From Methanobacteriota archaeon (GTDB lineage: Archaea; Thermoplasmatota; Poseidoniia; Poseidoniales; Poseidoniaceae), in NCBI GenBank assembly GCA_002696315.1, contig NZRR01000010.1:1-53948 (forward strand): DNA of 53,948 nt. Direction: 5' to 3'. The first letter of the stretch is position 1; each line of letters opens with the position of its first letter. Below the pieces are notes generated by a model that did not search any database, was not told the origin of the DNA, and saw nothing but the letters and a program-made list of their open reading frames with translations. Both the position numbers and the translations under genes were made by a program. Below, piece by piece: positions 1-53,948 of this stretch.

Positions 1-20
1 AAAGCATATACAAAAAAGCC

Positions 21-2849
21 ATGAACTATGGTTCAAAAAAAATAAAAGTTGCAAATAAAAATATTGATCAAGTAATCGAAAAAGTGGGTGAAAAAGTAAC
101 CCATAATCTTGATAGTACCTATAAAACTGTTCTCGCGGCTCCTGTTGTAACACTCGCCTTCATGATACTTATTGCTGGATGGTTCGCTTATTCTGCAAAA
201 GACTTTGAAGAGCAAATTGTAGGCGATGTTGAAATATATTTACCTGAAGGTGCGGAATCAACCGATCTTTTACTAGAAGTAAGAGAACAATGGTCTACAG
301 ACATATCACTAATATATATCCAAACAACTAATGCAAAATATCAAAATGAAGGTTTAAATGTCACAGATGAAATTATCCTAAAAGAGATTAGTTGGGTTGA
401 GGGAGATGATGAGAACATAGGAGAAAGTTCTACAAGAAGAGGCTTAGATTACAAAAAAGACGATCGTGGTAGGGAGGATGGAATTGTCTGGGTTCTATCT
501 ATTTCACAAATAATTAAGGAGGCGAACAGTAGTGATGGCAGATTTGTCAAATCTCTTTGCGAACATGGACTAGAAGAAAGAGTCCCACTTTCAGTTCCTT
601 GTTCACAAACAGACCAAGGACCTTGGGGAAGTTATAGTATTCCTGATCAAGATAGAATTGATGAACTTGTTTCAAGATTAGAAGGTTCATTATCGGGGAT
701 GGTTTATGATTCAAATAATGATGGAATTTGGGATACAACATTCATTTTGATTGGTTTGAGACATGACCTTTCAGATGCAGATCATAAAGATTTTTCAGAA
801 ATACATATACACACTCAAAATATTCTTGATAATAGAAGCTCTGTTGGCTTTTCATCTCAAACATCTATGACACTTACGGGATTAACTAAAGTTTTAGAAG
901 ATATTTCAGACGAGGTGTACGATGATCTAACAAAAATAATGCCATGGAGTTTAGTATTTGTTGTAGGAATAGTTACTTTACTACATAGAAGTTGGAAAAT
1001 CGTATTAATTTCAGGTATTCCTATTATAATGGCTTTGGCGGTTACTATTGGCTCTACTGTTGTATTTGATGTCATGCTCACACCGATGATAATTTCTGCA
1101 GGACCAATTCTTGTAGGATTAGGAGTCGATTATGCACTACACATTGTTAATCGAATAGAAGAATCAAGAAGAAGAATATTAGATGAAATTCACGAGAGAA
1201 ACTATAAATCTAGACAATTGGGTAAATCTGAAGAAATTCTACCTGATAGTTGGGATTCAGATTTATTCAGGGAAGCCGTAATGGAAACAATGGGAACCAC
1301 TGGAAAAGCAGTTTTATTATCGGCAATAACTACAATGATTGGTTTTGGAGTACTAACAATTAGTGGTTTAGTGCCTATTGTTCCCATGAGAACTGTGGGA
1401 ATTACACTTGTTTTAGGGATTCTATGTACTTTGATATTTTCTGGGATTCTAGTTCCAGTTCTTGCTTGGTTACTAAGGTTTAATAAAAGAGCTAATCCAT
1501 CATCATGGAAAAATATTGGCAAACTACCTGTGAGATATTTTGCTGTAATATTAATTATTACTGCATTATTCTCTGGATGGGGATTAATGTATATGCAAGA
1601 GGAATTAAGTAAACCAATTGCTGGTTCATCCGAAGCGCCCGAAGGAATAGAGTCTCTTGAGACATTAGCTAACTATTCGGTCGAATTTCAATCAGGCCAG
1701 ACAAGTATGTTCATATTTTCGGCAGAGGAAAGAAGTTCATTTAATGGAACTTCTCAAATTAGAGACCTTCCAGTACTTGATACAATAAATTTAGTTGAAA
1801 ATAAAGTTTCTAGTGTAGATAATACCACTACAACAAGTTTAATCACATTTCTAAAAAGTATTTATGTCACCATTGGATTAGATGGAAATAATGTATATAC
1901 GGATAGTTTGTGGGGTATATTACATAGTGAATGTTGGGAATGGGACGGCGACAGTAATATTGAACTTTCAGAAATCCCCTTATGTGCATCATTATTTGCT
2001 ATGGAACAAGTAGACCCTGGTTCAAGAGCTGAATTACGAGGAGACCTCGTAGATGTATCATTAGATACATTAAGTGAAGAAGTTAGATCAATGCTAATGA
2101 ATGAAGATGAAACTAAAACCCTAGTTTATGTTGAACAACCATACATGAATTTAATTACAGCCGGAGGGTTAAGAGATGAAATTGATATAATTTTAGCAGA
2201 AGAATCAATTTTACTAAATACAAGGACTAGTAAATTAACAGGAGGATTACCTGTTTCCTTAGATATTAACAAGGGAATTCACGACACTCAAGCACTAACA
2301 ACAATTGTTACTTTATTCGTATTGACTGGATTTTTAGTTATTGTTTTTAGAAATTTTAGAATAGGTGTTACTACAATGATTCCTGTAGCCATTGTAATTT
2401 TGTGGCAACCTTTGTTAATGAGAGGTGGAGATGTAAATGTAAACGTATTCACAGCAATGGTTGGTAGTATCGTTTTTGGAATTGGTGTTGATGATTGTAT
2501 TCACATGATTGAAAGAATAAGAGAAGAAGGAGAAACACCAACTGGTTTAGCGCGCTCTATAGAATCAACGGGTCAAACAATCTTTGAAACAAGTGCGACT
2601 ACCATGGCAGGAATTGCAGCAGGGTTCTTAGTGGCTTTTCCAGGATTAGAAAATTTCTTCATGTTAATGTTTCTATTAATCGGATTTGCCTTCATAACTT
2701 CTGTATTCTTATTGCCTGCCATTATTACTGCTTGGTATGAAACAAAATCACGAATTTCAGGTAAAGGAACTTGGATTAAATTCGAAGGAGATGCCTTAGT
2801 TGATACTTCCGATGACGTTGTTAAAGATGCTGTTTTATTGAATGATTAG
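21..2849 (+). CDS. RND superfamily exporter (MMPL/HAE2-like)
   Basis: Predicted proton-driven membrane exporter of the RND superfamily, 942 residues. It shows the duplicated RND plan: one helix near residues 39-59, a large outer loop, a helix cluster at about 305-490, a helix near 507-527, a second outer loop, and a last cluster at about 765-915. Each half has the conserved acidic membrane signature, GVDYALHI with Asp370 and GVDDCIHM with Asp824 and Asp825, which fits proton relay. The substrate cannot be read from the sequence; relatives move lipids, hydrophobic drugs or pigments. The frame is open to the left edge of the window, so the ATG at 21 is only the first visible start and the protein could be longer. 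RNase P RNA follows on the same strand. Confidence 0.85.
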   Translation: MNYGSKKIKVANKNIDQVIEKVGEKVTHNLDSTYKTVLAAPVVTLAFMILIAGWFAYSAKDFEEQIVGDVEIYLPEGAESTDLLLEVREQWSTDISLIYIQTTNAKYQNEGLNVTDEIILKEISWVEGDDENIGESSTRRGLDYKKDDRGREDGIVWVLSISQIIKEANSSDGRFVKSLCEHGLEERVPLSVPCSQTDQGPWGSYSIPDQDRIDELVSRLEGSLSGMVYDSNNDGIWDTTFILIGLRHDLSDADHKDFSEIHIHTQNILDNRSSVGFSSQTSMTLTGLTKVLEDISDEVYDDLTKIMPWSLVFVVGIVTLLHRSWKIVLISGIPIIMALAVTIGSTVVFDVMLTPMIISAGPILVGLGVDYALHIVNRIEESRRRILDEIHERNYKSRQLGKSEEILPDSWDSDLFREAVMETMGTTGKAVLLSAITTMIGFGVLTISGLVPIVPMRTVGITLVLGILCTLIFSGILVPVLAWLLRFNKRANPSSWKNIGKLPVRYFAVILIITALFSGWGLMYMQEELSKPIAGSSEAPEGIESLETLANYSVEFQSGQTSMFIFSAEERSSFNGTSQIRDLPVLDTINLVENKVSSVDNTTTTSLITFLKSIYVTIGLDGNNVYTDSLWGILHSECWEWDGDSNIELSEIPLCASLFAMEQVDPGSRAELRGDLVDVSLDTLSEEVRSMLMNEDETKTLVYVEQPYMNLITAGGLRDEIDIILAEESILLNTRTSKLTGGLPVSLDINKGIHDTQALTTIVTLFVLTGFLVIVFRNFRIGVTTMIPVAIVILWQPLLMRGGDVNVNVFTAMVGSIVFGIGVDDCIHMIERIREEGETPTGLARSIESTGQTIFETSATTMAGIAAGFLVAFPGLENFFMLMFLLIGFAFITSVFLLPAIITAWYETKSRISGKGTWIKFEGDALVDTSDDVVKDAVLLND

Positions 2850-2906
2850 ATTTTTTAATTAAATTAATTACCGAGAAGTTCAAAAAGTAATACTTTTTTC
2901 GAAATA

Positions 2907-3205
2907 TGAGGGAGTGGAAGGACCGCTGACAGGGTTAGACCCTGAGGAAAGTCCCCTCTCCATAGTGTAAGATGACCAGAAATGGAGTCAGGAATGGCTG
3001 GCAATATATTAGAAACGAACAATTTAGGGTGTTAACGATGAATCTGAAAAGAGGAGGTTGCTCTATAGTTGCTGAAACGAATATCCTCATCGGAGCAAGT
3101 CCAAACAATCCCATCAAGGTTACACGCTTAGGGAAGGGTAGGACGCATAGTTGAATGCGGTCATCCGAAAGGTGAACAGAAAGGGGCTTACTCTCCACTC
3201 CCTCA
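2907..3205 (+). ncRNA. rnpB: RNase P RNA (archaeal)
   Basis: Catalytic RNA of ribonuclease P, which removes 5' leaders from tRNA precursors. The ends form a perfect 12-base P1 helix (2907-2918 with 3194-3205). Inside it are the two hallmark conserved blocks: GAGGAAAGTCC at 2944-2954 and ACAGAAAGGGGCTTA at 3176-3190, the pair that forms the P4 helix. The length of about 299 bases fits archaeal RNase P RNA. The short open frames crossing this stretch are chance. The stop codon of the opposing giant gene begins 3 bases after the P1 helix, so the two transcripts converge almost without a spacer. Confidence 0.93.
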
Positions 3206-3207
3206 AA

Positions 3208-6200
3208 TTAAACATCTTTCCAAGAGTTGCCATCCCACCATTTTGCAGGATTATTACCCTCAATTCTCCAAGTATAGCCTTTTTCATCAGTCCACTGCTT
3301 AACAGAATTAATTTTTACAGGAACCGATGTTACAACTGATTCAGTATTTTTTACGATTTGATTGATCTTTGGTGGTGGAGGCAAAGGAGGAAGTTTTGGT
3401 AGTTCAGTCTTCTTTTCTGGAATTATTATCTCATCTTCTTCCTCATAATATTCCTCAAAATATTCATCATCGCCTCCATTCAAAATAAATAATAATGAAA
3501 TTACAATTATAATTAATATAAAAATTCCAGCAAAAATAGAATTAGAACCACCGACACTAGAAAATAAAGATGTATCTGGTTCTGATACAGAAACTAAAGA
3601 CCCCTCACCAAGATATTCATCGTTCCAACGAACCTCAATCCACTGAATACCTGTTTCATCAGGCGCCCAATCAAGCGCAACACTAGATTTAGAATTAATT
3701 TCTACTGTAATTGGCTCTCTAGAGATGATATATTCTCTGTTAGATGTTTTTACTAAAACCGTTAAATTAGTTAAAGCATCAGCATTTCCCTGATTTTCAA
3801 CTGTAACTATAACTTTTACCGGATCACCAATTGAGATACCTCCATATTTTGAATAAGTTATATCACTAATTACTAAAATCGGCTGATAAGGTAAAATTAT
3901 CCATGATTCTAATGGAGATGAAACATCATTACCATCATCAGAAATAATATTTCCAGAAGCATCTGAACCCTCTATCCAAATATTAAAGACTAAATTTTCA
4001 TCAATAGGAAGTCCATTAATTAATTCATTGAGTTGAAGTAATACTGAAATTGAATGACTACCAGCTATCGGATCTTCAAAATCAAAATTTTCAATAATGC
4101 CAGAAATCAAATAATTTTCTGGGTTTTCAGTAATTTTGTTAACAGACCAGTGAACTACAATGGACTCGGGAATAAGTTTAATTGTTTCTTTTACTCTAAA
4201 TTCAATCACTAAATTTTCAATTTCTTCCCTAGACAATGAAATATCTGGTCTTGGAGAACTAATTTGTTCAATTTTTGGTGCTTGACTATCAACAATAATC
4301 CATGTTTTCAGCATCTCATTAGAATCAAAAACTTCTTTATTCAAATCAATTAAATTGATTGATAGTGGATAATTTCCAGGAAGAGAAGGAGTGCTTAATT
4401 CGAAATAAAAATAACCACCATCAGTCATATTGACCAATTTATTAAAACCAATACCGATCTCAACATTAATAGGAGTAAAAACTTGGTTACCTGTTCTAGA
4501 AAATGAGAAAGAACCTCTGATACCAATTAAATTGTCGGGTAACACGTATAAATTATTCTCTATTTTAGAACCTATATCTGTACTTAATTCCAAATCATTA
4601 GAATCAATCCAAATTTGATTAGAAAATCTCCATCTTAACTGAGGTAAGGTCATTATTGAACTATAACCAGCTCTATCAATAATTTCTATAGATGGTTCAT
4701 GTACATAAGATTCATCAATTAAATAACTCCATTTGATCTTGAAATTAATCCTAAATTCTAATTGTTCATTGAAAGGACCAAAAAAGGAGTTTCTAGAGTA
4801 AATATTACAAGATAAGATGATTAAAATGTTTCCATTTGATTCACATCTAGATTCGGAGGAATTCCAAATTATCCTCATTCCATCAGAATTTGTAAACTCA
4901 GCTAAATCAAAAATCACATACTCAATATCACTTATTCCATTCGGTTCATTAAATGGCAAATTTAATTCGTATTCAATATCTGGATTTAACCACATTGTTC
5001 CTGAATTATTCCATGAAACATCCCCTGTTAGCACTTGAGGAGAACCATCGGATTTAACCTGGTAAACAAATAATTCATCTCCCAAAGTTCCTCCACCTCC
5101 ACCAACCAACATATTTCCTGCAGAATCAGAACCACTAATATATCCATAAACAAGACCTCCTACGGGCGCCTCTGAATCATCTAAAACATATGAATAACGA
5201 CCAATTGAGGATGAAAGATTTGCTGGACTAAACATTGTATTAGACCAGTATTCTTCTAAAGAAGGTTGACCATCTTGGTTAATATCATCAACCCATTCCC
5301 TCCAAAGATTAATTTTCAACACATTTGGCAGAACCGGTCGATCAAAAATATCAAAAGCGAGTATTTGATTTTTCGAAGGGTGGCGATGATCATACCTTTC
5401 TATTGTACTAAAAATTAACTGCGGGGCTAAGGAGTCAGCTGTAAAAGTTCTATTAGTTACAATATCTGTGACATCTAGTTGAGAAGATAAGGGGTTTAAT
5501 TTTATTTCATAAGTTAAATTTCCAGGACCAAAAGGTATAGAACGAACAAAACTAACCTTCCCATCTGTAAAATTACTACTTCGGGCAATTTCAAATTCAT
5601 TTTCCATAACAATAATTTCTAAATCACCAGATTTAGGGAAATGCTCAGAAGATGAGAGCTCTTCAAAACCAACATTTACCTCAATTACAACATCTGAACC
5701 AGACTTAAGATATGGCATATCAATCGGTATTAAATCTCCCAAGTCATTAAGTACTGACCAAGATTTTATTTCCACATCATTTTCTACAGATTTATGCCCA
5801 TTTGTGCCGATTTTTATTATTTCAGGAATACTTTTAACTCTATCATCTCTAACTAATCTGACCTTGATTTCAAGATTCGTGTCATCATCCCAAAGAGGTT
5901 TAATCTTAAATTTAAATTTGGAAATATTTTCATTATCCTCAAGATATTGGAAAGAATGTTCATTAAATTCTATTAAGTCATAATCACCAATAGCCAGGTA
6001 AGGGCTTCCATCTATTGGAAAATCAAGAGAAAAATAATGATTCTTAGAATTAAATTCATAATTGATAGATTTAATTGATCCAATTGAAACAGAATGTTTT
6101 GATTCTAATTCTATCCATTTTTCACTAGAAACCAAAGGTTCACTATTATTATATATTGAAGTTTCCTTTGTTATTAAGCCAGGGGTAGAATGTTGATCAA

Positions 6201-8328
6201 CTAAAGTTACAAGTAATCTAGATTCATAATTTGATTTAATTGTAATAGGTATTTCGTAATAACCATTTACGATATTTGAAATAGAAGATAAATCATTAAT
6301 TGTATTGATTATATTTGTGTCATAGTACTCCCTAAATTCTACAACTGGGTTGTATGAGATATCTAAAGCTGCTATAATTATTCTTTGAGATGAACCTGTT
6401 AATTTCAATTTGCCTTGTACAAAATTTTGTCCTTCTGCACCCCAAACAATTGAACTTAAAGAAATATTTTCATTTATACTATTCATTTGAGATTCGGTAA
6501 GGCATAAATTATAGGTACCCAAATTAGATACTATCTCTTTATTGTAAATAATTGATGTTCCTAATCTTATTTCAACATCTAAATCTATTATTTCACCAGA
6601 CTCAGGGATTAAATCCATACACATTTCATTAATTTCGTTCTTAGGTATCCAAAAATCAGTATACTGAGGCGCTCCGCCAGATAATAAAATAGATTTTGAG
6701 CGTGTACAATCATCCCAAACGTCTTGTGAACCCCAATAACCAGTTTCACACCTTAAATTCCACTCATTCCTCATATCATTTCTAATATCAATGACAGGAA
6801 GGAGGGGAAAAAATCCAGTCCCAAAACTTATATCTAAATTACCAAAAGACCAACTGCCTGAATTAGAAATCCATCTCAAATATACTACTTTTGTTGGTTT
6901 TTCTAAATCAATAATATCAATTTTAGATAGATTATACCAAGTTTCATTATTAGTTGACATTTGTAATTGACCAATTCCTGAAATATCAATATTTAAATCC
7001 ATAGAAATTATTGGTTTAATTGAATGTATTTTTGGAAATTCAAGATTACCATTACCTTCAATTGTACCTTGAATCCAATTAATATTTCCAACCCAACCGT
7101 TATCCAAGGGGTTTTGATTAAAATTATCAATCCATTTACCACCAAGGCTTATTGAATTAATAATTGGAGATGTAGGACTTTGGCTCCATAAATGTATTTT
7201 TATCTTTATGCATGGATGTTTTACCCAATCAATTCCGCCTAAATCAGCAAATAATTCAATTCTTCCTTCGTAGCCTAAAATTGGTGTAAATGTATTACTA
7301 CAATCAAGTACGGTCCAATCTAATCCTGAATTATCTGGAATTTCCGCTAAAATATTTAATAATCCATACGGTCCTTCTTTATTTACATGTACTCCAAATT
7401 TATGACCTATTGGTCCTGAAGTCCAATTTGCATGGCCTGAACCATCAACTTTAGCCACACCCGTACCAGAGCCAGAAACTGGAGTTACTGAAACATCATC
7501 AATATTCCAACCATCATAAGTCACACTAAAATCAGTAGGGCCTAAACCGAATCTAATTCTAAAATCACTATTTCCTGAAATATAGGAATCAACTCTGTAA
7601 GATTGATATGAGTAACTACTATCAATTACAGAACCAGAGTTTTGCCAAATTGTAGTCCAGCCATTCAATCCTTTAACTTGGAAATATGCATGATCCCAAG
7701 AACTACTTTCAACTCCTAACAACTTCCAAAAATTAACACTCCAACCACCGCTGCATGAAGAACAATCAATACTAGGTGATGTAGCATAATAGGTAGTAGC
7801 CATTTGGTTAGGATATTGTCCTAAATAAGTATAGATCGCTTTAGAACCAGCATGAGCACCTACTGAATCAACACCCCAAGCCCAACCACCCGCAGCGTCT
7901 AATGACCATCCATGAGTTGATTGTTCAAAGTCCCAATTCGGAGGTGGAGAATTAATCCTTAATCCCGTTTTATTATAATCAACATTATCTGGTGTAGTAA
8001 CAAAACTTGACCAATCATTTTGAGACTCCCATTGATGATTATTATAACCAAGAGGCGGAGTGTAAACTAACGGTTCTAAATCAAACTCTAAAGAATCTAG
8101 GGCATTATTTTTTGGAATATTTATTAAAAAATCATCGGAAGAAGGATTTGGATGACCTGAAACCTCAACAATCTTTGAATCTCCAATCAAAATTGAAGAT
8201 TTATTTCTAATTTCTTGAGATAATGTCAATTCATCTTCAAAAACAATAATTCCAGAAAAAGGGCTTAAAAAAACTAAAAAAATCAAGAGAGATGCTAGAA
8301 AATTATTGCCATGACATCTCCTCTCCAT
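3208..8328 (-). CDS. Giant secreted, membrane-anchored multidomain protein
   Basis: A 1706-residue surface protein of unknown function. It starts with a signal-peptide-like segment (about residues 9-30). A MAM/jelly-roll-like domain follows at about 131-285, with DFEQSTHGW near its start and DGWNIDDVSV at its end, a pattern typical of extracellular adhesion and peptidase-linked modules. The middle is many beta-sandwich-like segments with no clear signature. A CARDB-like adhesion fold lies at about 1487-1580 (ENQGNADAL, LDWAPDETG). One membrane helix spans about 1597-1617, followed by an acidic stretch, a proline-rich linker and a final motif with paired tryptophans (WWDGNSW). That motif would face the cytoplasm and resembles the short DUF2510-type module. 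There is no PGF-CTERM signal, so it is held by its own helix. It is divergent from rpiA. Confidence 0.75.
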   Translation of the reverse strand: MERRCHGNNFLASLLIFLVFLSPFSGIIVFEDELTLSQEIRNKSSILIGDSKIVEVSGHPNPSSDDFLINIPKNNALDSLEFDLEPLVYTPPLGYNNHQWESQNDWSSFVTTPDNVDYNKTGLRINSPPPNWDFEQSTHGWSLDAAGGWAWGVDSVGAHAGSKAIYTYLGQYPNQMATTYYATSPSIDCSSCSGGWSVNFWKLLGVESSSWDHAYFQVKGLNGWTTIWQNSGSVIDSSYSYQSYRVDSYISGNSDFRIRFGLGPTDFSVTYDGWNIDDVSVTPVSGSGTGVAKVDGSGHANWTSGPIGHKFGVHVNKEGPYGLLNILAEIPDNSGLDWTVLDCSNTFTPILGYEGRIELFADLGGIDWVKHPCIKIKIHLWSQSPTSPIINSISLGGKWIDNFNQNPLDNGWVGNINWIQGTIEGNGNLEFPKIHSIKPIISMDLNIDISGIGQLQMSTNNETWYNLSKIDIIDLEKPTKVVYLRWISNSGSWSFGNLDISFGTGFFPLLPVIDIRNDMRNEWNLRCETGYWGSQDVWDDCTRSKSILLSGGAPQYTDFWIPKNEINEMCMDLIPESGEIIDLDVEIRLGTSIIYNKEIVSNLGTYNLCLTESQMNSINENISLSSIVWGAEGQNFVQGKLKLTGSSQRIIIAALDISYNPVVEFREYYDTNIINTINDLSSISNIVNGYYEIPITIKSNYESRLLVTLVDQHSTPGLITKETSIYNNSEPLVSSEKWIELESKHSVSIGSIKSINYEFNSKNHYFSLDFPIDGSPYLAIGDYDLIEFNEHSFQYLEDNENISKFKFKIKPLWDDDTNLEIKVRLVRDDRVKSIPEIIKIGTNGHKSVENDVEIKSWSVLNDLGDLIPIDMPYLKSGSDVVIEVNVGFEELSSSEHFPKSGDLEIIVMENEFEIARSSNFTDGKVSFVRSIPFGPGNLTYEIKLNPLSSQLDVTDIVTNRTFTADSLAPQLIFSTIERYDHRHPSKNQILAFDIFDRPVLPNVLKINLWREWVDDINQDGQPSLEEYWSNTMFSPANLSSSIGRYSYVLDDSEAPVGGLVYGYISGSDSAGNMLVGGGGGTLGDELFVYQVKSDGSPQVLTGDVSWNNSGTMWLNPDIEYELNLPFNEPNGISDIEYVIFDLAEFTNSDGMRIIWNSSESRCESNGNILIILSCNIYSRNSFFGPFNEQLEFRINFKIKWSYLIDESYVHEPSIEIIDRAGYSSIMTLPQLRWRFSNQIWIDSNDLELSTDIGSKIENNLYVLPDNLIGIRGSFSFSRTGNQVFTPINVEIGIGFNKLVNMTDGGYFYFELSTPSLPGNYPLSINLIDLNKEVFDSNEMLKTWIIVDSQAPKIEQISSPRPDISLSREEIENLVIEFRVKETIKLIPESIVVHWSVNKITENPENYLISGIIENFDFEDPIAGSHSISVLLQLNELINGLPIDENLVFNIWIEGSDASGNIISDDGNDVSSPLESWIILPYQPILVISDITYSKYGGISIGDPVKVIVTVENQGNADALTNLTVLVKTSNREYIISREPITVEINSKSSVALDWAPDETGIQWIEVRWNDEYLGEGSLVSVSEPDTSLFSSVGGSNSIFAGIFILIIIVISLLFILNGGDDEYFEEYYEEEDEIIIPEKKTELPKLPPLPPPPKINQIVKNTESVVTSVPVKINSVKQWTDEKGYTWRIEGNNPAKWWDGNSWKDV

Positions 8329-8347
8329 AACACACCGACATCATTGG

Positions 8348-8383
8348 AGGTTTGTCAAACCTTTCACGGCCCCTATGGGGCCG
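8348..8383. promoter_or_regulatory. Two adjacent inverted repeats in a divergent promoter region
   Basis: Two perfect inverted repeats sit side by side in the 97-base gap between the giant secreted-protein gene and rpiA. The first is AGGTTT (8348-8353) and AAACCT (8357-8362) around three bases. The second is CGGCCCC (8367-8373) and GGGGCCG (8377-8383) around three bases, and is strikingly G+C rich for this genome. They could be operators for a dimeric repressor or RNA hairpins in a leader. Function is inference; the symmetry is directly visible. Confidence 0.4.
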
Positions 8384-8425
8384 AAATTAGTAATTAATAT
8401 CACCTGAGTTCAACTCCAAGTACTT

Positions 8426-9118
8426 GTGAGCAGTAAAGAAGAACTTAAAAAAACGGCGGGAATACATGCAGCAAAGTACGTTAAAAATGGAATGAAAGTA
8501 GGATTAGGGACAGGTTCGACAGTAAAATACACTATATTGGAACTTGGAAGAAGGATTAAAGAAGAAAATCTAGAAATCATGTGCGTCCCCACAAGTATTG
8601 CCACAGAAAAATTATCTATAGAAAATGGCATACAACTGCATGAACTTTCTTCACTCGATGGTTTAGATCTTGTAATTGATGGTGCAGATGAATTCGATAA
8701 AGATCTCACATTGATTAAAGGAGGAGGTGGTGCGCTGGTACGTGAAAAAATTATTGCACAAGCATCAAAACAAATGATTGTAGTTGCCGATGATTCAAAA
8801 AAAGTAGAATCATTGGGAAGATTTCCGCTACCAGTTGAAGTAATTCAATTCTCATGGAAAGAAACAAGGAGGCAAATTTCACAAATAACTGGTTTACCAG
8901 AATCAAAAATAGAAAAAAGAAATCAAAATAATAACTCATTCATTACAGATAATGGTAATTTCATATTAGATTTACATCTTGAAACTATAGAAAACCCGCA
9001 AAAGTTGGAATCTGATTTGAATAAATTAGCTGGAGTTTTAGATTGTGGACTTTTTTGTAATATTGCTAACATAGTGGTTTTAGCAGGTAAAAATGGTCTA
9101 GAAATCATTAGTAATTAG
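8426..9118 (+). CDS. rpiA: Ribose-5-phosphate isomerase A
   Basis: Interconverts ribose 5-phosphate and ribulose 5-phosphate in the cytoplasm, supplying ribose for nucleotides. The 230-residue length is normal for RpiA. All family signatures are visible: GTGSTV at residues 28-33 (phosphate binding), DGADEFD at 85-91 with the catalytic acidic residues, and KGGGG at 98-102. The start is a GTG; there is no better in-frame ATG before the conserved GTGST motif apart from Met23, which would be too close. The gene is followed after 3 bases by the tRNA-Lys gene on the opposite strand. Confidence 0.95.
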   Translation: MSSKEELKKTAGIHAAKYVKNGMKVGLGTGSTVKYTILELGRRIKEENLEIMCVPTSIATEKLSIENGIQLHELSSLDGLDLVIDGADEFDKDLTLIKGGGGALVREKIIAQASKQMIVVADDSKKVESLGRFPLPVEVIQFSWKETRRQISQITGLPESKIEKRNQNNNSFITDNGNFILDLHLETIENPQKLESDLNKLAGVLDCGLFCNIANIVVLAGKNGLEIISN

Positions 9119-9121
9119 ATA

Positions 9122-9195
9122 CGGGCCTGACGGGGTTCGAACCCGCGGCCTACGGATTAAGAGTCCGTCGCTCTACCTGACTAAGCTACAGGCCC
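9122..9195 (-). tRNA. tRNA-Lys (anticodon CTT)
   Basis: Reverse-strand cloverleaf of 74 bases. The acceptor strands GGGCCTG and CAGGCCC pair perfectly, the T arm has GGGTTCGAACCCC, and the anticodon stem ACGGA/TCCGT encloses the loop CTCTTAA with anticodon CTT (lysine). The 3' CCA is not encoded; the discriminator base is G. No intron is visible. Its 3' end lies 3 bases from the rpiA stop. Confidence 0.96.
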
Positions 9196-9223
9196 ATTTG
9201 CCGTAAGCGATTCATTCTTTAGA

Positions 9224-10180
9224 TTATCCCTTAATTATATTAGTTCCAGATTCACCTCTTAGGGTTCTTAAAGCATTTCCAGGAGAGCATAAAACAACTC
9301 TAGTTTTTTCAGATTTTTCAACCACAGACATCATCGCTTCAACTTTAGGGCCCATAGAACCCTCTGGAAATTCATCATTATCATATAATATTTTTAATTC
9401 ATTTAATTTAATTTCGCTAATCTTTTTAGATTCTTTAGTTCCAAATCCCGTTTCTATCTGATCTACTGCAGTAGATGTGATAAAAACATCTGCATCTAAA
9501 CTAATAGACAAAAGAGCAGAGAAGCGATCTTTGTCAATTACTGAAGGCACTCCTTTCCATACCCCGTTAATAGCAATTGGAATTCCACCGCCACCACCAC
9601 AAATCACCACTGCATCTAATTCAACTAATTTTGAAATCAATTCAAGATCGAGTACCTCAATAGGATGAGGTGATGCAACAACTCTACGAAGTCCTTTTTC
9701 TGTTTTTGAAACTTTTAAGTCATCACTCAATTTACTTTTTTCATCTATTATAGGACCAACTGGCTTAGTTGGTTTTACAAATGCGAAGTCATCTTCATCA
9801 ACAAGAACTCTAGTCAAAACAACAGCTGTCCTTTCTGGTCTAGATTTAATTCTTAATAATGAATCTAATTCCATTGATAATTCGTGACCAATCATACCTT
9901 GCGTAGCAGCTACCCAAGTTGATAATTCTGTTCGTACTCTTTTTGAATCTAGTCCCTTCTCTTCAAGAGCTAATAAATCACCAACCTGAGGTCCATTTCC
10001 ATGAGTTAATACTACATTAAAGCCCGCTTCAAGTAAATCAATTACATCTTCTAAAACTAATTTTAAGGCATGATTATTTTGTTCGTTTTTAGGTTTTGAA
10101 GGATCACTTAAGGCATTGCCTCCTATTGAATATAATGCTAGTTTTTTAGTATAATCAGAACCAACTTCAACAATAGACAT
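9224..10180 (-). CDS. arcC: Carbamate kinase
   Basis: Amino-acid-kinase-fold enzyme that transfers phosphate between ATP and carbamate (carbamoyl phosphate + ADP giving ATP + carbamate + NH3 in the catabolic direction). The 318 residues match the family. Signatures in order are GGNAL near residue 19, THGNGPQVGDL, QGMIGHELS, CGGGGGIPI, DKDRFSALL and GSMGPKVEA near the C-terminus. These are the carbamate kinase versions, which separates it from UMP kinase and glutamate kinase. No arginine deiminase or ornithine carbamoyltransferase is nearby, so it may serve carbamoyl phosphate metabolism generally. It is divergent from asnS across about 130 bases. Confidence 0.9.
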   Translation of the reverse strand: MSIVEVGSDYTKKLALYSIGGNALSDPSKPKNEQNNHALKLVLEDVIDLLEAGFNVVLTHGNGPQVGDLLALEEKGLDSKRVRTELSTWVAATQGMIGHELSMELDSLLRIKSRPERTAVVLTRVLVDEDDFAFVKPTKPVGPIIDEKSKLSDDLKVSKTEKGLRRVVASPHPIEVLDLELISKLVELDAVVICGGGGGIPIAINGVWKGVPSVIDKDRFSALLSISLDADVFITSTAVDQIETGFGTKESKKISEIKLNELKILYDNDEFPEGSMGPKVEAMMSVVEKSEKTRVVLCSPGNALRTLRGESGTNIIKG

Positions 10181-10310
10181 ATGTTCTACCTTGAATCTCT
10201 CAACAGACTAACTCTCTTGACCTTTTTCTATTTAATTGATAAATTAGATTGATTTGTGTACAACTTTTATGCGTCTGTTTCAAATGAATGATTGAGTTCG
10301 CACGTGATGT

Positions 10311-11642
10311 ATGGCAAAGACTCTTTGGATTTCAGATGTACAATCAGGTTCATTCAATGGAGAAATAATTGAATTAAAAGGCTGGATCAAGAGACATCGA
10401 AGTAGTGGAAAAATTATTTTTATGACTATTAGAGATTCCACTGGAGAAATACAATGTGTAGCTAAAAAAGTAGACATGAAAGAAGAACAATTTGAATCAC
10501 TAAAAAATGCTTTAATTGAATCTAGTGTAGAATTAACTGGTTTGGTTAAATCAGACGATAGAGCACCAGGAGGGCATGAATTAATAATTAATTCTGGAGA
10601 GATAATCGGTGCTGTTAATCCACAAAATCCATTCCCAATTACAGAATCTGCAATGGAACAAACTGAAGGTGGAGAAACAGAATTCTTACTGGACAACAGG
10701 CATCTTTACCTCAGAACAAGTAGAATGACAACAATGCTAAAAATTCGTTCAACTATCTTTGGTTCAGTTCATAATTATTTCAGAGAACGTGATTTTATTG
10801 AATACCAAGCACCATCTTTTGTTGCGGGAGCAGTGGAGGGGGGTTCGACTCTTTTTGAAGTCCCATATTTTGGAAGGAAAGCATATCTTACACAATCATG
10901 GCAATTATATGCAGAGGCTGCAATGCCAGCATTGGAGAGACTTTACACAATCGCACCTTCTTTCAGGGCCGAAAAATCAAGAACTCGCAGACATCTTACC
11001 GAATTCTGGCATGCTGAAATGGAAATGGCATGGGCAGGAAATAAGGAAATAATGGAACATGGAGAGGCTTTAGTTAGACACATTGCAAAAACAATCCTGA
11101 ATGAAAGATCGGAAGAATTAGAGAGTTTAGGAAGAGATCTTGATTTAATTTCAAGATATGCTGATACACCTTATCCTAGAATGAGATATGATGAAGCAGT
11201 AGAAAGATTACAAGGAATGGGAGTTGAAATAGAATGGGGTCAGGATTTAGATTATTCAAAAGAGAAAATACTAACCCAAGATTTTGATGTTCCACATTTC
11301 TTAACCCATTATCCCAAAATAGCTAAGCCATTTTATCATCGCCCAGATCCTGATGACGAAAAATATGTTCTATGTCACGACTTATTAGCACCCGAGGGTT
11401 ATGGTGAGATAATAGGAGGTGGAGAGAGGACATGGTCTGAGAAAGAGATTCTAAGAAGAATTGATGAAGAAGGTACCCCTAGAGATCCCTACGAATTTTA
11501 TATAGATATCAGACGATATGGAGGAGTCCCACATGGGGGTTTTGGAATGGGTGTAGAACGTGTTTGTAGTTGGCTTTCAGGTGCAGACCATATTAGAGAA
11601 GTAATTCCATTCCCAAGAGATTCTAGAAGAGTTACTCCATAA
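10311..11642 (+). CDS. asnS: Asparaginyl-tRNA synthetase (class II)
   Basis: Charges tRNA-Asn with asparagine in translation. The N-terminal OB fold (about residues 1-105) binds the anticodon; the class II catalytic domain follows. Motif 2 is visible as FRAEKSRTRRHL from Phe218, with the FWHAEMEMAW stretch typical of AsnRS, and motif 3 as GGFGMGVER at 409-417, followed by IPFPR. The TEFWH context favours AsnRS over AspRS, but the two families are close. If it is AsnRS, the organism can make Asn-tRNA directly. The 443 residues are a normal length. Its stop lies 5 bases from the stop of the opposing HAD gene. Confidence 0.85.
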   Translation: MAKTLWISDVQSGSFNGEIIELKGWIKRHRSSGKIIFMTIRDSTGEIQCVAKKVDMKEEQFESLKNALIESSVELTGLVKSDDRAPGGHELIINSGEIIGAVNPQNPFPITESAMEQTEGGETEFLLDNRHLYLRTSRMTTMLKIRSTIFGSVHNYFRERDFIEYQAPSFVAGAVEGGSTLFEVPYFGRKAYLTQSWQLYAEAAMPALERLYTIAPSFRAEKSRTRRHLTEFWHAEMEMAWAGNKEIMEHGEALVRHIAKTILNERSEELESLGRDLDLISRYADTPYPRMRYDEAVERLQGMGVEIEWGQDLDYSKEKILTQDFDVPHFLTHYPKIAKPFYHRPDPDDEKYVLCHDLLAPEGYGEIIGGGERTWSEKEILRRIDEEGTPRDPYEFYIDIRRYGGVPHGGFGMGVERVCSWLSGADHIREVIPFPRDSRRVTP

Positions 11643-11647
11643 TTTAA

Positions 11648-12391
11648 TTATTCTAGTGAATTAAAATAATTTAGTATGTTTTTACTTACTAAACTTAAAT
11701 CTCTTTCTTCGATAAATATATCACATTTTTCAATAAGTTCCTCATGTCGTGTATTAAAAGCAATTTTTAATCCAGAAAAATCAAACATACTAGAATCCTG
11801 CTTGCTATCACCTATAGAGACAGTTCTTGAGATAGGTACAGACAATCTTCTCTGTAAGATACTAACGATTGAACCTTTAGCGATCAATTGAACTTGATAT
11901 CGCCCTTTTTCTGGTATTTCTCCGTCAGAATAATAATTCCAACCATTTGTAAAAACATATAATTTAGTATCAAAACCATCACAAAATTTTTCAGAACTAA
12001 TTTTATCTATGCCACCAAATCGTGGAATCCACTTATTACCAGTAATAAAATTCGAAGCAATCCTATGTGCCACTGGGTGCATCCCTCCAGATATTATTGA
12101 AACATCTAAACCATAATCTAGAAGATCTTGTATTGAATCTCTCAGATTTTTCATTAGTGGACAATCTTCCAATAATTGGTGTAAAGTATCATTATTCATA
12201 TCTTCTTTCAATGCACTTCGAATTAAATCTAAATCATATTTTATCCATTCCCACTCAGTTATCAATCCATCTTGAAAAGCATTATACGCCTCTTCATTAG
12301 ATAAATTCAATTTATCATATACCCATTCCCATGTTGAGAGATAATCAACTAAGACACCATCCATGTCAAAACAAACTAAACCTTTCGACAT
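11648..12391 (-). CDS. HAD-family phosphatase, SerB-like
   Basis: Haloacid-dehalogenase-type phosphohydrolase of 247 residues, closest in pattern to phosphoserine phosphatases. The four HAD motifs are readable: DMDGVLVD at residues 9-16 (nucleophile and acid Asp), SIISGG (motif II Ser), the motif III lysine in AKGSIV, and GDSKQD (motif IV metal ligands). The helical cap lies between motifs I and II. The substrate is uncertain: serine biosynthesis or another phosphorylated metabolite are both possible. It follows the membrane protein gene upstream with an 8-base gap, so the two are probably co-transcribed. Confidence 0.8.
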   Translation of the reverse strand: MSKGLVCFDMDGVLVDYLSTWEWVYDKLNLSNEEAYNAFQDGLITEWEWIKYDLDLIRSALKEDMNNDTLHQLLEDCPLMKNLRDSIQDLLDYGLDVSIISGGMHPVAHRIASNFITGNKWIPRFGGIDKISSEKFCDGFDTKLYVFTNGWNYYSDGEIPEKGRYQVQLIAKGSIVSILQRRLSVPISRTVSIGDSKQDSSMFDFSGLKIAFNTRHEELIEKCDIFIEERDLSLVSKNILNYFNSLE

Positions 12392-12399
12392 AATTACAC

Positions 12400-13161
12400 C
12401 TATTGAGAATAATTTGTCAATAAAAACTCTGTTTGCTTCCCTAAGACATAGGAAATTATTGCCGACATCAATGATAACGTACCGATAACAGTAGTACCTA
12501 CAGTAATTATAGCTGTTCCAAGTGAAACAGAATCTATAGAATCATACCTAGAAACTACATTAGAAACTAGAATAAAAGATGAAAAAATTAAAATTATCCC
12601 AGGAATTCCAAAATATAATAACGGTTTATTCAATCTAGAAATACTCCATTGTGACTTTAATTTATTTTTGTTAGTAGTTTCTGCAAATTCATCTAAATTA
12701 AAATTTATTGATTCAATATCACTAAAAGAAGAATTCTTTGTAAATTCATCTATACCTTTTTTGTTAAAATATACCCAAGATAGGTTTTTGATTGATTCTA
12801 AATTTTTGATACACTTCTCTTTATTATTGATGATTTTAACATTATTTTTTTGCTTAACAAAATAAGCATCTACTTCTTTAGAACTATCATAATTTAAAAT
12901 ATAATCTAATTTACTAAAACTAATCTCTTCTAAATTAATAAAAATCATCTTATTACAAGAGTTATTATCTAAAGTTTTAGAATAAAAATTATCATTTTTA
13001 CTAAAAAACAAAAGATTAGCACCTAATTTATTACAATATTCAGAGAGTTGTTCATTAAATTCAAAACTAATCACATTTACAACATCAACATACTTTTTTG
13101 CAAATAATACAAATGAGCTGACTTTATAAATTTGATTTGAATAGATAAATGAGATTTGCAT
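12400..13161 (-). CDS. Degenerate glycosyltransferase-like membrane protein
   Basis: A 253-residue protein without a recognisable catalytic site. Two membrane helices near residues 178-198 and 210-240 follow a LNKPLLYFGIPGI motif, a membrane-domain opening seen in archaeal dolichyl-phosphate-sugar type GT2 enzymes. The first 60 residues still follow the GT-A rhythm (a beta strand, a helix, VDVVNVISFEF, then a helix and LGANLLFF), but the usual NEE and DDGS signatures are gone and no DxD follows. I infer a relic or a scaffold derived from a GT2 enzyme. It is divergent from an intact GT2 gene and probably co-transcribed with the HAD phosphatase. Confidence 0.5.
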   Translation of the reverse strand: MQISFIYSNQIYKVSSFVLFAKKYVDVVNVISFEFNEQLSEYCNKLGANLLFFSKNDNFYSKTLDNNSCNKMIFINLEEISFSKLDYILNYDSSKEVDAYFVKQKNNVKIINNKEKCIKNLESIKNLSWVYFNKKGIDEFTKNSSFSDIESINFNLDEFAETTNKNKLKSQWSISRLNKPLLYFGIPGIILIFSSFILVSNVVSRYDSIDSVSLGTAIITVGTTVIGTLSLMSAIISYVLGKQTEFLLTNYSQ

Positions 13162-13258
13162 CCTAACGCTTACATGCTAAATGTAAGTAGTTATACAATT
13201 TTTGAAAAGATATACCATTTATCAACTAAATTGAAAATAAATAACTATTCCGGAAGTT

Positions 13259-14254
13259 GTGTCAGAACAGTATGGTGTAGCGTTAATAATGCCTGCGTAT
13301 AATGAGGAAGAACATCTAAAAGACACAATCTCTTCAATTCCAGAAATAGTTGATTTGATTTTATTCATTAACGATGGTTCTACTGACTCAACATTAGAGA
13401 CGGCAAATAAACATTTTATCGAATCTAATAGAAGTAATTTTGGAAATGGAATTTCAGAATTAAATTACAAAATAATTACTCAAGAAAATCAGGGAGTAGG
13501 ATCTGCAGTCGTTAGAGGACTTAAAGAAATAATTAAATTAGATAAAAATAATCAACTAAAAAAACAATTCCCAAATAAGAATAAATGGATAGTAATTATA
13601 ATGGATTCAGATGGCCAAATGGATTCAAATGATATTCCAGAATTAATTAAACCACTTGTTAATAATTCAGTAGATCATGTAAAGGGAAATAGAGTTGGTT
13701 TAGAAGGAATGCCAAAAATACGAAAAATTGGTAGTTACTTACTTAAAAAATTAATGAGAGTTGCAAGTGGATATCCAAAAATTAATGATACACAATCTGG
13801 CTTTAGAGCGATTAATTTAGAAATGATCAAAATTTGGGATTTCAATACGAAATGGGATGATTATGGATATACAAATTGGTGGCTTTTAGAATCAGGAAGA
13901 AGGAGTTTTAAATTAAAGGAGATTGAAGTAAAAAGTATCTACAAAGGAGAAAAATCAAAATTAAAAATTAGAAGATTTTTGCCGAAAGTATCGTTATTGA
14001 TTTTTAAAAGTCTGTGGAAAAGAGGTTGGCAATGGTATGTATTGGGGAGAGGAACTGAATCTAAAAAATTAAGAATAACTTTTTGTATAATTTGGTTTAC
14101 TACTATTTTCTCTTTATTTGGAATGATTTTATTTAGTAAACATTACATATATTTCTTAACATATTCTATTTTTGGACTATTTATAACAAGAAAACTAGAT
14201 GTTGTTGAATCTGAAAGAAGATTAAATCAACCTAACTCTCCATTAATCAATTGA
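13259..14254 (+). CDS. Family 2 glycosyltransferase (polyprenyl-phosphate sugar type)
   Basis: Transfers a sugar from a nucleotide sugar, probably to a membrane polyprenyl phosphate, as in N-glycan or cell-surface glycan synthesis. GT-A signatures are intact: PAYNEEEHL near residue 13, NDGSTDST near 39, MDSDGQ with the metal-binding Asp116 and Asp118, then DTQSGFRAI, characteristic of the DPM1/DPG-synthase branch. Two hydrophobic segments near the C-terminus (about 270-310) suggest membrane attachment. The start is GTG. The 331 residues are typical. It faces a decayed relative across a 97-base divergent gap. The donor sugar is unknown. Confidence 0.85.
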   Translation: MSEQYGVALIMPAYNEEEHLKDTISSIPEIVDLILFINDGSTDSTLETANKHFIESNRSNFGNGISELNYKIITQENQGVGSAVVRGLKEIIKLDKNNQLKKQFPNKNKWIVIIMDSDGQMDSNDIPELIKPLVNNSVDHVKGNRVGLEGMPKIRKIGSYLLKKLMRVASGYPKINDTQSGFRAINLEMIKIWDFNTKWDDYGYTNWWLLESGRRSFKLKEIEVKSIYKGEKSKLKIRRFLPKVSLLIFKSLWKRGWQWYVLGRGTESKKLRITFCIIWFTTIFSLFGMILFSKHYIYFLTYSIFGLFITRKLDVVESERRLNQPNSPLIN

Positions 14255-14320
14255 ACTACCCATAGAACCTTTTACTTGAAGTTAATCAAGACACTTATAA
14301 GACAGCGTGAGAGAGAAAAA

Positions 14321-14659
14321 ATGGAACTAAATTTAAGGGCAGATATTGTAAAAATTATACATATAGCAATCATATTTTATACAACATTTGGATGGATAAC
14401 AAATAATGTATTTGTTTTATACTCAATCCTAATCATGGTGCCACTATTTCATATCCACTGGAAAACTAATGACGGTAAGTGCATACTGACACAAATCGAG
14501 AAGAAATTAAGAAATAATGTTGAAAAAGAAGGGACATTTATTGGAGGTTTGTCAAATAGATACCTTAAGATAGAACTTTCAGACAAATCTGTTTCTATTC
14601 TTGCTTATACTATAATGTATACTTCTGCATTAATTTCATTGTTTAAGTTATTCTATTAG
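14321..14659 (+). CDS. Small membrane protein, unknown function
   Basis: A 112-residue protein that I do not recognise. It has hydrophobic segments near residues 10-45 and 90-112, and a middle loop with HWKTNDGKCILTQIE, a polar stretch likely to face one side of the membrane. The frame also has a TTG at 14276, but the ATG at 14321 is preferred because a purine-rich GAGAGA stretch precedes it and the extra residues are basic and uninformative. It follows the GT2 gene by 66 bases and may be transcribed with it. Confidence 0.6.
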   Translation: MELNLRADIVKIIHIAIIFYTTFGWITNNVFVLYSILIMVPLFHIHWKTNDGKCILTQIEKKLRNNVEKEGTFIGGLSNRYLKIELSDKSVSILAYTIMYTSALISLFKLFY

Positions 14660-14701
14660 TTTGGAATACTTATCACTTATGGAAACTCAAATTATATAAT
14701 T

Positions 14702-15274
14702 TCAATCAAGATAAAACCTTATTTCCGAAAGATCTTTCTTTTTTGGTTCAGGAATTTTTTCAGGATAACCAACCTTAAGTAAACCAATTACACGTTCTTT
14801 CTCTGGAGAAATTGCGAGAGCATCATAAATTATTTTATGTCTTGTAATTGATCCAGTGCTCCATTGAGAACCAATTCCTTCCGCCCATAAAGAAAGTACG
14901 AAATTATGAATAGCACAAACACTTGCAGCATAATCTTCTTCTTGTCTAAATGAATCATCAGGAGATAACTGAGATGTTACTGCAACCAAAACGGGAATTT
15001 TGAGTATTTTATTTCTGGCTCTTTCAACGACATCATCAGATATTTCTAATCCATTATCAATACATTTTTTCCTAGATAATTCTTCAACAATGGGCACCAA
15101 TGTATTTCTTGTTTTTTCTCCCATCACATAAAATCTCCAAGGATTTGTATTTTTATGTGATGGTGCAAAACGAGCCGCCTCAAACGCATTGTCTAAAGAT
15201 GATTTTTGTATTTTTTTTTCTATAAATCGATAAACGGTCCTTCTGCCGATAATATTCTTTTGAACTTCTGACAT
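14702..15274 (-). CDS. Nitroreductase-family flavoprotein
   Basis: FMN-dependent oxidoreductase of the nitroreductase fold, 190 residues. The N-terminus has the typical GRRTVYRF segment; AARFAPSHKNTNPWRFYV is the FMN-binding stretch, and GIGSQWSTG and GLLKVGYPE are the usual C-terminal family marks. The substrate is unknown; the family reduces quinones, nitro compounds or flavins. A TTG at 15283 would overlap the upstream stop, but the ATG at 15274 gives a normal N-terminus and a 5-base gap. It is the last gene of a three-gene operon with the pterin dehydratase and a small beta-rich protein. Confidence 0.85.
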   Translation of the reverse strand: MSEVQKNIIGRRTVYRFIEKKIQKSSLDNAFEAARFAPSHKNTNPWRFYVMGEKTRNTLVPIVEELSRKKCIDNGLEISDDVVERARNKILKIPVLVAVTSQLSPDDSFRQEEDYAASVCAIHNFVLSLWAEGIGSQWSTGSITRHKIIYDALAISPEKERVIGLLKVGYPEKIPEPKKKDLSEIRFYLD

Positions 15275-15279
15275 TGAAA

Positions 15280-15612
15280 TCAACCTGTAACAGATTGGTC
15301 AATAATTGATGCTAATATAAAATCTGATTCTGTTAAACCATCAATTTTATGTGTCCAGATTAATACTTTAACAAAACCCCATCCCAATTCAAAATTAGCA
15401 TGATGTCCTGAATTTTCACAAATTTCTCCAGCAATATTTACGAAGTCTAATGCTTTTTGAAAATTATCAAATTTAAATTCTCTTTTCAAATGGTGATAAT
15501 CAATCACAACCCAGTCTGAGTGAATTTCGAGTTTTAATTCATCAATTTTATCATTTTCTAAAGTAGGCATATTACCTTCACAAGGAATACATTTTTTTTT
15601 ATAAAGTTCCAT
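15280..15612 (-). CDS. Pterin-4a-carbinolamine dehydratase family protein
   Basis: Small cytoplasmic enzyme of the PCD/DCoH fold, 110 residues, that dehydrates 4a-hydroxy-tetrahydropterin in pterin recycling. The N-terminus has the CIPCEGNMPTL segment common in this family. The active-site region has REFKF, then HHANFELGWGFVKV, matching the family [E/D]xxHHP-type motif with Asn in place of the usual Pro context. The ATG at 15612 directly follows the upstream stop as TAATATG, which fixes the start; a longer frame to 15711 would overlap that gene. Archaeal PCD proteins may also act in molybdopterin or other pterin metabolism. Confidence 0.8.
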   Translation of the reverse strand: MELYKKKCIPCEGNMPTLENDKIDELKLEIHSDWVVIDYHHLKREFKFDNFQKALDFVNIAGEICENSGHHANFELGWGFVKVLIWTHKIDGLTESDFILASIIDQSVTG

Positions 15613-15613
15613 A

Positions 15614-16066
15614 TTATCCCCACAAATGACTATCATTCCCACCTTGGGTTTTCTTTTCGATTCGTTCATGTAATTTAGTACGTCTTTTTTGATCTTCTTT
15701 TTCATATGCAATTAATTCTTCATCGTCAATATATGGTGGTCTCATGTGCGCAACTAACTTCATCCTAACAATAACATCTTTAGCAACATAACTAACTTCA
15801 CCATCATTACTTTTAATTTCGATCATATTTTTACCACTAGACATTAATCTACCACGAATGATTAAATCGCTATCCTTAGGATATGCTCTAGCATCTAATT
15901 CTATTTCGATAATATCGTCCATTCTTAATCCATGTCTTCGACTTAATAATGAGCCCTCTAAAACATCTGAGTTAGCTTGTAAATCAGGGCATCCTAATTC
16001 CTCCCAAAGAGGTATTGCCCAATCAGGTAAATTTACCTCTGAACGTCTTTTTCTTCGACTTGTCAT
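15614..16066 (-). CDS. Small basic protein with a beta-rich core, unknown
   Basis: A 150-residue protein. The N-terminus is basic (TSRRKRRSEV). A central region of alternating strands (about residues 60-110, DDIIEIELDARAY, LIIRGRLMSS, MIEIKSNDGEV) suggests a small beta barrel, perhaps Sm-like, and the C-terminus is a charged helix. The basic ends and barrel would suit nucleic-acid binding, but this is inference. The ATG at 16066 has a GGTGAT ribosome-binding site 5 bases ahead, so it is preferred over the upstream start at 16108. It is the first gene of the operon with PCD and nitroreductase. Confidence 0.6.
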   Translation of the reverse strand: MTSRRKRRSEVNLPDWAIPLWEELGCPDLQANSDVLEGSLLSRRHGLRMDDIIEIELDARAYPKDSDLIIRGRLMSSGKNMIEIKSNDGEVSYVAKDVIVRMKLVAHMRPPYIDDEELIAYEKEDQKRRTKLHERIEKKTQGGNDSHLWG

Positions 16067-16176
16067 TATATCACCTGACACTCGGAAAAGTTCATCCTGT
16101 AAAAACAACTCTATTTACAAAATATACCATCTCGCTAAAAAAAGATTACATTTACGAATGTTCAAGAGGAGAGCGT

Positions 16177-17301
16177 ATGTCTGGTGTAGCATGGAAAAAA
16201 CTGGTCACAGTTCCATTTTCTGATGAGATCCTAGATAAAGGGTTCACAAACGCTAGAAAAGCCGCCGATAATGTATATGACCCGAATAAAACATTTAGAG
16301 TCAAAAAACAAATGACAAGAATGATTCAAGCATCTGTTGATACAATGGCAGAGCAATTAATGAGTCACGTACAAAATTGGCCAAGTATTGAACAACTTGA
16401 ATTATTTGATATTGCATTAATTGATGCTGCTGTAGGTTTGGATAATTACAAACATAATTTGAGTATGCTACAATGGTGTTCTAAACAAATTAGATCTGTT
16501 GCTAAACAAAATATAGATAAAATTACTAAAACAGGTAATATCGAATTTATGCATAAAACAAGAAGAGAAGCATATGGCAGAATCAGTAGTATTGTAAATC
16601 AAACCTCATCTAGTCTTGAATGGCTTAACTCTGCAAGGGAAACACTAAAAAAATTGCCTTCAATTGATTACAGCAATCCTTGCATAGTAGTCACTGGTGC
16701 TCCAAATGTAGGTAAATCTGCTTTAATTTCTTCATTATCAACTGGAAATCCAGAAGTTGCATCTTATCCATTCACTACAAAACAATTACACCTAGGTCAT
16801 TTCGAACATAGAAGATTGAGATATCAAATTGTAGATACTCCTGGTCTACTTGATAGACCAATGAAAGAAAGGAATAGTATTGAACTACAAGCAATAGCAG
16901 CATTAGAACATATTGGGAATATTGTTTTGTTTGTTATTGATTATACAGAAGAATGTGGCACTACAATAGAAGAACAGAATAGTTTATTACAAGACGTAAA
17001 AAAGTTGTTAAAACAAAAAGAAATATTAATTATTGAAACTAAAGCAGATTTAATGTATATTGAAGAAAAAGAGTTGCAGGAATACAAGTCATTAGAAACT
17101 AACCTAGACTTTGAAGAATACGATATAACTAAAATTAAATTCATAAGAAACGATAAAACAGGCAATATAATGATTAGTACTAAAGAAAATTTTGGATTGG
17201 ATTCATTAAAATATTTTATGATTAATAAAATTAAAAACTCGGAAAATGAGAACCCTCTTGAATTACCCAAAGGTTGGTACAGATCAGACTTAGACAATTA
17301 A
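16177..17301 (+). CDS. NOG1-family GTPase
   Basis: GTPase of the Obg/NOG1 branch, 374 residues, associated with large-ribosomal-subunit assembly in eukaryotes and archaea. An N-terminal helical NOG1 domain (residues 1-165) precedes the G domain. G1 is GAPNVGKS at 174-181, followed by the NOG1-typical YPFTTK switch region, G3 DTPG from Asp220, and G4 TKAD at 288-291, where Thr replaces the common Asn. The start ATG at 16177 is preceded by AAGAGGAGAG, a good ribosome-binding site; a longer frame to 16015 overlaps the opposing gene and lacks support. Its stop overlaps the opposing stop by 4 bases. Confidence 0.88.
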   Translation: MSGVAWKKLVTVPFSDEILDKGFTNARKAADNVYDPNKTFRVKKQMTRMIQASVDTMAEQLMSHVQNWPSIEQLELFDIALIDAAVGLDNYKHNLSMLQWCSKQIRSVAKQNIDKITKTGNIEFMHKTRREAYGRISSIVNQTSSSLEWLNSARETLKKLPSIDYSNPCIVVTGAPNVGKSALISSLSTGNPEVASYPFTTKQLHLGHFEHRRLRYQIVDTPGLLDRPMKERNSIELQAIAALEHIGNIVLFVIDYTEECGTTIEEQNSLLQDVKKLLKQKEILIIETKADLMYIEEKELQEYKSLETNLDFEEYDITKIKFIRNDKTGNIMISTKENFGLDSLKYFMINKIKNSENENPLELPKGWYRSDLDN

Positions 17302-17843
17302 AATTCAAAACCTGCGACTAGCATTGCACTGCTAAATGTAAATGTGAAAAATGCGATAAATAAGTTTAATCTTACATCATATTCATAACTAACAATATTT
17401 GCAACAGAAGGATTTGCTTCAGAACTAACACTACCTGTTGCTAATCTATACTTCCCTGGACTTACATTCCACTCTAATCCATCATCACCTATCGAATCAG
17501 CTCCACCTGCTTGAAAATTTAACTCATCGGCTTCGCATGAAGTTAGTCCAATATCGTCTGGCGGACATTCAATAGCATCACTCGCTGGAATTACTCCAAC
17601 CCATGTTGATTCTGATTGAGACCATTCAATAGAAATTTTTATTGATAGTATAGAAAATTGTGTAGGAATCTCTAAATCTGACAGGGTCATTCCCGCATAG
17701 CATTTATCAGGCTCTAAGGGATTGGTAGGACAAGGAATAACAGGAACATCTGCATCTCCATCACCCGAATAACCTATTAATCCGACAATCGTAACTAACA
17801 TCAAAATTATTCCGATTATTAGTGGCGCTATCCTCAAATTCAC
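17298..17843 (-). CDS. Two-helix membrane protein with an outer domain, unknown
   Basis: A 181-residue protein not recognised. An N-terminal helix (about residues 5-25) serves as signal anchor, followed by an extracytoplasmic domain of about 120 residues with several cysteines (IPCPTNP, KCYAG, IECPPDD, SCEADE) that may form disulfides, and a C-terminal helix at about 160-178. The start is assigned to GTG at 17843 because it overlaps the upstream stop as GTGA, a usual coupling arrangement; a longer frame to 17903 would overlap that gene by 64 bases. It is the third gene of the pyrH operon. Confidence 0.6.
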   Translation of the reverse strand: MNLRIAPLIIGIILMLVTIVGLIGYSGDGDADVPVIPCPTNPLEPDKCYAGMTLSDLEIPTQFSILSIKISIEWSQSESTWVGVIPASDAIECPPDDIGLTSCEADELNFQAGGADSIGDDGLEWNVSPGKYRLATGSVSSEANPSVANIVSYEYDVRLNLFIAFFTFTFSSAMLVAGFEF

Positions 17844-18160
17844 ACCCCTAAAAATGTTAATATATTTGGTAGAATCAATACGATTACTAAAATAATCATC
17901 CATAATCTTAATTGTTTTTTAACTTTTAAATCCTTTTCAAACTTATCAATACAAACTTGAGATTTACATAACAAACTATCACTAGAGGGAGATATCATTT
18001 TTCCACATTCTCTACAATGTTTATGGTCTTTCAAATTTTTTGAATTGGAATATTTTCCAGAGGTTACTTTTTTTACTGCATCAACATTCTTTGATGCGCT
18101 TTTAGCTAATTTATCTGCTGATTTTTTAACAGCATCTCTGAGATTTTTTGTATTAACCAT
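17840..18160 (-). CDS. Zinc-ribbon membrane protein (DUF2116-like)
   Basis: A 106-residue protein with a lysine- and alanine-rich amphipathic N-terminus, a four-cysteine zinc site (Cys49, Cys52, Cys65, Cys70, in HCRECGKMI and LLCKSQVC) and one C-terminal membrane helix at about 84-105. The cysteine pattern followed by DKFEKDLK and a helix matches the archaeal DUF2116 type, tail-anchored zinc ribbons of unknown role. The zinc ribbon should face the cytoplasm. The ATG is one base from the stop of the upstream UMP kinase gene. Confidence 0.7.
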   Translation of the reverse strand: MVNTKNLRDAVKKSADKLAKSASKNVDAVKKVTSGKYSNSKNLKDHKHCRECGKMISPSSDSLLCKSQVCIDKFEKDLKVKKQLRLWMIILVIVLILPNILTFLGV

Positions 18161-18874
18161 TTAATCACTACCATAAACCATTGTTCCTTTGAAATTCTCG
18201 CCATAAATTGCTTTTCTCAAATTCTCCACATCATGACCATTTAATATAACAAGTGGTAAATTATTCTCTATAGCAATACCAACACCTATTGGATCTACTG
18301 CAAATGATGATCCAGGTTGAATTGGTTTTCCAACACCCGAAAGGGAACCTAGCTCTTCCAGAGTAATTTTTTCAAGAGGAATTGCATTAGAATCTACTCT
18401 TGGATCACTAGTATATACGTGACTAACATTTGTTGCAATTACTACTAATTTTGATTTAAGCACCTTAGCCATTTTAATTGCAACAGTATCTGTTGTGTGT
18501 CCAGGAACTGTCCCACCCATAATTGTCAAATTAAAATTGTTAAAAGAATCCAAGCCTTCATCTATAGATTTTGGAACATTTTCATTAATAATTCTAAAAT
18601 TTGTAAATAATTTAATAATCGATTTCGCATTTTCTCTTGTAGCATCAATCCCAATCAAATCTAATTCGAATTTGTCTTTAATTCCCATCTCTTTGGCTTT
18701 AGAAATATTTTTTCTGGCCAATTTACCACCTCCTACTACGATAAATACTTTGTTCTCTAAATCAATTATAGAATTTATTAATTTAATAAAATCAATTTTC
18801 CAAGTTTCAAGTTTATCTAAATTATCATCAGATAAGAGACTACCTCCCAAAGCAATTACGATTGTATCTGGCAT
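18161..18874 (-). CDS. pyrH: UMP kinase (archaeal type)
   Basis: Phosphorylates UMP to UDP in pyrimidine nucleotide synthesis. The 237-residue amino-acid-kinase fold has ALGGSLL at the N-terminus (phosphate binding), VVGGGKLARKN, IGIDATRENA, the GGTVPGHTTD stretch that contacts UMP, and TNVSHVYTSDP. These are the archaeal UMP kinase versions of the motifs. A GTG at 18892 lies in frame, but the ATG at 18874 gives the standard short N-terminus before the first strand. It leads an operon with the two small membrane proteins, which are not obviously linked to pyrimidine synthesis. Confidence 0.92.
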   Translation of the reverse strand: MPDTIVIALGGSLLSDDNLDKLETWKIDFIKLINSIIDLENKVFIVVGGGKLARKNISKAKEMGIKDKFELDLIGIDATRENAKSIIKLFTNFRIINENVPKSIDEGLDSFNNFNLTIMGGTVPGHTTDTVAIKMAKVLKSKLVVIATNVSHVYTSDPRVDSNAIPLEKITLEELGSLSGVGKPIQPGSSFAVDPIGVGIAIENNLPLVILNGHDVENLRKAIYGENFKGTMVYGSD

Positions 18875-19013
18875 AACATTCAAACACAACACTTTGTATG
18901 GAGGTTATTGCTTTATCTGTAAATTAACCATTATAATTGGAATTAGTAGATTGTGTCTCACTTAGCCGACATATTCACAAGGGGCGTTATACGACCACGG
19001 TTGAGGGCGTAGT

Positions 19014-20261
19014 ATGGCTGACGATGAAGATAAGCAAAATAGACGCCTAAAGTTAAAGTTTAATTTAGAAGAATTAAGGAAAATGAAAGGCTCTGGGACA
19101 GAGTTAGTCACCGTATATCTACCACCAGACAGACAAATTTCTGATGTAAGACAATTACTGCAAAATGAACATGGACAGGCTGCAAATATTAAATCGAAGA
19201 GTACGAAAAAAAATGTCCAAGGCGCAATAGAATCAGCACTTTCAACATTAAATAATTACAAAACAGCAGGTGAAAGAGGTTTAGCCATCTTTGTTGGTGC
19301 TATAATTGTTGGAAATAATAAAACCAGAATGATTAACATCACAGTAGATGACCCTCCAGAAGAAATTCAATCAGTTAGATACAGATGTGATTCAACATTT
19401 GAATTAGATCAGCTTGAAGATATGTTAATTGAAAAAGCATCATATGGTCTCTTTGTGATTGACAGGTCTGAATCATGTTATGGAATCGCAAGTGGGAAAA
19501 AAATACATGTTCAAGAATACTTACCGTCTCAAGTTCCATCAAAACACGGAAGAGGAGGGCAATCAGCCCAAAGATTTGAGAGACTAATTGAAGAAGCAGC
19601 ACACAATTTCTTTAAAAAATCTGCTGAAAGAGCTTGTAATTATTGGTTACCCCTTATTGCAGATATAAAAGGAATCATTGTTGGAGGGCCTGGAGCAACA
19701 AAAGATTATGTTGTCAATAGAAATTATTTTCACCATGAAATACAAAAAAAGATAATACCCACAAGATTTGATGTTGGATATAGTAATGAAAGTGGACTAA
19801 GAGAACTAGTTGAAAATGCAGGATCAGTAATGGAAGAAATTGAACTTGATGGGGAAAGAAGAATTGTTGAAAAATTCTTAATGGAAGTTGTAAAACCATA
19901 TCCTAAAGCAACTTATGGAGAAAAACTCGTAATCGAAGCTTTAAACCAGGGTGCAGTAAATACATTGTTATTATCTGAAAATTTAAGAAAACAAATCTTA
20001 ATTCTAGAATGTACTACCTGTAAACATAACTGGGAAACTAGCATAAACAGGATGGATCCTCTTCCTGCTTGCCCATCTTGCAATAGTGATGGAGAAAATA
20101 TTAAGGAAAAAAGTTCTAAATCACTAGTTGAAGAATTAACTGAAATCGCATCAAGATCATCCGGAAAAACCGTATTAATTTCTACAGATACTGAAGAAGG
20201 AGCTACACTCTATAGAGGTTTTGGAGGTATTGCGGCTATGCTACGATATCCAATGAGTTGA
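19014..20261 (+). CDS. prf1: Peptide chain release factor aRF1
   Basis: Recognises all three stop codons and triggers release of the finished protein. The 415 residues show the three eRF1/aRF1 domains: domain 1 with the stop-codon-reading NIKS at 58-61, domain 2 with the catalytic GGQ at 181-183 (GRGGQSAQRF), and domain 3 with a zinc-ribbon insertion (CTTCKHNW and CPSCNSDG near 340-360). The leader just upstream is locally G+C rich (19 bases with GGTTGAGGGCG). argS follows after 4 bases, so the two are almost certainly co-transcribed. Confidence 0.96.
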   Translation: MADDEDKQNRRLKLKFNLEELRKMKGSGTELVTVYLPPDRQISDVRQLLQNEHGQAANIKSKSTKKNVQGAIESALSTLNNYKTAGERGLAIFVGAIIVGNNKTRMINITVDDPPEEIQSVRYRCDSTFELDQLEDMLIEKASYGLFVIDRSESCYGIASGKKIHVQEYLPSQVPSKHGRGGQSAQRFERLIEEAAHNFFKKSAERACNYWLPLIADIKGIIVGGPGATKDYVVNRNYFHHEIQKKIIPTRFDVGYSNESGLRELVENAGSVMEEIELDGERRIVEKFLMEVVKPYPKATYGEKLVIEALNQGAVNTLLLSENLRKQILILECTTCKHNWETSINRMDPLPACPSCNSDGENIKEKSSKSLVEELTEIASRSSGKTVLISTDTEEGATLYRGFGGIAAMLRYPMS

Positions 20262-20265
20262 TTTT

Positions 20266-22020
20266 ATGAAATTATTAATCGATAAAATAAAACCTTTTTT
20301 TGAAAAAGTATTTGGAAGCCTAGGTTTGGATTCTAAAGAATATGAATTTCTGATTCAAACACCAAGAGATACGAATGTCTGTGACGTTTGTATTCCATGT
20401 TTTTCATTAGCAAAAATAATGAAAGAAAATCCAGTAAAAATAGCTGAAAATATTGCAAATGAATTTAATTTACTGCTTCAAAAAGAAATAAATGTAAAAG
20501 CCTTAAATGGATATGTAAACTTCTCATCTGACTCTAGATGGATAGCAAAAAAATTATTATTTGAAAATTATTCATTTTTCAAGGAAAGTCAAAAACTAAA
20601 AATTTTGATTGAACATACTTCAGCTAATCCAAATGGACCATTTCACGTTGGAAGAGCAAGGAATGCGATATTAGGAGATGCCCTTGTAAGATTAAACAGG
20701 GATCTAGGAAATGAGGTAATTGCAGAATATTATGTGGATGATATGGGTAAACAAGTAGGAATTTTATCATGGGCATTAGAAAATATTTCTAGAAAAGAAG
20801 TTAATGACATATTAGAACATAATGGAATAGATAATTTAAATCCAATTTGGAAACAAAAAGAGGATCACGTCAGAGTTAGATGGTACCAAGCAGCAAATAT
20901 TTTGAGAAAAGAGAAACCTGAAATTGAAGATGAATTGGCCGAAATAATCAGAAAATCAGAAGAAGGGGATGAAAAGGTCCTTTTACAATTCAATAATGCA
21001 TTCCAACCAATTTTAGATGGAATGTTAGAAACATTGGCCAAATTGGGTATTAAATATGATTCTTTCACCAATGAATCAAAATTCATCATTGATGGATCTG
21101 TAAATAAAATCGTGAAAAATTTAGAAAAATCGGATCTTTATGGAGAAGCTGAAAATGGTGCTAAATTCCTAGAACTTGCGGAAAAAGGAGTTAGCGGAAA
21201 ATCCACTAAATTTTTCTTCCAAAGAAGTGATGGCTCTAGCCTATATGCAACTAGAGATTTGGCCTATCACCAATGGAAATGGAGTCAATCAGAAAAACTA
21301 ATCAATGTATTAGGTGAAGATCACAGATTACAATCAAAACAAGTATCAGTAGCATTAAATGAATTAAATATCAAGTGTCCTGAGGTTATATTTTATGCTT
21401 TTATCAAATTACCTGAAGGGAAAATGTCTACAAGAAAAGGCAATGTAGTTTTTATGGATGATTTAATTTTAGAAGCAGAGGAAATTGCTTTGAAAATTCT
21501 TTCTGAAAGAAAAGGTGAACTGAATAAAGATGAAGTTTTTAAAATAGCAAAAGCAGTAGCATCTTCTGCCATTAGATTCAATATTCTGAAAGTTTCACCA
21601 GAAAAAGGATTTACATTCAAATGGGAAGATGCATTATCATTTGATGCTGATTCGGCACCATTCATCATGTATTCACATGCGAGATCTTGTTCAATAAATA
21701 AGAAAGTTAAGTCATTAGAGCTAATTGAAGATAATTTCGATATTTCAGAAATAGACATTAATGATTCAACATCTAGACTATTACGGACGATATTAAGATA
21801 CGAAGATGCAATCGAAAAAAGTATTTCAGAAAATAAACCTAATCATTTCTGTAATTACATGCTTGAACTATCTACATCTTACAATTTATTTTACAGAGAT
21901 TCTCCAATAATTAAAAATGGGGAATTAAATGCCTTCAACTATAAAGTGAGTGAATACTCACGTAAGCTAATACATAGAGGATGTAATGCATTAGGCATAA
22001 TACCATTAGAATCTATGTAG
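20266..22020 (+). CDS. argS: Arginyl-tRNA synthetase
   Basis: Class I synthetase that charges tRNA-Arg. The 584 residues begin with the ArgRS-specific N-terminal domain (about 1-110). The catalytic site has SANPNGPFHVGRARN with the HIGH equivalent at 127-130 (HVGR), and KMSTRKGN from Lys386. The C-terminal helical anticodon-binding DALR domain occupies about 450-584 (YNLFYRDSPI). Starting 4 bases after the prf1 stop, it forms a translation-factor pair with aRF1. Its last 8 bases overlap the stop end of the opposing gene. Confidence 0.95.
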   Translation: MKLLIDKIKPFFEKVFGSLGLDSKEYEFLIQTPRDTNVCDVCIPCFSLAKIMKENPVKIAENIANEFNLLLQKEINVKALNGYVNFSSDSRWIAKKLLFENYSFFKESQKLKILIEHTSANPNGPFHVGRARNAILGDALVRLNRDLGNEVIAEYYVDDMGKQVGILSWALENISRKEVNDILEHNGIDNLNPIWKQKEDHVRVRWYQAANILRKEKPEIEDELAEIIRKSEEGDEKVLLQFNNAFQPILDGMLETLAKLGIKYDSFTNESKFIIDGSVNKIVKNLEKSDLYGEAENGAKFLELAEKGVSGKSTKFFFQRSDGSSLYATRDLAYHQWKWSQSEKLINVLGEDHRLQSKQVSVALNELNIKCPEVIFYAFIKLPEGKMSTRKGNVVFMDDLILEAEEIALKILSERKGELNKDEVFKIAKAVASSAIRFNILKVSPEKGFTFKWEDALSFDADSAPFIMYSHARSCSINKKVKSLELIEDNFDISEIDINDSTSRLLRTILRYEDAIEKSISENKPNHFCNYMLELSTSYNLFYRDSPIIKNGELNAFNYKVSEYSRKLIHRGCNALGIIPLESM

Positions 22021-22531
22021 TCTCATTTTCTCGAGATTTTTCATATTCTTCTAATAAAGTCCGGTGAGTTAAAATATCTGAATCTTGAAGAGTTGAAGCC
22101 CTAATTTTTGCTCCATAATTCCTTAGTGAAGATAATGCGTCTTCTAAACTGTCTAATTGGGCTGTAAAACCAATTGGAGGCCAACCACAATCTACTTTCT
22201 CTTCTTCAATATCACTGTGTTCGATCCATGCTTGACAAGCAGGAAGATAACATAAAGCATTCATTTCAACAACATCAGTCCAAAATGCTCTTTCGTCACA
22301 AATCGGGCAAACTTTTGCATACATATGTTTTAGAGGTACAGCTTCTTTCTCATCAGAATTTAAAGTCCACATCACTAATTGAGCTTCTTTATACCCAGAA
22401 GACCAATTATCAGTAAGTTTTTTCTTTAATTTTTCTAGTGCAAGAGACTCTTCCGAATAAATCCCAAGTCCTTCAATAATACCATCAATATTAACAATTG
22501 ATGGCACAAACACAAATTTAATTTCATCCAA
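22013..22531 (-). CDS. Putative zinc-binding protein, unknown
   Basis: A 172-residue protein I do not recognise. A central four-cysteine cluster (CPICDERAFW near residues 91-94 and CYLPAC near 110-116) suggests one zinc ion. The N-terminal 80 residues look alpha/beta (KFVFVPSIVN, QLVMWTLNS); the C-terminal 50 are helical and charged. The start follows the peptidase stop by 2 bases, so the two genes are one transcript; a functional link to the peptidase is not evident. Its 3' end overlaps argS by 8 bases. Confidence 0.6.
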   Translation of the reverse strand: MDEIKFVFVPSIVNIDGIIEGLGIYSEESLALEKLKKKLTDNWSSGYKEAQLVMWTLNSDEKEAVPLKHMYAKVCPICDERAFWTDVVEMNALCYLPACQAWIEHSDIEEEKVDCGWPPIGFTAQLDSLEDALSSLRNYGAKIRASTLQDSDILTHRTLLEEYEKSRENETT

Positions 22532-22533
22532 TT

Positions 22534-24246
22534 TTATTCACCCCATCCTAAATATAAAACATATGAACCCAATATTGTGCCAGTAACGAATAAGCTTTCT
22601 TCATTTAATCTAGACATATCATCAAGATATGTGTGATACTCCCATGAGCCGTCTCCATAACTACCAACAATATCTTTGCTAATTTTTTTTACAAATGGAC
22701 AATGATCAGAACTACAAGCAACTTGATCATCTGTTTGATAGAAATAACCTAAATTATATTTTGAAGATATTTCTGGATGTTCTTGTTCAAATACTTCAAT
22801 AATTTGAGAAAGATGTTCAATATCTTCGACTCCGTTACCATAAAATAAAATATTATTACCTCTATTTTCAAAATCAATATCAACGTGGGGCATGTCAAAA
22901 TTAACATAAAGTCTTAGCATTTCTGACAATTCTATAGAATGCTTATCCACATATGCTTTTGAACCGTGTAAGCCTTCTTCTTCACCCCCCCAAGTACAGA
23001 ATTTAATTGTATAATAAGACTGGCCAATTTCATTTGATAACATACTAAATTGTCTTGCTAACTCCAGAACATTTGCAACTCCACTAGAATCATCAACCGC
23101 CCCAGGTGCATTATATGTTGTATCGTGATGGCCACCAATTATGATTAATTCATCTGTGATTCCGGGTAAAACACCACAAGGAACTCTAACATCCATATTC
23201 CCATCATTAAACATATCTGTAAATAAATTCATACGAACATCATTTTGATCTTTATTTCCAAAACTATTGCTTAATACTTCAGCAACATCATTTGAGACCA
23301 TAATGAATGCGATATCAGTAGGCATTGTCCCTAATTCCGTAACATCAACCGTTTTGAAAAAAGGGATACAAGTTCCTTCGAATGAAGGTATCTTACAAGT
23401 ATTTCCAGAAGTAATAGCAATTATTAGTCCCGCCAAACTTGAATCTCTAGCTTTTCCATAAAATAAAGTATTCTCATTTACACCAACAGACTCTAACCAT
23501 AGCATACCAACTTGACCACTTGCATTATCCCAAAGAGAATCATCTGAACCATCGGATAAATTTACAATTGTAAATTCATCCTGCCAGAATTGTATTTCCC
23601 TACTACCAGAATATCCTTGTAAAACAAAATCAGTCATATGTTCAAATTCTGTATACTCAGCATTAATATCTGCAGCTCCACAAGGAGTGGGATTTGGAAA
23701 TCCTAAAGGATATTGGCCAGGTATACAAATACTAAATTCTGGTTCTGAAAGAATATCAAACATCGGGACACTAAATGTTTCATATTGCAACATCAACCCC
23801 ATTTCTGTAAAATTTTGCTGTATAGCATCTACTGTAGCTTGCTCTTCTACGGAACCTGATAATCTACCTGGGTTTCCTAAATCAACCAACATCTGTGTAT
23901 ATTCTCTTGCTCTAGAACTATCAAAATCAACTAATCTATAATCAGGAGTTTTAGACGAGAATTGATTGACTGAATAAATTCCAATTCCTGCTGTGGAAAG
24001 AATTAAAATTACTCCGACAAAAATATGAAATGCTGAAAACACATAACCACTTTTTGTTTTCCATTTAGTTTCTTTTAATCTTCTCCAAAACATATTTTTA
24101 TCGCTTAAAGGAATTATTGGAAAATTTGATTTGTTTTCAATCAATCTATCAATTAATTCACTTTTTCTACCAGACACGGGCAAGTTTTTTTCATGAAGGA
24201 TTTGTTTTAATTCTGCAACTGTCAATGAATCCAAATCCTCTGCCAT
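22534..24246 (-). CDS. Membrane-anchored M28 aminopeptidase with an N-terminal SAP domain
   Basis: A 570-residue zinc peptidase of family M28. Residues 5-39 form a SAP-type helix pair (LTVAELKQIL, PVSGRKSELIDRL), residues about 69-91 one membrane helix, and a PA-like insert (about 210-340) precedes the peptidase core. Zinc ligands are readable: His373/Asp375 in GGHHDTTYN, Asp386 in AVDDSSG, catalytic Glu422-424 in WGGEEEG, and His515 in SSDHCPF. With a basic cytoplasmic side, the catalytic domain should lie outside the cell and the SAP domain inside. M28 enzymes free N-terminal amino acids from peptides, useful for a protein-degrading marine heterotroph. A SAP domain on such an enzyme is unusual. 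Confidence 0.85.
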   Translation of the reverse strand: MAEDLDSLTVAELKQILHEKNLPVSGRKSELIDRLIENKSNFPIIPLSDKNMFWRRLKETKWKTKSGYVFSAFHIFVGVILILSTAGIGIYSVNQFSSKTPDYRLVDFDSSRAREYTQMLVDLGNPGRLSGSVEEQATVDAIQQNFTEMGLMLQYETFSVPMFDILSEPEFSICIPGQYPLGFPNPTPCGAADINAEYTEFEHMTDFVLQGYSGSREIQFWQDEFTIVNLSDGSDDSLWDNASGQVGMLWLESVGVNENTLFYGKARDSSLAGLIIAITSGNTCKIPSFEGTCIPFFKTVDVTELGTMPTDIAFIMVSNDVAEVLSNSFGNKDQNDVRMNLFTDMFNDGNMDVRVPCGVLPGITDELIIIGGHHDTTYNAPGAVDDSSGVANVLELARQFSMLSNEIGQSYYTIKFCTWGGEEEGLHGSKAYVDKHSIELSEMLRLYVNFDMPHVDIDFENRGNNILFYGNGVEDIEHLSQIIEVFEQEHPEISSKYNLGYFYQTDDQVACSSDHCPFVKKISKDIVGSYGDGSWEYHTYLDDMSRLNEESLFVTGTILGSYVLYLGWGE

Positions 24247-24301
24247 AAAGAGCGCTAAAAATTCATTATTAAGAAATCATCCTAAAGTCAAACTTGAAAA
24301 T

Positions 24302-24871
24302 TTAGATTTCATTACCAGTCCATCTTTTGGAGATATTATTATCAATCTTCAACTGATCTAAAATTCTAGATACAATAAAATCAATCAAATCATCAACAGA
24401 TGTAGGTTGATTGTAAAAACCTGGACTTGCTGGTAAAATCACTGTATCCCAAGTTGAAAGTTTCAACATATTTTCAATATGGGTGGTAGCTAATGGTGAT
24501 TCCCTAGGAACAATAATTAATTTACGTCTTTCTTTCATTGAAACTATAGCACTTCGTGTTACCAAATTATCTCCGATTCCTGCGGCTAATTTACCTAAAG
24601 TCGTACCACTGCATGGAACTATTACCATCGCATCGATTTTTGCAGAACCACTCGCAGATTTTGCAGCGATATCTTCGTTATCTTCGAGAATTATATTTTC
24701 CATAGATTTAAATTGTTCAATCTCAAAATCACATTCGTGCTTTAATGTAAGTTTAGCAGATTCAGTCACAATTACTCTCAAATGAATCCCGAGATCTGAA
24801 AGAACTTCTATTAATCTTAAACCATATATAGCACCCGAAGCACCAGTAATTGCAACAATGATTTCACCCAT
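24302..24871 (-). CDS. ubiX: Flavin prenyltransferase, UbiX/Pad1 family
   Basis: Attaches a dimethylallyl group to FMN to make the prenylated cofactor used by UbiD-type decarboxylases. The 189 residues match UbiX. Readable marks are TGASGAIYGLRL at the N-terminus (FMN phosphate site), a PCSGTTLGKLAAGIGDNL stretch, and VPRESPL with ILPASPGFYNQP near the C-terminus. A TTG one codon earlier is possible, but the ATG at 24871 is preferred. No ubiD is in the window; in archaea the partner may act in quinone or mevalonate metabolism. Confidence 0.92.
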   Translation of the reverse strand: MGEIIVAITGASGAIYGLRLIEVLSDLGIHLRVIVTESAKLTLKHECDFEIEQFKSMENIILEDNEDIAAKSASGSAKIDAMVIVPCSGTTLGKLAAGIGDNLVTRSAIVSMKERRKLIIVPRESPLATTHIENMLKLSTWDTVILPASPGFYNQPTSVDDLIDFIVSRILDQLKIDNNISKRWTGNEI

Positions 24872-25000
24872 CAAACATTTGTATACGATTCTCTATTTCA
24901 AACCTTGTTTAAAAACAATAAAAAATTTAATACTAATTTCAGAGAAATAGAGATTTAAGTGTACATAATTTAAACGCTAGATTGAATTCGAAGCATAATA

Positions 25001-25291
25001 ATGGAGTCTGAAGCACTACCAAGAAAATTCTTAATCCCAATTGTTGTTTTAGTTGGTTTTGCATTATTAATCCCTGTTGGAAATATGCTTAATAACTCAA
25101 ATATTGATGATTCTGAAGAGGAAAAAATCAATAGAACCGTTACAATAGCCATCTTTTCTTTGTCATTATGTCTATCTGGACTTCTAATAATCATTATAGT
25201 CAGTAATCCCCCAAATTATGGCAATGAAGACGAATTAAGTGAAGATTCAATAAGTTTCTCAAAAAGAGAAGAAAGATTAGATAATAAATAA
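25001..25291 (+). CDS. Small two-helix membrane protein, unknown
   Basis: A 96-residue protein with two membrane helices (about 10-28 and 46-66), a short acidic loop between them (NSNIDDSEEEK), and a charged C-terminal tail. No family is recognised. It is divergent from ubiX across 129 bases and ends 9 bases before the tRNA-Pro gene on the opposite strand. The hydrophobic pattern and ATG start support a real gene, but there is no further evidence. Confidence 0.55.
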   Translation: MESEALPRKFLIPIVVLVGFALLIPVGNMLNNSNIDDSEEEKINRTVTIAIFSLSLCLSGLLIIIIVSNPPNYGNEDELSEDSISFSKREERLDNK

Positions 25292-25300
25292 AAAAAAGAA

Positions 25301-25374
25301 TGGGCCCGCCCGGATTTGAACCGGGGTCTAAAGCTCCCAAAGCTCCAAGCATAGCCAAACTAACCCACGGGCCC
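25301..25374 (-). tRNA. tRNA-Pro (anticodon TGG)
   Basis: Reverse-strand cloverleaf of 74 bases. Acceptor strands GGGCCCG and CGGGCCC pair perfectly; the T arm is CCCGG-TTCAAAT-CCGGG; the anticodon loop TTTGGGA holds TGG (proline). The anticodon stem contains G-T pairs and the D stem is weak. CCA is not encoded. No intron is visible. Confidence 0.93.
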
Positions 25375-25400
25375 TTATTAGTAGCCGACATTAATTACAG

Positions 25401-25850
25401 TCATAAGGATTCAGATATTTTTTTCCACTTTCCCTCTGCTAATCGTATTAATAAACCTTCAATTTCACAAACTTCAATGATTTTTCTTGCATCAAATTTT
25501 ATATTCTTTTTTTTCAAAAATTCATTTAAATCAAACAAATTTAATTCACCTCTAGAATTTGGAACATCACGAAGAATAAGTGGAATTAAATCAATCAAAT
25601 TTTCAACTGAAGTACTCCTCTCTAAATTATCATTTAAATTTTTAAAATCATCTCTTAATTCTTCAGGAATATTTAATTCTGATACTAAACTATGCAAAGT
25701 ATTAGAATCTTCTACCCTACTAAATATTTGTGGATTTTTTTGAAAAATTCCACATCTTGGGCAATTAAAATTTGATTTATTATGCTTCCCAAAATAAAAA
25801 TTACAATCCTTACAAAGAATTACTACATATGAAGGAATTTCTTTCGACAT
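25401..25850 (-). CDS. Zinc-ribbon protein (DUF5817-like N-terminus), unknown
   Basis: A 149-residue protein with an N-terminal four-cysteine zinc ribbon (LCKDCNFYF and CPRCGIF, residues about 13-36), in the arrangement of archaeal DUF5817-type ribbons, followed by a helical, winged-helix-like region (about 55-145) with LNLFDLNEFLKKK and IIEVCEIEGLL. This architecture would suit a small nucleic-acid-binding regulator, an inference only. The ATG at 25850 lies 11 bases after the upstream stop; a TTG at 25865 overlapping that stop is the alternative. It is transcribed with the decarboxylase-like gene. Confidence 0.6.
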   Translation of the reverse strand: MSKEIPSYVVILCKDCNFYFGKHNKSNFNCPRCGIFQKNPQIFSRVEDSNTLHSLVSELNIPEELRDDFKNLNDNLERSTSVENLIDLIPLILRDVPNSRGELNLFDLNEFLKKKNIKFDARKIIEVCEIEGLLIRLAEGKWKKISESL

Positions 25851-25861
25851 TGTAGCACAAC

Positions 25862-26497
25862 TCAAATATTGAAATCTATGTCATCTCTCTGTGGCCCTCT
25901 TGGAACAGGAGATTTTGATTCCCTCATATTCAAATTTTTAAGTTCGTTTGCAGATCTAGTTATTCCTCTACGAATCCTCCCTACCTGATCTGAATGTTGA
26001 AATGACATTGTTTCTGGTAAAATCAATGCTGCTAAAGCTACACCGTGGTGATCAGGACCTGCAGTCACTTCATCAACCGCTATATCAAATTCAATAACTT
26101 CCAAATCCCTACTAGCTAGTTTATTTCTAAAATTTTTTCTTAATAATTCATCAGTTACTATCGAATCTTGCTGAGTTGAAAGAGATGCAGTAATTGAACA
26201 TTGATCTCCTTCGGGAGTTTTACAATGTGCCCAAGCAACTCCCGCAGAAGCAATGCCTCCATTATAAGAGTAGGCAATTGCTAAATGACACTCTACCAAA
26301 CTACCCATAGGAAGTAATTCCGGAGCTATTGGTTCAAATCCCATAGGCAACATTGCACCCTCAACGCGAATTAATCTAGCATCTCCGAGCCCTAACTCAA
26401 CAAGACCTTGATCATATGCATCTTCCTGATTCTCCCCCCAAGGGGCTACAGCAGTCATTAACCAGCCAGGACAACTCGAGATATTTGGACCTCTCAT
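25862..26497 (-). CDS. Pyruvoyl-dependent arginine decarboxylase homologue lacking the cleavage serines
   Basis: A 211-residue protein whose layout follows pyruvoyl-dependent arginine decarboxylase (PdaD), the archaeal enzyme that makes agmatine for polyamines. Similar segments are GLGDARLIRV at about 36-45, ELLPMGSLVE, a central strand region, and AVDEVTAGPDHHGVALAAL near the C-terminus. PdaD cuts itself between two serines in a V-S-S-I-x-P context to create the pyruvoyl cofactor; here the same place reads V45-E-G-A-M-L-P51, with no serine. The usual catalytic glutamate in the following strand is also not evident. I infer a catalytically dead or repurposed homologue, possibly a partner of an active paralogue elsewhere. 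Confidence 0.65.
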   Translation of the reverse strand: MRGPNISSCPGWLMTAVAPWGENQEDAYDQGLVELGLGDARLIRVEGAMLPMGFEPIAPELLPMGSLVECHLAIAYSYNGGIASAGVAWAHCKTPEGDQCSITASLSTQQDSIVTDELLRKNFRNKLASRDLEVIEFDIAVDEVTAGPDHHGVALAALILPETMSFQHSDQVGRIRRGITRSANELKNLNMRESKSPVPRGPQRDDIDFNI

Positions 26498-26550
26498 GAT
26501 GTAACGGGTGATGTTAGGGGTTCATGAATGCACCCACCTTCAGATAGACA

Positions 26551-26847
26551 ATGTTGTTTGACAAATCACGACTAAAATATTTCTTAATTTTAAGTCAAAC
26601 AATAGTTATTATTGTATCTCTTAGCAAAATTATTAATGCTCAAAATGATACATATTGGATATTAACAATCGTATTATCTTCATTAATATTTATTTTCATC
26701 TTCTCACTTTTTGAGGAAAAAGAAATAATTAAATTATCTTCTCCCATAGACACTAAAATAAGAAAAGGCAATGAATTAGAATTGAATCACCCAAATAATG
26801 AAAAAATCCCAGACGTTTTAGAAGAGGGATGGGACTTGCCTCTATAA
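26551..26847 (+). CDS. Small two-helix membrane protein, unknown
   Basis: A 98-residue protein with two hydrophobic helices (about 9-27 and 34-53) and a polar tail ending in IPDVLEEGWDLPL. Function is not recognised. The start ATG at 26551 is divergent from the decarboxylase-like gene. Its stop directly abuts the stop of the aCPSF1 gene on the other strand with no spacer. It is weakly supported beyond its hydrophobic pattern and open frame. Confidence 0.55.
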   Translation: MLFDKSRLKYFLILSQTIVIIVSLSKIINAQNDTYWILTIVLSSLIFIFIFSLFEEKEIIKLSSPIDTKIRKGNELELNHPNNEKIPDVLEEGWDLPL

Positions 26848-28752
26848 TTAAAACAATCTAATTGTTTCTAGATTTTGTGGTGAATACGATCTGACCTTAT
26901 ATTTTTCTCGAAGTGCTCTACCCAATTCACTACATTTCCTATAATCTCCATGGTGGCAAACAATAGCGTTAGGCTTAGGATTTAATTGATCTACAAAATC
27001 TAACAACTGCTTCCTATCTGAATGGCCACTAAATCCGTCAATTGTAATATATTCACAATTTACCTCTAAATTAATTGTTTCACCTTCGTAAAACATTTGA
27101 ACCTCACTAAATCCCTTTTGAAGTCTTCTTCCAATAGTCCCCTCTGCCTGATAACCAACAAAACAGAGAGCATTTCTCTCATTTGCCGCCCAATGTCTGA
27201 AATACGTCATTACAGGACCTCCATTTAACATACCACTAGTTGCTAAAACAATACATGGAGATGGATCGATCAAAAGTGACTCTCTCATTTCTCTACCCTG
27301 AACTTTTCTAAACCAAGGAGAGCTAAATGGATTATTTTCATCATCCTTAAGAATTGCATTTTTTAAATCCCTAGTTAAGAAATCAGGATGAGAGGCATGT
27401 ATAGCAGTAGCTTCTTGTATCATACCATCTAGATAAACTGTACATGGCTTAATTTCACCGCTCCTAAATAATTCATCGATAGCAATCATAACTTCCTGAC
27501 TTCTCCCTACTGCAAACACTGGTAAAATCATTTTACCATTCCTTCCTAATGTACGTTTGATAATTTCTTGTAATTCGGATGTTGCTTCTAAACGAGATGG
27601 TTGAAAGTCTCCTTGTGCTCCATATGTAGACTCTATTACCAATGTTTCACATCTTGGAAATTTCACATTCGCTGCATCAAACAACCAACTTTTTTCAAAT
27701 TTAGAATCGCCAGTGAAAACGATATTATGCTTCCCTTCACCAATATGAAAATGACAAGCAGATGATCCTAGGATATGTCCTGAATTAGACATCGTCATTT
27801 TAATATCTGGAGTAATATCGGTTGTTTCCTTCCAATTAACATCAATTACATGCTTCATAGCCTCTCTGACATGTTCCATCTCATAAGGTGGAGATTTACC
27901 TTCCATGCCTGCGACTTTAAGATAATCAGACTGTAAAATTAACATCATATCTCTTGTTGGAGGCGTACAATAAACCGGTCCTTTAAAACCATACTTGAAT
28001 AATACAGGCAACATCCCAGCATGATCTAAATGAGCATGTGTCAAAACCACTGCATCAATTTTTTCTAATGGTAATGCTTCTGGTGCATTAAAATAAGGTA
28101 AAGGATCTGTTGGCGATGCAATATTAACTCCGACATCAATCATCACCCTCGATTCATTGGTAGTGATTAAATGACAAGCCCTCCCAACTTCTCGATATGA
28201 ACCTAAAGCTGTTAATCTAGCCCAAGAAGAACCAGACAATTTAGGTCTGAAAATATTTTTTCCAAAATCACGTAATAATTTCCTTCTGTCATCTGCATGT
28301 GATTTTCTAAAACCTCTGATGTCAACAACAGTCTTACTTTTCAATGAGGGTGTTCGCTCAACCTTTACAATCCAACCTATTTTATCCCTTAATTTGTTGA
28401 TGTTTTCTCCTCTTCTTCCGACGGCAGTTCCAGGATCATCACAAGTCAAAGTCAATTCTGAAAAACATGGGTCGAAATAAAAGTCATTTAATCCAGCTTC
28501 TTCAGGAATTATTGATTTAATTTCACTTATCGATTCTTCCTCTGATAATAATATACTTTCATCAGGTCTAATTACCACCCTTCTTTTGATTGCTTTCGCT
28601 ATTTCTCCAGTCAAACCGCTTCTAGAGCCAAATCTTTCTGGTTGATTTGTAACAATAGCTACGGTTGCGGCCTCTAAATCTACTTTATAATCCAAATCTT
28701 TAGGAACCATTTTTGATATTTTGCTTTTTACTTCATGAAAACTAAGCCTCAT
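26848..28752 (-). CDS. aCPSF1/FttA, KH and beta-CASP ribonuclease, transcription termination factor
   Basis: Archaeal homologue of the eukaryotic cleavage factor CPSF73; it cuts nascent RNA at U-rich 3' ends and ends transcription. The 634 residues have two N-terminal KH RNA-binding domains (about 1-145, with GRRGENINKLRDKIG), a metallo-beta-lactamase core with HAHLDH at 239-244, and a beta-CASP domain (TSGMLNGG, GYQAEGTIGRR), then C-terminal metal ligands in GFSGHSDR and HHGDYRKC. Length and domain order are standard. It lies downstream of psmB on the same strand; the 65-base gap holds alternative hairpins. Confidence 0.95.
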   Translation of the reverse strand: MRLSFHEVKSKISKMVPKDLDYKVDLEAATVAIVTNQPERFGSRSGLTGEIAKAIKRRVVIRPDESILLSEEESISEIKSIIPEEAGLNDFYFDPCFSELTLTCDDPGTAVGRRGENINKLRDKIGWIVKVERTPSLKSKTVVDIRGFRKSHADDRRKLLRDFGKNIFRPKLSGSSWARLTALGSYREVGRACHLITTNESRVMIDVGVNIASPTDPLPYFNAPEALPLEKIDAVVLTHAHLDHAGMLPVLFKYGFKGPVYCTPPTRDMMLILQSDYLKVAGMEGKSPPYEMEHVREAMKHVIDVNWKETTDITPDIKMTMSNSGHILGSSACHFHIGEGKHNIVFTGDSKFEKSWLFDAANVKFPRCETLVIESTYGAQGDFQPSRLEATSELQEIIKRTLGRNGKMILPVFAVGRSQEVMIAIDELFRSGEIKPCTVYLDGMIQEATAIHASHPDFLTRDLKNAILKDDENNPFSSPWFRKVQGREMRESLLIDPSPCIVLATSGMLNGGPVMTYFRHWAANERNALCFVGYQAEGTIGRRLQKGFSEVQMFYEGETINLEVNCEYITIDGFSGHSDRKQLLDFVDQLNPKPNAIVCHHGDYRKCSELGRALREKYKVRSYSPQNLETIRLF

Positions 28753-28774
28753 CTAATCACCCTATCCCAAATTT

Positions 28775-28810
28775 AACCCACTATTGGGTTGCCCTAAAGG
28801 CGGGCCAACC
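28775..28810 (-). promoter_or_regulatory. Mutually exclusive hairpins in the leader of the aCPSF1 gene
   Basis: In the gap between psmB and aCPSF1, on the transcribed strand, two stem-loops share bases. One is AACCCA/TGGGTT with a four-base loop (28775-28790). The other pairs GGTTGGCCC with GGGCAACC, with one bulged G (28787-28810). Both use bases 28787-28790, so only one can form at a time. The block could end psmB transcripts, control aCPSF1, or be a processing site. Base pairing is visible; the role is inference. Confidence 0.4.
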
Positions 28811-28817
28811 GGGAAAT

Positions 28818-29447
28818 TTATTTCAATGATGTAATTATTTTATCTACTTCGTCATTTGAAAGTAAAACAAAACCCTCTGATTGTGTGATATATGCTAAAT
28901 CCATCCCATTTCCAGATGCTGCATCTCTTTGTCCTGATGCAAGTAGTGCCCTAGCAGCTAATTTAATTGCATCATTTTTATTCATACCTTCACGAAAACC
29001 ATCTTCTAATACACCGTACATGTAAGGAGAACCTGAACCAGTTGCACAATATACATCAGGAATAGAGCCTCCTGCACCATCAATACTGTAGACACTTGGT
29101 CCAGAATCATCAACACCAACAATCAATAGTTGCACCCAATATGGTCTTCCTAGTAAAATATTTGCAGTCAATGTCGCTGCACCTTTAACGGTCATAGATT
29201 GTCCTCTTTTAAGCTGATATAGAGTGGTTTCCGCATTTAAAGTCCTAGATAAACTTTGAGCATGTCCAACAAGACCTGCAGTTGTCAAAGCCAAATTAGG
29301 ACCTATTTTGAATAATTTTTGCACACTTTTATTTGCTATAAAATGACCCATAGTAGCCCTATGGTCTGCACCAACAACTACTCCTCCATCATAACATATT
29401 CCTAAAGTACTAGTACCTGTCTTTAATTTATCCATAGTAGATTCCAT
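28818..29447 (-). CDS. psmB: Proteasome beta subunit
   Basis: Catalytic subunit of the archaeal 20S proteasome. The 209-residue precursor has an 11-residue propeptide ending in Gly11; self-cleavage before Thr12 (GTSTLG) exposes the nucleophile. The supporting Asp (GADHRAT) and Lys (ANKSVQK) of the active site and the C-terminal GSG and SGNGMDLA motifs are in place. The ATG at 29447 is preferred because GGTGAT lies 6 bases ahead; a GTG three codons upstream coincides with that ribosome-binding site. No alpha subunit gene is in the window. Confidence 0.95.
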   Translation of the reverse strand: MESTMDKLKTGTSTLGICYDGGVVVGADHRATMGHFIANKSVQKLFKIGPNLALTTAGLVGHAQSLSRTLNAETTLYQLKRGQSMTVKGAATLTANILLGRPYWVQLLIVGVDDSGPSVYSIDGAGGSIPDVYCATGSGSPYMYGVLEDGFREGMNKNDAIKLAARALLASGQRDAASGNGMDLAYITQSEGFVLLSNDEVDKIITSLK

Positions 29448-29476
29448 AATTATCACCAGAACGAGCTACCAATTGA

Positions 29477-30103
29477 TTGTGCTCTTACCCACCCCTGCAC
29501 AGAGGTGGTTTATCAACCCGACGAATAAATTATTCTAAAAAAGTAATATTTCTGAGTGATTTTAACAAAAGGCTTGAAGACTTGCTATCAAACAGAACTC
29601 ATGTGGATGAGGACAAACAGACTAAACTTCCTTTCGATGAAGATGATATTAATGCACTATTCGATAGTGAAGAAACACAAAATAATCAAGCAATAAAACC
29701 ATTTTCAAAAGCACCATTACAAGGCGTAGTAATGCCAAGTTTAAATAAAAAAGTTAAACCTGTTAAAAAAACAAATATTATTTACCATGATTTAGAATTA
29801 CTATATCCTGATGCAAATGTTTCAAATTCTGACGGTTTCATTATACATAGAGCTAATTTACTTGGAATTAATGGTATCTTACAACTCTTTAATTGGGCAT
29901 CTGATGGAGACATAAGTGTGGTAGATTTAAAGGACATATTATCTGAAGATGAAATACTATCTGAAATTGTTTCTAGATTAAATCAATTTATAATTGAGGA
30001 CATGGGCGGTGAAATATTACAATTATCTGAAACAAGATTACTAATATTACCTCCTTCATGTAAAGGAATGAAAGGTCTTGAGAATGAAGTTTTTTTGAAT
30101 TAA
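29477..30103 (+). CDS. sepF: SepF-like cell division protein
   Basis: Probable archaeal SepF, the protein that ties the FtsZ ring to the membrane. The C-terminal core follows the SepF order: a strand-helix region, SDGDISVVDLKDIL (the family G-x-I-x-V-V-D-L element), a helix, then EDMGGEILQLSETRLLILPP (the GGxI...P element). The linker of about 60 residues is charged, as in SepF. The start is uncertain: the frame opens at TTG 29477, but protein-like sequence seems to begin near 29552 (SDFNKRLEDLL), which would use a CTG and could form the amphipathic membrane helix. ZPR1 follows after 10 bases. No ftsZ is in the window. Confidence 0.65.
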   Translation: MCSYPPLHRGGLSTRRINYSKKVIFLSDFNKRLEDLLSNRTHVDEDKQTKLPFDEDDINALFDSEETQNNQAIKPFSKAPLQGVVMPSLNKKVKPVKKTNIIYHDLELLYPDANVSNSDGFIIHRANLLGINGILQLFNWASDGDISVVDLKDILSEDEILSEIVSRLNQFIIEDMGGEILQLSETRLLILPPSCKGMKGLENEVFLN

Positions 30104-30113
30104 GGTAGTTAGT

Positions 30114-30674
30114 ATGCAAGAATCACCCGTAGAATCGTCTTGCCCCGTTTGTGGAGACGAGAATAGTTTGAAAATGATAGCACATTCAACTCAAATTGCA
30201 TACTTTGGAGAACATACACAAATAACTCTCTCATGCTCTACTTGCGGATTTAAACAAACTGATTTTATCCCCGCAGAGGGTAAAGTACCTGGTGTTTGGA
30301 CTCTAGAGATTTCTTCAATTGAGGAATTAAATGCAAGAGTAGTCAGAGGTTCTAACTGTACTGTTGAAATTCCAGAATTAGAACTTGCAGTCTTCCCAGG
30401 GATTCATTCTTCGGGTTATGTGTCAAATATTGAAGGAGTCATCAATAGATTTATTGATGCCATTAACATAACAAAAAATCAACTAAATGAAGATGAAAAA
30501 AGTGATCTTGAAAAATGTAACTTACTTTTAGAAAAAATAAGTAAGATGAAAAATGGTGAAATTCCTATAAAATTAACTCTAATTTTTTCTGATCCGATGG
30601 GACATTCAAAAATTCTAAATGAAAAAGCAACTTTTAGAGAACTATCTGAAAAAGAGGTTGAAGAATTACTCTAA
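30114..30674 (+). CDS. ZPR1-type zinc-finger protein
   Basis: A 186-residue archaeal ZPR1 homologue. The zinc finger has Cys10-Cys13 and Cys41-Cys44 with the 27-residue loop typical of ZPR1, followed by the beta-rich ZPR1 domain (GKVPGVWTLEI, VVRGSNCTVEIPEL and the DPMGHSKI segment near 165). Eukaryotic ZPR1 is an eEF1A chaperone; archaeal function is less clear but may also serve aEF1A. Eukaryotic proteins contain two copies; this has one, as usual in archaea. Start is ATG, 10 bases after the SepF-like gene. It overlaps the opposing gene by 9 bases. Confidence 0.88.
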   Translation: MQESPVESSCPVCGDENSLKMIAHSTQIAYFGEHTQITLSCSTCGFKQTDFIPAEGKVPGVWTLEISSIEELNARVVRGSNCTVEIPELELAVFPGIHSSGYVSNIEGVINRFIDAINITKNQLNEDEKSDLEKCNLLLEKISKMKNGEIPIKLTLIFSDPMGHSKILNEKATFRELSEKEVEELL

Positions 30675-31043
30675 GAATTGTTTCAAATTTGGTGGCTTCC
30701 AATCATCTGGTTTTACGACTTTTCCGTCATCTCTTTTCAAAACCTTCCCATCAACTAATTTAGCCATATTTGATCGATGAATTTCAGAAAAAGCATCATC
30801 AATCACATGTTGTAACCCATGATTAAGTACACTTCCTGCTAAGATATATGCTATATCACCTAAAGCATCTAAAATTTCTAATAAATCCCCACTACGTACT
30901 GCATCAGCATATTCTTGAACTTCCTCTTCTAGTAACCTAATTCTTAATTCACCTAATTCTTTTTCACCCAAAGTAGGAGATTGAGCATAAGGTATCTCAA
31001 ATGCTTCATTAAAATCTTCTAGCATATCACATTCAAAGCGCAT
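30666..31043 (-). CDS. MazG-like/HisE-like all-alpha NTP pyrophosphohydrolase
   Basis: A 125-residue member of the all-alpha NTP pyrophosphatase superfamily. The metal-binding pattern is visible as LLEEEVQEY (EExxE) followed by LDALGDIAYIL (ExxD position) in two helices. The C-terminal SNMAKLVDGKVLKRDDGK stretch is characteristic of the phage/plankton subtype annotated as phosphoribosyl-ATP pyrophosphohydrolase-like. These enzymes hydrolyse nucleotide triphosphates or similar to a monophosphate and pyrophosphate, often for house-cleaning. The true substrate is not known. The 3' end overlaps zpr1 by 9 bases. Confidence 0.8.
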   Translation of the reverse strand: MRFECDMLEDFNEAFEIPYAQSPTLGEKELGELRIRLLEEEVQEYADAVRSGDLLEILDALGDIAYILAGSVLNHGLQHVIDDAFSEIHRSNMAKLVDGKVLKRDDGKVVKPDDWKPPNLKQFLE

Positions 31044-31105
31044 GACAGGTGCTAATTAAGGAAGACCATAGAATTAGCGCAAATAATTGTATATATTTTA
31101 TTCAT

Positions 31106-31996
31106 TCACTCCCTACCAATCAACCTGGCAACAAATGATTTTAATTCGGGAATTCTTTGAGTTTTTTTATATTTTTTAATCACATGTAGTTGTTTTGAGA
31201 AATTATCAATATTCATATTCTTTGTGGAATCAACAATGCCGCGCTTTACTAAACACCATAATTCCCCCTCTTCTTCTCGAACTTCAATAATCTCTAAACC
31301 GGATTTATTTAGAAAATAAGATAGTGTGGGTTTTGAAAAATATGAAACGTGTGGTGCACGAAAATAATACCTTCTCAAGCTACCTTTAGGAGACATCATA
31401 TCTGGAACTGCGATGTAAGCCACTCCTGAATGAGTTAATGTTTCACGAACCTTCTTTAAAGAATTTAAAGGATCTAATAAATGTTCTAAAACATGCCTAA
31501 CTATAATTATATCAAATTTTTTTTCATTCCCTTTTTGCCATTCGGAATTAATACTATCAGACAATATGCTGTAACCAAAATTTTCGAAAAGATAATTTCT
31601 ACATTCTTCAGAAGGTTCAATTACATAACAGTCTAAATTTTCGTTTTCTTTCTCTAATAAACGAAGTACACATCCTTTACCAGCTCCGATACTCAACGCA
31701 TTTAATGGGGTATTTTTAAGATATAAATTAATTCGTTTTACAACTAACTTATATGGTTCCTCAATAACTTCTTCTTGATTATCAAATTGTGGGAAAATGG
31801 AACTATATTTTTGTCCATAATAATTATCATATCCTTCTTGATTCCACCTTGGTGAAAGATAAACAAATCCATCATTCTTACATAAAACCACATTAACTAT
31901 TTCTCCAAATTGGCCTTTTTTCGAGATTTTATGTACATTATTTTCACCACAAATAGCACAATTCTCAACCTGCATTGGCCATTCGAATGCCATCAT
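31106..31996 (-). CDS. SAM-dependent methyltransferase with an N-terminal zinc finger
   Basis: Class I methyltransferase, 296 residues. A short N-terminal zinc-binding element (CAICGENN) precedes the Rossmann domain, which has SIGAGKGCVLRLL (motif I) and CYVIEPSEECRNYL (motif II acidic residue), and then VRHVLEHLLDPLNSL and VPDMMSPKGS. This zinc-finger plus methyltransferase layout is common in enzymes acting on sugars or surface glycans (Methyltransf_23 type). The substrate is unknown. Two adjacent ATGs (31996 and 31993) are possible starts. It is next to the triplicated surface protein, but a link is speculative. Confidence 0.8.
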   Translation of the reverse strand: MMAFEWPMQVENCAICGENNVHKISKKGQFGEIVNVVLCKNDGFVYLSPRWNQEGYDNYYGQKYSSIFPQFDNQEEVIEEPYKLVVKRINLYLKNTPLNALSIGAGKGCVLRLLEKENENLDCYVIEPSEECRNYLFENFGYSILSDSINSEWQKGNEKKFDIIIVRHVLEHLLDPLNSLKKVRETLTHSGVAYIAVPDMMSPKGSLRRYYFRAPHVSYFSKPTLSYFLNKSGLEIIEVREEEGELWCLVKRGIVDSTKNMNIDNFSKQLHVIKKYKKTQRIPELKSFVARLIGRE

Positions 31997-32034
31997 TAAT
32001 CACTGTAATCAATAATATTTAATCTGTAATTAAA

Positions 32035-35000
32035 TTAAATTCTTTTTTTCTTATTATTAATGATTGTAGCACCAATTAATGCAATAATTCCAATTACTCC
32101 GGTGAAACCAGGAACCCCCTCGCCAGTAGTTTCGTCAACTACAGAAGGTAAACCTGAATTTGCTTCCAAATTAACTGTAATCATTGCTGCTAGGAAATGT
32201 ACACCATCACCATAAGATAACATTAATTCAACAGTTTCTGAAGTGTCTGGAGCCATAATTATCATAGCACCAACTGTAGCTTCACTAGCATTTATCATTT
32301 CACCATTTAGGTTAACTGATACTATATCTCCTTCAGGATCACTACATAATGCAATTAGGTAATAATTCCCTTCAGGTAATGTAATTGTTAAATTAGAAGG
32401 AACTGTAGGAATTCCAGAAGGAATTGCGGAAATTAATAAATTATTATTCTCTACAACAATTCCTGAAGTTTCAAATGCATAATAAATATCACAAATAGGT
32501 GGTTTATTTGGTTTACTTTGATCATCATTTGGATCTGTTCCTTCTTCAATTTCAATAAGATCTGGTACACCATCACCATCAGTATCTAAATCAAGATTAT
32601 CGCAAATTCCATCACCATCACTATCTATCGGGTATTCTTCTTCCCACAAAGGATCAGTTCCACATTCAATCTCAACTACATCATCCCATCCATCAAAGTC
32701 TGAATCAGGGTGCTCTACACAACCATCATCATCCACATCAGGACCAGTGCTCGCATCTTCATCTGGACAATTGTCATCTAAATCTCTAATACCATCCCCA
32801 TCAGTATCAATTGTAGATTGTTGATTAAAACAAGTGGACTTTGATCTTAATTCCCAATTATTAATCATTAATTTAACATTAATACAGTAAAAACCATCGT
32901 ATAAATGAGGAAATGAAATTGTTTCAATATTTTGTGTAGGTGGAGCTATTAAGATATAATTATCAGCCTCTGGTTGTACTCCGGCAATTCCAACAGTGTA
33001 TACAACCTCATAATATTGACCAGGAGTCATTTCATCTACAAAAATATCGACAACTCCTACACCATTTAAACCCGTATTTGCAACAACATCTAATGTTGCA
33101 TCATCATTAGGTGCCATTGGGTCAGTGATTGTGAAATCTAAATTTAATTCATCGATAATATTCCCTGCTGAAGTCAACATTAATTTCAGGTTATAATGCT
33201 TATTTCTTTTACCTTGATCAACAGTCAAACCAGAAATTGAAACTAGTTCATCATTGGAACAATAATCATCAATGGATCTTGAGTCGATTAATTGATTTGA
33301 ACCAGAAACGAGCATAGCGCCAGCATCATCAAAAACCCAATAATCTAAATTATAATCGACAGGATTTGTAATATAACGGAATAATTCACAACCACGATAT
33401 TGGAATTTATAATCCATTCCAGAAAGTACTCCATTTTCATGCTCAGAACTGAAACCAATGTGACCAATGTCTCCAACTGCAAAAGATTCAGAATATGCAT
33501 CTACAACCTCAAAATTAGCGACAGTAATTTCACCTATGATGTAAAACCCTTCTTGTTCTATGTAAGAAGAAAATGGATTAGATATTGTTTCAGTAGGCCA
33601 ATCAATATAATCAAAATTTTCATCTGAAGCATCAATACAATCCGCATTCCCATCATTGATTAATGTCCAACCCATAGATAATAACGAGCCGTCATCACAT
33701 TCATAATCTCCTAAATCCCATGCATCTAAATGAGATTCATATTCAGAATGAATAGTAATAGTTTCTGAAAAGGAAGTTGAACCTGGAGGTATAGGCGACA
33801 ATAAATCCCAAGCATAAGAATAAGAATCAGTCTCAGCATCATATACCTGCGGTCCATTTCCTATAAAATTCGGACAGTCATATCTTTCAAAGATTGTACC
33901 ATTAGCCACATTCGGGAATTGATCTAATTCAAACGTATCTCTGCATACAACCCAACTAACATCATAAGTCGTTCCAGGATATAAATTATCCAATGATATT
34001 GTCAATTCAATATCATCATCTTCATCATAATGATTAGAATTTACAGATACTGAAATCACTTCTTCATTAGACAGAGTTTCGTTAATTATTGAGAAATCCG
34101 TTGTATGAGTTTTAATTATTACTCCTTCTTGAATTAAATTTATTTCTAGGGTGTAGTCATCAGGAATAAGATTAGGAATTGAAACATCTTCCCAACTAGA
34201 TGACCATGCTGTTAATGATCTTGAATCAATTTGAGAATGTGTTCCGCTTGTAACAATATTTGAATTAGAGTCTCTAACTTCATAATCTAAATCATATTCT
34301 ACTAATGTATCTATATACCTAAATAAAACTCTAGCTTGCATTTCAAATTTATAATCCATTCCATTTAAGACTCCGTTAGGATGTAATGATTTAAATTGAA
34401 TACGCCCCATCTCTCCAGTAGCGAATGAATTTGAAAATGCATCTGATACAATATAATTTTCAGCTACGAGTTTTGCATCAAACCAATAACCAATTTCTGC
34501 ATTATTAAATGATGAATAAATTCTTTCCTGCGGCCAATTATCATAATCAAAACCTTCATCTTCACCTAAAGGACAGTCGGCATTACCATCATTTACCATC
34601 CACCAATTATCAATATAACCGACATAGTCACCATCCTCATTCATACATTCAAAAATTCCAAGTTCATCTGGGTGTATATCTGAAAAATAAGACTGATTAA
34701 GTAATATAGTCAAATCTGCAGAACTTCCAGAAGGAACAATTTTAGTTCCTAATTCTTCTTCAAAAACATTATTTTCTGCATCATAAATTATTGGACGACT
34801 AACTTCATGACAAGATGCGGATCTATCTTCATAAGAAGTTCCAGATGAAATTAATGGAAATTGGAAATGCCATCTTTGCCAACAAAGTTTCAATTCAACT
34901 GTATATTCCGTTGTTGGATTTAAATTTTCCATTGAAATAGTCACACCTATTGAATCTGTAGAATTATAATAATGATTATTTGTTAAAATAGTTAGTTCTT

Positions 35001-36135
35001 CCGTACCAGAAATTATCGTATCATCTACAGAAAAATTCTGAATGAATTGCTCTAGCAAAACACCTTCTTGAACTAAATCTATAGTTAGACTATAATTTCC
35101 CTCAGAAAGTCCTGATAATATAACTGATTCATGAGATGCACATTGATTCGTTTTTGATCTTGAATCTATTTGTGAATGAGTTCCTGAATGGGTAATAGAT
35201 AAGTCCTCTAAATTTTGTACATTGTAATCTAAGTTGTATTCAACTAAATCTGTAATGTAATAGAATAATTTACAAGCACCAAAAGAAAATTCATAATCCA
35301 TCCCGGATAATATTGATGATTCCCTTAAAGAATCGAATTCCACTTGACCTCTGTAGCCAATAGCGAAAGAATTAGAATGGGAATCAGCTAATTCAAAATC
35401 ACCAATTAATAATTCTGCAATTACATAATACCCTCTACCACAGGCATCATAATGAAACCAAGTCCATTCTAAAGAAGGTTGATCCCAACCATAATATGAC
35501 CAATCTGTACAATTATAATGATACGATGCATCTAAAACTTCACTAGGCCAATTCGAATAATCAAAACCTTCATCTGATCCGTCTGAACAATCTGCATTTC
35601 CATCATTTACCATCCACCAATCATCAATTTTAGACATATCAGAACATGTAAACTCACCAAGATTCTCTGGATGAATGTTTGAATCTCTCTGAAACTCTAT
35701 AGCCTTAGCAATAGCATAACTATTAACCCCTGCGGGAATATCTATGATGTCATCCCACAAATAATTTTGATATTCATCTGTTTCTGCATCATATATTTCA
35801 GAATCAATCATTCGCTCATTACAATTATAATCGTCATAAGTAAATCCATTAGGAGGATTTTGCCAATTTCCGATACTCGCCATATCATAACAAATTTTTA
35901 AAGATACATCATAGTCAATGCCTGGATTTAATCCAGTTAAAGTTGCACCAACAGTAATTGAAGACAATTCATTATAATGATCACTAAGTACTGTCACCAT
36001 TATTTGTTCATTACCTAATGAACGACTTTCTTCGGAAGAAGTCTGACCTCCAACCACTGAAGAAAGGCTGACTAAAACTAAGATAGTCACAATAAATGTA
36101 GCTTTATGTTTACTTTGCAGCAGATTTGTTTGCAT
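32035..36135 (-). CDS. Giant secreted protein with triplicated LDL-A-like units, TSP3 repeats and PGF-CTERM signal
   Basis: A 1366-residue surface protein. A signal helix (about residues 10-30) is followed by three homologous units at about 42-376, 377-689 and 690-1007. Each includes a cysteine-paired NDGNADC-x-DE segment followed by DY and WP, similar to the calcium-binding half of an LDL-receptor class A module. Aspartate-rich thrombospondin type 3 repeats follow at about 1108-1205 (DTDGDGIRDLDDNC, DSDGDGICDNLDLD), then a beta domain and a C-terminal sorting signal of PGF-CTERM type (VPGFTG, membrane helix, KKKRI). This predicts processing by an archaeosortase and lipid attachment. It likely binds calcium outside the cell; its ligand is unknown. 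Confidence 0.85.
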   Translation of the reverse strand: MQTNLLQSKHKATFIVTILVLVSLSSVVGGQTSSEESRSLGNEQIMVTVLSDHYNELSSITVGATLTGLNPGIDYDVSLKICYDMASIGNWQNPPNGFTYDDYNCNERMIDSEIYDAETDEYQNYLWDDIIDIPAGVNSYAIAKAIEFQRDSNIHPENLGEFTCSDMSKIDDWWMVNDGNADCSDGSDEGFDYSNWPSEVLDASYHYNCTDWSYYGWDQPSLEWTWFHYDACGRGYYVIAELLIGDFELADSHSNSFAIGYRGQVEFDSLRESSILSGMDYEFSFGACKLFYYITDLVEYNLDYNVQNLEDLSITHSGTHSQIDSRSKTNQCASHESVILSGLSEGNYSLTIDLVQEGVLLEQFIQNFSVDDTIISGTEELTILTNNHYYNSTDSIGVTISMENLNPTTEYTVELKLCWQRWHFQFPLISSGTSYEDRSASCHEVSRPIIYDAENNVFEEELGTKIVPSGSSADLTILLNQSYFSDIHPDELGIFECMNEDGDYVGYIDNWWMVNDGNADCPLGEDEGFDYDNWPQERIYSSFNNAEIGYWFDAKLVAENYIVSDAFSNSFATGEMGRIQFKSLHPNGVLNGMDYKFEMQARVLFRYIDTLVEYDLDYEVRDSNSNIVTSGTHSQIDSRSLTAWSSSWEDVSIPNLIPDDYTLEINLIQEGVIIKTHTTDFSIINETLSNEEVISVSVNSNHYDEDDDIELTISLDNLYPGTTYDVSWVVCRDTFELDQFPNVANGTIFERYDCPNFIGNGPQVYDAETDSYSYAWDLLSPIPPGSTSFSETITIHSEYESHLDAWDLGDYECDDGSLLSMGWTLINDGNADCIDASDENFDYIDWPTETISNPFSSYIEQEGFYIIGEITVANFEVVDAYSESFAVGDIGHIGFSSEHENGVLSGMDYKFQYRGCELFRYITNPVDYNLDYWVFDDAGAMLVSGSNQLIDSRSIDDYCSNDELVSISGLTVDQGKRNKHYNLKLMLTSAGNIIDELNLDFTITDPMAPNDDATLDVVANTGLNGVGVVDIFVDEMTPGQYYEVVYTVGIAGVQPEADNYILIAPPTQNIETISFPHLYDGFYCINVKLMINNWELRSKSTCFNQQSTIDTDGDGIRDLDDNCPDEDASTGPDVDDDGCVEHPDSDFDGWDDVVEIECGTDPLWEEEYPIDSDGDGICDNLDLDTDGDGVPDLIEIEEGTDPNDDQSKPNKPPICDIYYAFETSGIVVENNNLLISAIPSGIPTVPSNLTITLPEGNYYLIALCSDPEGDIVSVNLNGEMINASEATVGAMIIMAPDTSETVELMLSYGDGVHFLAAMITVNLEANSGLPSVVDETTGEGVPGFTGVIGIIALIGATIINNKKKRI
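33115..36012 (-). repeat. Three tandem units of about 310-340 codons within the surface protein
   Basis: Coding-level triplication: unit 1 at 36012-35005, unit 2 at 35004-34069, unit 3 at 34068-33115. Matching landmarks recur in order: HYN or HYY or HYD in the first 15 residues, a YDAE motif (three copies), the NDGNADC motif near 35600, 34590 and 33650, and a GMDYKF or GMDYEF motif followed by IDSRS. Units have diverged at DNA level, so the duplication is old. Confidence 0.85.
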
Positions 36136-36178
36136 AATTGTACGATGTTAGGTAAATGACTTAATCATATCTACCTAA

Positions 36179-37549
36179 TTAAGATAAATATTTTTCAACT
36201 AAATGTGAATTTTGTTGCTTTAATTCTTGATGTTCTTGCATCCATTCAGTAGCACGATCAATACAGATTTGTTTCATCTCACCTGCTAAAATTTTTCCTG
36301 AGCGATAACCTTCATTTAATTCTCTTAAGATCCCATCGTCTTCTTCAAAAAAGTACATCAAATATTGATAAGCAACATCTATATCTGGATTTCCTCCATG
36401 TAGTCTGTGTTCTTCAATAGTGTTCTTACCTCCTGAAAAAGCAGATTTTATTTTCTTTTCAATGGTCTTTACATCGTCTGTAAGAAAAATCGTAGTGTTC
36501 GGCTTACTGGAACTCATTTTATCACCTGTCATCCCAATAGCAAATTTATGATATGTGCTTGAAGGTTGTAACAATCCAAGTCCTCCCATTTTACGTTCTA
36601 ATTTTAGTAAAGTAGATTTTACATCATCATAATCTGCTACTGTCGCAGAAGGAATTGCGAGAGTTCCATGTTTTGGATTTTTAATTAAATCTGAAAATCC
36701 AATTCTAGATAAATTTGAGGTAAGTTCTGAAAATAGATTTCCCCTTACTTCGCGATTTATTTTACCATTAGCTGAGATCCCTAACATATGTGAATTATCG
36801 TCTTGGACGGATAAAGAAATATTAATACCTCCATTTTTCCCGTACTTTAGATTAAACCAGTTAGATTTCGAAGTTAAACCTCTTGTTAATCTAATATGTG
36901 GGTCTTGGTCAATTCCAACAGGAACTACAATAGGCCTTAAACCGCCAAATTCATCCAACATTGGGTGAACAATATCGCCAACTTGTACTAATGGTGCTTG
37001 TACATGCGCTAGGTTTGTTTCTCCATTAAATCCATAAATTGCTTCCATCTCAGATAAATTTGTTTTCTTACCAAGAGTAAATCCAATTCTCTGGACTATT
37101 GGCCTATTAGATTGGAAATAAATATTTGTTTTATCGGGGTCAATTCCCATTGCTGCATAATTTGAAATATATTCTTCTAAAGCATTTTTTCTACATTCTT
37201 CTAGAGACAAACCTCTTGTTGCATGTGCCTCTAAATCGGCAACCGCAATTGTAACATCTGCTCCCAAATCTTGAAACCATCTAACCTGATCAATAACCAT
37301 TTTATGACCTAAATGCATTCTTCCAGAGGGCATTAATCCAGTTAAGACACCGAAAGAATTTCCTTTGGACTTGGCTCTTAAAATTACATCTAAATCTCTG
37401 TGAGCAAATATTATTTTTCTGCGATGAAGCATCGATGGATTTGAAAGAGTATCCAAATTTATAGACTCTAATCCGAATTGATCAATTATCCTTTGATAAT
37501 CAGTCGATTGAGACGACGACCAAGGGTCAATTCGAATGTCTCCGCCCAT
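36179..37549 (-). CDS. trpS: Tryptophanyl-tRNA synthetase (archaeal type)
   Basis: Class I synthetase that charges tRNA-Trp, 456 residues, of the archaeal/eukaryotic branch. Marks in order: the IDPWSSS and DYQRIIDQFG opening typical of this branch, TGLMPSGRMHLGHK (HIGH motif), the PVGIDQDPHIRLTR stretch, and GDKMSSSKP (KMSKS motif) near residue 340. The C-terminus is the helical anticodon-binding domain. ATG start; upstream is a 146-base gap to the opposite-strand saccharopine-dehydrogenase-like gene. Confidence 0.94.
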   Translation of the reverse strand: MGGDIRIDPWSSSQSTDYQRIIDQFGLESINLDTLSNPSMLHRRKIIFAHRDLDVILRAKSKGNSFGVLTGLMPSGRMHLGHKMVIDQVRWFQDLGADVTIAVADLEAHATRGLSLEECRKNALEEYISNYAAMGIDPDKTNIYFQSNRPIVQRIGFTLGKKTNLSEMEAIYGFNGETNLAHVQAPLVQVGDIVHPMLDEFGGLRPIVVPVGIDQDPHIRLTRGLTSKSNWFNLKYGKNGGINISLSVQDDNSHMLGISANGKINREVRGNLFSELTSNLSRIGFSDLIKNPKHGTLAIPSATVADYDDVKSTLLKLERKMGGLGLLQPSSTYHKFAIGMTGDKMSSSKPNTTIFLTDDVKTIEKKIKSAFSGGKNTIEEHRLHGGNPDIDVAYQYLMYFFEEDDGILRELNEGYRSGKILAGEMKQICIDRATEWMQEHQELKQQNSHLVEKYLS

Positions 37550-37695
37550 ATTCTCAACCCACGGTCGAAGTTATAGGAAATCAAGACTTCTACGCGAAAA
37601 ATAATAAAAGTTGCAATTCACGACTAAATTCCAAAATCTAAATTCAAGATTTAAAAATCCATAACTCAATAAACAAGTTATGATTATTAGTTATC

Positions 37696-38766
37696 ATGGC
37701 AGAAATCATTGCGTTAGGTTGTGGCCTAGTTGGTGAATATGTAATCAACGAACTAATTGATGATGGACACGATTTAACTGTGATTGGTCTTGAAATTCCT
37801 GATTCACTAGAAGGAAGATGTACAACAATTAAGTCAGATGCTCTAAAATATGTTGAAACAATAAATAATAATTCATTAATTATCAATATGCTGCCTGGAG
37901 AAATTGGAAATTCCGTTAGAAGAATATTACTAGAAAAAAAATCAGATATTGTTGACTTAGCATTTACAATTGAAGATCCACGAAAATATGATGATTTAGC
38001 TAAAGAGAACGATTGTACATTAGTTTATGATGTAGGTATTGCTCCAGGATATTCAAATCTATTAATAGCCAAGGCTATTCAAGAATTAGGAGAATTAGAA
38101 GAGTGTAAAATTAGAGTTGGAGGAATTCCTTCTAAACCTGATAATAATTGGTCTTATATGGCTCCTTTCAGTCCTTCAGATGTTATTGAAGAATATGAAA
38201 GACCTGCAAGAATTATTAAAAATTTCAAATATATTGAAGTTCCTGCTATTTCAGATTTACATGAAATAGATTATGAAGACATCACAGAAGGTAAAGTACA
38301 GACATTACAAGCATTTTTGACAGATGGTTTGAGAAGTTTACTGGATTATGGGAATTGCAGAAATATGTCTGAATATACACTAAGATGGCCAGGACATATA
38401 GAAAAATTTGTTCAAATTCAAAATCAGGGGATGTTAGCTGGAAATGAACGTTCTGAAACCATTTCTAAATTAATTAAAGAGTGGAAATTCATCAAAAATA
38501 AAGAGGAATTTACAATTTTAGATGTTATTGCAGAATCTAATTCAAAGAAGAAAAGATGGATTGTATACGATGAAGGAAAAGACAATATTTCATCGATGGC
38601 CAGAACTACTGGATTAGTAACCCTAGGTTTTGTTGACGAAATCTTGAATGGTAATATTCCTAAAGGTGTTTTCGCCCCTGAAGAAGTACAGAATATCGTT
38701 GGATTAACTGAAAGAATCACTACCAAACTAATAGATAATGGAATACAAATTACAGAATCATTCTGA
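37696..38766 (+). CDS. Saccharopine dehydrogenase-like oxidoreductase
   Basis: A 356-residue NAD(P)-binding protein of the saccharopine/lysine-6-dehydrogenase family. An N-terminal Rossmann fold has ALGCGLVGEYV at residues 6-16; the family signatures YDVGIAPGYSNLL, GGIPSKP and LRWPGH follow in order. Such enzymes act on saccharopine, lysine, or carboxynorspermidine-type imines. The substrate is uncertain, although polyamine (carboxynorspermidine) and lysine metabolism both fit. The gene is divergent from trpS, and its last 9 bases overlap the opposing secreted-protein gene. Confidence 0.8.
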   Translation: MAEIIALGCGLVGEYVINELIDDGHDLTVIGLEIPDSLEGRCTTIKSDALKYVETINNNSLIINMLPGEIGNSVRRILLEKKSDIVDLAFTIEDPRKYDDLAKENDCTLVYDVGIAPGYSNLLIAKAIQELGELEECKIRVGGIPSKPDNNWSYMAPFSPSDVIEEYERPARIIKNFKYIEVPAISDLHEIDYEDITEGKVQTLQAFLTDGLRSLLDYGNCRNMSEYTLRWPGHIEKFVQIQNQGMLAGNERSETISKLIKEWKFIKNKEEFTILDVIAESNSKKKRWIVYDEGKDNISSMARTTGLVTLGFVDEILNGNIPKGVFAPEEVQNIVGLTERITTKLIDNGIQITESF

Positions 38767-40014
38767 CTCGTTTAAAGATTGTTCTTTTTGGTCATTTAAT
38801 ATTAAATGACGTGTATATGCTACAGCACCAATTCCTGCCCCAGCAGCAATAATTACCAAAACCCAACTAAAGTCCTCAACTTCTTGAGGCTCTACTAACC
38901 AAGTAAATACTAACGGAGACTCATCAAATTTCATTGACCATTTGAATAAATCTATTGTATGATGTCCAGAGATTGTCAATGCCCAAGAATGATTATTGAA
39001 ATATCGTGGTTTACTTTCTAAAATACAATCTTCTTGGTTTAATGAATTACAATCATCCGATTTTAATTTAATTTCAGAATTATTTTCCATAATTACAGTA
39101 GCATTCTGATTACTTTTCAGAGTTATCCACAAATTATTACCCTCTTGTCTCCATCCAGAGATTAATGTTTTATTTTCAATCCCAAGTTCTTGTAATTCAA
39201 CTCCGTTTGAAAATACATTTATCACTGAATTATTACTAATATCAATCCCTCTAGTTACTGGTACGTTCCACGCTAATGATTCTGATTCAGAACCTAAATT
39301 CATAACTCTCCATTCATTCATATTATCAGAAATTAATTCAAATTCATCATTTAATCTATGAAAATCATATGAATATGCTTCACCCCAAGCGGTATACCAT
39401 GCATTTTGAGATTCCAACCAATCAATAAGCTCACCATTAGTCCTGACTTTTAAATCTGCAATTTGTGCCTGCCAATGTAAATTAATCATAGCCCCTTGTG
39501 TAGCTAATTCTTTGATTTCTTCCAATGGTGTAATCTTTTGCTCAAGACTTCCACTAGATCCTAAATTCCACCAATCTGAATTATTCAAAGGTATATCATT
39601 TCCATCATGCCAAGCAGTATTCTCGTAATTTGTATCCAATCCATGAACAGTAAATCCTTCACCAAATAATGCTTCATGATCACTTGAATCAAAATTTGGA
39701 TTTTCCGACATATCTACTCCAAAAGAAAGCGGTGCATCCCCCCACCGAGAAGCATTTGTTCTCTCCATCAAATATTTTTTACATTCCATTGCTGTAGTTT
39801 TAGGCATAAATTCTAAATTAAGCGTAGGCATTCCTTGACAGCCTAATTCATCACCTGAAGCAATCCTCCCATCTTTAGTAAACCAATCAGCATCTAACCA
39901 ACCATCTTCTTTCCATTCTGAAGAAGCACCGACTAAAGGCAAAGCAATTGGAAGAATCAGCAAGCATAATACAAGATTTACAATCCCTCTTGAATGTGAT
40001 GATGATTCTGCCAT
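38758..40014 (-). CDS. Secreted, C-terminally membrane-anchored protein, unknown
   Basis: A 418-residue surface protein not recognised. A signal peptide spans about residues 10-32 (VNLVLCLLILPIALPLVGA), an extracellular domain of about 330 residues has several cysteines (LGCQGMP, AMECKKYL, DCNSLNQEDC) likely in disulfides, and one membrane helix lies near 382-402 before a short polar tail. The first half (FGVDMSENPNFDSSDH, HGLDTNYEN) reads like an enzyme-like or ligand-binding fold, but no catalytic motif is clear. ATG at 40014 is chosen over an upstream start at 40065 because it places the signal peptide correctly. It is divergent from plsC. Confidence 0.6.
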   Translation of the reverse strand: MAESSSHSRGIVNLVLCLLILPIALPLVGASSEWKEDGWLDADWFTKDGRIASGDELGCQGMPTLNLEFMPKTTAMECKKYLMERTNASRWGDAPLSFGVDMSENPNFDSSDHEALFGEGFTVHGLDTNYENTAWHDGNDIPLNNSDWWNLGSSGSLEQKITPLEEIKELATQGAMINLHWQAQIADLKVRTNGELIDWLESQNAWYTAWGEAYSYDFHRLNDEFELISDNMNEWRVMNLGSESESLAWNVPVTRGIDISNNSVINVFSNGVELQELGIENKTLISGWRQEGNNLWITLKSNQNATVIMENNSEIKLKSDDCNSLNQEDCILESKPRYFNNHSWALTISGHHTIDLFKWSMKFDESPLVFTWLVEPQEVEDFSWVLVIIAAGAGIGAVAYTRHLILNDQKEQSLNESE

Positions 40015-40101
40015 ATCCCGTCGACTGAAAATGGTATCAAAATTGTATCTATCAATGACAATCATAAAAAAAGTAAAAACCTATGATAAAAAAGAGCAAG
40101 C

Positions 40102-40887
40102 ATGGGTTCTGAAAAAGCCAGAAATAATGCTTTAGTTAAATTAACCGACAAAATAAGAATAAAACCCCATATTTTCAAAAATTTCAATACTCCTGTATAC
40201 ACATTCCTGAGATTAATTTTTGGTCAATTATTTCGTTCTATTTTTCCAGCAAATTTCACAGGATTAAACAATATACCTAAGAAAGGTCCTGTCATTTTTG
40301 CTTCAAACCATCTTTCTCATGTTGATCCAATTTTCATGATTGCTGGTTCGAGAAGAAAACTTCATTTCCTAGCCAAACACGAGCATTTTGAAAGATTCGT
40401 TACTAGATTTGTTGTTTCATCAACCGGACAAATAAAAACAGTAAGAGAAGAAGGAGGAGGTGATGCATTATCTACTGCAAGCGGCATCCTAGACAGTGGT
40501 AGATGTATGGGTATCTTCCCAGAGGGGACAAGATCAAGAAATTTACAGCCTCCTTTTTTAGGTAAAGGGAAAACTGGAATAGCAAGATTAGCAGCTTCTT
40601 ATCCCAATGTTTTAATTATCCCTGTAGTTTGTGAAGGAACAAGAAATTTTATGCAACCTAAAAAGCATAAATTTCCAAGATTTTGGAGACCTGTGACTTT
40701 TCATTTTGGAAAAGCCATTACGTGGAAAGAATGGATTTATCACGAAAAGGGAGGTAACTTGAATGAGGAGCAAATTTATGAATTAGCTGATCAAGATTCT
40801 GAAAAGCAAAAAGAAAAATTAAGTGAATTATATAGACGATTTACAGATCAATTTATGATAACTCTGAAAAATATGGGTGCTGCTTGA
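40102..40887 (+). CDS. plsC: PlsC-family acyltransferase
   Basis: A 261-residue 1-acyl-glycerol-3-phosphate acyltransferase-family protein, which normally adds a fatty acyl chain to lysophosphatidate in bacterial lipid synthesis. The catalytic HX4D pair is His70 and Asp75 (NHLSHVD), the second block is IFPEGTRS with Glu141, and downstream IIPVVCEGT is typical of the family. Hydrophobic segments near residues 30-55 suggest membrane association. Archaeal lipids are isoprenoid ethers, so an acyltransferase of this type here is notable; its actual acceptor is not known. thyA follows after 42 bases. Confidence 0.88.
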   Translation: MGSEKARNNALVKLTDKIRIKPHIFKNFNTPVYTFLRLIFGQLFRSIFPANFTGLNNIPKKGPVIFASNHLSHVDPIFMIAGSRRKLHFLAKHEHFERFVTRFVVSSTGQIKTVREEGGGDALSTASGILDSGRCMGIFPEGTRSRNLQPPFLGKGKTGIARLAASYPNVLIIPVVCEGTRNFMQPKKHKFPRFWRPVTFHFGKAITWKEWIYHEKGGNLNEEQIYELADQDSEKQKEKLSELYRRFTDQFMITLKNMGAA

Positions 40888-40900
40888 CGAAATACTTAAT
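40888..40900 (+). promoter_or_regulatory. Candidate archaeal promoter (BRE/TATA) for thyA
   Basis: CGAAA followed by TACTTAAT directly after the plsC stop, about 30 bases upstream of the thyA ATG. The layout (purine-rich BRE next to an AT-rich TATA element) fits a start site near 40922. The same CGAAATA word precedes the gene at 44146. It is a by-eye call. Confidence 0.35.
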
Positions 40901-40929
40901 TGACTTCGGACAACTAACACTGTAAGAAC

Positions 40930-41724
40930 ATGGAGCAATATCTCGAGCTAATGCGACGTATTCTTGATGAAGGAATACATAAAGAAGACCGTACCGGAAC
41001 GGGGACCATCTCTGTTTTTGGACATCAAATGCGGTTTGATTTATCTAAAGGATTTCCAATGGTGACTACTAAAAAACTTCATTTAAAATCAATTATTCAT
41101 GAATTATTATGGTTTCTAAAAGGAGATACAAACGTAGAATATCTTCAACAAAATGGTGTTAGAATTTGGAATGAATGGGCTGATGATGAAGGTGATTTAG
41201 GCCCCGTATATGGACAACAATGGAGAAAATGGGAATCAAAAGAAGGAGAAATAATTGATCAAGTGGAAAATGCGATCAAAGCGATTAAAGAGAATCCAAA
41301 TTCTAGAAGAATAATAGTAAGTGCTTGGAATGTAGGTGAATTAGATGAAATGGCATTGATGCCATGTCATGCATTTTTCCAATTTTATGTAGCTAATGGG
41401 AAATTATCATGTCAATTATATCAAAGAAGTGCTGATGTTTTCCTAGGGGTGCCTTTTAACATTGCTTCTTACAGTCTTTTGACCTTGATGATGGCTCAAA
41501 TTACCAATTTAGAGCCTGGAGAATTTGTACATACTTTAGGTGATGCTCACTTATACAATAACCATATTGATCAAGCAAAAATGCAATTAGATAGAACACC
41601 AATGAAATTACCAACAATTCAAATTAATAAAGAAATTACAAATATAGATGAATTTACATTTGATGATTTCACCGTTATAGATTATGAACACCACCCGCAT
41701 ATCAAAGCCCCAATATCGATATAA
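40930..41724 (+). CDS. thyA: Thymidylate synthase ThyA
   Basis: Makes dTMP from dUMP using methylenetetrahydrofolate, which is oxidised to dihydrofolate. The 264 residues are exactly the bacterial length. Key segments are [13 protein letters not shown] near residue 20 (dUMP phosphate arginine), [10 protein letters not shown], catalytic Cys146 in MPCHAFFQF, and [17 protein letters not shown]. Because ThyA produces dihydrofolate, it needs a dihydrofolate reductase, and folA follows after 8 bases. The pair forms a standard bacterial-like unit. Confidence 0.97.
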
Positions 41725-41732
41725 GTGATTTT

Positions 41733-42227
41733 ATGGAAATTACTTTGATAGCAGCATTTGATAATAATCAAGCAATTGGAAAAGAAGGGGATTTGCCTTG
41801 GCGACTTAGTTCTGATTTGAAACATTTTAAAAAAATTACAACGGGAAATACAATTGTAATGGGAAGAAAAACTTTTGATTCTATTGGAAGAGCTTTACCT
41901 AATAGAAAAAATGTAGTTTTAACCAGAAATAAAAATTGGAAAAATAAGGAAGTCATTACAATTAACCACCCTGATGAAATTATATCCATTTGTAAAAATG
42001 AGAATGAAGTATTCATTATCGGAGGTGCAGAAATTTATGAAGTATTTTTAAAAATTGCAACAAAAATGATACTAAGTTTAGTTGATACAGAAGTAGAATT
42101 TGCCGATGCATTTTTCCCTGACTTTGAAGATAAAGATTGGGAAATAGTCAAACAATCAAAAGTTATTAAAGAAGAAAATGATGATTTTTTCTATAAAATC
42201 GTCACATTTAAGAAATTACTCAAATAA
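41733..42227 (+). CDS. folA: Dihydrofolate reductase
   Basis: Reduces dihydrofolate to tetrahydrofolate with NADPH, closing the cycle opened by ThyA. The 164 residues show AIGKEGDLPWRL near 15-26 (substrate loop), the acid at Asp30 region (SSDLKHFKK), MGRKTFDSIGRALPNRKNVV (NADPH site), and FIIGGAEIY. Length and motifs are those of bacterial DHFR. It lies 8 bases downstream of thyA and is almost certainly co-transcribed. The last 12 bases overlap the opposing mtnP gene. Confidence 0.95.
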   Translation: MEITLIAAFDNNQAIGKEGDLPWRLSSDLKHFKKITTGNTIVMGRKTFDSIGRALPNRKNVVLTRNKNWKNKEVITINHPDEIISICKNENEVFIIGGAEIYEVFLKIATKMILSLVDTEVEFADAFFPDFEDKDWEIVKQSKVIKEENDDFFYKIVTFKKLLK

Positions 42228-43010
42228 TTTGCTTAATGAATATACGACTGGATCTGACCTCGAAGTTGCCTTTGATGAAATTTTATTATGATCTAATTTA
42301 GCAATTGGATTTGAGGGGTCTAATCCCGCAGCATAATTCCCAGCAATTAAAATCGCAGAAAATTTATGTCCTTTTTCTGCCATTAGTTTTGCTTCAGGAG
42401 CTAAAGTCATCCCTACACAATCTCCACCCAATTTTGAAATTGCTTTTATTTCGGCAGGTGTTTCAAACTGAGGTCCTGAACTAAACCAATATGTCAAAAG
42501 GAAGTTTTCATCTTTTAATTCTGATAGGTGAGGTTGGGACTCTCTAAGTGATTTCAATAAATTTTTGTTTAAATCTTTATCAAAAGGTGTAGTCATAGAA
42601 GTAAATTCAGCATCGTTGTTGTGAAAACTAAATGATTTGCCACTAAAATCAATATATTGATTTGCTAAACCAACCATTCCCGGAATGAAATCTTGATTAA
42701 TTGCTCCTACAGAACAAACTGCAACAGTAAATTCAACATTACAAGATAGAATTGCATAAACATTCGCTAAATGATTTATTTCATGTGGTGTTTTAGTTTT
42801 ACCATTCAAATTATGGTGTCTTTGAAGAAAAAATACCTTACAGAGTTCTTTTTCTTTTTCAAAATCAAAAACTGTAATAGGCACTTCCCCATAAGGTGTT
42901 TCTACGATTAAATCTGTGTTGTTTTTCAAATTCCAAAAAGACGTTAATTCGGAATTTTTAGAATACAAACCGAATAAACCAGTCCCACCAATTAAACCAA
43001 TTCTCTTCAT
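42216..43010 (-). CDS. mtnP: Methylthioadenosine/purine nucleoside phosphorylase family
   Basis: Cleaves a 6-substituted purine nucleoside (methylthioadenosine, methylthioinosine or a nucleoside) with phosphate, in purine salvage and sulfur recycling. The 264 residues have LIGGTGL at the N-terminus (phosphate), an FLQRHHNL segment, GPQFETPAEI and VGMTLAPEA. The C-terminal base-binding site reads GNYAAGL, as in enzymes that prefer 6-oxopurines, unlike the aspartates of true MTA phosphorylases, so methylthioinosine or inosine is as likely as MTA. Start ATG 43010 has GAGG 8 bases ahead; a GTG at 43037 overlapping the S3Ae stop is the alternative. Confidence 0.85.
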   Translation of the reverse strand: MKRIGLIGGTGLFGLYSKNSELTSFWNLKNNTDLIVETPYGEVPITVFDFEKEKELCKVFFLQRHHNLNGKTKTPHEINHLANVYAILSCNVEFTVAVCSVGAINQDFIPGMVGLANQYIDFSGKSFSFHNNDAEFTSMTTPFDKDLNKNLLKSLRESQPHLSELKDENFLLTYWFSSGPQFETPAEIKAISKLGGDCVGMTLAPEAKLMAEKGHKFSAILIAGNYAAGLDPSNPIAKLDHNKISSKATSRSDPVVYSLSKLFE

Positions 43011-43023
43011 GAGGGTTCCCTCA
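43010..43023 (-). promoter_or_regulatory. Inverted repeat over the mtnP ribosome-binding site
   Basis: On the mtnP strand TGAGG-GAAC-CCTCA forms a 5-bp stem whose left arm is the GAGG ribosome-binding sequence and whose right arm runs into the start codon. It may reduce initiation or couple it to translation of S3Ae upstream. The pairing is visible; the effect is inference. Confidence 0.3.
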
Positions 43024-43033
43024 GATAATTTAC

Positions 43034-43987
43034 TCACTCTCCAGTAAGTCTTCCAATCAAATCAGATTTTTTACCAGAAACAGGTTTTCCTGCCTCTTTG
43101 AGTAATTCCTTTAATTGTGGAACTGTCATAGACTCATAGTCTATTGATTTCTCTGAATCTTCCTGAGCAGACACAATTCCTTCTTTTTCATCTGAAATTT
43201 CTTCGGAAGAGGATTCTGAAACTTTTTCGCTTATTGATTCCATTGCTTCTGCAGCTTCAAGAATTGAGGATGTTTCTTCTTCACCAGATTCAGCTGCTTC
43301 TTTTCTGGCCTTTAATTCCGCTTCAGCTTTTTGTTCTGCAGCATGAATTTCATCTAAGGTAGGTCCTTCTGAACTTACTACTCCAGTTTTCAGTAACTGA
43401 CTTTTTGCGATTACTGCTGAACGAACTTTCGCAATTGAATTTAATGCCTTTACCATAGTAGTTTCCATATCAGAACCTAATATTGCTTTCTGTAGTGCAG
43501 GATATGTACATGATGATCCAAATGTTGTAATAATTTCAGTAACCGTCCTTCTCATAACCTTCTTCATACTACTTGTAACTCTTCCTTCTGTTACAATTAG
43601 TGGCTTTAATCTAACTAAATAACCATCATTAGTTACTACATCAATCACAGCATCTACTTTACCTCTGTAACGTCTAATTTGTCTTCTAATGTGATCATTT
43701 TGGTGAGCATGCCCCACAAATTCTGTAATTGCATCTTGATTAACGACCTCAACAATTCTAAAATTTAACTTTACATGCATTTTTGTAAAATCTCCATCAA
43801 ATTCTTGCTGAGTAGTTTGGAAAATTCTACCTTCAACGAATTGCTCGTTTTCTCCTATAGTTTCCCCTATTTTCTTATAATGCCAAGGGTTTCTGGGGGC
43901 TCTAATTGAAAAAATTCTTTTCGCTTTCCACTTGTCTCTCTGCTTTCTAGCTAGATTTCGGGATTGTGCACTAGATCTTACAGCCAT
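43034..43987 (-). CDS. rps3ae: 30S ribosomal protein S3Ae with a C-terminal SAP domain
   Basis: Archaeal/eukaryotic small-subunit ribosomal protein eS1 (S3Ae), 317 residues. The ribosomal part (about 1-200) is typical: KWKAKRIFSI, the GHAHQNDHIRRQIRRYRGKVD stretch, and the RRTVTEIITTF segment. After residue 200 comes a low-complexity acidic, serine- and glutamate-rich linker (EEETSSILEAAE), and at 283-316 a SAP-type helix pair (MTVPQLKELLKEAGKPVSGKKS). The extra tail makes it about 110 residues longer than usual. The same SAP motif opens the M28 peptidase in this window. The mtnP gene follows. Confidence 0.93.
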   Translation of the reverse strand: MAVRSSAQSRNLARKQRDKWKAKRIFSIRAPRNPWHYKKIGETIGENEQFVEGRIFQTTQQEFDGDFTKMHVKLNFRIVEVVNQDAITEFVGHAHQNDHIRRQIRRYRGKVDAVIDVVTNDGYLVRLKPLIVTEGRVTSSMKKVMRRTVTEIITTFGSSCTYPALQKAILGSDMETTMVKALNSIAKVRSAVIAKSQLLKTGVVSSEGPTLDEIHAAEQKAEAELKARKEAAESGEEETSSILEAAEAMESISEKVSESSSEEISDEKEGIVSAQEDSEKSIDYESMTVPQLKELLKEAGKPVSGKKSDLIGRLTGE

Positions 43988-44097
43988 AGGTATCTCACTC
44001 AGTGTAGCGCCTCTGCGACCTAAGACGCATATATGAATTGCATGGTAAAATTGTATTTCAAAATTTTTAATTTAATTACAGCAAAAGATGTTTTTTT

Positions 44098-44110
44098 CGA
44101 AATAAAAAAG
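44098..44110 (+). promoter_or_regulatory. Candidate archaeal promoter for the COG1325 gene
   Basis: CGAAATAAAAAAG, a BRE-like CGAAA followed by an AT-rich element, 36 bases upstream of the ATG at 44146. It predicts transcription start near 44131. It shares CGAAATA with the element upstream of thyA. By-eye call. Confidence 0.35.
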
Positions 44111-44145
44111 AATCATATATTCACTGCATACCCCCTTGTAATAAC

Positions 44146-44610
44146 ATGCCAATACACACATTATCGTGTTCAACCACGGCTTCTGGTCTTCATGATTTAG
44201 ATTTAATTATACAAAGCTTAGAATGGTTATGCGATAAAAAACAGGTAGTAAAACTAGAGAAAACAACATCATTTCACGGTTCGCCAATAACACTATTGAC
44301 AATTAAACTTTCCAGAAGTCAATCAAGATTAACATTATCAAGGTTAGGAGAAAATGTATTAAGATTATTAATAAATGAAAAAAATGAGAGATTAGATGAT
44401 GAAAATAGATTACATTTTAGATTAAGTCAAAATGAACTTGTGAGAGGTAAAATAAGATTAGCTAACGGTAACGAAGACATCATCAAAATGACTGCAAAAA
44501 TAGAGGTTTATCCTGGAGAAAAACCTCAAGACGTTCTATTAAAATTACTAACTGAGTCTCTAGAACGTTGTACAAGAAGAGGCTGGTTAGAGTCTCCACC
44601 TCTGGACTGA
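44146..44610 (+). CDS. COG1325-type RNA-binding/exosome-associated protein
   Basis: A 154-residue protein matching the archaeal COG1325 pattern, predicted exosome subunit or RNA-binding factor. Readable marks are FHGSPITLLTIKLSRS near residue 43-58, then ERLDDENRLHFRLSQNELVRGKIRL and AKIEVYPGEKPQDVLLKLL. The family neighbours exosome and proteasome genes in many archaea and probably binds RNA. The N-terminal CSTTASGLHDLDLIIQSL is slightly divergent from the family opening. It is divergent from the S3Ae gene and has its own candidate promoter. Confidence 0.75.
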   Translation: MPIHTLSCSTTASGLHDLDLIIQSLEWLCDKKQVVKLEKTTSFHGSPITLLTIKLSRSQSRLTLSRLGENVLRLLINEKNERLDDENRLHFRLSQNELVRGKIRLANGNEDIIKMTAKIEVYPGEKPQDVLLKLLTESLERCTRRGWLESPPLD

Positions 44611-44690
44611 TACTGATAGGAAATTATGATAATTAAGCTTGTTAAAATACAACTCTTTATATCAAACACGACATAGGGGCGGATGATAAT

Positions 44691-44969
44691 ATGACACATG
44701 TAGTTGTAAGTGGATGCGTAGATTGTAAGTATCAAGAATGTGTAGCAGTTTGTCCTGTAGATGCATTTAGAGAAGCTGAAACATATCTTGTTATCGATCC
44801 TGATGAATGTATAGATTGTGGAGCTTGTATACCCGAATGTCCAATCGAAGCTATATTTGCAGATTGTGATGTTCCCGAAGAAGAATTAGAATGGATAGAC
44901 AGAAATGAAAGAGAAGCTGCTGATTTAGAAGTTGCAACAGGAGATTCTCCAGTCTTAGCAGATGATTAG
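44691..44969 (+). CDS. fdxA: 7Fe ferredoxin (FdxA-like)
   Basis: A small electron carrier of 92 residues with one [3Fe-4S] and one [4Fe-4S] cluster. Cysteine spacing matches bacterial FdxA (Azotobacter type): Cys9, Cys17 and Cys50 for the 3Fe cluster, with Cys12 spare, and Cys21, Cys40, Cys43, Cys46 for the 4Fe cluster ([26 protein letters not shown]). The tail is acidic. It looks bacterial rather than archaeal. Its last bases overlap an alternative pdxS start. Donor and acceptor are unknown. Confidence 0.9.
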
Positions 44970-44979
44970 AGGTGAAAAA

Positions 44980-45969
44980 ATGGTTCAAAAATTCGATTTG
45001 GCTTCATTGAATCACGGAACAGAATTACTGAAACGTGGTTTTGCTAGAATGCAACAAGGAGGAGTTGTTATGGATGTAGTTAATGCCGAGGAAGCACATA
45101 TAGCTGAAGATGCTGGTGCTTGTTCTGTAATGGCCCTTGAAAGAGTCCCTGCAGATATTAGAAAAGATGGGGGAGTTGCAAGAATGAGTCACCCCGACTT
45201 AATCAGAGAGATTATTGAAACTACATCAATACCTGTAATGGCTAAAGCTCGAATTGGACATTTTGAAGAGGCTCGGGTACTAGAATCTCTAGGAGTTGAT
45301 ATGGTAGACGAAAGTGAAGTACTAACTCCTGCAGATCCATTTTATCATATTCCTAAAAATGATTTTACAATTCCATTTGTTTGTGGTGCTACTAATCTCG
45401 GAGAAGCGGTTCGTAGAATATTCGAAGGTGCAGCAATGATTCGTACAAAAGGAGAAGCAGGCACAGGTAATATCGTATCTGCAGTTAAACATGCAAGGTT
45501 AATTGATGACGAAATTAAATTCATGCAGGAAACTGATGAAGATTCATTTGATAAATGTATTAATTTAATTTCTGACAGATTTATGAATTTAGGTAATGCA
45601 TCTGAATTAAGTTCAGGAATAAGTAAAATTCCATTTGGTAGTATAGCAGAATGTAGAGAAGGAGTACGAAAAGTAACTAATGATATTGTAAAATTAGGCA
45701 GATTACCTGTCATTACTTTTTCTGCAGGAGGAATTGCAACTCCTGCTGATGCAGCATTAATGATGAATATGGGTATGGATGGTATTTTCGTTGGATCTGG
45801 AATTTTCAAAAGTGAAAATCCCATACAAACTGCAGAAGCAATAGTTTATGCTACACATCATTTTGATGATTCAACAAAAGTTGCAGAAGCTTGTTCGATG
45901 GTTGGAGAGGCCATGCCTGGCTTAGAAATTGAAACGTTAGATGTTAAATTAGAAAATAGAGGATGGTAA
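44980..45969 (+). CDS. pdxS: Pyridoxal 5'-phosphate synthase subunit PdxS
   Basis: Synthase subunit making PLP from ribose 5-phosphate, glyceraldehyde 3-phosphate and ammonia, in the DXP-independent pathway. The 329-residue TIM barrel has [23 protein letters not shown] with catalytic Lys89, [12 protein letters not shown] and [11 protein letters not shown] with the second lysine Lys157, and the C-terminal [13 protein letters not shown] and FVGSGIF motifs. ATG 44980 is preceded by GAGGTG with 5-base spacing; an ATG at 44962 would overlap fdxA. The glutaminase partner PdxT is not in the window. RpiA supplies related ribose phosphates. Confidence 0.95.
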
Positions 45970-47007
45970 TTATTCTCTCTTAGTTCTAGACCTTCTTCCT
46001 CTTGCAGTAGATACCGATTTCTTCTTTACTGGTCTTTTCTTTTTAGTTTGACCACTTCTTCCGTCAGAATCTTTTTGTAATGTTCCACCGAATTCTAAAT
46101 TTCCACTCTGTAATAATTTGTCAATCAAAGAATCAGCAATTGACTCATCATCATGTGGTGCTTTTAATTCACTTCTAACAGAATCATTGTGTTCTGAAAC
46201 CCAGGATTTTCGTTCTTTTAATAATGATTTGATTTGATCTTTTACTTCTGTAATCTTTTTCATCAATTCACCAATCTCTTTGTGAATCTCATCGGCTTTC
46301 TTTTTTTCTTCAACAAATGAATTATGATAACGATCTCCTTCAGATTTTAAGAAGTTTCTTTCTTTGAACAGTGAATCTAATTCTTCCGACATCTTTCTAG
46401 CTTCTTTTAATGCATCGACCATTAATTTATGTGACTCATCTGCAACTAATTTTAATTCAGTAATAGCTGACTCAGTATTGGATAAATCAACTTCTAATTT
46501 TGCATTTTCATCAATTAATGGTTCTAAACCTTGAATGTCTTCTTTATGTGATTTTATTTGTTTCAAAATTTTATTTTCTTTATCTAGGGGGTGATATTTT
46601 GTTTCGATTTGTTTTTCTAATTCTGCAATTGTACTACTTAATTTATTAAATTCTGCAGTAATATTTTTTGATTTTCTTTTGTCAATATGACCGCTCTTTG
46701 CTTTTGCAAATAAAAGTCTCAGTTGATTTTGTGCAGTATCCCTACGCGTCCGAAATGAATTTGCTTCTTTTTTCTTAGCCTTGATCTTGTTTAACCCATC
46801 ATCTAATTTTGATTTTAATTCTTTGTACTCTCCCTGGATTGAGTCTCTCTGGTCTGCAAATCTCCTAGCAGATTTATTATGATTGGACCTTTGGTCACGC
46901 ATTCGTCTTATCTTAGACTCCATTGTGTTTAACGCATCTTTAAGATCGTCTTTTTCAGCATCAGGCTGACGCTCATTTAATCCGGCCACAGTAGTGGGTA
47001 CACACAC
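45970..47007 (-). CDS. Coiled-coil protein (COG1340-like), with C-terminal helix-Gly-helix module
   Basis: A 345-residue protein that is almost entirely long coiled coil (about residues 15-290), with heptad patterns rich in Lys and Glu, in the style of archaeal COG1340 coiled-coil proteins. Near residue 296-318 comes a short module LIDKLLQSGNLEF, then a basic tail (KKKRPVKKKS, RGRRSRTKRE). Function is unknown; such proteins are often cytoskeletal or scaffold-like. The start is uncertain: GTG 47007 is the first, a second GTG at 46989 is equally plausible. Its stop directly abuts pdxS. See the grouped finding at 45970-53541. Confidence 0.7.
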   Translation of the reverse strand: MCVPTTVAGLNERQPDAEKDDLKDALNTMESKIRRMRDQRSNHNKSARRFADQRDSIQGEYKELKSKLDDGLNKIKAKKKEANSFRTRRDTAQNQLRLLFAKAKSGHIDKRKSKNITAEFNKLSSTIAELEKQIETKYHPLDKENKILKQIKSHKEDIQGLEPLIDENAKLEVDLSNTESAITELKLVADESHKLMVDALKEARKMSEELDSLFKERNFLKSEGDRYHNSFVEEKKKADEIHKEIGELMKKITEVKDQIKSLLKERKSWVSEHNDSVRSELKAPHDDESIADSLIDKLLQSGNLEFGGTLQKDSDGRSGQTKKKRPVKKKSVSTARGRRSRTKRE

Positions 47008-47028
47008 TGGGATTTGAAACCAACCATT

Positions 47029-48528
47029 TCAAAGCATAGAGAAAGTCCACCGACTTAACCTAATTATTGGAATGATTATTCCAAATAAAAATGCGAACCT
47101 ACTAGTCATTAAACTAAATCTTCTTAACATTGGAGTCCTACTTAATGATATCAAAGTCCTACCATCAATTAGATGCCCATCAGAGTCTTCTAATCTAACA
47201 TTAATTACTAACTCGCCGGTAGTTTTAGATTTGGGGTTCATCCATATCCAAGCAGATGATTCATCTGCAACTGCTAAAATTACTTCTCTCCTTTCAAGAT
47301 CAGATTCCCAAGGCCTACTACCCAATTCCTTCATTGCTTTACCTTGAGGATTTAATTCAATGGAATGTGTGATGATTTCAGGATCTGTGTGGGCAGATTG
47401 AGTCTTCAACAAGACTGTTCTTTTCTTGTGTGTAGCGTTAATTAATTGTACGAACATTGAACCTTTTCCATCAAAAATATCATCTACATCTACATCAAAA
47501 TAATAACCAGACTCTCTAATATTATTCAAATCATCAAGATTTTTTTGTAAAGTTCTGGTCATTAACCTATTAAATGGATTACACGTTTCATGAAGGTGTC
47601 TAATTAATTCAGACCATAATTGAACATCATAAATAATTGAAGGTTCTTTAATCTTATATTCTGATTTTATTTTGTTCATTAAATCAGTAGTAGTCATTCT
47701 TCCCTCGTCATGCAAATAATGAAGTAAAACTATTTTTTCAAAATATCTGTAATTATCTAATTTTACTCTTCTCTTTGTATTAATTTCTTCGATAATTTTC
47801 ACAATTTTAAATCTTAAAAAAGGATCGCAGATTGTTAATAAAATCTCAGTTAATGGATAATTTAGTATTGAGGGATGAAAAGTGGGCTTATATGCACCTA
47901 CAAGTCCCCATTCATCAGATGTATTAAATTCAACATTCGTTCTTTTTATCAAAAAGCCAAAATTAATCAATACACAGGATAAAGAAAATTCTCTCATAAT
48001 CTCTGATATATCACTTAGACTTCCTAAAGAAATTATAATTACTTGTAATAGGAGGGCCAATAATGTTGTCATTGTAGAAAATAATCTTTTATTTATGGCA
48101 TTATTAGCCATTTGAGTAATCTGCTCAAATCCATGAGATTTTTCGATATTATTTCCTGTATCTAAATGAATTAATGCATTATATTTCACAATCATCCTAG
48201 AAATCATAGCTTGTGCAGTATTTGCAGTCAACATTAGAAGCATCGCCAGCAAAAACATGATGCTAAGCCAATCCAGAAATGGAGTCAATTCTAAATCGAA
48301 AACCACGGGACTAAATGCGCTCCACCAATCTGGTGTACGATCCTCTTTCCAAACACCAATTCCAACTACTATAGCTATTAAGGGGGGTAAAACCAGCATT
48401 AAGCTTGCCCCTTTACTAAGTAGTAATCTATCAAATCTAGACAGTAAATCTTCTATAATTCTAAGTATTCTTAATCTCTCAGTAATTTTATCAATATTTA
48501 TTGAGATCTCGTCATTATTCACCGACAA
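47029..48528 (-). CDS. Multi-helix membrane protein with a large soluble region, unknown
   Basis: A protein of about 499 residues not recognised. Four membrane helices in the first 200 residues (LVLPPLIAIVVGIGVW, WLSIMFLLAMLLML, TTLLALLLQVIIISL and a further one) and one at the C-terminus (about 475-495) flank a soluble region of about 270 residues. The soluble region contains a helical winged-helix-like stretch (KIVLLHYLHDEGRMTTTDLMNKI, YDVQLWSELIRHL) and a beta-rich end (WIWMNPKSKTTGELVINVRL). The start is uncertain: the frame opens at TTG 48546 overlapping the upstream stop, but TTG 48528 has GGTG 8 bases ahead. It is co-transcribed with the zinc-ribbon membrane protein. Confidence 0.6.
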   Translation of the reverse strand: MSVNNDEISINIDKITERLRILRIIEDLLSRFDRLLLSKGASLMLVLPPLIAIVVGIGVWKEDRTPDWWSAFSPVVFDLELTPFLDWLSIMFLLAMLLMLTANTAQAMISRMIVKYNALIHLDTGNNIEKSHGFEQITQMANNAINKRLFSTMTTLLALLLQVIIISLGSLSDISEIMREFSLSCVLINFGFLIKRTNVEFNTSDEWGLVGAYKPTFHPSILNYPLTEILLTICDPFLRFKIVKIIEEINTKRRVKLDNYRYFEKIVLLHYLHDEGRMTTTDLMNKIKSEYKIKEPSIIYDVQLWSELIRHLHETCNPFNRLMTRTLQKNLDDLNNIRESGYYFDVDVDDIFDGKGSMFVQLINATHKKRTVLLKTQSAHTDPEIITHSIELNPQGKAMKELGSRPWESDLERREVILAVADESSAWIWMNPKSKTTGELVINVRLEDSDGHLIDGRTLISLSRTPMLRRFSLMTSRFAFLFGIIIPIIRLSRWTFSML

Positions 48529-48542
48529 AATAACCACACCTA

Positions 48543-50021
48543 TCAATCAGCAATTGCATTAAAAATACATTTACATGCTGGACATCTAGCTTTAGCTGGT
48601 CTCTTTTCATAAGGAACTCTCAAAACTTGATCACATTTAGGACACTCTACAATATCATTATCTGAACTTGCAAATAATTCTTTGTCTTCGATTTCTAATT
48701 CCTCTTCAGTTGATTTTTCTTTGGATTCATTCTTTGTACTAAATTGCTCTAAACAAGAAGGACATTTGACTTGGCCTGAATAATCAAATGGAACTTGCAA
48801 TTGTTTAGGACAGGAGGGGCAATCAACTGTTCTTTTTTCGGTTTCAGACTTTTCTTCTACTTTTTTATTTCTTTCACTGTAAGTTCTAGTTTCTGTATTC
48901 TCAGCTTGGTTTTTAGCTGAAACTATTCTAATACTAAAGATAATCAATAAAGCAATTACTAGACCCATTACCATACCCATCCAATTAATCGAAAAATCCG
49001 TATCTTCTGAAACCTCACCAGAATTACTCGATATAACTTCAAGATTAGTTTTAGTCACATATTCATCCATTAACCAAATAATTTCTAAAGTTGTTGTGGA
49101 TATTGACATCCATTCATTAATTCTTAGTTCTATTTGTCTTTCGGAATTTGAATTAATAGCTGGAACATCAATTTCTGCCAATACTCGCTTTTGACCATCT
49201 ACTGCAATTAATCTACCCGAACCAGTCTCAAGTGGACCATTATTTATTAATTCTAACCCGACAGTCACCGTATCTCCTAAAGTTGGAAATTCCGGTGAAG
49301 GACCAGAAATAATTTCTAAAGATAATCCCGATATTTCTGATTCGATATTTTCTTCATCGAAAGCAAAATTCAATGGATTCCAATTTAATGGTTGCAAAAC
49401 GATTTCGACTTTGTAAGTTCCTTTTGGTGCAATACCCATCTCAGTAGTTAATGTTCTTAATCCAGGTTCTAAACTCATATCCATTTCACTTGCTAAAATT
49501 AGACCATCATTCGTTACAAAGTATATCTTGGAAGAAATTAATCGAGATTTGCCTTCAGATAAATTTGCTCCCCAGTTAATAGAATAACCCTCATCATAAT
49601 CATAAGATAAAGAATAAATTTCTGCAAATAAGGACTGTTGCTTAGAAATTATTACCTCAGAAGTCCCAGAAAATAGAACAGAAGTGTTGTTTGAATCAAA
49701 GACAGACCAATTTACAGCAAAAACACCGGAATTTTGTGCTTCAAAAAAAGAGATTAATTCCATACTATTGCCCGAATCAATAATTACATTGGAACTGTTA
49801 GAGGTTTCTCCATTAATTTCTATACTTAAAAATGCAGTAATTAATTCAGAATCACTATTATGAACCAATATTGAAAATTCAATTTCATCACCAACATGCC
49901 AAGGACCATCCCTCAAAATTAAATCGCCAGAGGGAGACACTGAATCTGCAGTATTTATTGGAATAAACGAGGTTAAAAATACAATCAAGACAACAATTGG
50001 AAGTGACCTATTGCTCCTCAT
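48543..50021 (-). CDS. Type I membrane protein with two cytoplasmic zinc ribbons
   Basis: A 492-residue protein. A signal peptide (about 6-24) leads a beta-rich extracellular region of about 320 residues (repeated Ig/CARDB-like strands such as VGLELINNGPLETGSG). One membrane helix is at about 348-370, then a charged linker and two zinc ribbons facing the cytoplasm: the first at Cys401/Cys404 with its partner pair near 420, the second at Cys460/Cys463 with its partner pair near 481. The ribbons (CPSCPKQLQVPFDYSGQ, CPKCDQVLRVPYEKRPA) resemble the MJ0042 or FYDLN type. The outside-sensor plus inside-zinc arrangement suggests signalling or assembly, by inference. It is transcribed with the membrane protein downstream. 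Confidence 0.7.
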   Translation of the reverse strand: MRSNRSLPIVVLIVFLTSFIPINTADSVSPSGDLILRDGPWHVGDEIEFSILVHNSDSELITAFLSIEINGETSNSSNVIIDSGNSMELISFFEAQNSGVFAVNWSVFDSNNTSVLFSGTSEVIISKQQSLFAEIYSLSYDYDEGYSINWGANLSEGKSRLISSKIYFVTNDGLILASEMDMSLEPGLRTLTTEMGIAPKGTYKVEIVLQPLNWNPLNFAFDEENIESEISGLSLEIISGPSPEFPTLGDTVTVGLELINNGPLETGSGRLIAVDGQKRVLAEIDVPAINSNSERQIELRINEWMSISTTTLEIIWLMDEYVTKTNLEVISSNSGEVSEDTDFSINWMGMVMGLVIALLIIFSIRIVSAKNQAENTETRTYSERNKKVEEKSETEKRTVDCPSCPKQLQVPFDYSGQVKCPSCLEQFSTKNESKEKSTEEELEIEDKELFASSDNDIVECPKCDQVLRVPYEKRPAKARCPACKCIFNAIAD

Positions 50022-50118
50022 TCACACAGCGTAATCAATCACTAATTAAGATACATTGCGTTACTTTCAACAATTACTAACATTTATTGAAGAAATCAAA
50101 GTCGAGCGAACGTTAGAG

Positions 50119-50541
50119 ATGGAGCCAAAGACACTGTTACAGTTGAAGCCTGAATTGTTGGCCAAAGCAATTATTCATCGAAGACAACATCTTATGGACC
50201 AATTACCAGATATAATCAAGACTGCAAAAGAAGAAGTCAAAGAGGCTGAAGAAGCGATAAAATACCATGAAGACTTAACATCTGGTAAAGATGGAAATAC
50301 AGTTGGAAATAAAGAGAAAGGTAAAAAATTACGTGAAGAATTTAATTTAGCAATAGGTAGACTAAATAGAGCAGAAAATATTTTCAAAAACTCTGAAGAA
50401 ATTATTTCTTTTTGGGCTGGAAAATTAGAATTCGGATTTGATGAACTCCTAGATGATAGCCTTAGGGTTGAAAATGGAGGGGCTAGTAGTTGGGCTCTGA
50501 GAAAGAAATCTAATAAAAGTGATACAGGTGAAGAAGAATGA
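50119..50541 (+). CDS. Small coiled-coil protein, unknown
   Basis: A 140-residue, mostly helical and charged protein. Helical stretches occur at about 3-60 (ELLAKAIIHRRQHLMDQLP) and 75-115 (KGKKLREEFNLAIGRLNRAE), with a glycine-rich break between them (TSGKDGNTVGN). ATG 50119 is preferred; a TTG at 50056 opens the frame earlier. The following coiled-coil gene overlaps its end as ATGA, so they are translationally coupled and probably form a complex (inference). Confidence 0.6.
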   Translation: MEPKTLLQLKPELLAKAIIHRRQHLMDQLPDIIKTAKEEVKEAEEAIKYHEDLTSGKDGNTVGNKEKGKKLREEFNLAIGRLNRAENIFKNSEEIISFWAGKLEFGFDELLDDSLRVENGGASSWALRKKSNKSDTGEEE

Positions 50542-51449
50542 CCACGGAAACAGAAAAAAAAGATACGAAACTATCTGATTTGAATGTTTCAATTACTAAA
50601 ATTTCACAAAATATTAGTAAGTTATATGATGAAAGAAAGTCATTAAATTTAATGAGTCTAGCAATGAGTAATGATTTAGATAATATTAAGGGGCTACCAG
50701 AAGAACAACAACAGATATTAATTGAAGTTCAGGAAAGACAAAAAGAGGCTAATAAATTAAGAAAGATGAGAGATGAAATAAATTCGAATATTATTCTTCC
50801 AGAACAAGCTATTCTTGAAAATCTATACCTTTACTATTACAGACTAACTGGTGAAGAATCTGATTTGAGGTATCCAACACTAAAAAAAGAAGCTGAGATG
50901 TTCAGTCGGTTTCTCGAATTACAACAGATGTTCACTCAAAAAATTAAAAGTACACAATATCATAATCAATTTCAAGAATTAATGAGTGAACAATTATCTA
51001 CTATTGATAAACTGAATGAAATTAGGAAAAAAAGTGGTAATTCCAAAATCTCTATTTCGAATAAAATTGATAATAAAAGCCCAATAGGGTTTAAGATCTT
51101 TAAAATCAATAAGAAAATTTCATCTAATAAGAGGAAAATTGAACAATTAAAAAAAGAAAAATCCGCCTTAGAATCAAAGCTAGGAATTAAAGGAAGAAGG
51201 AAGAAAAAGTACAAAGTTCCAGACTTGAGCTCAATTCAAGAACGTATTTCAGAAGGTGGCAGCCTATCTCTAGATGATTTGGGAGCATTACTTAAACATG
51301 GAAAAGGCATTGAAGAAATTGAAAAGACAGTGCAAAAATCAAAAAATGCAAAAAAACAAGTTAAAAATTCGCCAAAAAGAAGAATTCAAACAAGTAGAGG
51401 AAGAAGAAGAGCTGGACCCAGAGATACTTCCCTAAAAAATGATAGATGA
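50538..51449 (+). CDS. Coiled-coil protein with C-terminal helix-Gly-helix module and basic tail
   Basis: A 303-residue helical protein with two coiled-coil stretches (about 10-90 and 180-220). A module at about 230-255 (SSIQERISEGGSLSLDDLGALLKHG) resembles the C-terminal modules of the coiled-coil proteins at 45970 and 52675, and the extreme C-terminus is basic (KRRIQTSRGRRRAGPRD), as in the 45970 protein. The start overlaps the previous gene by 4 bases (ATGA). Function unknown; a scaffold or cytoskeleton-like role is possible. Confidence 0.6.
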   Translation: MTTETEKKDTKLSDLNVSITKISQNISKLYDERKSLNLMSLAMSNDLDNIKGLPEEQQQILIEVQERQKEANKLRKMRDEINSNIILPEQAILENLYLYYYRLTGEESDLRYPTLKKEAEMFSRFLELQQMFTQKIKSTQYHNQFQELMSEQLSTIDKLNEIRKKSGNSKISISNKIDNKSPIGFKIFKINKKISSNKRKIEQLKKEKSALESKLGIKGRRKKKYKVPDLSSIQERISEGGSLSLDDLGALLKHGKGIEEIEKTVQKSKNAKKQVKNSPKRRIQTSRGRRRAGPRDTSLKNDR

Positions 51450-51498
51450 CTCAATTTTATACGCAATCTCTTTTCACTAGTTATTTCACAGAATACAC

Positions 51499-51843
51499 AT
51501 GATTGACGATTTGTTAGAAAAAATTTCCAAGAATAATGATGTTGAATCATGTGGTATTTTTGACTCAAAAGGATTACTAATAGTTTCAAGTGGCAATAGA
51601 ACAAATCTAGATAAGATTTCAAATTCAATGCGTAGAATAATTGATGAAAATACTAAACAATTTCTATCAGTCGGAATTGAGCCAATTAATTGTATTACAT
51701 TAATCGGCGAAAATGGAATAAGTTTATTTTGGCCGTTAAAAAATTACTCGTCATTGGCATTAAAAGTTAGACATAATACAAATTTAGGAAAGATTAGGAA
51801 AGAAGTTAATGATTTAATCCCTAGAATTATTGATTTAATTTAA
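51499..51843 (+). CDS. Roadblock/LC7 domain protein
   Basis: A 114-residue single-domain protein of the Roadblock/LC7 fold, which regulates small GTPases (MglB type) or other NTPases in bacteria and archaea. The pattern fits: a first helix DDLLEKISKNND, strand-turn-strand ESCGIFDSKGLLIVSSG, a helix (SNSMRRIIDENTKQF), and two more strands (INCITLIGENGISLFWPL) with SSLALKVRHNTN. No small GTPase is next to it, but a KaiC-like ATPase lies immediately downstream on the other strand, and their stops overlap by 4 bases. Confidence 0.8.
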   Translation: MIDDLLEKISKNNDVESCGIFDSKGLLIVSSGNRTNLDKISNSMRRIIDENTKQFLSVGIEPINCITLIGENGISLFWPLKNYSSLALKVRHNTNLGKIRKEVNDLIPRIIDLI

Positions 51844-52523
51844 TCGAATAATGGACCAAGAAGAACAGGTCCATTAGGACCTACATCTATTGCTTGTTTT
51901 TCCATAGTATGTCTTACATGTCTCATTTTTTCTAATTGGAAAGTTCGGACTAATTTACCATTTCTTCTATCTAAACCCATTGAAATAATTCCATCTGCTA
52001 AGAAACCCTCATTTCCATCTAGTTCGGCAAATTCACCAACCTGTCTTTCAGTTAGACAAATACACTTTAAATTTTGAGATCTAATGAAATCAAAGAAATT
52101 GAACATTGTTCTTCTCATTTTTTCATCTACATTAGTTAAACTGTAAATAGCACCGAGAGAATCAAGAACAAAGGTGGTAAATTGATCTCCTCTTTCTCTT
52201 TTGAAATGTTCAATCATTCTTCTCGTAAATTTTAGATAGTCCATTGCATCATTATCTCTTCTTAATTCAGTAAAATCGGTAATTTGCAAATTCTGTGGTA
52301 AAGATAAGCCAAGAGAACTAGCACCACGCATCAATGAATCTACAGTTTCTTCAATAGTGCAGTAAAGACCAAATTCTCCTGTTTGTCTCAAATAGTTAGA
52401 GACAATAGTCAGTGCAGTTCCGGTTTTTAACGCACCTGGTGGTCCTGTTATCAAACTAATATATGGTGGTTGTACATCATTAAACATTACGCGCTCAATA
52501 CCAGGAAGATTTCCTAAAAACAT
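51840..52523 (-). CDS. KaiC-like RecA-superfamily ATPase
   Basis: A 227-residue RecA-fold protein of the KaiC/RadA-like group. Walker A is TGPPGALKTGT at residues 26-36, where Leu32 stands in place of the last glycine of GxxxxGK[ST]; Glu58-Glu59 match the paired catalytic glutamates of KaiC; Walker B ends in Asp121 (FVLDSLGAI). ICLTERQ and DGIISMGL lie in the usual C-terminal half. KaiC-like proteins without a clock can act in motility (ArlH), signal integration or gas-vesicle regulation. No other archaellum gene is present here. It is divergent from the coiled-coil gene at 52675 and convergent with the Roadblock gene. Confidence 0.82.
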   Translation of the reverse strand: MFLGNLPGIERVMFNDVQPPYISLITGPPGALKTGTALTIVSNYLRQTGEFGLYCTIEETVDSLMRGASSLGLSLPQNLQITDFTELRRDNDAMDYLKFTRRMIEHFKRERGDQFTTFVLDSLGAIYSLTNVDEKMRRTMFNFFDFIRSQNLKCICLTERQVGEFAELDGNEGFLADGIISMGLDRRNGKLVRTFQLEKMRHVRHTMEKQAIDVGPNGPVLLGPLFD

Positions 52524-52674
52524 CTCATCACTGAATCTTGCTAAAACTTTTCACACTTAATCCTCTCGCAATAATTATACTTTTTAGGCAGATAAACTGA
52601 GTTGATAGAATCAATGCGGTTATATGGAACCTTCCAATCCCAATGCCGTTACAGAACAAGGAGTTGGCTAACAA

Positions 52675-53541
52675 ATGAACGAACTAAAAAAAGAACTTGA
52701 AGTAAGGAGAGCGGCTATGGATACTAAAGCTACCGACTTTCGCATAAAAAGAGATGAATGGAATTCGAAAACTAGAGAATTCCAACAAACAAGAAATACA
52801 CTAAATTTGGCAGTTCGTGAATTAATTCAAGAAGTCAAAAAACAACGTACAATCAGGGACGCTGAAAATGAAAGAGTTAGGGAAATGAAAAGAGTCAGAG
52901 ACGAGTGCAACAAAATGGTTCGAGATGCTAAAAAAGAAATCGAAGGTAGTCAACCTCTTGAAGAGAAAAAGAAAATGCATAAAAATCGGAAACAACTTGA
53001 TCAATATAAAAGAGAATTAAATAGATTAGAAAGAGAAATTGACGAAGGAAAACATAGAGGCAAAAAAGAAGCCGAGGCAATGAAAAGAGCTAAATTCCTA
53101 ACTCAGCAAATCAGACAACATGTACCTGTAAAAATAAAAGTCGAAGCCACGCCAGAAGCACAAGCTGCCTATGATAAGGCTCTTGAAGAGCAAGAGAAAG
53201 CTCACCAAAATGTTACTGAAGCGGCATCTCAAGCTCAAGCAGCTCACGAATTAATGCTTGAATGGAATAGCGAAGTTGATACTAGAAGAGCAAAAGCAGA
53301 AGAAGCTCATAAAACATTAAGAAATACAAAGAAAGAAGCAGATTTAGCTCATCACAGATACATAGTTGCATTAAGATGCTTACATAGTATCAATAATATT
53401 TTCAAAACAATGCAATCAGAAAGACGCGATAAAACTACAACTAGTGAGCCTCAATTAAGTGTTGATAATTTAATGGGTAAATTACTTTCTGGTGACACAT
53501 TAACAACAGAAGAATTGATGCAACTTCAAAGTATGGAATGA
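52675..53541 (+). CDS. Coiled-coil protein (COG1340-like) with C-terminal module
   Basis: A 288-residue, nearly all-helical protein, Lys/Glu/Arg-rich heptads from about 1 to 250 in two antiparallel-looking arms separated near 145-150 (QHVPVKIKVEATPEAQA). The last 25 residues form the shared module: SVDNLMGKLLSGDTLTTEELMQL. The ATG has AAGGAG about 10 bases upstream. The arrangement resembles archaeal COG1340 proteins. Function unknown. purP follows after 12 bases, so the two may be co-transcribed. Confidence 0.7.
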   Translation: MNELKKELEVRRAAMDTKATDFRIKRDEWNSKTREFQQTRNTLNLAVRELIQEVKKQRTIRDAENERVREMKRVRDECNKMVRDAKKEIEGSQPLEEKKKMHKNRKQLDQYKRELNRLEREIDEGKHRGKKEAEAMKRAKFLTQQIRQHVPVKIKVEATPEAQAAYDKALEEQEKAHQNVTEAASQAQAAHELMLEWNSEVDTRRAKAEEAHKTLRNTKKEADLAHHRYIVALRCLHSINNIFKTMQSERRDKTTTSEPQLSVDNLMGKLLSGDTLTTEELMQLQSME

Positions 53542-53553
53542 CGGTGAGAAATT

Positions 53554-53948
53554 ATGCTCGATCGTGAGAACATGAAAGAAATTTTAGAGGATTACGATCC
53601 ATTAAAATTGCGAATTGGGATGGTTGCAAGTCATTCCGCGCTGGATATTTGTGATGGTGCGATTGAGGAGGGTTTTCCAACTGTAGCATACGCACAAAAA
53701 GGTCGAGAGAAAACATATTCTCAATATTTCAAAACATCTAGAAGTAAATCAGGAAGAGTATCTAGAGGAATGGTTGATAAAACAATAGCATTAGATAAAT
53801 TTAGTGATATTCTTGCCCCTGATTTCCAACAACAAATGAGAGATAGAAATGTTGTATTTATTCCAAATAGATCTTTTACATCTTATTGCAGCATGACTGA
53901 AATTGAGAATGATTTCAAAGTACCATTATTCGGTAGCAGGAATATGCT
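53554..53948 (+). CDS. purP: PurP, FAICAR synthetase (5' part only)
   Basis: Start of the archaeal formate-dependent 5-formaminoimidazole-4-carboxamide ribonucleotide synthetase of purine synthesis. The visible 131 codons begin LKLRIGMVASHSALDICDGA and IEEGFPTVAYAQKGREKTY, the N-terminal signature of PurP (DUF1246-type); the ATP-grasp part lies beyond the window. GGTG sits 7 bases before the ATG. The gene is cut by the right edge, not broken. Confidence 0.85.
   Translation, partial: MLDRENMKEILEDYDPLKLRIGMVASHSALDICDGAIEEGFPTVAYAQKGREKTYSQYFKTSRSKSGRVSRGMVDKTIALDKFSDILAPDFQQQMRDRNVVFIPNRSFTSYCSMTEIENDFKVPLFGSRNM

Follow-up and report, generated by a model that had tools for sequence, protein, structure and literature searches.

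The window, by which we mean the whole 53,948-nucleotide stretch of DNA that was analysed, carries a cluster of eight genes (A to H) whose coiled-coil subunit E is fused, in related genera of the same family, to a Cid1/TUT-type terminal nucleotidyltransferase (TUTase). We tentatively propose, at somewhat below an even chance, that the group is a Poseidoniales-specific, membrane-anchored coiled-coil assembly that acts on RNA or translating ribosomes. A role linked to RNA or ribosomes is favoured because relatives of H lie beside SRP54 or MBF1, the tails of A and E are basic, and the TUTase is joined to E. Both the TUTase-coiled-coil fusion in the relatives’ cluster and the SRP54/MBF1 neighbourhood of H are new, going beyond the preliminary description of this DNA.

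All eight open reading frames named in that description were recovered at the following coordinates. Gene A (45970..47007, minus strand) encodes a 345-residue coiled coil with a basic C-terminal tail, a homologue of H; B (47029..48546, minus) encodes a polytopic membrane protein comprising N-terminal transmembrane (TM) helices, a helical part, an Ig-like sandwich and a C-terminal TM helix; and C (48543..50021, minus) encodes a 492-residue type I membrane protein with a CARDB/Ig-like exterior and two cytoplasmic zinc ribbons. These are followed by D (50119..50541, plus), a helical protein of ~140 residues homologous to the H-type coiled coil; E (50538..51449, plus), a 303-residue coiled coil with a basic, RG-containing tail; F (51499..51843, plus), a Roadblock/LC7-fold protein; G (51840..52523, minus), a single-domain KaiC-like ATPase; and H (52675..53541, plus), a 288-residue DUF7121 antiparallel coiled-coil hairpin. 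The start of purP (53554..53946, plus), which encodes a purine enzyme and is a steady downstream neighbour of H in the Poseidoniaceae, is not considered part of the system. The division of strands (A-B-C on minus, D-E-F on plus, G on minus and H on plus) excludes a single operon. For D, the conserved start is the ATG at 50119, giving ~140 residues, as opposed to the listed frame of 161 residues that begins with TTG at 50056, and E overlaps D by ATGA. Ratios of dN/dS against congeners are 0.01-0.28 across all eight genes, indicating purifying selection, and because these values lie well below 1 all eight are real coding genes. The protein types assigned earlier are likewise upheld, KaiC by Pfam and Roadblock by profile.

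Proteins A, D, E and H are all helical or coiled-coil. H exceeds the Pfam gathering cut-off for DUF7121 (PF23435; 56 vs 29 bits), a COG1340-like family; A scores below the cut-off (20 bits), and D and E have no DUF7121 score in Pfam. Profile-profile alignment with hhalign shows that A and D are each homologous to H (E=7e-11 and E=3.7e-9, respectively), and E is linked to the three by a common C-terminal motif, G-x-x-L-S-x-x-(D/E)-L, present in H as L-S-T-E-E-L. In its AlphaFold model (pLDDT 84.6), H forms a long antiparallel hairpin; a profile search found no solved relatives of H, and a fold search with the model returned generic coiled coils only. The net charge over the last 45 residues is +7 to +12 in A (+11 in the window), +7 to +14 in E and about neutral in H (~ -1), and D is 260-310 residues long in most relatives. 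Coiled coils of the A and H types occur phylum-wide (149/194 and 162/194 genomes, respectively), and DUF7121 is also present in Haloferax and Sulfolobus. Thus, the proposed restriction to marine Thermoplasmatota applies to the whole cluster but not to these parts. In five families outside the Poseidoniales (f7, f17, f30, f37 and f38), H adjoins the genes for the signal-recognition GTPase SRP54 and TrmY, and in family f16 it adjoins MBF1, Sua5 and a methionine aminopeptidase-like gene. H shares its hairpin and C-terminal motif with the relatives that adjoin SRP54. Within the Poseidoniales H adjoins purP and not SRP54 or MBF1; that the adjacency occurs only outside the order is a point against an RNA role.

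The two membrane proteins differ in architecture. The predicted structure of B (pLDDT 82.9, pTM 0.76) yielded matches to Ig-like domains only in a fold search, and the protein is kept order-wide. Sequence and hydropathy place a signal peptide at residues 4-28 of C and one TM helix at ~342-372, and two CPxC...CPxC ribbons can be read from the sequence C-terminal to it; C has 492 residues in the window vs about 730-950 in other genera. Neither the Ig-like exterior of C nor the C-terminal sandwich of B is RNA-related, which also speaks against an RNA role. Although F falls under the Pfam cut-off for Robl_LC7 (14.8 vs 23 bits), its assignment as a Roadblock protein stands because a profile of 14 orthologues matches solved Roadblock folds (7f8m, 2.2e-7; MglB, 8e-5). 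G clears the KaiC cut-off (PF06745, E=1.5e-21, 77.3 vs 26.6 bits) and has an invariant catalytic EE pair, and its Walker A motif is a variant, GPPGxxK[T/S] as compared to the canonical GxxxxGK[ST], in which the glycine preceding the lysine is replaced. G is the most conserved protein of the group (94-99% identity within the genus). Since its orthologue is nevertheless missing from five of the 11 genera (g3 and g8-g11), and also from some g4 genomes, we consider it an accessory component. F is mostly retained where G is missing, so the pairing of Roadblock and KaiC proteins is not obligatory, and the earlier view of the two as a working pair is not supported.

The cluster is conserved across the order. 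We fetched 20 loci covering all 11 sampled genera of the Poseidoniaceae (marine group II), and wherever a contig is long enough to cover the cluster, every genus retains the arrangement A-B-(DtxR)-C <> D-E-(GNAT)-F-(G)-H-purP. The core genes (A, B, C, D, E and H) are found again in the sister family, where A, C, E and H are present in 8/8 loci and B and D in 7/8 each (B and D each went undetected by a simple ORF caller in one locus); five of these eight loci have neither GNAT nor F nor G. The preliminary description had called for a check of neighbourhood conservation across relatives, and the genes stay together rather than separating; its suggestion of a conserved, undescribed neighbourhood is therefore borne out in each of the order’s two families. 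Elsewhere the cluster usually also includes a DtxR-type regulator, a GNAT acetyltransferase and, beyond A, a sugar-nucleotidyltransferase, and all three are missing at the cluster locus of the window’s genus. DtxR was rejected as an essential member, as its orthologue is relocated in the window’s genome (G000:C5:131094-131696). A defence system was likewise rejected, PADLOC matches being weak and confined to coiled-coil and zinc-ribbon proteins.

Cid1, TUT4-TUT7 and URT1 are eukaryotic terminal uridylyltransferases (non-canonical poly(A)/poly(U) polymerases). In 60/94 Poseidoniaceae genomes, E is about 670-757 residues long and its N-terminal ~390 residues form a Cid1/TUT-type terminal nucleotidyltransferase; the window’s E corresponds to the C-terminal, coiled-coil half of this fusion, and no PF22600 match was found in this 303-residue protein, in its genome (G000) or in its genus. 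The relatives’ E proteins match PF22600 (1.9e-28) and PAP_assoc (PF03828; 2.4e-15 and 3.5e-7, above cut-off), and a single-sequence phmmer search retrieves URT1 at 7.9e-34. With a profile the best match is TUT4 (7e-82), accompanied by TUT7, URT1, Cid1, CutA and GLD2 (5e-50), and canonical PAP reaches only ~1e-5. The catalytic GS and three aspartates (DxD...D) are invariant across 80 species, as are the nucleotide-binding K, S-Y and EDP in the same species, a single ambiguous residue aside. The histidine that selects UTP in Cid1 (His336; PMC7498324, PMC7470959) is found in 78/79 scored sequences. The relatives’ E is thus, by sequence, a member of the Cid1/TUT family and apparently an intact enzyme. 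It resembles the eukaryotic proteins in its palm, PAP-associated domain, GS-DxD-D residues and UTP-selecting histidine, but it is archaeal, is joined to a basic-tailed coiled coil of DUF7121-like type, and sits in a membrane-protein cluster from which, in the window’s genus, the domain is absent. The domain occurs once per genome, inside the cluster, in the same 60 of 94 genomes; in the rest of a 293-genome sample of the phylum none was found, the weak matches resembling other nucleotidyltransferases. Among the named records that carry it are Candidatus Poseidonia alphae, the complete MG-II chromosome CM001443.1 and single-cell genomes. Contamination of assemblies is ruled out, as the in-frame fusion to an archaeal coiled coil recurs in the contigs of ~100 species in addition to the complete chromosome and single-cell genomes. 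A viral origin was also considered, and no TUTase was confirmed among 2.9 million viral contigs. An RNB exonuclease was rejected as a reader of U-tails. All TUTase-negative genera lack it, but so do g8 and the majority of g10, and TUTase-negative g9 has it (counts 41/19/13/21); it is RNase R-like, not Dis3L2-like, so we claim no link between RNB and the TUTase.

The state of the enzyme varies within the family. When a concatenated tree of seven proteins is rooted with the sister family, the window’s genus (g1) is basal in the family on a long branch, followed by g6, g2 and g5 and then by an enzyme-bearing crown. In g6 the module is kept (profile E 5.8e-42) with its catalytic aspartates gone, giving a catalytically dead copy; g2 and g5 have no TUTase module; and at least nine g9 genomes are without the enzyme, their E of ~260-310 residues matching the coiled-coil half. 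Because intact, dead and missing forms occur across genera, the coiled coil is what stays constant and the enzyme is an optional addition. The window’s genus therein has an enzyme-free scaffold, either because the domain was lost or because the genus branched off before its gain, and the choice stays two-way since the long g1 branch may be misplaced. The order of scores against eukaryotic families suggests that the TUTase was transferred from a eukaryote. A fuller history, possible but in our estimate leaning towards doubtful, is that an archaeal lineage took up a eukaryote-type TUTase, joined it to an archaeal coiled-coil subunit of an RNA/ribosome scaffold anchored in the membrane, and thereby gained template-independent 3'-uridylation of RNA at that membrane; decay or loss on several later occasions would then have left the window with the scaffold alone. 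The uridylation of RNA 3' ends by enzymes of the Cid1/TUT family is known from eukaryotes. In archaea, the RNA tails known so far are rich in A and are synthesised by the exosome (PMC4227792), and a search of the open-access literature turned up no mention of this cluster or of a TUTase in archaea. If active, the enzyme would extend 3'-uridylation to the archaea, in one of the most abundant archaeal groups of the surface ocean, and would offer a testable case of interdomain capture.

In the assembly that we propose, B and C would tether A, D, E and H to the membrane as a bundle, and the basic tails and zinc ribbons may bind RNA or ribosomes. F, and G where present, could switch assembly or activity according to nucleotide state. 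In the relatives, the E enzyme would uridylate the 3' ends of the RNAs that are held, tagging them for processing or decay; in the window’s genus, the structure would act as a scaffold without the enzyme. The enzyme cannot explain the system in this genus, because the window’s E is without a nucleotidyltransferase.

The most substantial competing explanation is a cell-envelope scaffold, in which B and C display Ig/CARDB-like domains outside, the coiled coils arrange them inside and a sugar-1-phosphate nucleotidyltransferase feeds glycosylation. An NTP_transferase gene (1e-43) does adjoin A in 13 of the family loci that we fetched and in a relative from the same class, f3 (L041), and in f16 the gene after A encodes a large membrane protein that contains CARDB; the sugar enzyme is, however, missing from the window’s locus and from the f2 loci, and the TUTase fusion to E, the basic tails and the cytoplasmic-side zinc ribbons are left unaccounted for, so that we judge this explanation unlikely while granting it real weight. 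The presence of the sugar-nucleotidyltransferase gene beside A in most genera remains an observation that points to the envelope and away from RNA. It is improbable that unrelated genes are merely held together by general microsynteny, in an order whose genomes rearrange slowly. The genes for eS1, y, fdx, pdxS and purP frequently lie close by as well, as this explanation would have it, but such neighbours have moved, flipped or vanished in several genera: the eS1-y-fdx-pdxS block is shifted, inverted or gone (L009, L010, L013, L014, L017 and L022) with the A-H core intact, which serves as a control against plain microsynteny, and three members of the cluster are homologous coiled coils.

Two further readings have very little probability. 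Coiled coils that organise the chromosome and are related to SMC/ASRP are suggested by a weak match of A to the archaeal SMC-related protein model (7e-8, under cut-off) and by the resemblance of the H model to SMC arms; any coiled coil tends to give matches of this kind and no fold match reached E<0.001, A, D, E and H are without an ATPase head, and the membrane partners and TUTase fusion would go unexplained. Marginally the least probable is the suggestion of the preliminary description, a motility, polarity or cytoskeleton-like system switched by Roadblock and an ATPase. The long coiled coils and the true Roadblock protein, which has MglB among its structural matches, are as such a system would have them. 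Unlike the MglA/MglB polarity switch, however, the cluster contains no recognised MglA/Ras-like GTPase, and no filament or archaellum gene was found among its genes in any genus examined (20 family and 8 sister-family loci); KaiC, moreover, is missing in five genera. An RNA- or translation-linked membrane scaffold is the more likely of these two.

The proposed RNA- or ribosome-associated assembly can also be set beside known coiled-coil proteins. Elsewhere H is single, beside SRP54 or MBF1, whereas in this cluster as many as four coiled coils, related or with the motif in common, are combined with two membrane proteins; the series of intact, dead and missing enzymes within one conserved cluster provides a way into the function of the archaea-wide, unstudied DUF7121 family. 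Yeast Bfr1 is a coiled-coil ER factor that binds mRNA or ribosomes. Mammalian p180 is another such factor (PMC3362647). By analogy only, the Poseidoniales assembly may resemble the two in being coiled-coil, membrane-linked and putatively associated with RNA or ribosomes.

Within the genus of the window, the KaiC-like ATPase of the cluster (window:51840-52523) evolves at a dN/dS of 0.013-0.03, and its sequence is 94-99% identical among congeners, a level much higher than that of the neighbouring genes. Despite this strong conservation, the gene is missing in five Poseidoniaceae genera.

The coiled-coil protein E, which in most relatives is fused to an N-terminal Cid1/TUT-type TUTase, also varies among genera. 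In genus g6 (L014:11151-13151) it retains the entire TUTase module with the catalytic residues gone; judged from its sequence, this protein is a pseudo-enzyme, and it resides in an unchanged cluster order. At the corresponding locus of genus g2 (L009:7774-9084), a simple KGKSQS repeat linker stands in place of the TUTase part of E. A Poseidoniaceae TUTase is also borne by contig CALDQY010000113.1 (L101), which is assigned to a Rhodobiaceae MAG and was probably mis-binned there.

A bacterial RNase R-like RNB exonuclease was found in crown genera (L145-L150), the Poseidoniaceae that branch after g1 (the window's genus), g6, g2 and g5; every genome of g1, g2, g5, g6 and g8 lacks it. The DUF7121 coiled coil, the family of cluster protein H, adjoins SRP54-TrmY in five Thermoplasmatota families (loci L039, L043, L044, L127, L133-L135, L139 and L143), where purB is often close by.

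Elsewhere in the window, ribosomal protein eS1 (window:43034-43987) appears by eye to carry a long C-terminal acidic extension ending in a SAP-like stretch, and an archaeal RNase P RNA is located at window:2910-3202 (221 bits).
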